In this document: piece after piece, positions 1-33,804 of the stretch
Numbering within the stretch: the first letter of the stretch is position 1
Layout of the letters: each line of letters opens with the position of its first letter
Virus record (IMG/VR): IMGVR_UViG_3300030061_000537
Coordinates: 1 to 33,804 of that record
DNA: 33,804 nt
Direction: 5' to 3' (one strand)
From: a virus
Program-made: the position numbers and the translations under genes
The notes under the pieces: generated by a model
The model's database searches: none
Told to the model about the DNA's origin: nothing
Seen by the model: the letters and a program-made list of their open reading frames with translations, nothing else

Positions 1-99
1 ATAGCAAACAATGCAATAGAAACAGCTATGATAAATGCTGATGCTGTAACTAATGCAAAAATTGCGGATGATTCTATTGATTCCGAACATTATGTTGAC
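1..99. repeat. 99-bp terminal overlap, left copy
   Basis: Bases 1-99 are identical to bases 33706-33804. The tail-fibre reading frame passes through both copies in the same phase, so this is the overlap of a circularly closed contig. It is unlikely to be a biological terminal repeat, because it sits inside a coding region and its length looks like an assembler word size (inference). Confidence 0.95.
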
Positions 100-1338
100 G
101 GTAGTATAGACACAGCTCATATTGCAGATGATGCAGTTACAGAAGCTAAACTAGCAAATGCAATTAATACAGCTATTGCTGCTAACACTGCTAAAGTATC
201 TAATGCTACACATACTGGTGATGTAACAGGTGCAACAGAACTTACGATTGCTTCTGGTGCAGTAGAAACAGGAATGATTGCTGATGATGCGGTTACAGCA
301 GATAAATTAGCTAATTCAATAAACACTGATATTGCTACAGGAGTAACAGCTAATACTACAGCTAATGCTGCCCTGTCTAAATCTGGTGGTGCGATGACTG
401 GTGCTATTACTACTAACTCTACATTTGATGGTAGAGATGTAGCTACAGATGGTACTAAACTAGACGGTATTGAAGCTAGTGCAGATGTAACAGATACAGC
501 TAATGTAACTGCAGCTGGTGCATTAATGGATAGTGAAGTAACTAACCTAGCACAAGTAAAAGCATTTAGTTCTGCTGATTATGCAACTGCAGCTCAAGGT
601 ACAACTGCAGATTCTGCATTACAAAATGTATCAGAAGATAGCACACCACAATTAGGTGGCAACTTAGATGTTAATGGTAATAGCATTGTATCAGCATCTA
701 ATGGTGATATATCTATTACACCTAATGGCACAGGTGATGTAATTATTGATGGATTAAAACACCCACAAGCAGATGGTACATCTGGACAAGTATTGCAAAC
801 AAATGGTTCTGGTCAATTATCTTTTGCTAATGCTGGTAGTGGTAAAGTAAAACAAATAACAACAGGTTCAGATGCAACTTTGTATGCAATATCTACTACC
901 AATGCTACATCAGACCACGCTGGTAGTATTGCTTACAGCATTACACCAACATCTTCATCAAGCAAAATTATGATTCATTTCACTATACCCCAAGTAAAAC
1001 AATCAATACATGCTGGAGTAAGGATGAGAGTGTATAGACAAATTGGTGGTGGGGGTTATTCACATGTTACAGGTTTATCAGGTACAGCGGCAAGTAATAG
1101 ACAAGCTGCGGTATTTGGTAACTATGATACTAATGGAGATGGTAACAGGGCAGCAACAACTATGACAGGAACATTAGTAGATAGCCCAGCAACTACATCA
1201 CAAGTAGATTATAAATTTTATTTTGGTACAGGTGATGGTGCTTCAACTGTATATGTAAACCGTACACAAAATGATACTGATTTAAACTATACGCATAGAA
1301 CTAGAACGCATTGTACTTTAGTGGAGATAGAAACATAA
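1..1338 (+). CDS. Tail fibre protein, C-terminal 445 residues (joins 33169-33804)
   Basis: This is the continuation, in frame, of the gene that starts at 33169; the ATG at 28 is internal. The full product is 624 residues across the circular junction. The part here holds Ala/Thr/Asp-rich repeats of the pattern IADDAV-T-x-x-KLAN, then the stretch TFDGRDVATDGTKLDGIEAS and ADGTSGQVLQTNG, both typical of fibre shafts in marine phages. The last ~165 residues are beta-rich and end in CTLVEIE; by position this is the receptor-binding tip (inference). It probably trimerises and contacts the host surface. The next gene starts within its stop codon (TAATG). Fibre identity is firm; the receptor is unknown. 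Confidence 0.88.
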   Translation: MANNAIETAMINADAVTNAKIADDSIDSEHYVDGSIDTAHIADDAVTEAKLANAINTAIAANTAKVSNATHTGDVTGATELTIASGAVETGMIADDAVTADKLANSINTDIATGVTANTTANAALSKSGGAMTGAITTNSTFDGRDVATDGTKLDGIEASADVTDTANVTAAGALMDSEVTNLAQVKAFSSADYATAAQGTTADSALQNVSEDSTPQLGGNLDVNGNSIVSASNGDISITPNGTGDVIIDGLKHPQADGTSGQVLQTNGSGQLSFANAGSGKVKQITTGSDATLYAISTTNATSDHAGSIAYSITPTSSSSKIMIHFTIPQVKQSIHAGVRMRVYRQIGGGGYSHVTGLSGTAASNRQAAVFGNYDTNGDGNRAATTMTGTLVDSPATTSQVDYKFYFGTGDGASTVYVNRTQNDTDLNYTHRTRTHCTLVEIET

Positions 1339-1640
1339 TGAATACAGAACCCGGCAAAGATATATTATCAGCAATACTAGCTATAGATGCTAATGCATCA
1401 TGTACTGTTAAAAATGAAGATATAGATAATATTGAGTGGAATACCACACCTATAGCTAAAGAAACAATACAAGCAAAATTAGCAGAGCTATCTACTACTT
1501 ATGACAATCTTGATTATGCTAGAAAAAGAGCATTAGAATATCCATCTATACCAGACCAATTAGATGAAATATATAATGATGGCATTGATGTTTGGAAAGC
1601 AACCATTAAAGCAGTCAAAGATAAATACCCTAAACCATAA
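1338..1640 (+). CDS. Small tail-module protein, possible fibre assembly factor
   Basis: A 100-residue protein. I chose the ATG at 1338, which overlaps the fibre stop codon as TAATG, over the upstream in-frame ATG at 1311. The C-terminal half reads YARKRALEYPSIPDQLDEIY followed by a helix ending in KAVKDKYPKP. The YPSIxDQLD pattern recurs in small phage proteins encoded beside tail fibres, including proteins grouped with XkdW (recalled, not checked). Its place directly after the fibre suggests help in fibre folding or attachment. No catalytic motif is visible. Confidence 0.6.
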   Translation: MNTEPGKDILSAILAIDANASCTVKNEDIDNIEWNTTPIAKETIQAKLAELSTTYDNLDYARKRALEYPSIPDQLDEIYNDGIDVWKATIKAVKDKYPKP

Positions 1641-1650
1641 GGAATATTAA

Positions 1651-1848
1651 ATGAGTAATAAAGAACAAAAATTTTTAACTGAAGCTGATATAGATAGAAT
1701 AGCGGAAAAAGCAGCTGAAAGAGCATTAGAAAAAGTATATGCTGAAGTTGGTAAAAGTGTATCTAAAAAACTAATGTGGATTATGGGTGTTGTTTCTATA
1801 AGCTTAATAGTATGGTTATCTAGCTTTGGTGGATTAACTAAATTGTAA
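1651..1848 (+). CDS. Small membrane protein with N-terminal amphipathic helix
   Basis: A 65-residue protein. Residues 8-38 form a charged helix (LTEADIDRIAEKAAERALEKVY), and residues 42-60 form one hydrophobic transmembrane segment (MWIMGVVSISLIVWLSSF). This one-helix layout after the tail fibre recalls the T7 gp17.5 type II holin, but it could equally be a membrane-anchored accessory. A better holin candidate lies at 26173. The start follows AAGGA. It is co-directional with the fibre and the small basic genes downstream. Confidence 0.55.
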   Translation: MSNKEQKFLTEADIDRIAEKAAERALEKVYAEVGKSVSKKLMWIMGVVSISLIVWLSSFGGLTKL

Positions 1849-1857
1849 GGAGACAAT

Positions 1858-1959
1858 ATGTATAAACTTGCAAAAATAATGGCAGCACACCCCGATAGAA
1901 AAATTAATGGTCAATATCGTAGACTATATTATCGTGGAAGGATGCCACATAAATTATGA
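1858..1959 (+). CDS. 33-residue basic microprotein
   Basis: A very short gene, MYKLAKIMAAHPDRKINGQYR followed by RLYYRGRMPHKL. Support comes from a strong AAGGAGA ribosome site six bases before the ATG and from the exact ATGA overlap of its stop with the next gene at 1956. Eight of 33 residues are Lys or Arg. The neighbours are also small and very basic, so it may be a minor virion or nucleic-acid-binding component. No family is recognised. Confidence 0.55.
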   Translation: MYKLAKIMAAHPDRKINGQYRRLYYRGRMPHKL

Positions 1960-2240
1960 AAAAAGATAGTAGATTAACAAGAGCAGGAGTTAGTGGTTAC
2001 AATAAACCTAAGCGTACCCCTAACCACCCTAAAAAATCTCATATAGTTGTAGCTAAACAAGGTGATAAAATAAAGACTATAAGATTTGGACAACAAGGGG
2101 CTAGTACAGCAGGTAAACCTAAAGCAGGGGAGTCAGCTAGAATGAAAGCAAAACGAAAATCATTTAAAGCTAGACATAGTAAAAATATAGCTAAAGGTAA
2201 AATGTCAGCTGCTTACTGGGCGGATAAAGTAAAATGGTAA
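1956..2240 (+). CDS. Small basic protein conserved in marine phages (DUF6321-like)
   Basis: A 94-residue, Lys/Arg-rich protein with SGYNKPKRTPNHPKKSH, then a short beta stretch (IVVAKQGDKIKTIRFGQQGA) and ARMKAKRKSFKARHSKNIAK before AAYWADKVKW. I recognise this pattern from many cyanophage and pelagiphage genomes, where it is of unknown function; the DUF number is from memory. The charge suits DNA or RNA binding, perhaps inside the virion (inference). It overlaps its neighbours on both sides by a few bases, indicating translational coupling. Confidence 0.72.
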   Translation: MKKDSRLTRAGVSGYNKPKRTPNHPKKSHIVVAKQGDKIKTIRFGQQGASTAGKPKAGESARMKAKRKSFKARHSKNIAKGKMSAAYWADKVKW

Positions 2241-2437
2241 AGAAAAGAAAAACAACAAAGAAAAGAAAAAGTACAGTAAATGCTGCAGGTAATTATACTA
2301 AACCTACTATGCGTAAAAATCTTTTTAATAAAATTAAAGCAGGTAGTAAAGGTGGTAAGGCAGGACAATGGTCAGCCCGTAAAGCTCAAATGTTAGCTAA
2401 ACAATATAAAGCTAAAGGTGGTGGTTATCGTGGCTAA
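2234..2437 (+). CDS. Small basic protein, conserved marine phage type
   Basis: A 67-residue protein beginning MVKKRKTTKKRKSTVNAAGN and containing YTKPTMRKNLFNKIKAGSKG followed by GQWSARKAQMLAKQYKAKGG. This family is common near structural genes of marine podoviruses and myoviruses; its function is unknown. About a third of the residues are Lys or Arg. It starts inside the previous gene and shares its last bases with the next one, so the three basic proteins are probably made together. Confidence 0.68.
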   Translation: MVKKRKTTKKRKSTVNAAGNYTKPTMRKNLFNKIKAGSKGGKAGQWSARKAQMLAKQYKAKGGGYRG

Positions 2438-2666
2438 AGCTAAAAGTCAAGAAAGTTTAAGTAGGTGGACTAGACAAAAATGGAGAACATCTAGTGGTAA
2501 ATCTAGTAATGGTAAAAGAAGATACTTACCAGATGCAGCTTGGGATGCTTTAACACCAGCTGAGAAAAGAGCTACTAATGCTGCTAAAGCAAAGGGTAAT
2601 AGACAAGGTAAACAGTTTGTAGCACAACCTAAAAAAGTAGCAAAGAAAGTAAAAAAATATCGTTAA
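2430..2666 (+). CDS. Small basic protein (DUF5872-like)
   Basis: A 78-residue protein starting at GTG 2430 (MAKAKSQESLSRWTRQKW). GTG codons at 2418 and 2421 are also in frame, but the chosen start gives the N-terminus expected from relatives and overlaps the upstream stop (GTGGCTAA). It contains RRYLPDAAWDALTPAEKRAT and a very basic tail, PKKVAKKVKKYR. The KSQESLxRWTxQKWRT pattern is widespread in marine phages and is catalogued, I believe, as DUF5872. Nucleic acid binding is only inferred from charge. Confidence 0.68.
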   Translation: MAKAKSQESLSRWTRQKWRTSSGKSSNGKRRYLPDAAWDALTPAEKRATNAAKAKGNRQGKQFVAQPKKVAKKVKKYR

Positions 2667-2680
2667 TATAGGATTATAAA

Positions 2681-3328
2681 ATGACATACTTACAAGTAGT
2701 AAATAATATTTTAAAAAGATTAAGAGAAAGAACTGTAGCATCTGTAAATGAAACAACATACTCTAAACTAATAGGGGTGTTAGTTAATGATGCTTTAATA
2801 GATGTAGAGAATGCTTGGCATTGGTCAGGTCTTCGTACTACTCTAACAGCTACTACTTCTGATGGTGTATTTAACTATGAATTAAATGGTTCACAAAATA
2901 GATTAACAGTATTAGATGTTATAAATGATACAGATAATTTTTTTCTAAAACAAAAAAATTCACATGATTTTAATAACTTCTTTTTAAATAGTACACCAGC
3001 AACAGGCTCACCCTATTATTATTCTTTTAATGGTATAAGTTCTGACGGAGATACACAAGTTGATTTATATCCAATACCTGATAAAGCTTATACAATTAAT
3101 TTTAATGTAGTATTAAGAAGTGCGGAAAGAGAAAATGATGCAGATACATTTAGTATACCAACTAAACCTATTGAGCTATTAGCTTATGCATTAGCTGTAG
3201 AAGAAAGAGGTGAAGATGGTGGAGCTAGTCCAGTAAGTGCATTTGCTAAAGCAAACAATGCATTACGAGATGCTATAGCATTAGATGCAGCTAAACACCC
3301 AGAAGAAAGTCTTTGGTATGAAGCATAA
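2681..3328 (+). CDS. Tail tube/adaptor protein A (T7 gp11-like)
   Basis: A 215-residue protein of the T7 gp11 family, which forms the ring between portal and nozzle. Diagnostic stretches are VNNILKRLRERTVASVNETT near the N-terminus, IDVENAWHWSGLRTTLT, the VDLYPIPDKAYTINFNVVLR beta region and the LLAYALAVEERGEDGG helix. Length matches the family (about 190-230). It directly precedes the gp12-like nozzle gene, the canonical order. Identification is by sequence pattern and order. Confidence 0.88.
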   Translation: MTYLQVVNNILKRLRERTVASVNETTYSKLIGVLVNDALIDVENAWHWSGLRTTLTATTSDGVFNYELNGSQNRLTVLDVINDTDNFFLKQKNSHDFNNFFLNSTPATGSPYYYSFNGISSDGDTQVDLYPIPDKAYTINFNVVLRSAERENDADTFSIPTKPIELLAYALAVEERGEDGGASPVSAFAKANNALRDAIALDAAKHPEESLWYEA

Positions 3329-3347
3329 ATTATAGGAAAATTATATA

Positions 3348-4910
3348 ATGTCAAAACAAGTATTAACAGCTTCTCTAGTAGCCCCAGCCTTTTTAGGTTT
3401 AAATACCCAAGAGTCTAGTGTAGCTAATGACCCTAGCTTTGCTTTAGAAGCTAATAATTGTATTATAGACGAGTTTGGTAGATTAGGTGCTAGAAAGGGT
3501 TGGACATATCGTACTAGTTCAGGGGGAACAAGTACTAACCTAAAAGGTATGCACCCCTTTTTAGATGTAGCAGGAACTAATACTTTAGTGTCTTGGTCTA
3601 GTACTAAATTTTATACAGGACTAACTACATTAACAGAACGCACCCCTACCACTACTGATACTATTAGTGCTGGTAATTGGAGTAGTGCAACATTAAACGA
3701 TATAGCATATTTTTTCCAAAGAGGTTATAAACCTTTATATTATACAAATGAAACTACAGCTAATGAGTTTAAATCTGTAGACCAACATTCAGGAGCTGCT
3801 GGAACAGCCCCTACAGCTAATATAGTTATGTCAGCATTTGGTCGTTTATGGGCGGCTGATACTGCAACTAATAAAACTACAGTTTACTTTACTGATTTAT
3901 TACATGGATATAAATGGAGTGGTGGTAGTTCTGGCTCTTTAAATATATCGGGAGTTTTACCAAAAGGTCAAGATGTAATTACTGGTTTAGGTGAAATGAA
4001 TGGTAATTTAATTATATTTTGTAAAAATCATATTATTATATATACAGATGGAGATAACTTTGCATCAAGTATTAGCACAACTTCTTTAACTTTAGTTGAA
4101 GTTATTTCAGGGGTAGGTTGTATTGCTAGAGATAGTATACAAAATACAGGAAATGATATTGTATTTTTATCGGCTACTGGGTTACGCTCATTAGGTAGAA
4201 CAATACAAGAAAAATCACAACCATTAAATGATTTGTCTAAAAATGTAAGAGATACATTTATGGATATTGTAAACAGAGAAACTAATTTAGATTTAGTTAA
4301 ATCTTGTTATTTTCCTGAAGAAGCTTTTTATTTAATTAGTTTACCAGAAGCAGCACAAGTATTTGTATTTGATACTAGAGGTACTTTAGAGGATGCTTCA
4401 TTAAGAGTAACTACTTGGAACGACTTAAACCATACTGACTATGTTTATGACCCAACTAATAAAACTATGTATATGACTCAAGCAAATGGTTTAGCTGAAT
4501 ATACTGGTTATAACGATAATGGTAGTGCATACACTATGTCATACTTTACTAATCACTTTGACTTTAATGCTCCAAATATACTTAAGTTGTTAAAACGAGC
4601 AGCAGTTACAGCTATTGGAAGTTCAGCACAATCATTTACTTTAAAGTGTGGTTTTGATTATACAACTAGTTATTTTAGTTTTCCATTTACCCTAAGTCAA
4701 TCAGCGGTATCGGAATACGGAATAGCTGAGTACGGTGCTAATGCAACAACAGTAGCAGAATATCAATCAGGTATTTCTTTGGAAAGACTTGATTCTTCTG
4801 TATCAGGTTCAGGCTCAATAGTACAACTTGGTATTGAAACAACAATAGATGGAGCGTTACTAAGCGTTCAAAAATTAGACATTTACACTAAACAGGGTAG
4901 GATTATATAA
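3348..4910 (+). CDS. Tail nozzle protein B (T7 gp12-like)
   Basis: A 520-residue tail tubular protein B. The N-terminus has FLGLNTQESSVANDPSFALE and NNCIIDEFGRLGARKGW, typical of marine podovirus nozzle proteins, followed by beta-propeller-like repeats throughout. T7 gp12 is longer (about 790), but podoviruses of this group carry shorter versions. It assembles under the gp11-like ring and forms the exit channel. The next gene starts on its last base (TAATGAG overlap). Confidence 0.87.
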   Translation: MSKQVLTASLVAPAFLGLNTQESSVANDPSFALEANNCIIDEFGRLGARKGWTYRTSSGGTSTNLKGMHPFLDVAGTNTLVSWSSTKFYTGLTTLTERTPTTTDTISAGNWSSATLNDIAYFFQRGYKPLYYTNETTANEFKSVDQHSGAAGTAPTANIVMSAFGRLWAADTATNKTTVYFTDLLHGYKWSGGSSGSLNISGVLPKGQDVITGLGEMNGNLIIFCKNHIIIYTDGDNFASSISTTSLTLVEVISGVGCIARDSIQNTGNDIVFLSATGLRSLGRTIQEKSQPLNDLSKNVRDTFMDIVNRETNLDLVKSCYFPEEAFYLISLPEAAQVFVFDTRGTLEDASLRVTTWNDLNHTDYVYDPTNKTMYMTQANGLAEYTGYNDNGSAYTMSYFTNHFDFNAPNILKLLKRAAVTAIGSSAQSFTLKCGFDYTTSYFSFPFTLSQSAVSEYGIAEYGANATTVAEYQSGISLERLDSSVSGSGSIVQLGIETTIDGALLSVQKLDIYTKQGRII

Positions 4911-5617
4911 TGAGTAATTATTCAAAAACAACAGACTTTGCAGCAAAAGATGCTTTATCTACAGGTAATGCAAATAAGATTGTAAAAGGTACAGAGATAG
5001 ATGATGAATTTGATGCCATACAAACAGCAGTAAATAGTAAAGCTGATACTAATAATGCTGCTCTAACAGGTACACCAACAGCTCCAACAGCTAGTGCTGC
5101 TACTAATTCAACACAATTATCTACCACAGCGTATGTAACATCTGCTATTACTACTGCAGTTGCTGCAGCTAAAGCAGCTTTATTTCCAGTAGGAACTATA
5201 TATACACAAGCAGCAGTATCTACCAACCCCGCAACTTTACTAGGGTTTGGAACTTGGGCAGCATTTGGTACAGGGCGTGTGTTAGTAGGTTTAGATGGTA
5301 GTGATACAGCATTTGATACATTAGAAGAAACAGGTGGTAGTGCAGCAGTTACCCCAGCAGGTACTAACGCAGGGACAGCACTTACAGAAGCTCAGTTACC
5401 ATCGCATACACATACAACAACATTAACACAAACAAATGGTACAAGTTCACTTAATGAGGCAAGAGTTGCATCAGGTGGTTCTACTACATTAGGTACACAA
5501 GCTTATGATACAGATGCAACAGGAAGTGGTGCGACACATACTCACACTTTTACTGGTGCTTCTCAAACTAACTTACAACCTTACATAGTTGTATATATGT
5601 GGAAAAGAACTGCTTAA
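4910..5617 (+). CDS. Short tail fibre / tail collar domain protein
   Basis: A 235-residue protein. The N-terminus (NYSKTTDFAAKDALSTGNAN, KIVKGTEIDDEFDAI) matches the virion-attachment segment seen in many marine podovirus appendage proteins. A TGTPTAPTA linker follows, then a collar-type domain: FPVGTIYTQ, LLGFGTWAAFGTGRVLVG, LPSHTHTTT, ATHTHTFTG and NLQPYIVVYMWKRT. The HTH pairs are the kind of HxH motif that binds iron in T4-type fibre tips. It is likely a second, short fibre or plug. The next gene starts in its stop codon. Confidence 0.83.
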   Translation: MSNYSKTTDFAAKDALSTGNANKIVKGTEIDDEFDAIQTAVNSKADTNNAALTGTPTAPTASAATNSTQLSTTAYVTSAITTAVAAAKAALFPVGTIYTQAAVSTNPATLLGFGTWAAFGTGRVLVGLDGSDTAFDTLEETGGSAAVTPAGTNAGTALTEAQLPSHTHTTTLTQTNGTSSLNEARVASGGSTTLGTQAYDTDATGSGATHTHTFTGASQTNLQPYIVVYMWKRTA

Positions 5618-5925
5618 TGAAAACACCTGTAATTCTTTATAAAGATTATACAATATTTACAGAGCAGTATGAAGACAAATTATTTTTACATTGTGATGTT
5701 TACAAGTGGAATAAACATATAAAAAAAAGTTTACATCATAGTTTAGAATTAATATTAAGATTATATAAAGAAGATGTGTATGCTTTACATGAAAATACTC
5801 AAGATAAGAAACATAAGAAATTTTTAGAAATGTATGGATTTAAATTATATAGTGAAGAAATGGGATTAGATGGTTTAGTACATCAAGTCTGGCGAATAAA
5901 AAATAGAACTAAGGAGATAAAATAA
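5617..5925 (+). CDS. Small protein between tail and internal virion genes, possibly GNAT-like
   Basis: A 102-residue protein. I chose the ATG at 5617 (TAATG overlap) over the in-frame 5599. Residues near the C-terminus, VYALHENTQDKKHKKFLEMY then GFKLYSEEMG, loosely resemble the last strand and helix of GNAT acetyltransferases, the fold proposed for T7 gp13 (internal virion protein A, DUF2833). The gene position, after the nozzle gene and before the putative internal proteins, also matches gp13. The match is weak and short; an unknown function is equally possible. Confidence 0.5.
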   Translation: MKTPVILYKDYTIFTEQYEDKLFLHCDVYKWNKHIKKSLHHSLELILRLYKEDVYALHENTQDKKHKKFLEMYGFKLYSEEMGLDGLVHQVWRIKNRTKEIK

Positions 5926-6743
5926 TGGGTAGTAGTATAGGAAAAATATTAGGTGGAGAAAAGGCTCAACCAGCTAAAGCTGCACCCGGAGCTAGTTTTG
6001 AACCATTTACATATACTGGTTTAGCGGGTACAGCAACAGGAAAAAAAGACGGTGATTTAGGATTTAAGTTTGAACAAGAACTAACCCCTGAATTACAAGC
6101 GTTGTACGAGCAAGGGTTACTAGCAACTAGCCCCTTACTTTCTCAATACTTAGAACAGGCACAAGCCCCTGTCCCTACATTTGATTATACAGGTGACGAT
6201 TTAAGAGCAAGGGAGCAACAAATACTAGCAGAGCAAACTGCTCTATTAGAACCTGAACTAGAAAGACAAAGACAACAATTAAGAAGTGATTTGTTTGGGT
6301 CAGGTCGTTTAGGTTTACAATTAGCAGGTGAAGCAGCAGGTGCTGGGGCAGATACAGGAATGGTTAGCCCTGATGCTTACGGATTAGCTTTAGCACAATC
6401 TAGGGCGTTAGCTGGGTTAGCCCCTGAAGCTAGACAGTTAGCTAGTGAAGAAGCACTACAAGATTTTGCTAGAAGACAAACAGCTTATGAACTAAACCGA
6501 GCTGCTGAACAGCAAAGATTAGCTAACTTACTAGGTGGTCTAGGGGCTGGTATGGGTACATTTAAAGATATACTAGGTATAGAACAAGGTTTAATCGGTC
6601 AAGCTTCTGGATTAGAACAAGCTCGTGCTTCTGCAACTACTGGAGCATTCCAAGCGGGTACACCAGCTACAGCTCGTAGACCGGGATTGTTTGAACAAGC
6701 ATTAGTATCAGCTGCCCCAACAATAGCTGGTGGATTTTTTTAA
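5925..6743 (+). CDS. Candidate internal virion/ejection protein, Ala/Gln-rich
   Basis: A 272-residue protein with a Gly/Ala-rich N-terminus, a central helical region rich in Glu, Gln and Arg (LRAREQQILAEQTALLEPEL, ERQRQQLRSDLF) and a Gly/Ala-rich C-terminal third ending in TIAGGFF. The composition resembles the T7 gp14 internal core protein, which enters the envelope during infection. Location between tail genes and two further candidate ejection proteins supports this. No enzymatic motif is visible. Confidence 0.6.
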   Translation: MGSSIGKILGGEKAQPAKAAPGASFEPFTYTGLAGTATGKKDGDLGFKFEQELTPELQALYEQGLLATSPLLSQYLEQAQAPVPTFDYTGDDLRAREQQILAEQTALLEPELERQRQQLRSDLFGSGRLGLQLAGEAAGAGADTGMVSPDAYGLALAQSRALAGLAPEARQLASEEALQDFARRQTAYELNRAAEQQRLANLLGGLGAGMGTFKDILGIEQGLIGQASGLEQARASATTGAFQAGTPATARRPGLFEQALVSAAPTIAGGFF

Positions 6744-6756
6744 TAGGGAGTAAATT

Positions 6757-7482
6757 ATGGCAGGTATGATTAAAAGTATATTCGGTTTAGACACCCAAGA
6801 GGTAATGCAAAAGAGAGCTGAAGATATTAGGAAAAGAGCATTACAAAGAACAAAAGCTGGTGGTATAGACCCTACTGTAGCAATATTAGGTGAATCACTT
6901 GGTAATGTTTTGGGGCGTGGTCTTCTTAGTAGAATGGGATATGAAGACCCTGAGATGACTAAAGCAAAAGAAGCAGAAGTTTTACAAAAAGAGTTAGATG
7001 AAGATTTAGCAAAACTTGAAAAAGGAAGTGTAGCTTATTATAACAGACTAGCTCAAGCTGCCCTAACAGCAAAAGATTATCAAGCTGCAAACGCTTACAT
7101 ATCATTAGCAAATACATTAGAAGCTAAAAAAGTTAAAACTATTGAAAAATTAGAAAAGAAAGAGGAAGAATTTACAAAACCTTTTACTCCTAAAATAGCT
7201 ACTAAAGAACAAAACACTTTCTATGAAAGCTTACTTAATAAAAAAGGTATTGAATTAGGTAAGGATGATAGAGAAGTTGCTATAAATGATTTACATCAAC
7301 AACTAGAAGTTTTTAAAGATAAATGGAAAAAAGACCAAGATAAAAATAATAAGAATGAAGCTTGGATTGGAGATGCAAAAGCATTTGAAATGATAGTTGA
7401 TAAAAATATAGCAAATGGAACTTTAAAACAAGGTGATAAATTTTTAGGTATATTTGGTGGAGATTTTACCTATAACCCATAA
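6757..7482 (+). CDS. Candidate internal virion protein, helical
   Basis: A 241-residue, mostly helical and highly charged protein (KAKEAEVLQKELDEDLAKLE, EKLEKKEEEF). The N-terminus MAGMIKSIFGLDTQEVMQKR is slightly hydrophobic. The first half includes IDPTVAILGESLGNVLGRGL. It has no recognised domain. Placement between two other putative ejection proteins is the only argument for a virion role. A clear GGGAG ribosome site precedes the ATG. Confidence 0.55.
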   Translation: MAGMIKSIFGLDTQEVMQKRAEDIRKRALQRTKAGGIDPTVAILGESLGNVLGRGLLSRMGYEDPEMTKAKEAEVLQKELDEDLAKLEKGSVAYYNRLAQAALTAKDYQAANAYISLANTLEAKKVKTIEKLEKKEEEFTKPFTPKIATKEQNTFYESLLNKKGIELGKDDREVAINDLHQQLEVFKDKWKKDQDKNNKNEAWIGDAKAFEMIVDKNIANGTLKQGDKFLGIFGGDFTYNP

Positions 7483-7496
7483 GTAAGGAGTTAATC

Positions 7497-10307
7497 TTGG
7501 CTAGTATAGAAGAATTATTGAATGAGGTAGTAGTAGCACCTAAAGTAAAAACAACTACAACAACAGAAGAATCTAATATTGAATCATTATTAAATGAAGT
7601 TGTACCCCAAGCTACCCCTGAGCAAATAGAAAAACAAACTAAAGCAAAAGAAAGAGAAGAAGCCTTAGACGAAATAAGTGCTTTTAAAAAGTTTAATTAT
7701 GGTATAGATAGTACTGATAATATTCTTACTAATGCTTCTTTATGGTTAGAAAGTAAATTTCCTTTAGGTGTTTTTGGTAGAAACGGTACATTTTATACAT
7801 CCCCTGATGAACTATATGGGGAGGGTTTTACTGATTTATCGGAAGATGAAAGGCGTGAAGTTTTAGTCAAACACAGACAAAAAGAATTAAAACAAGAGTA
7901 TCCAATATTATCTGCATTAAGTAAAGACGGTAGTGTTGGTTACGAAGAAACTTTAGGTATGATAACAAAAATATTAGTTGACCCTACTATACTTTTTCCC
8001 GTTGGACAAACATTTAAAGCAGCAACTGCTACTGGCACAGCTATAGGTGCATTGTATTCTACTACAGAAGACTTAGCTACAGTTTCAGGTGAAATAGATA
8101 AAGAAAAACTAGCTTATATGTCTGCATTTGGTGGGATAGCTTCCGGTCTTATAAGTAAAGGATTACAAGTTTTTAAAAAAAGAAAAGTAAATAAAAAAGA
8201 AATGGAAGAAGCTAATATTAAAATGGAAGAAATAAATAATACTATATCAGTTGGTATTTCTAAAAATGTATCAGCTAAAGATATGCCTAAGTATGTGCAA
8301 GATGAATTAGGAATGACTGCAGAGGATTTAATAAAAACATTAAATAATACTAGCATTCCTTTAAAAACACCAATGTTACCACAAGCAAGGGTAGAGCAAG
8401 AATTACTTAAACTTCACAAAAAAAATTCACAAGGTCAAGCAGGTTTATTTACAGATAAAATAATAGGAAACATATCTACAAGAGTAAAGAATATATCTCC
8501 ATTAATATTTGGTAAACTAAGAAAACACGAGTTTAATGTATCAGTAAAAACTCATAGTGAATTAGAAATAATTAAAAACTTTACTAGAGCAATTAATAGA
8601 GAGAATAAGAAAACCCGTAACTTAATAAATATGCATTTACATAATGGTAATTATAATGCAGTTGCAAATATACTAAGGAAAAGAAATCCAGATATTGCAA
8701 CAGAAATATCTAAGGTAAGAAATTTGTTAGCTAAAAAACAAAAAGATTTAGAGAAAGCTGGTTATGAAATAAATGTAATTGAAAACTATTTTCCGTCAAA
8801 AGTAAAAGATTTACAAGGTTTAAGAAAATCTTTAAATGTAGAACAAAGAGGTGCATTAAACAAAGCTTTATATGAAAGGGTAAATCAATTAAAATTAAAT
8901 TCAATAAAAGAATTACCGGATGAAGAAGTAAATAAAATTATCAATCAAACTATTCGTGGGTTTACCCCTAAAGTAGATGGTGCAGGGTTAGGTTTTACTA
9001 AGTCAAGAAAAATAGACCAGATAACAGAAGACATGGGTAAATATTATGAAGAACCTTCTGTAGCTTTAACAAACTATATTAGACAATCAGTTAATGATAT
9101 TGAGCGTAGAACATTTTTAGGTAGGCTTAGTAAAAAAACTACCCCTCTTTCTGAAAATATTGATGAATCAGTAGGTAATTATGTAAGGAAAGAAATAGAA
9201 AGAGGTAATCTTGATGTAAATGATGTTGACGAATTATCAGATTTATTAACTGCTAGGTTTGGTATGGGTGAAAAATCCCCTAATAGACTTTTAAAATTTT
9301 TTAGAGACTTTGGTTATGGTGTTACTTTAGGTAATCCTCTATCTGCTATGGTTCAGTTTGGTGATATTGGTGTATCTGCTTGGATGCAAGGTAATAGAAA
9401 TACTATAGCTTCTTTGCTTGGAAATAGAAAAGTAACTATGAAAGAGTTAGGGCTAGATGATATTATGTCACACGAACTAAACAATGCAATAGACACTTCA
9501 AGAATATTAGGAGAAGTATTAAAGTTTGGGGGTTTTAGAGCAGCAGATAGGTATGGTAAAAATGTTTTATTAACAGGGGCTTACAAAAAAGCTACAAAAG
9601 CAGTACAGTCTGAAGCAGGTACTAAAGCCCTATCAAAAAAATATAAAGCAGTTTTTGGGGATGATGAATTTAATATGTTAGTAAACGAATTAAGAAAAGG
9701 TGAAGTAACTGATAGAGTTAAATTTTATCTATGGAATGAGTTATCAGATGCTCAACCTATATCAATGACAGAAATGCCTGAAGTATATTTAAATTCTCCT
9801 AATGGTCGTATACTCTATGCTCTTAAATCTTTTACAATAAAACAATTAGACTTGCTTCGTAGGCGTGTAATACAAGAATATAAGGCAGGTAATAAATTAA
9901 AAGCAGGTAGAAACTTAGCAGGTTATGTTTTATTAGTAGGTGGTTTAAACGGTACAGTACAAGAGACTAAAGACTGGGTATTAGGTAGGGGTTTTAATAT
10001 TGAAGATATACCAGACAATTCTATGAATCATTTGTATTCTTTAATGGCAGCTAGTCAATATGTACAAGATAGATATTTAAAACAAGGGGATATATATGGT
10101 GCTGGTTTAAATCTTGTAGCACCCCCATTACAAGTTTTTTCAGATATCGGTAGAGATATATCTAATTTAATAAATAAAGGAGATACTTTACCAGAAAAGA
10201 CTTTAAAAAACTTACCTATCTTTGGTAAACTATGGTATAACTTTTTTGGTGGTGGATTAGAAAATGCATTAGAAAGGCAAGAAGCTAAGAGGAGAGAAGA
10301 TGATTAA
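7497..10307 (+). CDS. Large internal virion/DNA ejection protein
   Basis: A 936-residue protein, the largest single gene product here, in the position of T7 gp15/gp16. It starts at TTG, six bases after a good AAGGAG; no ATG fits as well. Residues about 165-210 include hydrophobic segments (KAATATGTAIGALYS, MSAFGGIASGLISKG). The C-terminal third contains GVTLGNPLSAMVQFGDIGVS, LYALKSFTIKQLDLLRRRVI and AGYVLLVGGLNGTVQE, hydrophobic stretches like the C-terminal domain of large phage polyvalent and ejection proteins. No lysozyme-like transglycosylase motif is evident, unlike T7 gp16. It probably forms part of the trans-envelope channel (inference). Confidence 0.65.
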   Translation: MASIEELLNEVVVAPKVKTTTTTEESNIESLLNEVVPQATPEQIEKQTKAKEREEALDEISAFKKFNYGIDSTDNILTNASLWLESKFPLGVFGRNGTFYTSPDELYGEGFTDLSEDERREVLVKHRQKELKQEYPILSALSKDGSVGYEETLGMITKILVDPTILFPVGQTFKAATATGTAIGALYSTTEDLATVSGEIDKEKLAYMSAFGGIASGLISKGLQVFKKRKVNKKEMEEANIKMEEINNTISVGISKNVSAKDMPKYVQDELGMTAEDLIKTLNNTSIPLKTPMLPQARVEQELLKLHKKNSQGQAGLFTDKIIGNISTRVKNISPLIFGKLRKHEFNVSVKTHSELEIIKNFTRAINRENKKTRNLINMHLHNGNYNAVANILRKRNPDIATEISKVRNLLAKKQKDLEKAGYEINVIENYFPSKVKDLQGLRKSLNVEQRGALNKALYERVNQLKLNSIKELPDEEVNKIINQTIRGFTPKVDGAGLGFTKSRKIDQITEDMGKYYEEPSVALTNYIRQSVNDIERRTFLGRLSKKTTPLSENIDESVGNYVRKEIERGNLDVNDVDELSDLLTARFGMGEKSPNRLLKFFRDFGYGVTLGNPLSAMVQFGDIGVSAWMQGNRNTIASLLGNRKVTMKELGLDDIMSHELNNAIDTSRILGEVLKFGGFRAADRYGKNVLLTGAYKKATKAVQSEAGTKALSKKYKAVFGDDEFNMLVNELRKGEVTDRVKFYLWNELSDAQPISMTEMPEVYLNSPNGRILYALKSFTIKQLDLLRRRVIQEYKAGNKLKAGRNLAGYVLLVGGLNGTVQETKDWVLGRGFNIEDIPDNSMNHLYSLMAASQYVQDRYLKQGDIYGAGLNLVAPPLQVFSDIGRDISNLINKGDTLPEKTLKNLPIFGKLWYNFFGGGLENALERQEAKRREDD

Positions 10308-10854
10308 AAACTTTTTATTCTTAGTCTTAATAACTTTAGTAGGTGTATTCACAACTACAAGTGTACACCCAGCAGATAATAGAACAACAGTAAATAATAA
10401 GAACACCCCTCCCCCTAGCTCAATCTCACCGAGTATACAAAGTTATTCTCAAATGATTTGTTCGTTTCCCGTAGTAGGTGCAGTACAAACTTCAGTAGTA
10501 GGTATATCAACTGGTACAACATTTACTGATTGGAATTGTGAGAGGAGAGCCTTAAGTAACAGTTTATCAAAGGCAGGATTAAAGGTTGCCAGTATTAGTA
10601 TTTTATGTGCTGGTAGTAAAGAAGTGTGGTCAGCTATGTTACACAGCGGTACACCCTGTAGTATATGGGATGGAAAGAAAGCATTGATAGGTAAAGAAGC
10701 ACTAGATTATTATAAAAAAATGAACTATATAGATAACTATGGAAAAATTATTAAATATCCTGACTACTTGGGTACTGACTATAATGTTAGTAATTACAGC
10801 CAGTCCATTAGCCAAAGCTCAGGAACAAGAACAAACAGCAAACATCCTAAATAA
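10300..10854 (+). CDS. Exported protein with four cysteines, conserved in marine phages
   Basis: A 184-residue protein. Residues 1-25 form a signal peptide (MIKNFLFLVLITLVGVFTTT then SVHPADN). The mature part starts with a Thr/Asn/Pro-rich linker (NKNTPPPSSISPS), then a compact region with Cys at about 53, 79, 103 and 119 (MICSFPVV, DWNCERRAL, ILCAGS, GTPCSIW) that could form two disulfides in the periplasm. Similar secreted proteins with NCERRxLSxxL are familiar from marine phage genomes, with unknown role. Its 3' end overlaps the next gene by 116 bases in another frame. Confidence 0.65.
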   Translation: MIKNFLFLVLITLVGVFTTTSVHPADNRTTVNNKNTPPPSSISPSIQSYSQMICSFPVVGAVQTSVVGISTGTTFTDWNCERRALSNSLSKAGLKVASISILCAGSKEVWSAMLHSGTPCSIWDGKKALIGKEALDYYKKMNYIDNYGKIIKYPDYLGTDYNVSNYSQSISQSSGTRTNSKHPK

Positions 10855-12019
10855 CGGTTCATTTAGTAATGAAACTGAGGGGTGGGAACTAAGTGGTAAT
10901 GTTACTTATGATGGTAATAATTACGGACAGTTAAATAAATCAGTTAGATTTAATGGTATAGATGGTGGATTAATTAGTCAAAAGATTATACTAAGTACTA
11001 AAGACGAAAACAAAATAATTAATTCTATTGATGGTACTTTTAAATCTATCGGGTGTAATAATAAAGGTTCTGATTGGTGTACTAAAACAGGTACATTAGA
11101 TAATTTAGATACAATAGATTGGTTAGTAAGATTTGAAGATGGTAGTCAATCGGAAGTGTTAATCTTTAATTTTACTTCTGACTACAATCATGGAACAATC
11201 ACTCAAAGTTTTGCTAGAGAATTAACTAAAGAATTTAATACAAGCAATACAAATGTAGAAGTTATTGTTTCAGGTTTTGATACTGGTGGTTGGGCTGGTC
11301 AGTACGGTGCTATCATAGATGATTTAAATATAGGTTTAAGTTTATCTGAGCCTGTTATAATAGAAGAACAACCTACAATTATAGAAGAACAACTTACAGT
11401 TATAGACGATATACATACTGGCATTATAGAAATACCAGTTGTTAATACTGATATGGGGTTAATAGATAATACTCTACCTAAAATAGATATGGTAGAAATA
11501 GATGTAGGTTTACCTGTAGAGTCAGATGTTGAAGTGGTTGAGGATATACCAGAAGAAATTAAACCTATTGATATGGAAGAAGACTTAGGCCTTGAACCAG
11601 AATCAGAAGAAGAAGAAATACAAGAAATAGAGATAAAGATAGATAATGAGGTAAAACAGGAAAATACCCAAAAAAATGAGAAAGTGGTAAAAAAACAAGC
11701 TCCTGAGTCGCAAAATAAGGGCGATAAAAAAGTTTCTGCTACCCTAGATACCCCCAAAATTGAGTCAGATATTGTCGTACAAGAACTTGATTTACCAACC
11801 ATAGTATCTTTTAATAAACAGTATTTTGAAAACAAATATAAAGATGTAATTAACCTAACAACAACGGAGATAGATTTTTATGACGGACAAGACGGATTCA
11901 ACAATCAAGATTACACCCAAGCTAATACTGATTTTTTTAATATCAGTAGCAGCTCCAATGGGGAGTGGGGTATGGCTAATCAGCGACATGTCGTCAAGGT
12001 TGAGCAGTTTAGAAGATAG
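10739..12019 (+). CDS. Exported protein: beta-sandwich domain plus long acidic linker
   Basis: A 426-residue protein. The start at 10739 lies inside the previous gene and gives a textbook signal peptide (MEKLLNILTTWVLTIMLVIT then ASPLAKA, cleavage near residue 28). Residues ~35-205 look like a carbohydrate-binding-type jelly roll: ILNNGSFSNETEGWEL near the start and GAIIDDLNIGLSL at the end. Residues ~210-330 are a Glu/Asp/Ile/Val-rich linker (EEQPTIIEEQLTVIDD, EEDLGLEPESEEEE) that turns Lys-rich (VVKKQAPESQNKGDKK). The C-terminus is Asn/Gln-rich. A periplasmic or surface role is likely; spanin-like, receptor-masking or glycan-binding roles are guesses. Confidence 0.62.
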   Translation: MEKLLNILTTWVLTIMLVITASPLAKAQEQEQTANILNNGSFSNETEGWELSGNVTYDGNNYGQLNKSVRFNGIDGGLISQKIILSTKDENKIINSIDGTFKSIGCNNKGSDWCTKTGTLDNLDTIDWLVRFEDGSQSEVLIFNFTSDYNHGTITQSFARELTKEFNTSNTNVEVIVSGFDTGGWAGQYGAIIDDLNIGLSLSEPVIIEEQPTIIEEQLTVIDDIHTGIIEIPVVNTDMGLIDNTLPKIDMVEIDVGLPVESDVEVVEDIPEEIKPIDMEEDLGLEPESEEEEIQEIEIKIDNEVKQENTQKNEKVVKKQAPESQNKGDKKVSATLDTPKIESDIVVQELDLPTIVSFNKQYFENKYKDVINLTTTEIDFYDGQDGFNNQDYTQANTDFFNISSSSNGEWGMANQRHVVKVEQFRR

Positions 12020-12215
12020 TGTTGCTGGTATTCCAAACTCAGATAATTCAGAAATACTTGAAAGAATAACTGCTGTAGAAATAAATGTAACCAATAATAA
12101 AAATCTTATTGAGAAGATTGATGCAGATGTAGATAAACTTATTGAGCATGTAGATAAATCATTTAAAACAATAACAGACAATATAAACTCTAACCCACTA
12201 TCACTAGGAAATTAA
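11880..12215 (+). CDS. Membrane-anchored coiled-coil protein
   Basis: A 111-residue protein. A short cytoplasmic N-terminus is followed by one transmembrane helix (about 14-35, LILIFLISVAAPMGSGVWLI) and a coiled coil (SSRLSSLEDSV, ILERITAVEINVTNNKNLIE, DADVDKLIEHVDKSFKTI). This N-in, C-out layout with a periplasmic coiled coil is that of inner-membrane spanins, though it also fits other tail-adjacent membrane proteins. It begins within the previous gene, overlapping it by 140 bases in a third frame. GGAGA lies about ten bases before the ATG. Confidence 0.6.
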   Translation: MTDKTDSTIKITPKLILIFLISVAAPMGSGVWLISDMSSRLSSLEDSVAGIPNSDNSEILERITAVEINVTNNKNLIEKIDADVDKLIEHVDKSFKTITDNINSNPLSLGN

Positions 12216-12216
12216 T

Positions 12217-12417
12217 ATGAATAGTAAAGATTTTAAACCTCACATGATGTATGACAAAAAGACTGGTAAAGGTATAAATGCCACAAGTTATGCTAAACAT
12301 ATGGAGTTAAAAAAGAAAGGATATGTCCACAAAAAACCAAAAGGAGTCAATGTGAATACAAGAAAAAAGAGAACTTATATTAAAAAGAAAAAGAAAACAA
12401 CTAAAAAAGGATATTAA
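12217..12417 (+). CDS. Small Lys-rich protein
   Basis: A 66-residue protein, MNSKDFKPHMMYDKKTGKGI then NATSYAKHMELKKKGYVHKK, ending in a run of Lys and Arg (KKRTYIKKKKKTTKKGY). Short proteins with FKPHMMYDxKTGKG are seen in other marine podoviruses and have no known role. The charge suggests nucleic acid binding or a packaged virion component. It is the last gene of the rightward block; leftward transcription ends against it. Confidence 0.65.
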   Translation: MNSKDFKPHMMYDKKTGKGINATSYAKHMELKKKGYVHKKPKGVNVNTRKKRTYIKKKKKTTKKGY

Positions 12418-12450
12418 AAAATAAAAGGGAGTGCGAGGAAAGACACTCCC
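12416..12450 (-). terminator. Intrinsic terminator of the leftward nrd/replication operon
   Basis: Stem GGGAGTG (12427-12433) pairs with CACTCCC (12444-12450) across a 10-base loop. Read leftward it is followed by TTTTATTTTTT (complement of 12416-12426), so it ends transcripts arriving from nrdA. Rightward there is no U-run, so it is poor in that direction. It sits in the 48-base gap between convergent genes. Confidence 0.85.
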
Positions 12451-12465
12451 AATTACCTTAGGGGA

Positions 12466-14169
12466 TTAACCTTCACATGCAACACATTCACCACTACTAC
12501 CTCTTACTCCAGCCTCACTTCGTAAATAGTATAGGGACTTTACTTGCTTATCTTTAAAAGCAAGTTTATGTACTCTACTAATTTCTTCTTCAGGAGTATC
12601 GCTAGGGAAGAATAGGTTTAGTGATTGTGCTTGACATATAAACTTCTGTCTGGTACTAGCTAATCTAACTAGTACTTCCTGATTAATTTCAAAGCTAGTT
12701 TTAAATACAGCTTTTTCTTCATCCGTAAGCCAATCAACTAACTGTACTGAACCATTATCCTTAATGATTTGATTAATGGTATCTTGGTTATATACACCCT
12801 TAGATTCCATCAAGTCAATCAGTACAGGGTTGATGCGGTTTATCTCACCAGCGGGGCTTCCTTGTACGAATACATTTTTATAAACTGGTTCAATTCCTTG
12901 TGATACACTACCGCAAACTAATGCGCTAGAACTATTGGGTGCTATGGCTAGTAAGTGAGTGTTACGGACTCCATGCCCTTTACACCACTTGGGTTCACCT
13001 TTAGTTCTAGCTAACATCTGACTAGCCCTTACAGATTCTTTTTTAATATTTTTAAATATATTCATATTCATAGTATGAGCTTCAAAGGATTCAATGTCAA
13101 TCATATTTTGTTGTAGATAGGTATGAAATCCTAGTGTGCCTAAACCTAATGCTCTACCTGATTGAGTAAATCTAACTGCATTTTCTAATCCTTTAATACC
13201 TCTACCGATAGATATAAATTCTTCTGCTACACAATCTAAGAATACTATGGAATCATGTACTGCATCTGTATCTTTCCATTCATCATATTTAGCTAGATTC
13301 ATAGACGATAAGACACAAGTAAAGGTATGGAACTCGTCACTGTGTAATGTAATCTCTGTACATAAATTACTAGCTTTAACTTTTAATCCATGTTCAGAAT
13401 ACATAGGAGGGTTTTGGGCGTTCATCTTATCAATGAATACAAAGTAGCCTTTACCTGTTAGCATTTTAACTTTCATTGCCTTCTGATAACGAGCTATGGC
13501 ATCTTCGTCTTTACTATCCAATCTTGTAATAAAGTCATTAGTAACTAACCAACCTATATTACAATCGTCAGGATGATTAACAACGAAGTTAGCTATCTCC
13601 CAGAAGTCACCATGCTCCATTTCTAAGTAACCCGCCCAAGCTCCTCTCCTAGTATTACCTTGTGACACATCACGAGATAACTGTACAAAATCCTTAAGAA
13701 CGGGAAGTATACCACTAGCCACTCCTCCTGCGGATATTGGCATACCTCTCTCCCTTATGTCACCAAGATAACTTGAAGTACCAAAACCATTTTTGGTTAG
13801 TACTGCAGTTTCTTTTTGTGAATCATAAAAATCATAAATGTTATCACCTACAAAATTACCACTGCAAGATACGGGGCAACCTTTATCAGCACCCATGTTA
13901 GCTAGTACAGGAGTAGAACAAGCTAACCAACCATTCCACATTAAATTAAAGAATACTTTTTGATAGTGTTCTTCTTCACCTTTCATGTGTCTAGCTGCTG
14001 CATGTGATATTCTTTTGTAGATAGAATATAAATCAGGATATTCGGGGCTAGTGTATTTATCTTTTAATATTTGCCAAGATGGTGTAGTAACCCATAACGG
14101 TAGTTTTCCTTCAGCTTGTAGTTTTTTTCGTTCATCTGATAGTTCTTCATATATTGATTTATGTTTCAT
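12466..14169 (-). CDS. nrdA: Ribonucleotide reductase class I, large (alpha) subunit
   Basis: Reduces ribonucleotides to deoxyribonucleotides for phage DNA synthesis, with NrdB. 567 residues from the ATG at 14169, which overlaps the stop of the upstream gene; an in-frame ATG at 14202 would add 11 residues. Visible active-site features: C102 (SCSGNF), N268-C270-E272 (NLCTEI), C285 (TCVLSSMNL), the radical-path tyrosines Y547-Y548 (SLYYLR) and the C-terminal redox pair C562/C565 (ECVACEG). It lacks the N-terminal ATP-cone, so it is shorter than bacterial NrdA (about 760) and should escape dATP feedback shut-off (family knowledge). No phage glutaredoxin or thioredoxin was seen, so host reductant is presumably used. 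Confidence 0.95.
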   Translation of the reverse strand: MKHKSIYEELSDERKKLQAEGKLPLWVTTPSWQILKDKYTSPEYPDLYSIYKRISHAAARHMKGEEEHYQKVFFNLMWNGWLACSTPVLANMGADKGCPVSCSGNFVGDNIYDFYDSQKETAVLTKNGFGTSSYLGDIRERGMPISAGGVASGILPVLKDFVQLSRDVSQGNTRRGAWAGYLEMEHGDFWEIANFVVNHPDDCNIGWLVTNDFITRLDSKDEDAIARYQKAMKVKMLTGKGYFVFIDKMNAQNPPMYSEHGLKVKASNLCTEITLHSDEFHTFTCVLSSMNLAKYDEWKDTDAVHDSIVFLDCVAEEFISIGRGIKGLENAVRFTQSGRALGLGTLGFHTYLQQNMIDIESFEAHTMNMNIFKNIKKESVRASQMLARTKGEPKWCKGHGVRNTHLLAIAPNSSSALVCGSVSQGIEPVYKNVFVQGSPAGEINRINPVLIDLMESKGVYNQDTINQIIKDNGSVQLVDWLTDEEKAVFKTSFEINQEVLVRLASTRQKFICQAQSLNLFFPSDTPEEEISRVHKLAFKDKQVKSLYYLRSEAGVRGSSGECVACEG

Positions 14170-14581
14170 TATCCCTAAATTCCTCGTATGTCTGTAACTC
14201 AAATAGTTTCTTTAATGGTAGTAGCCACATCTTAGATGCATTATTATCTCCACCCATAACTGACTTTTTACCTTTCATTGTTTTAATTATGTTTTTTAAA
14301 TGTTCTGTTTCAAATACCAATGTACAGAATATCTTATCATCAATACATAAATTATGAAACCAATAATCAGATTCAGTAGCATTAATACCAGAAGGTTTAT
14401 TCCAACATTCATATTCAATACAAATATTTCCTGTCTTCATCCACATACCTCTTTCACTTTTAACTTCTATCTTCTTATCTTGTAGCATAGAAGCTATCTT
14501 TTCTTCCTTTATCTCTCCATATTCTAAATCAATATCAAACTTTTTTCTATCTTCTTTTTTAGGTTTTAAACTAGCTACCAT
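14159..14581 (-). CDS. PD-(D/E)XK-like nuclease between nrdA and nrdB
   Basis: A 140-residue protein with an N-terminal helix (YGEIKEEKIASMLQD), the strand IEVKSER (E39-x-K41) and TGNICIEYECWNKPSGI. This order of helix, ExK strand, then a second acidic strand is that of small PD-(D/E)XK nucleases, and similar proteins (KTGNxxIEYEC, KPSGIxxTExDYW) occur in marine phages. The substrate is unknown: Holliday junctions, host DNA or a homing role are all possible. It overlaps both nrd genes by a few bases, so it is part of the operon rather than a recent insertion. Confidence 0.6.
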   Translation of the reverse strand: MVASLKPKKEDRKKFDIDLEYGEIKEEKIASMLQDKKIEVKSERGMWMKTGNICIEYECWNKPSGINATESDYWFHNLCIDDKIFCTLVFETEHLKNIIKTMKGKKSVMGGDNNASKMWLLPLKKLFELQTYEEFRDNET

Positions 14582-15540
14582 GCGAACTTACCCTCCACCC
14601 AATCTCTTGAGTAATTGTTTCCTTGCTTTGCAAAGAAGTCATGTAAAGAACCACTATTAATATTTTTATAAAACCAATTACTTATAGGGTCATAATCTAC
14701 AGTGTACATAGGTTCTATATCTAGTTGTGATAAACAAATATTTAATCTTGACTGAATAAAGTTTTTCATTTGTTTAGCAGTAATACCCTTGATATCTCCT
14801 TCTTTAAATATCATGTCAATAATTCTACACTCATGCTTGTATACTTGCTCACAAGTTTCTTTAATCTTTACGACAAGCTTTTGATAGTCTTCATCACTGA
14901 CATTCATTTCTTTCTTTAATGCTCTGTGTAACCAAGCACCTGCTTCACTATGTAAGTTTTCATCTCTGACTGAAAAGTTAATCCCGGCAGTCATATTCAT
15001 TAGTTTATTTTTACCTTCAGCTTGAAAGTGTTTTAGGAAAGCAAAGTTACTGTATAGTATTGCACCCTCAGTAATACTACCGATAGCAGTAATGTATAAA
15101 GGGTCTTTATTACTGAACTGTTTATCTATCCAATCCATTCTGTCCTTCAATACTTTATCGTTAGTGTAACTTTCATAAAATTCATCACTCTTTAACCCCA
15201 TAACTTCGTTAAGCTTATCGTAAAATGGGGCATGTACATTCAATTCAAACATACCAAAGACACTAGCCATGCGCTGTATCTCAGGGCGTGGGAATACTTT
15301 TCTAACATAGTCCAACCAATACTCATTACCTACATGTAATTCATACAAGGTAAATAATTTAAGAACGGTAGTAACACCATGTAATTCTTGGGGTGTTAGG
15401 TTAGTTTTTAAATCATGGATATCTTTTTCCATTTCTATTTCATCTGCAAACCAAAATATCTTCTCTGCATTTTCACAATACTCTATTGCTTTTGGATAAT
15501 CTACAGTATAAGTTTCTTTCTTTTGTAATATTCTTGACAT
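14575..15540 (-). CDS. nrdB: Ribonucleotide reductase class I, small (beta) subunit
   Basis: Carries the radical/metal cofactor for NrdA. 321 residues from the second of two adjacent ATGs (15540), which has better spacing from GGGGA. Candidate metal ligands are E67 (LYELHVGNEYW), E99 and H103 (FELNVHAPFY), E158 (ITEGAILYSNFAF), E194 and H197 (RDENLH). Y107 stands four residues after H103, where the radical Tyr lies in E. coli (H118/Y122). Oddly, the first ExxH motif reads E-L-N-V-H, with one extra residue. The fold pattern and nrd context make the assignment secure; the subclass of cofactor is uncertain. Confidence 0.92.
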   Translation of the reverse strand: MSRILQKKETYTVDYPKAIEYCENAEKIFWFADEIEMEKDIHDLKTNLTPQELHGVTTVLKLFTLYELHVGNEYWLDYVRKVFPRPEIQRMASVFGMFELNVHAPFYDKLNEVMGLKSDEFYESYTNDKVLKDRMDWIDKQFSNKDPLYITAIGSITEGAILYSNFAFLKHFQAEGKNKLMNMTAGINFSVRDENLHSEAGAWLHRALKKEMNVSDEDYQKLVVKIKETCEQVYKHECRIIDMIFKEGDIKGITAKQMKNFIQSRLNICLSQLDIEPMYTVDYDPISNWFYKNINSGSLHDFFAKQGNNYSRDWVEGKFAW

Positions 15541-15758
15541 CATTCTCCCCTTAAATCTTTTTTAATTTGATTAATTTTTATTTCTATTTTATCTTCAAAC
15601 CTTTCCACTAAATCTTCTGAACTTATTTCTAATACTTCCATCAAACTAATTTCATCTACCTCTTTTAGTTTGTCACATAACTCCTCAAAAGTAAAAGCTA
15701 TCTGTTCCTCCGCTAGTCTGCTTTCTTTATAATCAAGAAAGTTTAATATATCTCCCAT
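15540..15758 (-). CDS. Small acidic helical protein
   Basis: A 72-residue protein from the second of two adjacent ATGs (15758); the first overlaps the upstream stop. It is acidic and helical (EEQIAFTFEELCDKLKEVDE, EDLVERFEDKIEIKINQIKK) with no recognised domain. It is encoded between endonuclease I and nrdB with ATGATG-type overlaps at both ends, so it is translated with the DNA metabolism genes. A regulatory or adaptor role would fit its size, but nothing proves it. Confidence 0.62.
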   Translation of the reverse strand: MGDILNFLDYKESRLAEEQIAFTFEELCDKLKEVDEISLMEVLEISSEDLVERFEDKIEIKINQIKKDLRGE

Positions 15759-16198
15759 CATACACCTCTTAAATGTTCTTCTCTATATTTATGTTTTTGT
15801 TCTTCATTTAACGATATATACTTTTTTAATTTATCACAATCCTTGACGGTGAAATAGGCAAAGCCTTCTTTAAAACACCACTGACCCATATTTAATTTAC
15901 TACCTTTCCTAACTTTTTTATAGGGGTCGGATAAGATAAATATTAATTCTTTATCGGGGTAGGATTTCTTTACTGATTTATATTTGAGTACATCACCCGC
16001 CCTGAAAAATCCTTTACACTCTATAAGTATATTATCTTTAACAAAATCAGGTACATATTTACGATGAACTGTATAAGGCATTCTTTCTGGTTCAAAGACA
16101 AAACCCATTCCTTTAGTCTTTGTAGCAAAAGTGCTTTCTAATCCACTTCTGTATATATTTTTACTTGTTCTTTTTGTTTTTCTTTTTCTTACTTTCAC
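15758..16198 (-). CDS. Endonuclease I, Holliday junction resolvase (T7 gp3-like)
   Basis: A 146-residue protein matching T7 endonuclease I in length (149) and motifs: SGLE (E21), YVPDF (D51) and ILIECKG (E60, K62) form the PD-(D/E)XK site corresponding to T7 E20, D55, E65 and K67. FRAGDVLKYKSVKKSYPDKE follows as in relatives. It resolves branched DNA before packaging and helps degrade host DNA. It overlaps the exonuclease gene by 38 bases. The basic N-terminus (MKVRKRKTKRTSK) is in keeping with DNA binding. Confidence 0.9.
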   Translation of the reverse strand: MKVRKRKTKRTSKNIYRSGLESTFATKTKGMGFVFEPERMPYTVHRKYVPDFVKDNILIECKGFFRAGDVLKYKSVKKSYPDKELIFILSDPYKKVRKGSKLNMGQWCFKEGFAYFTVKDCDKLKKYISLNEEQKHKYREEHLRGV

Positions 16199-16910
16199 TT
16201 GTCAACTCCTTAACAAAGTCTATTGGGACTTGTTTGTTTTTCTGTAGCATCCACAATAACTGTGCATTTTCTACTGCTCTTTGAAAACCATCAGGAGTAA
16301 ATTCTTTTAAGTATAGGTCTATCACTACTTTATCCCATTCTTCTCTAGGAGTATTATCAAGAAGTTTGGTAGCCTTCTTCTCACCTATACCATGTATACC
16401 AATAATGTTATCAACTTTATCACCCGTTAACATTTGTTTATAAAAAAAATATTCTCCGTCTTGAGCTGAAACATCCTGCCAAGTTTCTTTGACATAATTA
16501 TAATGCTTACCCTCTACCATTAATAAATCTTTATCAACAGTAGCTATAGCTGTATCTTCTGTTTGGGATAAGGATAAAGCATCATCAGCCTCCATGCCGT
16601 CAACCACTTGAGCTTTATATTGCTTTATCAAATAGTCTTTAATAAGTTTGTAGTGTACAGGTTTCTCTACACCAGACCTATTAGCTTTATAATCTTCTCT
16701 TATTTTGTATCTGAAATTATTTTTACCAGATAGGAAAATCTTGTAAGTATCACACTCTGTAGTATTTAAAATATTATTTACAAATGTTTTACAAGAGTAA
16801 AGGGTATAAGGAGCAGGTTCAGCAATAACTTCCCCTGTTTCCTTATCCTTTTTTTGACAGGCAAAGCCAATTCTATAAACAATTGGGTCACCGTCTATCA
16901 GTAACTTCAT
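16161..16910 (-). CDS. 5'-3' exonuclease (T7 gp6-like, FEN family)
   Basis: A 249-residue flap/5' nuclease. Visible motifs: LLIDGDP (D6, D8), DYKANR (74-78), GMEADDAL (E107, D109, D110), TVDKDLL (D126, D128) and the helix-hairpin-helix GDKVDNIIGIHGIGEKKATK (163-182). These acidic residues bind the two metals. The T7 homologue removes RNA primers and degrades host DNA to feed phage synthesis. The tail of the protein is a Lys/Asn run, encoded in the overlap with endonuclease I. It lies two bases after the SSB gene. Confidence 0.93.
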   Translation of the reverse strand: MKLLIDGDPIVYRIGFACQKKDKETGEVIAEPAPYTLYSCKTFVNNILNTTECDTYKIFLSGKNNFRYKIREDYKANRSGVEKPVHYKLIKDYLIKQYKAQVVDGMEADDALSLSQTEDTAIATVDKDLLMVEGKHYNYVKETWQDVSAQDGEYFFYKQMLTGDKVDNIIGIHGIGEKKATKLLDNTPREEWDKVVIDLYLKEFTPDGFQRAVENAQLLWMLQKNKQVPIDFVKELTSESKKKKNKKNK

Positions 16911-16912
16911 GA

Positions 16913-17569
16913 CTAGAAAGGAATATCCTTTGCAAACTCTGTGTTCGCTACTGCCTTAGCTGTAACAGGCGTACTTGTCTGTTGAGTTACTTTACCGTTA
17001 ACTCTTTTCTCATGCAAGTATTTGACTAAACCAAACATAGCTTTAGTGGCTACATTGTTTTCGTCTTCCGCATCACCAACTGCCATTTCAGTTGTTGCCG
17101 CAGGTGCTACTTGGTCTTGATACTTAGTAGGGATAGCTGACATACCACCTATGTTATCATAAGTTTTACCATCTTTACCCGTACTATGAGTTACCGTTAT
17201 ACTAATTGGCATACCTAAAACACTATCCCAATCTGCTACTTCACCATCTCTGGCAGTAGGAACGAACATCTTGTAATACTTATATTCATTACCACGCTCA
17301 TTCATAGTTTGGAATATGTTGAAAGGTTTAGACCACAGTATACGAGGTACTGTATTACCATCGGACAAGGTTTGTTCTTGTCCCACTAGCTCAATCCCTA
17401 AAGATATTTGCTGTGCTGGAGGTTTAGATTCACCGGCAAAGTTACGCTCTTGTAAGCCTAAGTCTGCTACATAAACTAACCTTCCTTCATGTTCACCTTC
17501 TGGCACATTGACATATTCTACAGTAGTAGCTGTCTTCTCTGCTTGGGGTGATACTCTATTTATTGCCAT
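16913..17569 (-). CDS. Single-stranded DNA-binding protein with DIPF tail
   Basis: A 218-residue protein of the kind annotated as phage SSB in marine podoviruses, in the place of T7 gp2.5. It contains QQISLGIELVGQEQTL, PRILWSKPFNIFQTMNERGN, GMPISITVTHSTG and KTYDNIGGMSAIP, beta-rich segments fitting an OB fold. An acidic region (GDAEDENN) follows. The last residues, FAKDIPF, closely match the C-terminal tip of bacterial SSB (DDIPF) that recruits partner proteins. It coats single strands at the fork. It has its own promoter at 17602-17629 and a GGAGA ribosome site. Confidence 0.78.
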   Translation of the reverse strand: MAINRVSPQAEKTATTVEYVNVPEGEHEGRLVYVADLGLQERNFAGESKPPAQQISLGIELVGQEQTLSDGNTVPRILWSKPFNIFQTMNERGNEYKYYKMFVPTARDGEVADWDSVLGMPISITVTHSTGKDGKTYDNIGGMSAIPTKYQDQVAPAATTEMAVGDAEDENNVATKAMFGLVKYLHEKRVNGKVTQQTSTPVTAKAVANTEFAKDIPF

Positions 17570-17601
17570 AGTTTAATCTCCATTGTAATTAATACAAGTT
17601 T

Positions 17602-17629
17602 AGTATAGCACATTTAATGTATTTGTGAA
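17602..17629 (-). promoter_or_regulatory. Sigma70-type promoter of the SSB gene
   Basis: Read leftward: TTCACA (17629-17624), 16-base spacer, TATACT (17607-17602), preceded by TGTGC, an extended -10. Each hexamer matches consensus at 5 of 6. The -35 and part of the spacer lie within the 3' end of the polymerase gene. The predicted start is near 17595, giving a leader of about 26 bases to the ATG at 17569. It would boost SSB, exonuclease, endonuclease I and the nrd genes. Confidence 0.68.
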
Positions 17630-19464
17630 TAGTCTTTTCCAAAAGAAATATCACAATCTAACTCTCTGTTTAACTTGAGGTTTTTATTAACCTCTTGTAT
17701 AGACTCCTTAAGTATTGCAGTTATTTGTTCTTTCTTACAGTCTTGTAACTCTAAGATAAGTTCATCATGGAACTGAGCTGTTAACTGTTTTCTTTTGTTA
17801 GTAACAAACAATAACCACATATCAAAACAATAAGTACCTGTACCCTGATTCAAAGTAGAGAACTTATCTTTGTCTGCCTTGAGATAATAGTACAGTTCAG
17901 ATACAGGATTCCATAGCCACATTTGTTCATTCACTATTTTAACTTCACAATTCTTTGCTATCTCTTTTAGTGACCAATTTCTTTTCCAATATGCTTGATG
18001 TATTTTAGTTGCCTCAGCCTCACTAATATTTAATTGTCTTGATAAAGTAGTTGCACCCGCACCATAAGTACAAGCATAGTTACCACCTTTATAATTATGT
18101 CTTAGTTGTGAAACTTCATCTGTTTTATTCCCGGCTTTGTATTCATCAACTTGCTCTTGTGTTACTGCACCTGCTGATAATGCTAAGTCTAAGTGAGGGT
18201 CAAAACCATCTGTCGTCATAGCCTTAACATATTCTGGGTCATACTCCCACATATAATGTTGTTTAGTTCTATCTTCTAAACTAGCCATATCTGAACCACA
18301 TAGTAAATGATTATCTTTTCTTACTGTAAACAATGAGCGTAGTTCTTTACCATATGGTTTACGGTCAGATGGTAAGTTAACACACACAGCATGTTTAAAT
18401 CTTAGGGTATTCGTAAAGCCTTGTATTCTTGCCTCAACAAAACCATTAGCATCAGCGTTTTCTAATAGACCTTGTACTGCACCTATTCTATGTTTAACTA
18501 CCGTCATAGTCTTTAGGTGTTCTATCTCAGGATTATCTTTGATTAGAATATCTATAGATTCACACAAGTTACCATCTGGTTTTTTAATCTGAGGTATGCT
18601 TTTACCATCACCATTGTACGAATAAGTAGCGGGTTGCCAACCTAATGATTCTAACCAATCCTTTATTTGAGGTACACTACTAGGATTAGGCTCATTGTAC
18701 CCAACCACTACAGTTATATCACCGTCATAATCAAACGGTAATTTTTTACTTATTGTTAGTTCATCCCACTTTTTACCCGTAGCGGATAAGCTACCATCTT
18801 TCTTGTAGGGTTTAGCGGGGCGGGTACGCTTTGCTGTCTTAGGTACTTGTGGCATAACACTAGCCAATGCATCTACTGCTACTTGATAGTTAGTTGTTAA
18901 TTCTTTATGTAGTTTCTCTGCTTTATCTACATCAAGTTTCCACTGACTAGCCTCTTGCATTACAGCACAATTCATTTTGTGTTCTAAGTATCTAATTAAT
19001 CTATTACTACTTTTACCCTCATAAAGTTTTTCTAACATAGCACTTTGTTTTTCCCACAATAAAGTATTTATCTTTACATCTTCTTCGCATCTATGCACAT
19101 AAGTTTCTAGGGGTAAGTTCTCCCAATCTTCCACAACAGGTTTAGCTACACCTAATCTTTCTCCCCAAAACGCTAAGCCATGTTTATTAATATCAGGGGT
19201 GAGATACCAACTAAGAGCAGTCGTATCTACAATGTGAGCTTGTAATTTAATATCAAGTATTCTTTCTATAACGGGTTTATCATAACGAATAAAGTTATGT
19301 CCTATCAATCTGTCTTCACTAGTTAAACAATAAAAGAACTCTGTCATTTCTGGATAAGTAGTTAATGAATATAATTCTTTTGTGTCCATATTGTAAATGG
19401 ATGCACAATGTATCAAGCTAGGTTTTAAACCATCTGTTTCTATATCGCATACATAATCTGTCAT
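17614..19464 (-). CDS. DNA polymerase, family A, with 3'-5' exonuclease
   Basis: Replicative polymerase of 616 residues, T7 gp5-like. The exonuclease domain has CDIETDG (D7, E9), IGHNFIRYD (55-62) and YVHRCEEDV (D129). The polymerase domain has motif A CGSDMASLEDR (D392), motif B RHNYKGGNYACTYG (R455, K459, Y463) and motif C FHDELI (H566, D567, E568). Y463 corresponds to E. coli Pol I F762 and T7 Y526. A partly basic segment (207-235) precedes the thumb region. T7 polymerase uses host thioredoxin for processivity; whether this one does is not visible. It overlaps the helicase gene by ATGA. Confidence 0.95.
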   Translation of the reverse strand: MTDYVCDIETDGLKPSLIHCASIYNMDTKELYSLTTYPEMTEFFYCLTSEDRLIGHNFIRYDKPVIERILDIKLQAHIVDTTALSWYLTPDINKHGLAFWGERLGVAKPVVEDWENLPLETYVHRCEEDVKINTLLWEKQSAMLEKLYEGKSSNRLIRYLEHKMNCAVMQEASQWKLDVDKAEKLHKELTTNYQVAVDALASVMPQVPKTAKRTRPAKPYKKDGSLSATGKKWDELTISKKLPFDYDGDITVVVGYNEPNPSSVPQIKDWLESLGWQPATYSYNGDGKSIPQIKKPDGNLCESIDILIKDNPEIEHLKTMTVVKHRIGAVQGLLENADANGFVEARIQGFTNTLRFKHAVCVNLPSDRKPYGKELRSLFTVRKDNHLLCGSDMASLEDRTKQHYMWEYDPEYVKAMTTDGFDPHLDLALSAGAVTQEQVDEYKAGNKTDEVSQLRHNYKGGNYACTYGAGATTLSRQLNISEAEATKIHQAYWKRNWSLKEIAKNCEVKIVNEQMWLWNPVSELYYYLKADKDKFSTLNQGTGTYCFDMWLLFVTNKRKQLTAQFHDELILELQDCKKEQITAILKESIQEVNKNLKLNRELDCDISFGKDYSQIH

Positions 19465-21119
19465 CTTGCTTTACCCCATTTGTCTGGTTCTAAATAAGTT
19501 ACTGTGTCCTCGTCAAAGTATACATCACAACTATAACTTTGACCATAATCCCTATCAAATAACATTTGAAAAGTAGAAATATTTTTTCTGTCTGGTGGGC
19601 ATTCTTCCGTTCTATCCCTTGAGATACCATGCCCATAGTGAAACCATTTTTCCATAGCTCTTGAGCCTGTAAACTCTGAGGATAAAACCTTTGCACCTTG
19701 TTCATGACTCTTACTACCTTTAGGTTTAGGGTTAACATGAGAATAACAGAATATAGTAATAGGATAATTCTGCACTAGGTCTGCCATATCAGTACATATT
19801 TCATTAAGCTTATCATTAGCCTCACTGCTTGAGAACCTACTAATCAATGCAGTTAGTGGGTCTATAAAAAATATATTAATACCATCCAACAAATGCATTT
19901 CTTCTATCGCTACTTTAATATCTTCCCAATCTCTACTGCCTGACCTATCATAAAATCTAACCTTACCGTCTAAGGATTCTAAAGTATCTCTTAGTAATTC
20001 ATCTGGGTATTCTTTATCAGGTCTAGTAAAATCTATCCTTGCTTGTTTACTTGCTAACTTCTTAGCAGTTCTTACAGGTGAGTTTTCTAAATCAAACATA
20101 CCCACCTTAACTTGTTCATTATAAATTAAGTGATGTACTAATTGATGTTGATGGTCGGTCTTGCCAATTTTTGGAGCAGCACCCACCACATGAATTGTAT
20201 GAGGGCGTATACCAAAACAAGCTTTAGTCACTGTCTTCCATGCAAAGCTTAATCCCATTTGAGGTTTTTCCATAGCCTTGTCTATAAAGTCATGGACATC
20301 TACAACCTCACCCTGTCTACAGACTTGAGCATTCCAAACACAAGCTTGATATAATTCTTTTCCTTTACCTTTAACTAACATATCATTAGCATCTTTTTCT
20401 GAAAGCATAGCCACTTTTGCTAACGGAAATATTTTAAGTGCATCTTTAGTTGCTTTCTTTCCTGCACTGTCATTATCAAAACATAAGATAACTTCCTCGT
20501 ACTTGCTAATAAAATCTCTGTTGTGCAGTAAATCTTTACTAGCCCCTGTTGCGCCACGAGTAAGAGATACAACCGCAGGTTTATACTGTGCATACTTAGG
20601 CGGGGTGTTGTCTAGTATAACTTGATGTAAACTCATAGCATCTAGTCTACCCTCCGTTATAAATAACTTACGGGCTAGGGGTGCTTTACTTTGTCCCCAT
20701 AAATCAAACTCACCTTTACGATTACCTACTGCCTTAAAGTTTTTATTAATACAATCCCTAACTTCATAACCTATTAACTCCCCGTCATTGTGGTCTGGGT
20801 AATAATGTTCTGTGATAGTCTTACCATCTGATTCTGATAGTGCTAGTTTAACACCATAATATTCTACTGTATCTTTACGAATAAGACGGTCTGGAATATC
20901 TAAAGATTTTAAATTAGATATGTCTGGTATAGTCATAACTGTTGATTCCTCTTGTTTATATTTAATTTTAACTGTGTCTTTGAGTGGGTCGTAGGTATCA
21001 CAAGCATAACAGTAAGCATCTTGTGTACCGTCTTCCTGTAAGAATACCTGTTTAGCATCACTACTCCCACAATCCTTACAAGATATTTTATGCAGGGGTT
21101 TACCCTTCTTTAACTTCAT
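19461..21119 (-). CDS. Bifunctional primase-helicase (T7 gp4-like)
   Basis: A 552-residue protein that primes and unwinds DNA at the fork. The N-terminal zinc site is C14, C17, C37, C40 (CKDC, CYAC). The TOPRIM domain has ITEGRLDAMS (E156) and CFDNDSAGKKA (D214, D216). The RecA-like helicase domain starts near residue 280, with a Walker A of unusual spelling, GAAPKIGKT (313-321), a Walker B IFFIDPLTAL and FCYSHVNPKPKGSK further on. Length matches T7 gp4 (566). Start and stop overlap the neighbouring genes by four bases (ATGA). Confidence 0.94.
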   Translation of the reverse strand: MKLKKGKPLHKISCKDCGSSDAKQVFLQEDGTQDAYCYACDTYDPLKDTVKIKYKQEESTVMTIPDISNLKSLDIPDRLIRKDTVEYYGVKLALSESDGKTITEHYYPDHNDGELIGYEVRDCINKNFKAVGNRKGEFDLWGQSKAPLARKLFITEGRLDAMSLHQVILDNTPPKYAQYKPAVVSLTRGATGASKDLLHNRDFISKYEEVILCFDNDSAGKKATKDALKIFPLAKVAMLSEKDANDMLVKGKGKELYQACVWNAQVCRQGEVVDVHDFIDKAMEKPQMGLSFAWKTVTKACFGIRPHTIHVVGAAPKIGKTDHQHQLVHHLIYNEQVKVGMFDLENSPVRTAKKLASKQARIDFTRPDKEYPDELLRDTLESLDGKVRFYDRSGSRDWEDIKVAIEEMHLLDGINIFFIDPLTALISRFSSSEANDKLNEICTDMADLVQNYPITIFCYSHVNPKPKGSKSHEQGAKVLSSEFTGSRAMEKWFHYGHGISRDRTEECPPDRKNISTFQMLFDRDYGQSYSCDVYFDEDTVTYLEPDKWGKAR

Positions 21120-21301
21120 GATAAACCTATTTCTTTATTTACTTTTTCCTCCAGTTTTTTAAAAAACCAATCTTTACCATGTTTGTTAATTAGTTCCATA
21201 GCATCTATCAAACACCAATTTAATTTATAGTCTTCAATAAGTTCTTCGGTCATTTCAATATTTGAATCAATAATTTTCTGTAACTCTTTTGCATCACTCA
21301 T
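21116..21301 (-). CDS. Small helical protein upstream of primase-helicase
   Basis: A 61-residue protein from the ATG at 21301, eight bases after AGGAG; an in-frame GTG at 21310 is less likely. It is helical and charged (SDAKELQKIIDSNIEMTEEL, DYKLNWCLIDAMELINKHGK) and no family is recognised. It is coupled to the primase gene by an ATGA overlap and to the upstream 58-residue gene by an 8-base overlap. Its position suggests early expression with the replisome. Confidence 0.62.
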   Translation of the reverse strand: MSDAKELQKIIDSNIEMTEELIEDYKLNWCLIDAMELINKHGKDWFFKKLEEKVNKEIGLS

Positions 21302-21470
21302 TGTCTTCACTCCTCATAATTATTTTATCTCTAGCTATATCTTCTAAAACATTATTAATATCTATCAAAGTATTATCTGATGTTATGTAATCTAATAATT
21401 CTTTTATGGTCATATCGTATTCTAGTTCTTTGACTTCATCTCTAAGTGTACTGCTGTGTATATCCGTCAT
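21294..21470 (-). CDS. 58-residue protein, first gene of the leftward replication operon
   Basis: Short gene reading MTDIHSSTLRDEVKELEYDM then TIKELLDYITSDNTLIDINN. Support: a perfect AGGAGG four bases before the ATG, a promoter just upstream (21496-21525), and overlap with the next start. It is acidic and helical, with no known family. As the first gene behind the promoter it would be made early, so a host-takeover or regulatory role is a reasonable guess only. Confidence 0.62.
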   Translation of the reverse strand: MTDIHSSTLRDEVKELEYDMTIKELLDYITSDNTLIDINNVLEDIARDKIIMRSEDNE

Positions 21471-21495
21471 AAATCCTCCTAAGTAATTGCGTATT

Positions 21496-21525
21496 ATGTT
21501 AACGATAAAGCATTCTGACTGTCAA
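21496..21525 (-). promoter_or_regulatory. Leftward promoter of the replication operon
   Basis: Read leftward: a perfect -35, TTGACA (21525-21520), an 18-base spacer and TAACAT (21501-21496, 4 of 6). The predicted start is near 21489, giving a leader of about 19 bases that contains AGGAGG before the ATG at 21470. It lies in the divergent region opposite the rightward promoter at 21549. The weak -10 could mean activator dependence. Confidence 0.6.
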
Positions 21526-21548
21526 GTTATTTATTTTATAAACGGGTA

Positions 21549-21577
21549 TTTACTTTTAACGAAAAATATGATACACT
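21549..21577 (+). promoter_or_regulatory. Rightward promoter P3 of the small-gene cluster
   Basis: TTTACT (21549-21554), 17-base spacer, TACACT (21572-21577), each 4 of 6 with consensus, but with the extended -10 TATGA. It shares AAATATGATA with the perfect promoters at 25592 and 30708. The predicted start is near 21584, leaving about 108 bases of leader before the ATG at 21692. A second weaker candidate, TTGACT with AATACT 16 bases on, starts near 21633 in the same leader. Confidence 0.55.
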
Positions 21578-21662
21578 CTCTGGGTGTTTTAGGGTAATCT
21601 TTATTATTAATATTGACTTACAGCAATGATGAAAAATACTACAGTTATCCTAACACATCTTA

Positions 21663-21676
21663 ATTTTAATTAAAAT
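21663..21676. promoter_or_regulatory. 14-bp perfect palindrome before the 21692 gene
   Basis: ATTTTAATTAAAAT is a perfect palindrome that ends a few bases before the TAGGAG ribosome site of the gene at 21692. It could be an operator, but such AT-only palindromes arise easily by chance in this base composition. Confidence 0.25.
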
Positions 21677-21691
21677 ATAGGAGTATATCAT

Positions 21692-21880
21692 ATGACTGAT
21701 AAGAGATTAGAAGACATAGATAAAAACTTAATGGAGAGTAACGGTATTAATGTTGTTATTAATCCAAAGATTACTAGAAAGAATGTTAGTAAATCTGTAC
21801 CTCCACTAGAACTTGAAAGATTGTTAGTTATCTTTTTAGGTTTTTGTTGTTTATCTATCCCTCTCTGGTTTATTTTATAA
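21692..21880 (+). CDS. Small protein with C-terminal membrane anchor
   Basis: A 62-residue protein. Residues 1-42 are polar and charged (MTDKRLEDIDKNLMESNGIN); residues 43-62 form one hydrophobic segment ending at the C-terminus (LLVIFLGFCCLSIPLWFIL). A tail-anchored topology with the N-terminus in the cytoplasm is likely. TAGGAG precedes the ATG. It is the first gene of a three-gene rightward unit and overlaps the next start (TAATG). No family is recognised; early host-membrane interference is only a guess. Confidence 0.58.
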   Translation: MTDKRLEDIDKNLMESNGINVVINPKITRKNVSKSVPPLELERLLVIFLGFCCLSIPLWFIL

Positions 21881-22098
21881 TGACTGTTGAGGCTATTCTT
21901 ATGATGGGGTGTTGGATTACATTAGGGTTTATATACCTTATTGCTAATCCAACATTTACCCTACTTGAAGATTTACTATATAAAAGAAATGAATTAAAAT
22001 CTGAAATGATTGTAATAAGAATTTTTTATATATTACTATCGTCATTTATTTTAGTGTACATCACTAAAGCTATTACATTATATGCCGTCTGTTCTTGA
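21880..22098 (+). CDS. Small two-helix membrane protein
   Basis: A 72-residue protein from the ATG at 21880 (TAATG overlap); a TTG at 21844 is in frame but less likely. Two hydrophobic segments, residues 5-24 (AILMMGCWITLGFIYLIANP) and 46-66 (VIRIFYILLSSFILVYITKA), flank a charged loop (EDLLYKRNELKSEM). Both ends should face the same side. No family is recognised. It is coupled to another membrane protein upstream and a zinc protein downstream. Confidence 0.55.
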   Translation: MTVEAILMMGCWITLGFIYLIANPTFTLLEDLLYKRNELKSEMIVIRIFYILLSSFILVYITKAITLYAVCS

Positions 22099-22109
22099 AA
22101 GGATTAAAA

Positions 22110-22301
22110 ATGAGATGCATTATCTGCAACAATCTTTTAACTGATGAAGAATCAGTAAAGAAATACCCCGTAACACACCCACTATTTAATACTTATATTG
22201 ATACTTGTAATGAATGTCTTGATGTTATTAGAGATACTCAAGAAGAAATGCTAAAGGATAAGGATAAAAAAAGAGGGGCTGTTGAACCCCTCAAAGTTTA
22301 G
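22110..22301 (+). CDS. Small zinc-binding protein (CxxC-CxxC)
   Basis: A 63-residue protein from the ATG at 22110, six bases after AAAGGA; the in-frame TTG at 22095 is less likely. CIIC near the N-terminus and CNEC about 30 residues later would bind one zinc, as in zinc-ribbon or treble-clef modules. A charged helix (LDVIRDTQEEMLKDKDKKRG) follows. Small zinc proteins of phages often bind host polymerase or nucleic acid, but no specific relative is recognised. Its 3' end contains the terminator hairpin for leftward transcription. Confidence 0.6.
   Translation: MRCIICNNLLTDEESVKKYPVTHPLFNTYIDTCNECLDVIRDTQEEMLKDKDKKRGAVEPLKV
22266..22292 (-). terminator. Intrinsic terminator of the leftward small-gene operon
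   Basis: Read leftward: GAGGGG (22292-22287), an 8-base loop, CCCCTC (22278-22273), then TTTTTTT (22272-22266). It lies inside the 3' coding end of the convergent gene 22110-22301. Rightward the hairpin lacks a U-run. Confidence 0.82.
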
Positions 22302-22310
22302 CAAGTATTA

Positions 22311-22514
22311 CTAGTGTAATTTTTTCTTAATTTCTTCCTCATATTCTGATACTACTTCACCCCATGTATCATTGTCAATATCTAAATAATATTCATTCGT
22401 AATACTGTACTCACCCCTATCATATTTCTTCTTTGCCTCTTCTTGTGAGTCTGCAATAACTTCTACTTCTTTAATAAATACTTCGTAGCTCTGCATTACA
22501 TATTTCTTAGTCAT
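22311..22514 (-). CDS. Small acidic protein, DpnD/PcfM-like
   Basis: A 67-residue protein. The pattern YEVFIKEVEVIADSQEEAKK followed by YDRGEYSITNEYYLDIDND resembles the short DpnD/PcfM-type proteins found in mobile elements and phages, whose function is unknown (family recalled, weak match). GAGGAG precedes the ATG. It is the last gene of the leftward cluster and probably also has its own promoter (22565-22592). Confidence 0.6.
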   Translation of the reverse strand: MTKKYVMQSYEVFIKEVEVIADSQEEAKKKYDRGEYSITNEYYLDIDNDTWGEVVSEYEEEIKKKLH

Positions 22515-22564
22515 AATAGCTCCTCATTTGTGATTTAAGGGTTATAAAATAACTTTCCTATATC

Positions 22565-22592
22565 ATTATACCCCTGTTTATTTAAATGTCTA
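22565..22592 (-). promoter_or_regulatory. Internal leftward promoter before the 22311-22514 gene
   Basis: Read leftward: TAGACA (22592-22587, 5 of 6), 16-base spacer, a perfect TATAAT (22570-22565). The -35 overlaps the stop codon of the upstream 32-residue gene. The predicted start is near 22558, with a leader of about 44 bases. The 75-base gap here is the only long gap in the 3' part of the cluster. Confidence 0.5.
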
Positions 22593-22688
22593 TACCCTCT
22601 CTGCATAGTGAAGTAGTAACATAACTGCTATCCATATCCAGATGGGTAACGATAACAAACATAACTTAACAAATAGTATTGGATTCAT
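22590..22688 (-). CDS. 32-residue membrane peptide
   Basis: Short gene MNPILFVKLCLLSLPIWIWI then AVMLLLHYAERV. It is almost wholly one transmembrane segment (residues 4-26). A strong AGGAGG six bases before the ATG and a 23-base overlap with the upstream gene support translation. Single-helix phage peptides of this size can act on the host membrane, but there is no direct sign of function. Confidence 0.5.
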   Translation of the reverse strand: MNPILFVKLCLLSLPIWIWIAVMLLLHYAERV

Positions 22689-22830
22689 TGTTCTCCTCCT
22701 CTAAGTATCTATCAAAAATTCTATGTATTGTACTATAATCCCTGTTATCCATCGGGCTATCCACTAACCAATCTAAAAGTTCATCTAATTTTTTTGTCAT
22801 TTCCTTTAATGTTTTATCTTCTTTACCCAT
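22666..22830 (-). CDS. 54-residue small protein
   Basis: Short gene MGKEDKTLKEMTKKLDELLD then WLVDSPMDNRDYSTIHRIFD. It is charged and helical with no known family. AGGAGG lies a few bases before the ATG, and the end overlaps the membrane-peptide gene, the usual sign of coupling in this cluster. Confidence 0.52.
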   Translation of the reverse strand: MGKEDKTLKEMTKKLDELLDWLVDSPMDNRDYSTIHRIFDRYLEEENNESNTIC

Positions 22831-22838
22831 TGTTCCTC

Positions 22839-23036
22839 CTATACAGTAAATGTTGTTTCAAAACATTCAAAATCTCCATCATATTCTTCAAGATTTCCTT
22901 CTTCTTTCCTATCCTTATTATGTTTTTTTAACCATTCATCAAAAGATAGAAGTGTCGTATCTTCATATGAATAAGGATTACCACATTCATCCCCTCTATA
23001 CATTATGGTTGTTACTGTTATTTCTTTTTTACTCAT
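22839..23036 (-). CDS. 65-residue acidic protein
   Basis: MSKKEITVTTIMYRGDECGN, then a helix (FDEWLKKHNKDRKEEG) and an acidic end (YDGDFECFETTFTV). It is compact, with alternating strands and one helix predicted by eye, and has two Cys. No family is recognised. GAGGA precedes the ATG by seven bases. Its start overlaps the stop of the upstream 57-residue gene. Confidence 0.58.
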   Translation of the reverse strand: MSKKEITVTTIMYRGDECGNPYSYEDTTLLSFDEWLKKHNKDRKEEGNLEEYDGDFECFETTFTV

Positions 23037-23202
23037 GGTTTATTCCTCGCTGTTGTTTTAAAATTTTAAGTTCTTGCCTTGCCTTCTTTACTTCTTCCTC
23101 ACTAGTCCCGATATGAAAGAATGCCATATAGGGATTGTCTGGATTAAATCTTTTCAACCATCTTTCCAGTTGTTTTATTCTTCTTCTTCCTCTGATATCC
23201 AC
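23029..23202 (-). CDS. 57-residue protein, GTG start
   Basis: Reads MDIRGRRRIKQLERWLKRFN then PDNPYMAFFHIGTSEEEVKK. I chose the GTG at 23202, just after AGGTGGA; no ATG is suitable. It overlaps the upstream gene by 28 bases, and its stop overlaps the downstream ATG (CATGAGTAA). It fills what would otherwise be the largest hole in the cluster. It is basic and helical with no known family. Confidence 0.45.
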   Translation of the reverse strand: MDIRGRRRIKQLERWLKRFNPDNPYMAFFHIGTSEEEVKKARQELKILKQQRGINHE

Positions 23203-23393
23203 TGCTCCACCTTTACTGATTCTTGATAGTTAGTATTTAGATTAATAAATATATCGTGCCATTCATCATCTAGCGCATAATGCTTTGTATATAAATATCT
23301 ATAATCTGCAGGATTCTTCATAAGCCCTTGATTTATAGCGTTATTTATAGCCTCTGCCTCATTTCTTGCCTTTATTCTTGCCTTTAATCTCAT
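23175..23393 (-). CDS. 72-residue small protein
   Basis: A basic N-terminal helix (MRLKARIKARNEAEAINNAI), a central aromatic region (DYRYLYTKHYALDDEWHDIF) and a very acidic C-terminus (VEQWISEEEEE). No family is recognised. The GGAGGT ribosome site is part of the last codons of the upstream gene (MEVK-stop), so the two are translationally coupled. Confidence 0.57.
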   Translation of the reverse strand: MRLKARIKARNEAEAINNAINQGLMKNPADYRYLYTKHYALDDEWHDIFINLNTNYQESVKVEQWISEEEEE

Positions 23394-23394
23394 T

Positions 23395-23550
23395 TTATTT
23401 TACCTCCATATAGGTTATTTTATTTCTTAAATCATCTATCTGTTGTTTGATTGCTGTTTGCATATTTATATTTAAATCCTGCATAGCAATTATTTTAACT
23501 AACAATTCTATAGACTTCCTTATATCTTCTGGTATTTTTTTATTATCCAT
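23395..23550 (-). CDS. 51-residue helical protein
   Basis: Short gene MDNKKIPEDIRKSIELLVKI then IAMQDLNINMQTAIKQQIDD. It is mostly helical and may be a small coiled coil. AAGGAGG lies before the ATG; its last codons carry the ribosome site of the next gene. No family is recognised. Confidence 0.55.
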   Translation of the reverse strand: MDNKKIPEDIRKSIELLVKIIAMQDLNINMQTAIKQQIDDLRNKITYMEVK

Positions 23551-23559
23551 TATGCCTCC

Positions 23560-23673
23560 TTAATAAGTTATTAATAAGAACAAGTAACACCCGCCAAATA
23601 ATGTAACAAAGAATATTATACTATATATTATTTCCGCTAGTGTCATATAATCATTATCATTTTCTTTATTCAT
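23560..23673 (-). CDS. 37-residue membrane peptide
   Basis: Short gene MNKENDNDYMTLAEIIYSII then FFVTLFGGCYLFLLITY. A polar N-terminus of about 12 residues precedes one transmembrane helix. The GGAGGATAAATAA element provides its ribosome site and ends the upstream gene. It is the second single-helix peptide in this cluster, which also has one at 22590. Confidence 0.55.
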   Translation of the reverse strand: MNKENDNDYMTLAEIIYSIIFFVTLFGGCYLFLLITY

Positions 23674-23675
23674 TT

Positions 23676-23855
23676 TTATTTATCCTCCTTCTTAATAGTT
23701 ATATTAACATTTATGCCACTGATTATTCCTTCTTCTTTATTATGTACGCATTTTAAATCCCACCAATAATTATTGAAATCAAAATGTTCTCGTAATAACT
23801 TGAATAAATCTTTTTCAAACGGTCTTATCTTTTCTTCTTTCATAATATCATTCAT
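23676..23855 (-). CDS. 59-residue small protein
   Basis: Reads MNDIMKEEKIRPFEKDLFKL then LREHFDFNNYWWDLKCVHNK and ends with IKKEDK. A helix followed by a strand-rich end is likely. GAGGAG precedes the ATG. Its final codons GAG-GAT-AAA-TAA double as the ribosome site of the downstream peptide gene. No family is recognised. Confidence 0.55.
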   Translation of the reverse strand: MNDIMKEEKIRPFEKDLFKLLREHFDFNNYWWDLKCVHNKEEGIISGINVNITIKKEDK

Positions 23856-23857
23856 TG

Positions 23858-24112
23858 TTATTCCTCCTCTTTTAATTGTTCATTTAAATGTTCAGCAATT
23901 TCAGCCCATGCAACATCATTAATAAATGCTAGGGCATAACTTAAAACTAATGTGCCACTATGGTCGCACTCTTGCTGTAATATTTCCTCTACATAATCTC
24001 TACAATATTCCCATGTCCATTCTTCCTCAATTTCCATGCCATCAAATATTTCTAAATTTACACGCCATGTTGCGTAATTATGCCACCCATTGTATGTATT
24101 ATCTTCATTCAT
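23858..24112 (-). CDS. Small conserved phage protein (NGWHNYATWRVNLE type)
   Basis: An 84-residue acidic protein starting MNEDNTYNGWHNYATWRVNL. The WxNxxTWxVNLEIFDG opening is familiar from small phage and bacterial proteins of unknown function (I recall DUF7249-type entries; not checked). The rest is helical, with WTWEYCRDYVEEILQQEC and INDVAWAEIAEHLNEQLKEE. GGAGGATAAATAA supplies the ribosome site. A single domain with conserved Trp residues suggests a stable fold. Confidence 0.66.
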   Translation of the reverse strand: MNEDNTYNGWHNYATWRVNLEIFDGMEIEEEWTWEYCRDYVEEILQQECDHSGTLVLSYALAFINDVAWAEIAEHLNEQLKEEE

Positions 24113-24113
24113 T

Positions 24114-24275
24114 TTATTTATCCTCCATTTGTAATTGACATTCTTTTTTTAGTTCTTCCGCCAATGCATTTATTAAAATATATTTATCGTATACAATGGC
24201 ATCTGTTTTTTCACTGTTGTTATATACTTTATTTATAAGTTTAATAATTTTCTTCATTTTCATTTCTTTATTCAT
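24114..24275 (-). CDS. 53-residue Lys-rich small protein
   Basis: Short gene MNKEMKMKKIIKLINKVYNN then SEKTDAIVYDKYILINALAE, ending in MEDK. It is helical and basic at the N-terminus, with no known family. GAGGATAAATAA precedes its ATG, and its own end again encodes E-D-K-stop over the next ribosome site. Confidence 0.55.
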   Translation of the reverse strand: MNKEMKMKKIIKLINKVYNNSEKTDAIVYDKYILINALAEELKKECQLQMEDK

Positions 24276-24371
24276 TGTTATTTATCCTCATTTAAGTTAG
24301 TTAATGTTACATTTACATTTTATCTATCTAGTTTAATTAGTCCAATCAAAAGTTTTTATACCTCCTATAAA

Positions 24372-24575
24372 TTAATTATATTCATAGTTTTTAATATCTT
24401 TTATTGAATCTAAACTTAATATTGATACTAAATTTTCTATATCTATATCTGCTATCATTTCAATTATATCTATATGTATAAATAAATATCTATTTAATAT
24501 ATATAATACATATGGGTTCTTGATAATTGGTGTATGATATTTATATATCGTTTTATCTGTTAGTAGTCTTTTCAT
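24372..24575 (-). CDS. 67-residue small protein
   Basis: MKRLLTDKTIYKYHTPIIKN, then a hydrophobic, Ile-rich middle (YVLYILNRYLFIHIDIIEMI) and an acidic end (SLDSIKDIKNYEYN). The middle could be buried or membrane-associated. GAGGATAAATAA lies before the ATG. It is unusually rich in Ile and Tyr, even for this AT-rich genome. No family is recognised. A gap of 96 bases with no gene follows downstream. Confidence 0.5.
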   Translation of the reverse strand: MKRLLTDKTIYKYHTPIIKNPYVLYILNRYLFIHIDIIEMIADIDIENLVSILSLDSIKDIKNYEYN

Positions 24576-24592
24576 TTTTATTTATCCTCTTT

Positions 24593-24766
24593 TTATAAGT
24601 TAATTGAATCAGTTTTAAATACATATCCTATTTCTTTTAATGTCTCAATAGTATTTGTGTTAAATGTTTTATATCCTGTTATACTGCATAGTTTTTTAGC
24701 TGTATCACATACGGGGTATATTAACTGTTTGCCGTATACATTTTTAATTTCTATTGTTAATGTCAT
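24593..24766 (-). CDS. 57-residue conserved phage small protein (VYGxxLIYPVC type)
   Basis: Short gene MTLTIEIKNVYGKQLIYPVC then DTAKKLCSITGYKTFNTNTI and ETLKEIGYVFKT. The pattern of VYG, YPxC, a helix ending in KTF/T and IKxLGY is familiar from small hypothetical proteins in many phages (recalled, unverified). AGAGGATAAG precedes the ATG. Function is unknown. Confidence 0.62.
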   Translation of the reverse strand: MTLTIEIKNVYGKQLIYPVCDTAKKLCSITGYKTFNTNTIETLKEIGYVFKTDSINL

Positions 24767-24831
24767 TTTCTTATCCTCTTAGTTAGTTTAAATTAAATGC
24801 TACTTTTGTAGGGAGTAGCCAACCCTTGTTA

Positions 24832-25059
24832 TTATCTACCCTCTATTTCTTTTACCATTTCATCAGTAGGGTACATATCCGATAGTGCCTCTGCTTTATC
24901 AATTCCTGCAGTTATGTATTTCTCAAAAGTATCTCTATTAAAATATTTACTATTTCCTAATACCTCACATAAATCAGACATAAAATAGTCATTATCTACT
25001 ACATCTGGATTTTCTATAAGTGCATCTGCTATTCTTTCAAAATCACTTGCTGTCATCAT
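24832..25059 (-). CDS. 75-residue acidic protein, first gene of the leftward small-gene cluster
   Basis: MMTASDFERIADALIENPDV then SDLCEVLGNSKYFNRDTFEK and a helical end (GIDKAEALSDMYPTDEMVKE). It is acidic and helical with no recognised domain. GAGGATATAACA precedes the ATG, similar to the element repeated through this cluster. It lies beside the gene-free region, so it should be the most promoter-proximal and early gene. A 6-bp hairpin (24799-24819) follows it and may trim transcription. Confidence 0.58.
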   Translation of the reverse strand: MMTASDFERIADALIENPDVVDNDYFMSDLCEVLGNSKYFNRDTFEKYITAGIDKAEALSDMYPTDEMVKEIEGR

Positions 25060-25076
25060 TGTTATATCCTCTTAGT

Positions 25077-25106
25077 TATTAATCATATTGTTACTTGCTA
25101 TATCAA
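25077..25106 (-). promoter_or_regulatory. Possible promoter of the leftward small-gene cluster
   Basis: Read leftward: TTGATA (25106-25101, 5 of 6), 18-base spacer ending in ATATGA, then TTAATA (25082-25077), a poor -10. The AATATGA stretch recalls the shared motif of the rightward promoters. It is the best candidate I found in front of the 25059 gene, but it is weak. Confidence 0.28.
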
Positions 25107-25415
25107 TTAAGATATGAGTGCATAATAGCAGCTAGTAATAGGAAGTCTAATGAAAAGTTTTTATCGTAGTCATAAGTAAAATTTATGGGCATAAGTAGAA
25201 CTTATAGGTGGGGTATTTGGTGGGGTTGCTTTGGGGTGTGTAGGTTGCTCTCCCTAATGCTCACCCTCCAGAAATTTTGAGGAATTTTTTTGCGTAAAGT
25301 AGAATGCGCACCCCTGCACGATGGGGTGGGGGCGGGGCGTGTGCGACTCTAATATATATAGTACCACCCCAGATACAAAAAAGTGGGAATATTTGGACTC
25401 CCCACCCGTTGTTTA

Positions 25416-25443
25416 TTAACGAAAATAACGAAAGGAAACGAAA
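25416..25443 (+). repeat. Three spaced AACGAAA repeats
   Basis: AACGAAA occurs at 25418, 25427 and 25437, about one helical turn apart. The first is part of TTAACGAAAA, which also occurs at 21556-21565 with a variant at 21499-21509 (TTAACGATAAA), both in the other divergent promoter region. They could be iteron-like or regulator binding sites. Confidence 0.4.
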
Positions 25444-25452
25444 GGGATATAC

Positions 25453-25473
25453 CCCAGTAATTTACTGGGTTTT
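25453..25473 (+). terminator. Weak hairpin with U-run in the gene-free region
   Basis: CCCAGT (25453-25458), loop AATTT, ACTGGG (25464-25469), then TTTT. It has the form of a small rightward terminator, though no rightward gene ends just upstream. It may insulate the promoter at 25592. Confidence 0.4.
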
Positions 25474-25474
25474 A

Positions 25475-25551
25475 AGGGGTAGGGGCTGGTTAAAAAAATT
25501 GCAGAAAAAGGACAGCCAGACACGAAGTGTTAGGTGTTGGTGCATACCCCT
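25475..25551 (+). other. 77-base element with closing 7-bp stem
   Basis: AGGGGTA (25475-25481) pairs perfectly with TACCCCT (25545-25551). Inside are GGCTG/CAGCC (25484-25488 with 25513-25517) and ACAC/GTGT around a GAA loop near 25519-25530. This would fold as a three-way junction. It lacks a T-loop GTTC, an anticodon arm and a proper D-stem, so it is not a tRNA. It could be a small RNA or a DNA structural site. Confidence 0.3.
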
Positions 25552-25591
25552 AAAATATTATATTATTATATACCTATTTAGATATAATCTA

Positions 25592-25620
25592 TTGACATTT
25601 GCTTAAAAATATGATATAAT
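25592..25620 (+). promoter_or_regulatory. Perfect sigma70 promoter P1 for the packaging/late operon
   Basis: TTGACA (25592-25597), exactly 17 bases, TATAAT (25615-25620), with the extended -10 TATGA. It shares AAATATGATATAATA with the promoter at 30708. The predicted start is near 25627, inside an inverted repeat, and the leader to the ATG at 25726 is about 99 bases. It should be a strong host-polymerase promoter for the rightward block. Confidence 0.88.
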
Positions 25621-25673
25621 ACCTTATATTATAAACAAGGTATAAATTATTATTAGTAATTATATACCCCTTG
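25620..25673 (+). promoter_or_regulatory. Start-site dyad and leader hairpin behind P1
   Basis: TACCTT (25620-25625) and AAGGTA (25637-25642) form a dyad centred on the predicted transcription start. CAAGG (25636-25640) can instead pair with CCTTG (25668-25672), with further TATA and AATTA pairs, forming a longer imperfect hairpin in the leader. The two pairings share bases and exclude each other. An operator or attenuator role is possible. Confidence 0.35.
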
Positions 25674-25725
25674 TGTATTATTATTATTTATCGTTGCTGT
25701 TTGTTTTATAATTAAGGGCAGAACT

Positions 25726-25971
25726 ATGCATAAAAATTTAACTGATGTTATCAAAAAAGATAATACAGATAATGACAATATAAAACAACCCAAGCACTAT
25801 ATCCACAATGGGATAGAACCGATTGATTACATTATGACCAATAAACTAGACTTTTGTGAAGGTAATGTGGTTAAGTACATCAGTAGGTGGAAACATAAGA
25901 ATGGTGTGGAAGATTTAAAAAAAGCTAGACAATACTTAGATTTCTTAATAGATAAACAACAGGAGAGTTAG
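25726..25971 (+). CDS. DUF3310 protein
   Basis: An 81-residue protein with the DUF3310 signature: QPKHYIHNGIEPIDYIMTNK then LDFCEGNVVKYISRWKHKNG and VEDLKKARQYLDFLIDK. The family is common in phages and sometimes labelled nucleotide kinase without proof; its role is unknown. It is the first gene behind the perfect promoter P1, with AAGGG seven bases before the ATG, so it should be strongly expressed. It ends one base before the next ATG. Confidence 0.85.
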   Translation: MHKNLTDVIKKDNTDNDNIKQPKHYIHNGIEPIDYIMTNKLDFCEGNVVKYISRWKHKNGVEDLKKARQYLDFLIDKQQES

Positions 25972-25972
25972 A

Positions 25973-26176
25973 ATGGCTGTAGTACAAGGGTATAAATTTA
26001 CTGTCCCTAAAGATAAAATGGAAGAAATGACTAATGTCTTTGAAGGAAACAGAATAAAAAAAGTTATTCTTGGTTTACAAAAAGGGGAGTCAGATGCTAA
26101 ATTAAAAGAATATTTAGGAGATGAATTTCCAAAAGGCACATTAGATATGATAAAAAGAGAATTAGGTTTAAAATGA
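25973..26176 (+). CDS. 67-residue small protein
   Basis: MAVVQGYKFTVPKDKMEEMT, NVFEGNRIKKVILGLQKGES and a C-terminal helical part (YLGDEFPKGTLDMIKRELGL). The last 35 residues could form a small helical DNA-binding unit, but no clear helix-turn-helix is visible. AGGAG precedes the ATG and its stop overlaps the holin start (ATGA). It is common in this genomic position by context only. Confidence 0.6.
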   Translation: MAVVQGYKFTVPKDKMEEMTNVFEGNRIKKVILGLQKGESDAKLKEYLGDEFPKGTLDMIKRELGLK

Positions 26177-26547
26177 TTAACTTAATAGCTCCAATCGTAA
26201 GTTTAGGTAAGACATGGCTAGAGGGTAAGCAAGAGCTTAGTAAAGCAAAACAAGAGGCACGACTAGTTACCACAAAGGCTCAAGCCGAAATATCACGCAA
26301 AGTTGCCGCTGGTGAACTAGAGTGGAATCAGACTATGGCTCAAGCTAGTAATAACTCTTGGAAGGATGAATGGTTAACAATCCTTGTTAGCATTCCCTTA
26401 ATTCTAGCTTTTACAGGTCACGAAGACATTGTATCTCGTGGCTTTGCTGCCCTAGAGTCCATGCCTGACTTTTACAAAACTGCAGTAGGTGTTGTATTCG
26501 CTGCATCCTTCGGTATTCAACAAATGACTAAGATGTTTAAAAAATAA
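26173..26547 (+). CDS. Holin, 3TM gene-transfer-agent type
   Basis: A 124-residue protein resembling the 'holin of 3TMs, for gene-transfer release' family. After a charged helical region (KQELSKAKQEARLVTTKAQA) comes SWKDEWLTILVSIPLILAFT, then GFAALESMPDFYKTAVGVVF and AASFGIQQMTKMFKK. The SWKDE-x-LT...SIPLILAF and FYKxAxGVVxAASFG patterns are typical. It would permeabilise the inner membrane to release the lysozyme encoded two genes on. Confidence 0.8.
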   Translation: MINLIAPIVSLGKTWLEGKQELSKAKQEARLVTTKAQAEISRKVAAGELEWNQTMAQASNNSWKDEWLTILVSIPLILAFTGHEDIVSRGFAALESMPDFYKTAVGVVFAASFGIQQMTKMFKK

Positions 26548-26566
26548 CTGCTAATAAAGCTCCGTT

Positions 26567-27001
26567 ATGGATAAAGCTATGGTAACTAAAAAGAAAGGTA
26601 GACCTAAAAAAGATTTAATAGAATCTAAAAAAAAGGGTAATAGAGGTGCAGTAGGAAGACCTAAAGGTGATGCAGATGCAATCAGAGAATACAAAGCTAG
26701 ACTGTTAGCATCCCCTAAATCCCGTAAAGTAATTGATTCTATACTTAATGCAGCACTGGATGATAACCATAAATCACAGTCAGCTGCTTGGAAGTTATTG
26801 ATTGACCGTATTATGCCTTTATCGTATTTTGATAAAGATAAAAATTTAGGTGGTAAAGCTGCTGTTAATATCGTTATTACAGGAGTGGGTGGAGAAACTA
26901 CAGTGATTGGTAGTGGAGAAGAACAAGAACCTGAAATAATAGATGCTGATGTAGTGGAGGTTAGTAGTCATGACAGTGGCGAAGAAAAAGAAAGTAGCTA
27001 A
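26567..27001 (+). CDS. Candidate small terminase subunit
   Basis: A 144-residue protein with two AT-hook-like motifs near the N-terminus (KKGRPKK, residues 9-15; VGRPKG, 29-34), a helical core (ADAIREYKARLLASPKSRKV, ALDDNHKSQSAAWKLLIDRI) and an acidic tail (EEQEPEIIDADVVEV). The layout of DNA-binding N-terminus, oligomerising core and position two genes before the large terminase fits TerS of marine podoviruses. No direct motif proves it. It overlaps the endolysin gene by 32 bases. Confidence 0.68.
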   Translation: MDKAMVTKKKGRPKKDLIESKKKGNRGAVGRPKGDADAIREYKARLLASPKSRKVIDSILNAALDDNHKSQSAAWKLLIDRIMPLSYFDKDKNLGGKAAVNIVITGVGGETTVIGSGEEQEPEIIDADVVEVSSHDSGEEKESS

Positions 27002-27485
27002 AAAGAAAACAGTAAAGAAAGCTAAAGTACTACATGGCAAACAAGCAATAGCTGCTATAGAAAAGAAAGAGAAAAGAGAACTAAGCTATAAAGAAAAAAG
27101 AGTAGTTGAGTTAGAAGGTTATGTAGATGGTATCTATACCTGTACTAAAGGAATAAAAACAACAGGGGTAGGACAAACAGGTAAATGGTTAACTAAAACT
27201 TTTAAGCAGTCTTTTGAACACCACGAAGATTTAACCAGAAAACTAATACCTAGTTATGATGAACTACCAGAAACACTACAAGCTGAGTTAGTACAATCTA
27301 CTTATCGTGGTGATTTAGGTGGTAGCCCCAATGCAGTAGCTTTATTTAACAAGGGTAAATACATAGCATCAGCACAAGAGTTTTTGCGTAATGCTGAATA
27401 TGAAGATGAAGATACCCCTAAACAAATAAAAGATAGACTAGTTGCAACTGCAAAAGCAATAGGGCTATATGAGGGTAAAGCTTGA
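26970..27485 (+). CDS. Endolysin, T4-type lysozyme (GH24)
   Basis: A 171-residue muramidase that cleaves peptidoglycan at lysis. The catalytic triad is E49, C58 and T64 in ELEGYVDGIYTCTKGIKTTG, exactly the E-8-(D/C)-5-T spacing of the family, with Cys in the usual Asp position as in many phage lysozymes. GVGQTG follows in place of the common GxGHT. The first 24 residues are a Lys/Ala/Val extension (VAKKKKVAKKKTVKKAK), not a signal peptide, so export should need the holin. GGAGG precedes the ATG. Its stop overlaps the terminase TTG start. Confidence 0.85.
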   Translation: MTVAKKKKVAKKKTVKKAKVLHGKQAIAAIEKKEKRELSYKEKRVVELEGYVDGIYTCTKGIKTTGVGQTGKWLTKTFKQSFEHHEDLTRKLIPSYDELPETLQAELVQSTYRGDLGGSPNAVALFNKGKYIASAQEFLRNAEYEDEDTPKQIKDRLVATAKAIGLYEGKA

Positions 27486-28735
27486 GTACTGACTTAAATA
27501 TAAAATTACTAGACTGGCAACAAAAAGTTTGGAATAGTAAATGTAGATTTAAAGTAGTAGCTGCAGGTAGGCGTACTGGAAAAACATTACTAGCTGTATA
27601 TTTATTATTATACTACGCCCTACAAGCAAAAGCTGGACATGTATTCTATGTTGCCCCCACACAAGGACAAGCTAGAGATATTATGTGGCAAGTATTACTG
27701 AGTATAGGTAATCCAGTAATTAAAAATTCACATATAAATAATTTACAAGTAACTTTAATTAATGGTGCTACCATATCATTAAAAGGTGCAGATAGACCGG
27801 AAACCATGAGGGGTGTGTCCCTTAAGTACTTAGTAATGGATGAGTACGCAGATATGAAACCGGAAGTATGGGAACAAATCCTAAGACCTGCCCTAGCTGA
27901 CCAAAAAGGTGGAGCTTTATTTATTGGTACACCAATGGGTCGTAACCATTTTTATGACTTGTATAAGTTTGCTGAAAGAGATGATGATACTTGGAATGCT
28001 TGGCATTTTACTTCATATGACAACCCATTATTGGATGCAACTGAAATAGATGAAGCTAAGAAAAGTATGTCCTCTTTTGCATTTAGACAAGAGTTTATGG
28101 CTTCCTTTGAAGCACAAGGCTCTGACTTATTTAAGGAAGAATGGATACAAGTAGGTACGGAAGAACCCAATGAAGGCAGTTATTATATAGCTATTGATAT
28201 GGCGGGTTTTGAAGAAGCTACAGCTAAAAAGAAAAAGAAAACTAAGCTAGATAGTACATCTATTGCTTGTGTTAAAGTAAGTGAATCAGGTTGGTGGGTA
28301 GACGATATTATACATGGTCGTTGGACTTTTGAAGAAACTGCTGAAAGAATATTTGAAGCAGTAGAAAAGTATCAACCATTAAGTATAGGTATTGAAAAAG
28401 GAATAAGTAAACAAGCTATTATGTCACCCCTAACTGATATGATGCGACAAAGAAATATGTTTTTTACCATACAAGAACTAACACATGGTAATAAGCGTAA
28501 GGTAGATAGGATTGTTGCAGCATTACAAGGTAGGTTTGAACATGGTACAATAATGATTAACAAGGGTGAATGGAATATAAAGTTTTTAGACGAGCTGTTT
28601 CAATTCCCTAACCCACAAGTACATGATGATTTAGTTGATTCGTTAGCTTACATTGACCAATTAGCACAAATAACATACTATTATGATTTTGAAGAAGATA
28701 ATTTTGAAGCACTTGACACTATAGCGGGATATTAA
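27482..28735 (+). CDS. Large terminase subunit
   Basis: Motor and nuclease for DNA packaging. 417 residues from a TTG start overlapping the lysozyme stop; GAGGG lies six bases upstream and no early ATG exists. Walker A is AAGRRTGKT (27-35), Walker B YLVMDE (116-121), and IGTPMGRNHFYDLY is the coupling region. The RNase H-like nuclease has YIAIDMAG, LSIGIEKG and the late acidic motif HDDLVDSLAY. It is shorter than T7 gp19 (586). The genome-end type (direct repeat or cos) cannot be read from the protein by eye. Confidence 0.93.
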   Translation: MSTDLNIKLLDWQQKVWNSKCRFKVVAAGRRTGKTLLAVYLLLYYALQAKAGHVFYVAPTQGQARDIMWQVLLSIGNPVIKNSHINNLQVTLINGATISLKGADRPETMRGVSLKYLVMDEYADMKPEVWEQILRPALADQKGGALFIGTPMGRNHFYDLYKFAERDDDTWNAWHFTSYDNPLLDATEIDEAKKSMSSFAFRQEFMASFEAQGSDLFKEEWIQVGTEEPNEGSYYIAIDMAGFEEATAKKKKKTKLDSTSIACVKVSESGWWVDDIIHGRWTFEETAERIFEAVEKYQPLSIGIEKGISKQAIMSPLTDMMRQRNMFFTIQELTHGNKRKVDRIVAALQGRFEHGTIMINKGEWNIKFLDELFQFPNPQVHDDLVDSLAYIDQLAQITYYYDFEEDNFEALDTIAGY

Positions 28736-28737
28736 AT

Positions 28738-30711
28738 ATGGATAATAACAACGAAATGTATACTAAAATGTCTTTAAAAGACTGGATTATGGATAAATGT
28801 ATGATGTGGAGAGACCACTATCAAAGCAATTATCAAGAAAAACACGATGAATATTACCGTATATGGCGTGGTATATGGGATAAATCTGATAGTATGAGAG
28901 AATCAGAACGCTCTAGGTTAATTAGCCCCGCCACTCAACAAGCTGTAGAGTCAGCAGTAGCAGAAATAGAGGAAGCTACTTTTGGTCGTGGTAAATTCTT
29001 TGACATTAAAGATGATTTACAAGATGTTAACCCAGCAGATATAGCTATTATAAGAAATCAACTAGAAGAAGACATGCATTTTGCAAAAGCTCGTAGCTCT
29101 ATTGCAGAATGCTTACTAAATTCTGCTATATTTGGTAATGGTATTGGTGAATTAATACTAGATGAAGTAACAGAACTAAAAACTACTAGCCAACCACAAC
29201 CTGATATGGGTTTAACAGCAGTTGGTGTAGAAAAAAGAGATAGAGTTATAGTTCGTATAGACCCTATCATGCCCCAAAACTTTTTAATAGACCCTCTAGC
29301 TACTAATGTAGATGATGCTTTAGGTGTAGCTATAGAAAAAATGGTATCAATGCACAGTATACAACAAGGTATTGATTCCGGTATCTATCGTGATGTAGAA
29401 ATAGAAAGTGTTGCTAGTGATTCTGACTTAGAAGATGCTAGTAAAGTTACTATGTTAGATACACAAAACATGATTAAGCTAACTAAATACTATGGCTTAG
29501 TACCAACAGATTTGTTGGAAGACGAAGATATGCCTGAAGCAGATGAAAATGAAGTTGTAGAGTTTCCAACAATGATGGAAGACGAAGAAGGTAATAAAAC
29601 AACTTATACAGAAGCTATTGTAGTTATTGCTAATGACGATACAGTTTTAAAAGTGGAACGCAATCCATATATGAAAAAAGATAGACCAGTTATTGCATTC
29701 TCTTGGGACACTGTACCATTTAAATTCTGGGGTCGTGGTATTTGTGAAAAAGCTTACAACTCACAAAAAGCATTAGATACAGAAATGAGAGCAAGAATTG
29801 ATGCCCTAGCATTAACTGTACATCCTATGATGGGTATAGATGCTTCTCGTATGCCTAGAGGTGCTAAGTTAGATGTTAGACCGGGAAAAACTATTTTAAC
29901 TAATGGTAATCCTAGAGAAGTTTTAACACCTATGAACTTTGGACAACTAGACCAAGTAAGCTTTACTCAAGCAGCACAGTTACAAACTATGATACAACAA
30001 GCTACAGGTGCTATTGATTCAGCTGGTATTCCCGGCTCTATCAATGGAGAAGCAACAGCAGCTGGTATATCTATGGGACTAGGTGCTATTATCAAAAGAC
30101 ATAAGCGTACTTTAATTAACTTCCAAGAAAACTTTTTAATTCCGTTAGTTGAGAAAGCTGCTTGTAGATATATGCAGTTTGAACCTGAATTATATCCTGC
30201 AAAAGATTATAAGTTTGTAGCATCTAGTTCGTTAGGTATTATTGCTCGTGAATATGAAGTAACTCAACTAGTACAATTATTACAAACAATGTCACCAGAA
30301 TCCCCAATGTACCCAATGTTAGTTGAATCTATTGTGGATAATATGGGACTAGCTAATAGAGAAGCTATTATAGCACAACTAAGACAAGTTAATCAGCCTA
30401 ACCCTGAACAACAACAAATGCAACAAATGCAACAACAAATGGCTGTTGAACAAGCTAAATCTAGTATTGAAAATCTTAAAGCTCAAACTGCTGAAATTAT
30501 ATCAAGAGTACAACAAAACAATGTTGAAACTCAGTTACTACCTATAGAGGAAGAAACTAAGAGAATAGCTGCATTAGCTAAGTCTGTAGGATTAGATGAA
30601 TTCCAAAGACTAGTTAAATATGCTGAACTTGAGCTAAAAGAAAAAGAACTGGATGTTAAGGAGAAAATATCAGAGTCTCAACTAAAAATGGCTTCAGATA
30701 ATAATTCTTGA
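28738..30711 (+). CDS. Portal protein
   Basis: A 657-residue portal of the podovirus type, forming the 12-fold ring at the head vertex. RLISPATQQAVESAVAEIEE, LLNSAIFGNGIGELILDE, VRIDPIMPQNFLIDPLA, PVIAFSWDTVPFKFWGRGIC and GSINGEATAAGISMGLGAI are typical. The C-terminus has a Gln-rich coiled coil (NPEQQQMQQMQQQMAVEQAK) followed by more helices; a 9-base CAACAAATG unit is repeated there near 30410-30440. The stop codon overlaps the -35 of the promoter at 30708. It follows terminase by two bases. Confidence 0.92.
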   Translation: MDNNNEMYTKMSLKDWIMDKCMMWRDHYQSNYQEKHDEYYRIWRGIWDKSDSMRESERSRLISPATQQAVESAVAEIEEATFGRGKFFDIKDDLQDVNPADIAIIRNQLEEDMHFAKARSSIAECLLNSAIFGNGIGELILDEVTELKTTSQPQPDMGLTAVGVEKRDRVIVRIDPIMPQNFLIDPLATNVDDALGVAIEKMVSMHSIQQGIDSGIYRDVEIESVASDSDLEDASKVTMLDTQNMIKLTKYYGLVPTDLLEDEDMPEADENEVVEFPTMMEDEEGNKTTYTEAIVVIANDDTVLKVERNPYMKKDRPVIAFSWDTVPFKFWGRGICEKAYNSQKALDTEMRARIDALALTVHPMMGIDASRMPRGAKLDVRPGKTILTNGNPREVLTPMNFGQLDQVSFTQAAQLQTMIQQATGAIDSAGIPGSINGEATAAGISMGLGAIIKRHKRTLINFQENFLIPLVEKAACRYMQFEPELYPAKDYKFVASSSLGIIAREYEVTQLVQLLQTMSPESPMYPMLVESIVDNMGLANREAIIAQLRQVNQPNPEQQQMQQMQQQMAVEQAKSSIENLKAQTAEIISRVQQNNVETQLLPIEEETKRIAALAKSVGLDEFQRLVKYAELELKEKELDVKEKISESQLKMASDNNS

Positions 30712-30736
30712 CAAAACAGTATAAATATGATATAAT
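30708..30736 (+). promoter_or_regulatory. Perfect sigma70 promoter P2 for the scaffold/capsid unit
   Basis: TTGACA (30708-30713), exactly 17 bases, TATAAT (30731-30736), extended -10 TATGA. The -35 overlaps the portal stop codon. With standard spacing the transcript starts at 30743, which is the A of the next ATG. It should greatly raise expression of scaffold and capsid relative to the terminase and portal genes. Confidence 0.88.
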
Positions 30737-30742
30737 AAGGAA

Positions 30743-31012
30743 ATGATAATAGACCAAGATTTAGAAAAATATTATAACAGTTATTTAGAACTTTTTATGA
30801 CTGATGGTTGGAAACAGTTTAAAGAAGACACTGAAAATGTTATAAAATCTATTAATCTATTAGCCCTTGAAGATGCAAAACAATTACATCTAGCACAAGG
30901 ACAAATGGAAATACTGAATTGGATTCTTGATTGGGAGACCTCTGTAAAAAACTCATACGAGACTTTACAATCAGAAACCATAAGTACAGAAGGACAGGAG
31001 AACTTTCAATGA
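30743..31012 (+). CDS. Small helical protein, possibly read from a leaderless mRNA
   Basis: An 89-residue acidic helical protein (YYNSYLELFMTDGWKQFKED, DAKQLHLAQGQMEILNWILD). Small proteins with LFxTDGWKxF and LNWILxWE occur between portal and scaffold genes of marine podoviruses, with unknown role. The ATG coincides with the predicted start of P2. The nearest ribosome site, AGGA, is only one base away, which is too close for ordinary use, so leaderless translation is plausible on P2 transcripts. Confidence 0.7.
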   Translation: MIIDQDLEKYYNSYLELFMTDGWKQFKEDTENVIKSINLLALEDAKQLHLAQGQMEILNWILDWETSVKNSYETLQSETISTEGQENFQ

Positions 31013-31230
31013 GCTTAATGTTGTTTGATTTTACCTGCCCCAATGGACACACAACAGAACATCTTACCAAATCCGATGTAAAGGAAGTAGAATGCTCTGT
31101 CTGTGGTTTAATGAGTAATCGGATAATTTCTCCTATTAGGTTTAAATTAGACCATACCTTTCCCGGATATCACGATAAATGGGCAAGAGAACATGAGAAA
31201 GCCGGTGCTAATAATCATAAAAATAATTAA
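31009..31230 (+). CDS. Small zinc-ribbon protein (FmdB-like)
   Basis: A 73-residue protein from the ATG at 31009 (ATGA overlap), eight bases after AGGAG. FDFTCPNGHTTE and VECSVCG provide C/H and CxxC zinc ligands as in FmdB-type regulators. FKLDHTFPGYHDKWAREHEK follows, a conserved ending in marine phage versions. Its location before scaffold is common. It may be a regulator or a minor head component; unknown. Confidence 0.75.
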   Translation: MSLMLFDFTCPNGHTTEHLTKSDVKEVECSVCGLMSNRIISPIRFKLDHTFPGYHDKWAREHEKAGANNHKNN

Positions 31231-31266
31231 TACCCCACAATACTTTCAAAGTACGGAGACATTAAA

Positions 31267-32130
31267 ATGACTAAAGAAAACCCTCTTGATAAGAATGAAG
31301 TAAATTTACAAGAAAATGAGGAACTGGTAGATATATTAACAGAGCTTGATAATAAACCAGAAGAATCAAAAGCAGCTGAGGAAACTCAGGAAACTGCAGA
31401 AACAAAACAAGAAGAAGAAGTAGTAGCTGAAACAACTGAAGAAAATACAGAAGAACCAAAACTTGAAGGTAAGTATGCTGGTAAAAGTATTGAAGAAGTT
31501 GTACAGATGCATCAAGAAGCTGAAAAACTAGTAGGCAGACAAGGTGCAGAAGTAGGCGAACTTCGTAAAATTGTAGATGAATTTATTAAGAATAAGGTTA
31601 GTGAAACTAAAGAAAACTTAAGCAACACTGACAATGTTGAACCAGATTTTTTTGATAATCCAAAAGAAGCAGTAGCTAAAGCAGTAGCTGGTTCTGAGGA
31701 AATGAAGCAAATAAAAGAACTACTTGCTAAACAAAATGAACAAGAAGTTCTTGGGAAGCTAACAACTAAGCACCCTGACTATGTAGATATTGTAAAAGAC
31801 CCTGCATTTGGTGATTGGGTGAGAAGTTCAAAAGTACGAGTAGAATTGTTAGAAAGAGCAGATAAATATGATTTTGATGCTGCCGATGAATTACTTTCAT
31901 TTTGGAAGGAACGAAAAGGCATTGTTGAAAAGACTAAAGCTATTAACGATGAAGACCGTAAGCAGCAGCGTAAAGCAGCTTCTACTGGTGGTAAGGGTTC
32001 AGGAGAGCCTGTATCTCGTAAAATCTATAAGCGTTCAGACATAGTCAATTTAATGACTAACAACCCTGAAAAGTACAGAGCCAATATAAATGAAATACAA
32101 AAGGCTTATGAAGAAGGGAGAGTTAGATAA
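31267..32130 (+). CDS. Scaffolding protein
   Basis: A 287-residue, very acidic N-terminal half (EETQETAETKQEEEVVAETT) followed by helical LEGKYAGKSIEEVVQMHQEA, EKLVGRQGAEVGELRKIVDE and a basic C-terminus (KIYKRSDIVNLMTNNPEKYR). This charge pattern and the place directly before capsid match T7 gp9-like scaffolds, whose C-terminal helices bind the capsid shell during procapsid assembly. Confidence 0.85.
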   Translation: MTKENPLDKNEVNLQENEELVDILTELDNKPEESKAAEETQETAETKQEEEVVAETTEENTEEPKLEGKYAGKSIEEVVQMHQEAEKLVGRQGAEVGELRKIVDEFIKNKVSETKENLSNTDNVEPDFFDNPKEAVAKAVAGSEEMKQIKELLAKQNEQEVLGKLTTKHPDYVDIVKDPAFGDWVRSSKVRVELLERADKYDFDAADELLSFWKERKGIVEKTKAINDEDRKQQRKAASTGGKGSGEPVSRKIYKRSDIVNLMTNNPEKYRANINEIQKAYEEGRVR

Positions 32131-32159
32131 TTTTAACTTTAACTTAAAGGTGGTATAAA

Positions 32160-33107
32160 ATGGCACTAGGTTCAAACCATGTAACAAATACTACAGCAGC
32201 TACATTTATCCCTGAAATTTGGTCGGATGAAATTGTAGCAGCTTACAAGAACAATCTTGTATTAGCTAATGCTGTAAATAAAATGTCACATGTTGGAAAG
32301 AAAGGTGATACAATTCACATTCCTAAACCAACTCGTGGCTCTGCTTCTGCTAAAGCAGCTTCAACTCAAGTAACATTGATTGCAGCTACAGAAAGCGAAG
32401 TTCAAGTCTCAATAGACAAACATTATGAATATTCTCGTTTAATTGAGGATATTACAGAAGTTCAAGCACAACCTACACTAAGAAGATTTTACACAGAAGA
32501 TGCTGGTTACGCATTAGGTAAACAAGTTGATTCTGACTTAGGTTTACTATGTAAAACTTTTGGTGATGACAATGGTTCTGGCTCTGACTTTGTTCACTCT
32601 AACAGTTTTTATGTTGATGGCTCTAACGGTATTGCTGCTTATGCAGCTGATACAGTTGCAGTAACAGATGTATTTACTGATTTAGCTTTTAGAGAGTTAG
32701 TAAAAGAACTAGACGATAACGATACTCCAATGGATGGAAGATTCTTAGTAATCCCTCCATCAGTTCGTAGTCAAATAATGGGCATTGACCGTTATACTTC
32801 TGCAGACTTTGTAAATTCTAGTCCAGTACAAAACGGCTTAATTGGTCAACTATATGGTGTAGATATTTATGTATCTAACAACTTACCAGTAGTTGAAACA
32901 GCTGCAGCTAACTCAGCTTCTGCTGTTGACACAATGGGTGCAATTATGTCTCAAAGAGATGCTATGGTTTTAGTTGAGCAAATGGGCGTTAGAACTCAAA
33001 CTCAATACAAACAAGAGTATCTTGGTGATTTAATGACAGCTGATACACTTTATGGTGTTAAAACTGTTAGACCTGAATCAGGTTTAGTAATCGCTGTTTC
33101 TAAATAA
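32160..33107 (+). CDS. Major capsid protein
   Basis: A 315-residue HK97-fold capsid protein. Visible: FIPEIWSDEIVAAYKNNLVL near the N-terminus, KKGDTIHIPKPTRG (E-loop region), IDKHYEYSRLIEDITEVQAQ, RFLVIPPSVRSQIMGIDRYT, NGLIGQLYGVDIYVSNNLP and a C-terminal YGVKTVRPESGLVIAVSK. These are shared by marine podovirus capsids. AAAGGTGG precedes the ATG. It is read from P2 and followed at once by a strong terminator, fitting very high expression. Confidence 0.94.
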   Translation: MALGSNHVTNTTAATFIPEIWSDEIVAAYKNNLVLANAVNKMSHVGKKGDTIHIPKPTRGSASAKAASTQVTLIAATESEVQVSIDKHYEYSRLIEDITEVQAQPTLRRFYTEDAGYALGKQVDSDLGLLCKTFGDDNGSGSDFVHSNSFYVDGSNGIAAYAADTVAVTDVFTDLAFRELVKELDDNDTPMDGRFLVIPPSVRSQIMGIDRYTSADFVNSSPVQNGLIGQLYGVDIYVSNNLPVVETAAANSASAVDTMGAIMSQRDAMVLVEQMGVRTQTQYKQEYLGDLMTADTLYGVKTVRPESGLVIAVSK

Positions 33108-33118
33108 GGAAACGAATC

Positions 33119-33146
33119 GGGGGACTACATTCGTAGTCTCCCTTTT
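33119..33146 (+). terminator. Strong terminator after the capsid gene
   Basis: A 10-bp stem, GGGGGACTAC (33119-33128) with GTAGTCTCCC (33133-33142), one G-U pair, loop ATTC, then TTTT. It stands 12 bases after the capsid stop and 23 bases before the fibre gene. T7 has its main terminator at the same place, just after gene 10. Confidence 0.9.
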
Positions 33147-33168
33147 ACTAATTGTATAGGAGTTTTAA

Positions 33169-33804
33169 ATGGCTATATTTAGAGGCACGGGTGGTGCTGG
33201 TAGTGCAAATAATGATGTTACAGTAACTACGGTAACAGAAAAAGCTTCAGAAGCCGCAGCATCTGCAACAGCAGCAAGTAATTCAGCAACCGCAGCAGCA
33301 TCTTCAGCAAGTTCAGCCTCAAGCTCTGCAACCACTGCTACTACAAAAGCAAGTGAAGCTTCTAGTAGTAAAGACACCGCTACAACTAAAGCGAGTGAAG
33401 CAGCAACTTCAGCAACTAATGCAGCAAGTTCTGCAGCAGCAGCAGCAAGTTCCGCTGCAAGTATAGTAATACTAGACGAAGACGATATGGCTAGTAATTC
33501 AGCCACAGCCGCCCCCTCCCAACAATCAGTCAAAGCGTATGTAGATGCAGAAGTAGATACAGCAGATACTCTCGCTGAACTAACCGACACTACTATTACA
33601 TCTCCAGCAGATGGTGCTATGCTATTATACGATACAGGCACATCTAAATGGATAGATAATGTAATGTCTGGTGATGCTACTTTAGCCGATACTGGTGCTA
33701 TTACTATAGCAAACAATGCAATAGAAACAGCTATGATAAATGCTGATGCTGTAACTAATGCAAAAATTGCGGATGATTCTATTGATTCCGAACATTATGT
33801 TGAC
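33169..33804 (+). CDS. Tail fibre protein, N-terminal part (continues at base 1)
   Basis: Starts MAIFRGTGGAGSANNDVTVT, the virion-anchoring type of N-terminus of marine podovirus fibres, seven bases after AGGAG. Residues ~25-100 are an Ala/Ser/Thr-rich coiled coil with repeats such as TKASEA and SSA. VKAYVDAEVDTADTLAEL and GAMLLYDTGTSKWIDNVMSG follow. The frame is open to the last base; codon 180 starts at 33706, which equals base 1, and the protein continues to 1338 for 624 residues in all. The gene order (fibre directly after capsid, before tail tube) differs from T7. Confidence 0.9.
   Translation, partial: MAIFRGTGGAGSANNDVTVTTVTEKASEAAASATAASNSATAAASSASSASSSATTATTKASEASSSKDTATTKASEAATSATNAASSAAAAASSAASIVILDEDDMASNSATAAPSQQSVKAYVDAEVDTADTLAELTDTTITSPADGAMLLYDTGTSKWIDNVMSGDATLADTGAITIANNAIETAMINADAVTNAKIADDSIDSEHYVD
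33706..33804. repeat. 99-bp terminal overlap, right copy
   Basis: Identical to bases 1-99. Removing one copy gives a 33,705-bp circle. See the left copy for interpretation. Confidence 0.95.

Follow-up and report, generated by a model that had tools for sequence, protein, structure and literature searches.

Three overlapping genes encode two exported proteins and a membrane protein

The window, by which we mean the whole stretch of DNA analysed here, is a complete virus record of 33,804 bases. Its other genes include those for tail fibre, tail, ribonucleotide reductase, replication, terminase, portal and capsid functions, gene content from which the phage is apparently a tailed, podovirus-like marine phage. 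A segment at 3348-4910 that carries the PHROG label 'amidase' was considered as an endolysin gene and rejected, its homologues being mostly called structural proteins. The three genes that are the subject of this study, referred to here as A, B and C, lie in different frames and overlap by 116 and 140 nt, exactly at the coordinates given in a preliminary description of this DNA. We also confirmed that A and B have N-terminal signal sequences, that C has one N-terminal membrane helix, and that the signal peptide of B is encoded entirely within A and the membrane helix of C entirely within B. The features are as follows.

10300..10854, plus strand: gene A, 184 aa; exported; PHROG 20531
10739..12019, plus strand: gene B, 426 aa; exported; carbohydrate-binding-module (CBM)/galactose-binding-type beta-sandwich, linker, short C-terminal helix
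11880..12215, plus strand: gene C, 111 aa; N-in single membrane helix, predicted periplasmic coiled coil, NPL near the C terminus
10739..10854, plus strand: A/B out-of-frame overlap, 116 nt; contains the B signal peptide; conserved in the clade
11880..12019, plus strand: B/C out-of-frame overlap, 140 nt; contains the C membrane helix; conserved in the clade
26173..26547, plus strand: 3TM holin-like gene, context outside the cassette; homologues annotated DUF3154, related to GTA_holin_3TM PF11351 members

The upstream neighbour of A is a 936-aa gene, which from its position is probably a virion protein gene; A starts 8 nt inside its stop end.

Both frames of the overlaps are used

Within the close clade of the window (IMG/VR loci L009-L061), the A/B overlap measures 98-131 nt in 35 relatives and the B/C overlap 134-149 nt in 33, in each case all of those whose frames read through; the sole exception to retention is one contig with a broken frame (L023). 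Synonymous change, counted as codon differences among residue-identical pairs of this clade, is reduced in both overlaps and for all three genes, a check that upheld the preliminary description. Specifically, it falls to 0.26 in the A frame (0.47 outside of the overlap), to 0.21 and 0.06 in the B frame within the A/B and B/C overlaps, respectively (0.30-0.37 outside), the latter value (0.064) being nearly nil, and to 0.31 in the C frame (0.39 outside). When the tail of the upstream gene was re-encoded with synonymous codons and the downstream frame scored for openness, that frame was open in ~7% of trials per gene, and in ~5% with a start codon; for the window's own two overlaps the frame was open in 8.5% and 14.6%. 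We detected no RNA structure at the starts of B and C (z 0.7 and 0.3). Taken together, the retention of the overlaps in the clade, the reduction in synonymous change and the rarity of open frames after re-encoding indicate that both frames of the overlaps are used and that the overlaps exceed chance.

Outside of this clade the three genes persist, with a B/C overlap that is mostly <35 nt or absent and A/B spacing that varies from overlap to a gap of hundreds of nucleotides. Because distant cassettes do without it, the long overlap is mainly a trait of the window's clade and is inessential to the working of the cassette, and the earlier suggestion that it is a meaningful spanin-like trait was not supported.

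The A-B-C cassette is conserved in marine phages

Searches with A by tblastn identified homologues in the pelagiphages HTVC115P, Mosig, HTVC023P, Baldr, HTVC033P and HTVC202P, as well as in podovirus ctXG6705 and Votkovvirus S28C10. In all eight, a B-like gene and a C-like gene come after A in that order, in some cases separated by small ORFs; the roseophages CRP-207 and CRP-810 were joined to this set through a pelagiphage query. Neither window B nor window C found a direct homologue among the named phages by tblastn, and when viral contigs were searched with B of the window on its own, no relative emerged; distant B and C genes were reached by walking from A. An A profile matched at least 600 IMG/VR stretches, of which the best 80 were kept. 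Among the matches listed, B and C were both recognised by profile in 73 of the 93 loci that extend more than 3 kb beyond A, and the remaining loci, where inspected, mostly carry diverged versions of B and C. Nearly all proteins of the three families begin with a hydrophobic segment, and lipoboxes are rare.

As a stricter criterion for C that is independent of profiles, we required that an ORF downstream of A have a membrane segment near its start and carry NPL among its final 9 residues. Such an ORF is present in 83 of the 85 loci that are readable far enough after A (among the matches listed), and in the remaining two NPL lies slightly further in (ENPLSNM), so that a membrane-plus-NPL ORF follows A in all 85 loci, as against 1 in 140 stretches of control sequence. 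In marine phages the linkage of A to C is thus tight. PHROG 20531, a family of function-unknown proteins, is a single-gene family that covers A only, and the linkage to B and C lies outside of its definition.

The cassette occurs in podo- and myophages that are unrelated to one another, and its position shifts away from the structural genes; in some relatives it sits after tail genes. We conclude that A-B-C is a module conserved across pelagiphages, roseophages and uncultured marine phages that are not related to one another, its carriers being many ocean viruses, mainly those of SAR11-type bacteria. The module is optional, since the pelagiphages HTVC010P, HTVC011P and HTVC103P gave no match to A or B. 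A host chromosomal origin was considered and rejected, because the 20 loci from genome collections are all on MAG or single-cell contigs, with no isolate chromosome among those listed. Existing annotation of the cassette contains errors: two roseophages have C labelled as lysozyme, and in ctXG6705 neither A nor C is annotated. We found no description of A-B-C in the literature that could be searched, PMC9599517 included, coverage being incomplete; the publication on HTVC033P refers to cell lysis in general terms only. The cassette is real and conserved, and it is undescribed in the searchable literature.

Predicted structures of the A, B and C proteins

The A protein consists of a signal peptide, an Asn/Thr/Pro-rich stretch and a core of ~80 residues with four conserved cysteines (C54, C80, C103 and C120). 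In two loci (L156 and L158) the low-complexity Asn/Thr/Ser/Pro stretch is very long. AlphaFold2 predicts a beta hairpin at residues 55-76, with moderate confidence only; residues 78-140 are predicted as helices (pLDDT in the 80s). Neither a fold search of the PDB with this predicted structure nor a PDB sequence search with A returned a match. Window A matches the PHROG 20531 profile (E 6.8e-8), and the same family covers the A proteins that we tested from the window, pelagiphages, roseophages and Achromobacter phage phiAxp-2. Matches of A in BFVD are likewise to marine phage proteins and to phiAxp-2. The Achromobacter phage homologues adjoin a Gly-rich exported protein and lie far from lysis genes.

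In the B protein, residues ~30-203 are predicted to form a beta-sandwich (pLDDT mostly 80-95). Foldseek searches of the PDB matched it to CBM61, CBM16, CBM22 and Fbs sugar-binding domains, the best matches being CBM61 2xom and CBM16 2zew (E 1e-6 to 1e-5, prob 1.0). The predicted N-terminal domain is therefore of the carbohydrate-binding-module (jelly-roll) fold, with glycan binding itself only putative; Pfam CBM_4_9 matches just 3 of 63 B members, and a PDB sequence search with B returned trivial matches or weak CBM fragments only. The domain is followed by an acidic-to-basic linker (~217-388) that is predicted to be disordered and by a short C-terminal helix. These features agree with the glycan-binding-type domain and acidic-to-basic linker that had been proposed for the middle protein from the sequence. 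The N-terminal domains of the two main groups of B proteins align with one another (E 6e-5, prob 65). A universal C-terminal motif in B was entertained and dropped, C-terminal homology between clades not being demonstrable (hhalign prob 0.4). In the roseophages CRP-207 and CRP-810 the place of B is taken by another exported protein, which is helical and has neither the CBM domain nor the linker.

The C protein comprises a membrane helix and a helical/coiled-coil region, with a near-invariant NPL close to the C terminus. As judged from its sequence, C would have the topology of an i-spanin, with a single N-in transmembrane segment and a periplasmic coiled coil.

Lysis genes are frequent neighbours of the cassette

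A gene for a 3TM holin related to GTA_holin_3TM (formerly DUF3154) is present in all 11 cassette genomes. In Mosig, HTVC033P, ctXG6705 and Votkovvirus it is no more than ~600 nt from the cassette; in the other seven genomes, the window included (14 kb), it is at least 6 kb away. In phage HMO-2011 a holin of the same family adjoins the phage lysozyme. We counted lysis genes within 3 kb of the cassette in 38 non-redundant loci that extend that far on either side: a holin gene is present in 17, an endolysin gene (M15 peptidase, lysozyme or amidase) in 10, and either in 22. A rough random expectation for one gene in a 40-kb genome is ~22%, so the enrichment seems genuine, though moderate and drawn from loci that are not independent of one another. 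Individual gene orders are holin-A-B-C in Mosig, A-B-C followed by an M15 peptidase in HTVC023P, and A-B-C, an ORF of unknown function, holin and lysozyme in ctXG6705. In Votkovvirus S28C10 (Autographiviridae) holin-A-B-C lies immediately upstream of the large terminase gene; the Rz/Rz1 genes of T7 occupy the region just before the large terminase.

The cassette is distinct from known spanins and from curli modules

The preliminary description likened the overlapping genes to Rz/Rz1 spanins, a kinship that our searches did not bear out. The Rz model PF03245 scored below cut-off in all 11 cassette genomes, as a single Pfam model may for diverse Rz-type spanins, and the window contains no credible lipobox ORF that could encode a lipoprotein o-spanin. 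A hidden Rz1-like ORF was rejected as a general feature, because a separate lipobox ORF occurs in only 6 of 88 cassettes; A and B themselves are mostly without a lipobox. One of 51 C members has a weak match to the Rz-like phrog_739 (E 9e-4). Since no lipoprotein o-spanin was found, A-B-C is not a member of the Rz/Rz1 family.

The cassette nevertheless shares with two-component spanins (lambda Rz/Rz1; T7 gp18.5/18.7) a phage-encoded N-in single-TM coiled-coil protein, out-of-frame overlapping genes (in the window's clade), frequent proximity to holin or endolysin genes and, in one Autographivirus cassette, the place just upstream of the large terminase. It differs from them in having, in place of a lipoprotein o-spanin, two secreted proteins, one of them large and with a CBM-type domain, in the lack of an Rz Pfam match, and in an overlap that is partial and unconserved outside of one clade. 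No ORF among the cassette proteins has the lipobox and C-terminal TM of a unimolecular spanin.

Some pelagiphages carry a curli, or type VIII secretion (T8SS), cluster composed of CsgG, CsgF, CsgA/B and FecR (PMC9599517, PMC9004378), for which PMC9599517 proposes superinfection defence and aggregation. Like A-B-C, this is an exported multi-gene module found in podo- and myo-pelagiphages that provides a function absent from the hosts. A-B-C differs in its inner-membrane coiled coil and CBM-type domain, we noticed no similarity between the two, and membership of the curli/T8SS group was ruled out as CsgG (PF03783) is found in 0 of the 11 cassette genomes.

A possible spanin-like role for A-B-C

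The reading we favour, tentatively and as something short of probable, is that A, B and C would form a periplasm-spanning, lysis-linked envelope complex with a spanin-like job. In such a complex, whose members would bind one another, C would be anchored in the inner membrane, its coiled coil projecting into the periplasm, and B would serve as a soluble periplasmic bridge, its long disordered linker crossing the periplasm and its CBM-like domain binding an envelope glycan, either peptidoglycan or LPS. The exported A, stabilised by disulfides, would be their partner, perhaps located at the outer membrane through its hairpin. Once the holin and endolysin have acted, the complex would either disrupt the outer envelope or weld it. 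Several computed properties argue for this reading: the conservation of the cassette, the export or membrane signals on all three proteins, the predicted topology of C and its strict linkage to A (NPL in 85/85), the fold and linker of B, the holin in 11/11 genomes, lysis genes within 3 kb in 22/38 loci, Rz below cut-off in 11/11, and the gene orders in ctXG6705, Mosig, HTVC023P and Votkovvirus S28C10. Against it stand the lack of a lipoprotein o-spanin in the window and the scarcity of lipobox ORFs (6/88 cassettes), the distance to lysis genes in 7/11 genomes, the position of the Achromobacter A homologues away from lysis genes, the optional nature of the module in pelagiphages, and the roseophage middle proteins with neither CBM domain nor linker.

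The strongest rival, which we consider rather unlikely, is that the exported proteins coat or modify the envelope, whether through receptor or glycan masking (superinfection exclusion) or through altered cell adhesion. The glycan-binding-type fold of B would suit such remodelling, as would the Asn/Thr/Ser-rich repeats at the N terminus of A, which resemble surface or fibre segments; the pairing of the Achromobacter A homologues with a Gly-rich exported protein and the role proposed for curli in other pelagiphages point the same way. However, holin and endolysin genes are repeatedly close to the cassette, the cassette has no outer-membrane export pore, and an inner-membrane coiled-coil protein linked in every readable marine locus is ill-suited to a surface coat. 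What the preliminary description called an undescribed envelope-disruption or surface-modification module thus stands as an undescribed exported/membrane module, for which either disruption or modification may be the function.

Proximity to holin genes would also fit control of lysis timing in the manner of the T4 holin T and antiholin RI, with C as a holin-type or sensor protein and A and B as periplasmic regulators. By analogy, the disulfide-type exported A and the single-TM C with its periplasmic domain may resemble RI and T, but all 11 genomes already have a 3TM holin besides C, and the size, CBM-type domain and linker of B are unexpected for a regulator; we regard this explanation as improbable. 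Least credible is that the trio are packaged virion or DNA-ejection proteins, an idea that draws on the start of A inside the end of the 936-aa gene, which the cassette directly follows in the window, and on its position behind the tail genes of some relatives. Against it speak the Sec-type signal peptides of A and B, the membrane helix of C, the presence of the cassette in unrelated phages and its shift away from structural genes, and the lack of any match of A or B to a tail or head PHROG.

If the spanin-like reading is extended to the group as a whole, A-B-C could conceivably, though doubtfully, represent an unrecognised and widespread three-component system by which marine Gram-negative phages breach the outer envelope, in which lipoprotein-based spanins are replaced by a periplasmic bridge that binds glycan, an exported partner stabilised by disulfides and an inner-membrane coiled coil with an NPL tail.

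Few cells on Earth are as abundant as SAR11 and its marine relatives, and we know of no settled account of how their phages pass the outer membrane. Small overlapping genes are easily missed or mislabelled, as with C in roseophages and A and C in ctXG6705, and the NPL motif together with PHROG 20531 provides a simple signature for locating more cassettes. The trio, linked in every readable marine locus, offers concrete candidate genes for outer-membrane passage and may be a so far unrecognised part of how these phages breach or remodel the host envelope.

Annotation of genes like those of the cassette and of other window genes

Two roseophage genes annotated as lysozyme (CRP-207 gp73, L143 3292-3873, and CRP-810 gp51, L144 7165-7587) encode a membrane helix, a coiled coil and an NPL end, which is the look of gene C; the lysozyme annotation is in both cases a probable misannotation. 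In the podovirus ctXG6705 (L007), genes A (5001-5507) and C (6341-6751) carry no annotation in the record; gene B there bears the record name 'transport protein tonB'.

Two of the window's ORFs outside the cassette:
3348-4910, 520 aa, 'amidase'-labelled, PHROG match phrog_5107
12217-12417, 66 aa, very basic ORF immediately 3′ of C

Homologues of the former found by tblastn are mostly named structural protein, and the 'amidase' label of phrog_5107 on this gene probably stems from a mis-annotated record. No convincing endolysin turned up in the 33,804-nt window. In relatives, the slot after C holds other small membrane-protein genes.

Genes near the cassette and other exported modules

Additional ORFs recur between A and B in L064, L067, L070, L098, L118, L127 and L130:
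a membrane and coiled-coil protein, 'PMKTVASLI..VFAYTELTARL'
a ~75-aa protein, 'GEIKEHRIQ..CLKGKR'

Both types also occur in pelagiphage HTVC103P, in which no A or B was matched. A small lipoprotein ORF (~52 aa; L071 9122, L095 5789, L104 501, L107 4756, L109 3272) with conserved cysteines (..ALSxCxxGxKC..WFYxxKPxxLDKxNC) lies close to the cassette in some phages.

The curli-like cluster of pelagiphage HTVC008M (L165 7562-11963; CsgF, CsgG, curlin repeats and a FecR-like protein) is more complete than given in PMC9004378, and this fuller cluster is already on record in PMC9599517.

In Achromobacter phage phiAxp-2 (L170 44598-45710), an A homologue is found with a Gly-rich exported protein. The same pair is present in AXY1 and ART, and is one that moves jointly among unrelated Achromobacter phages.
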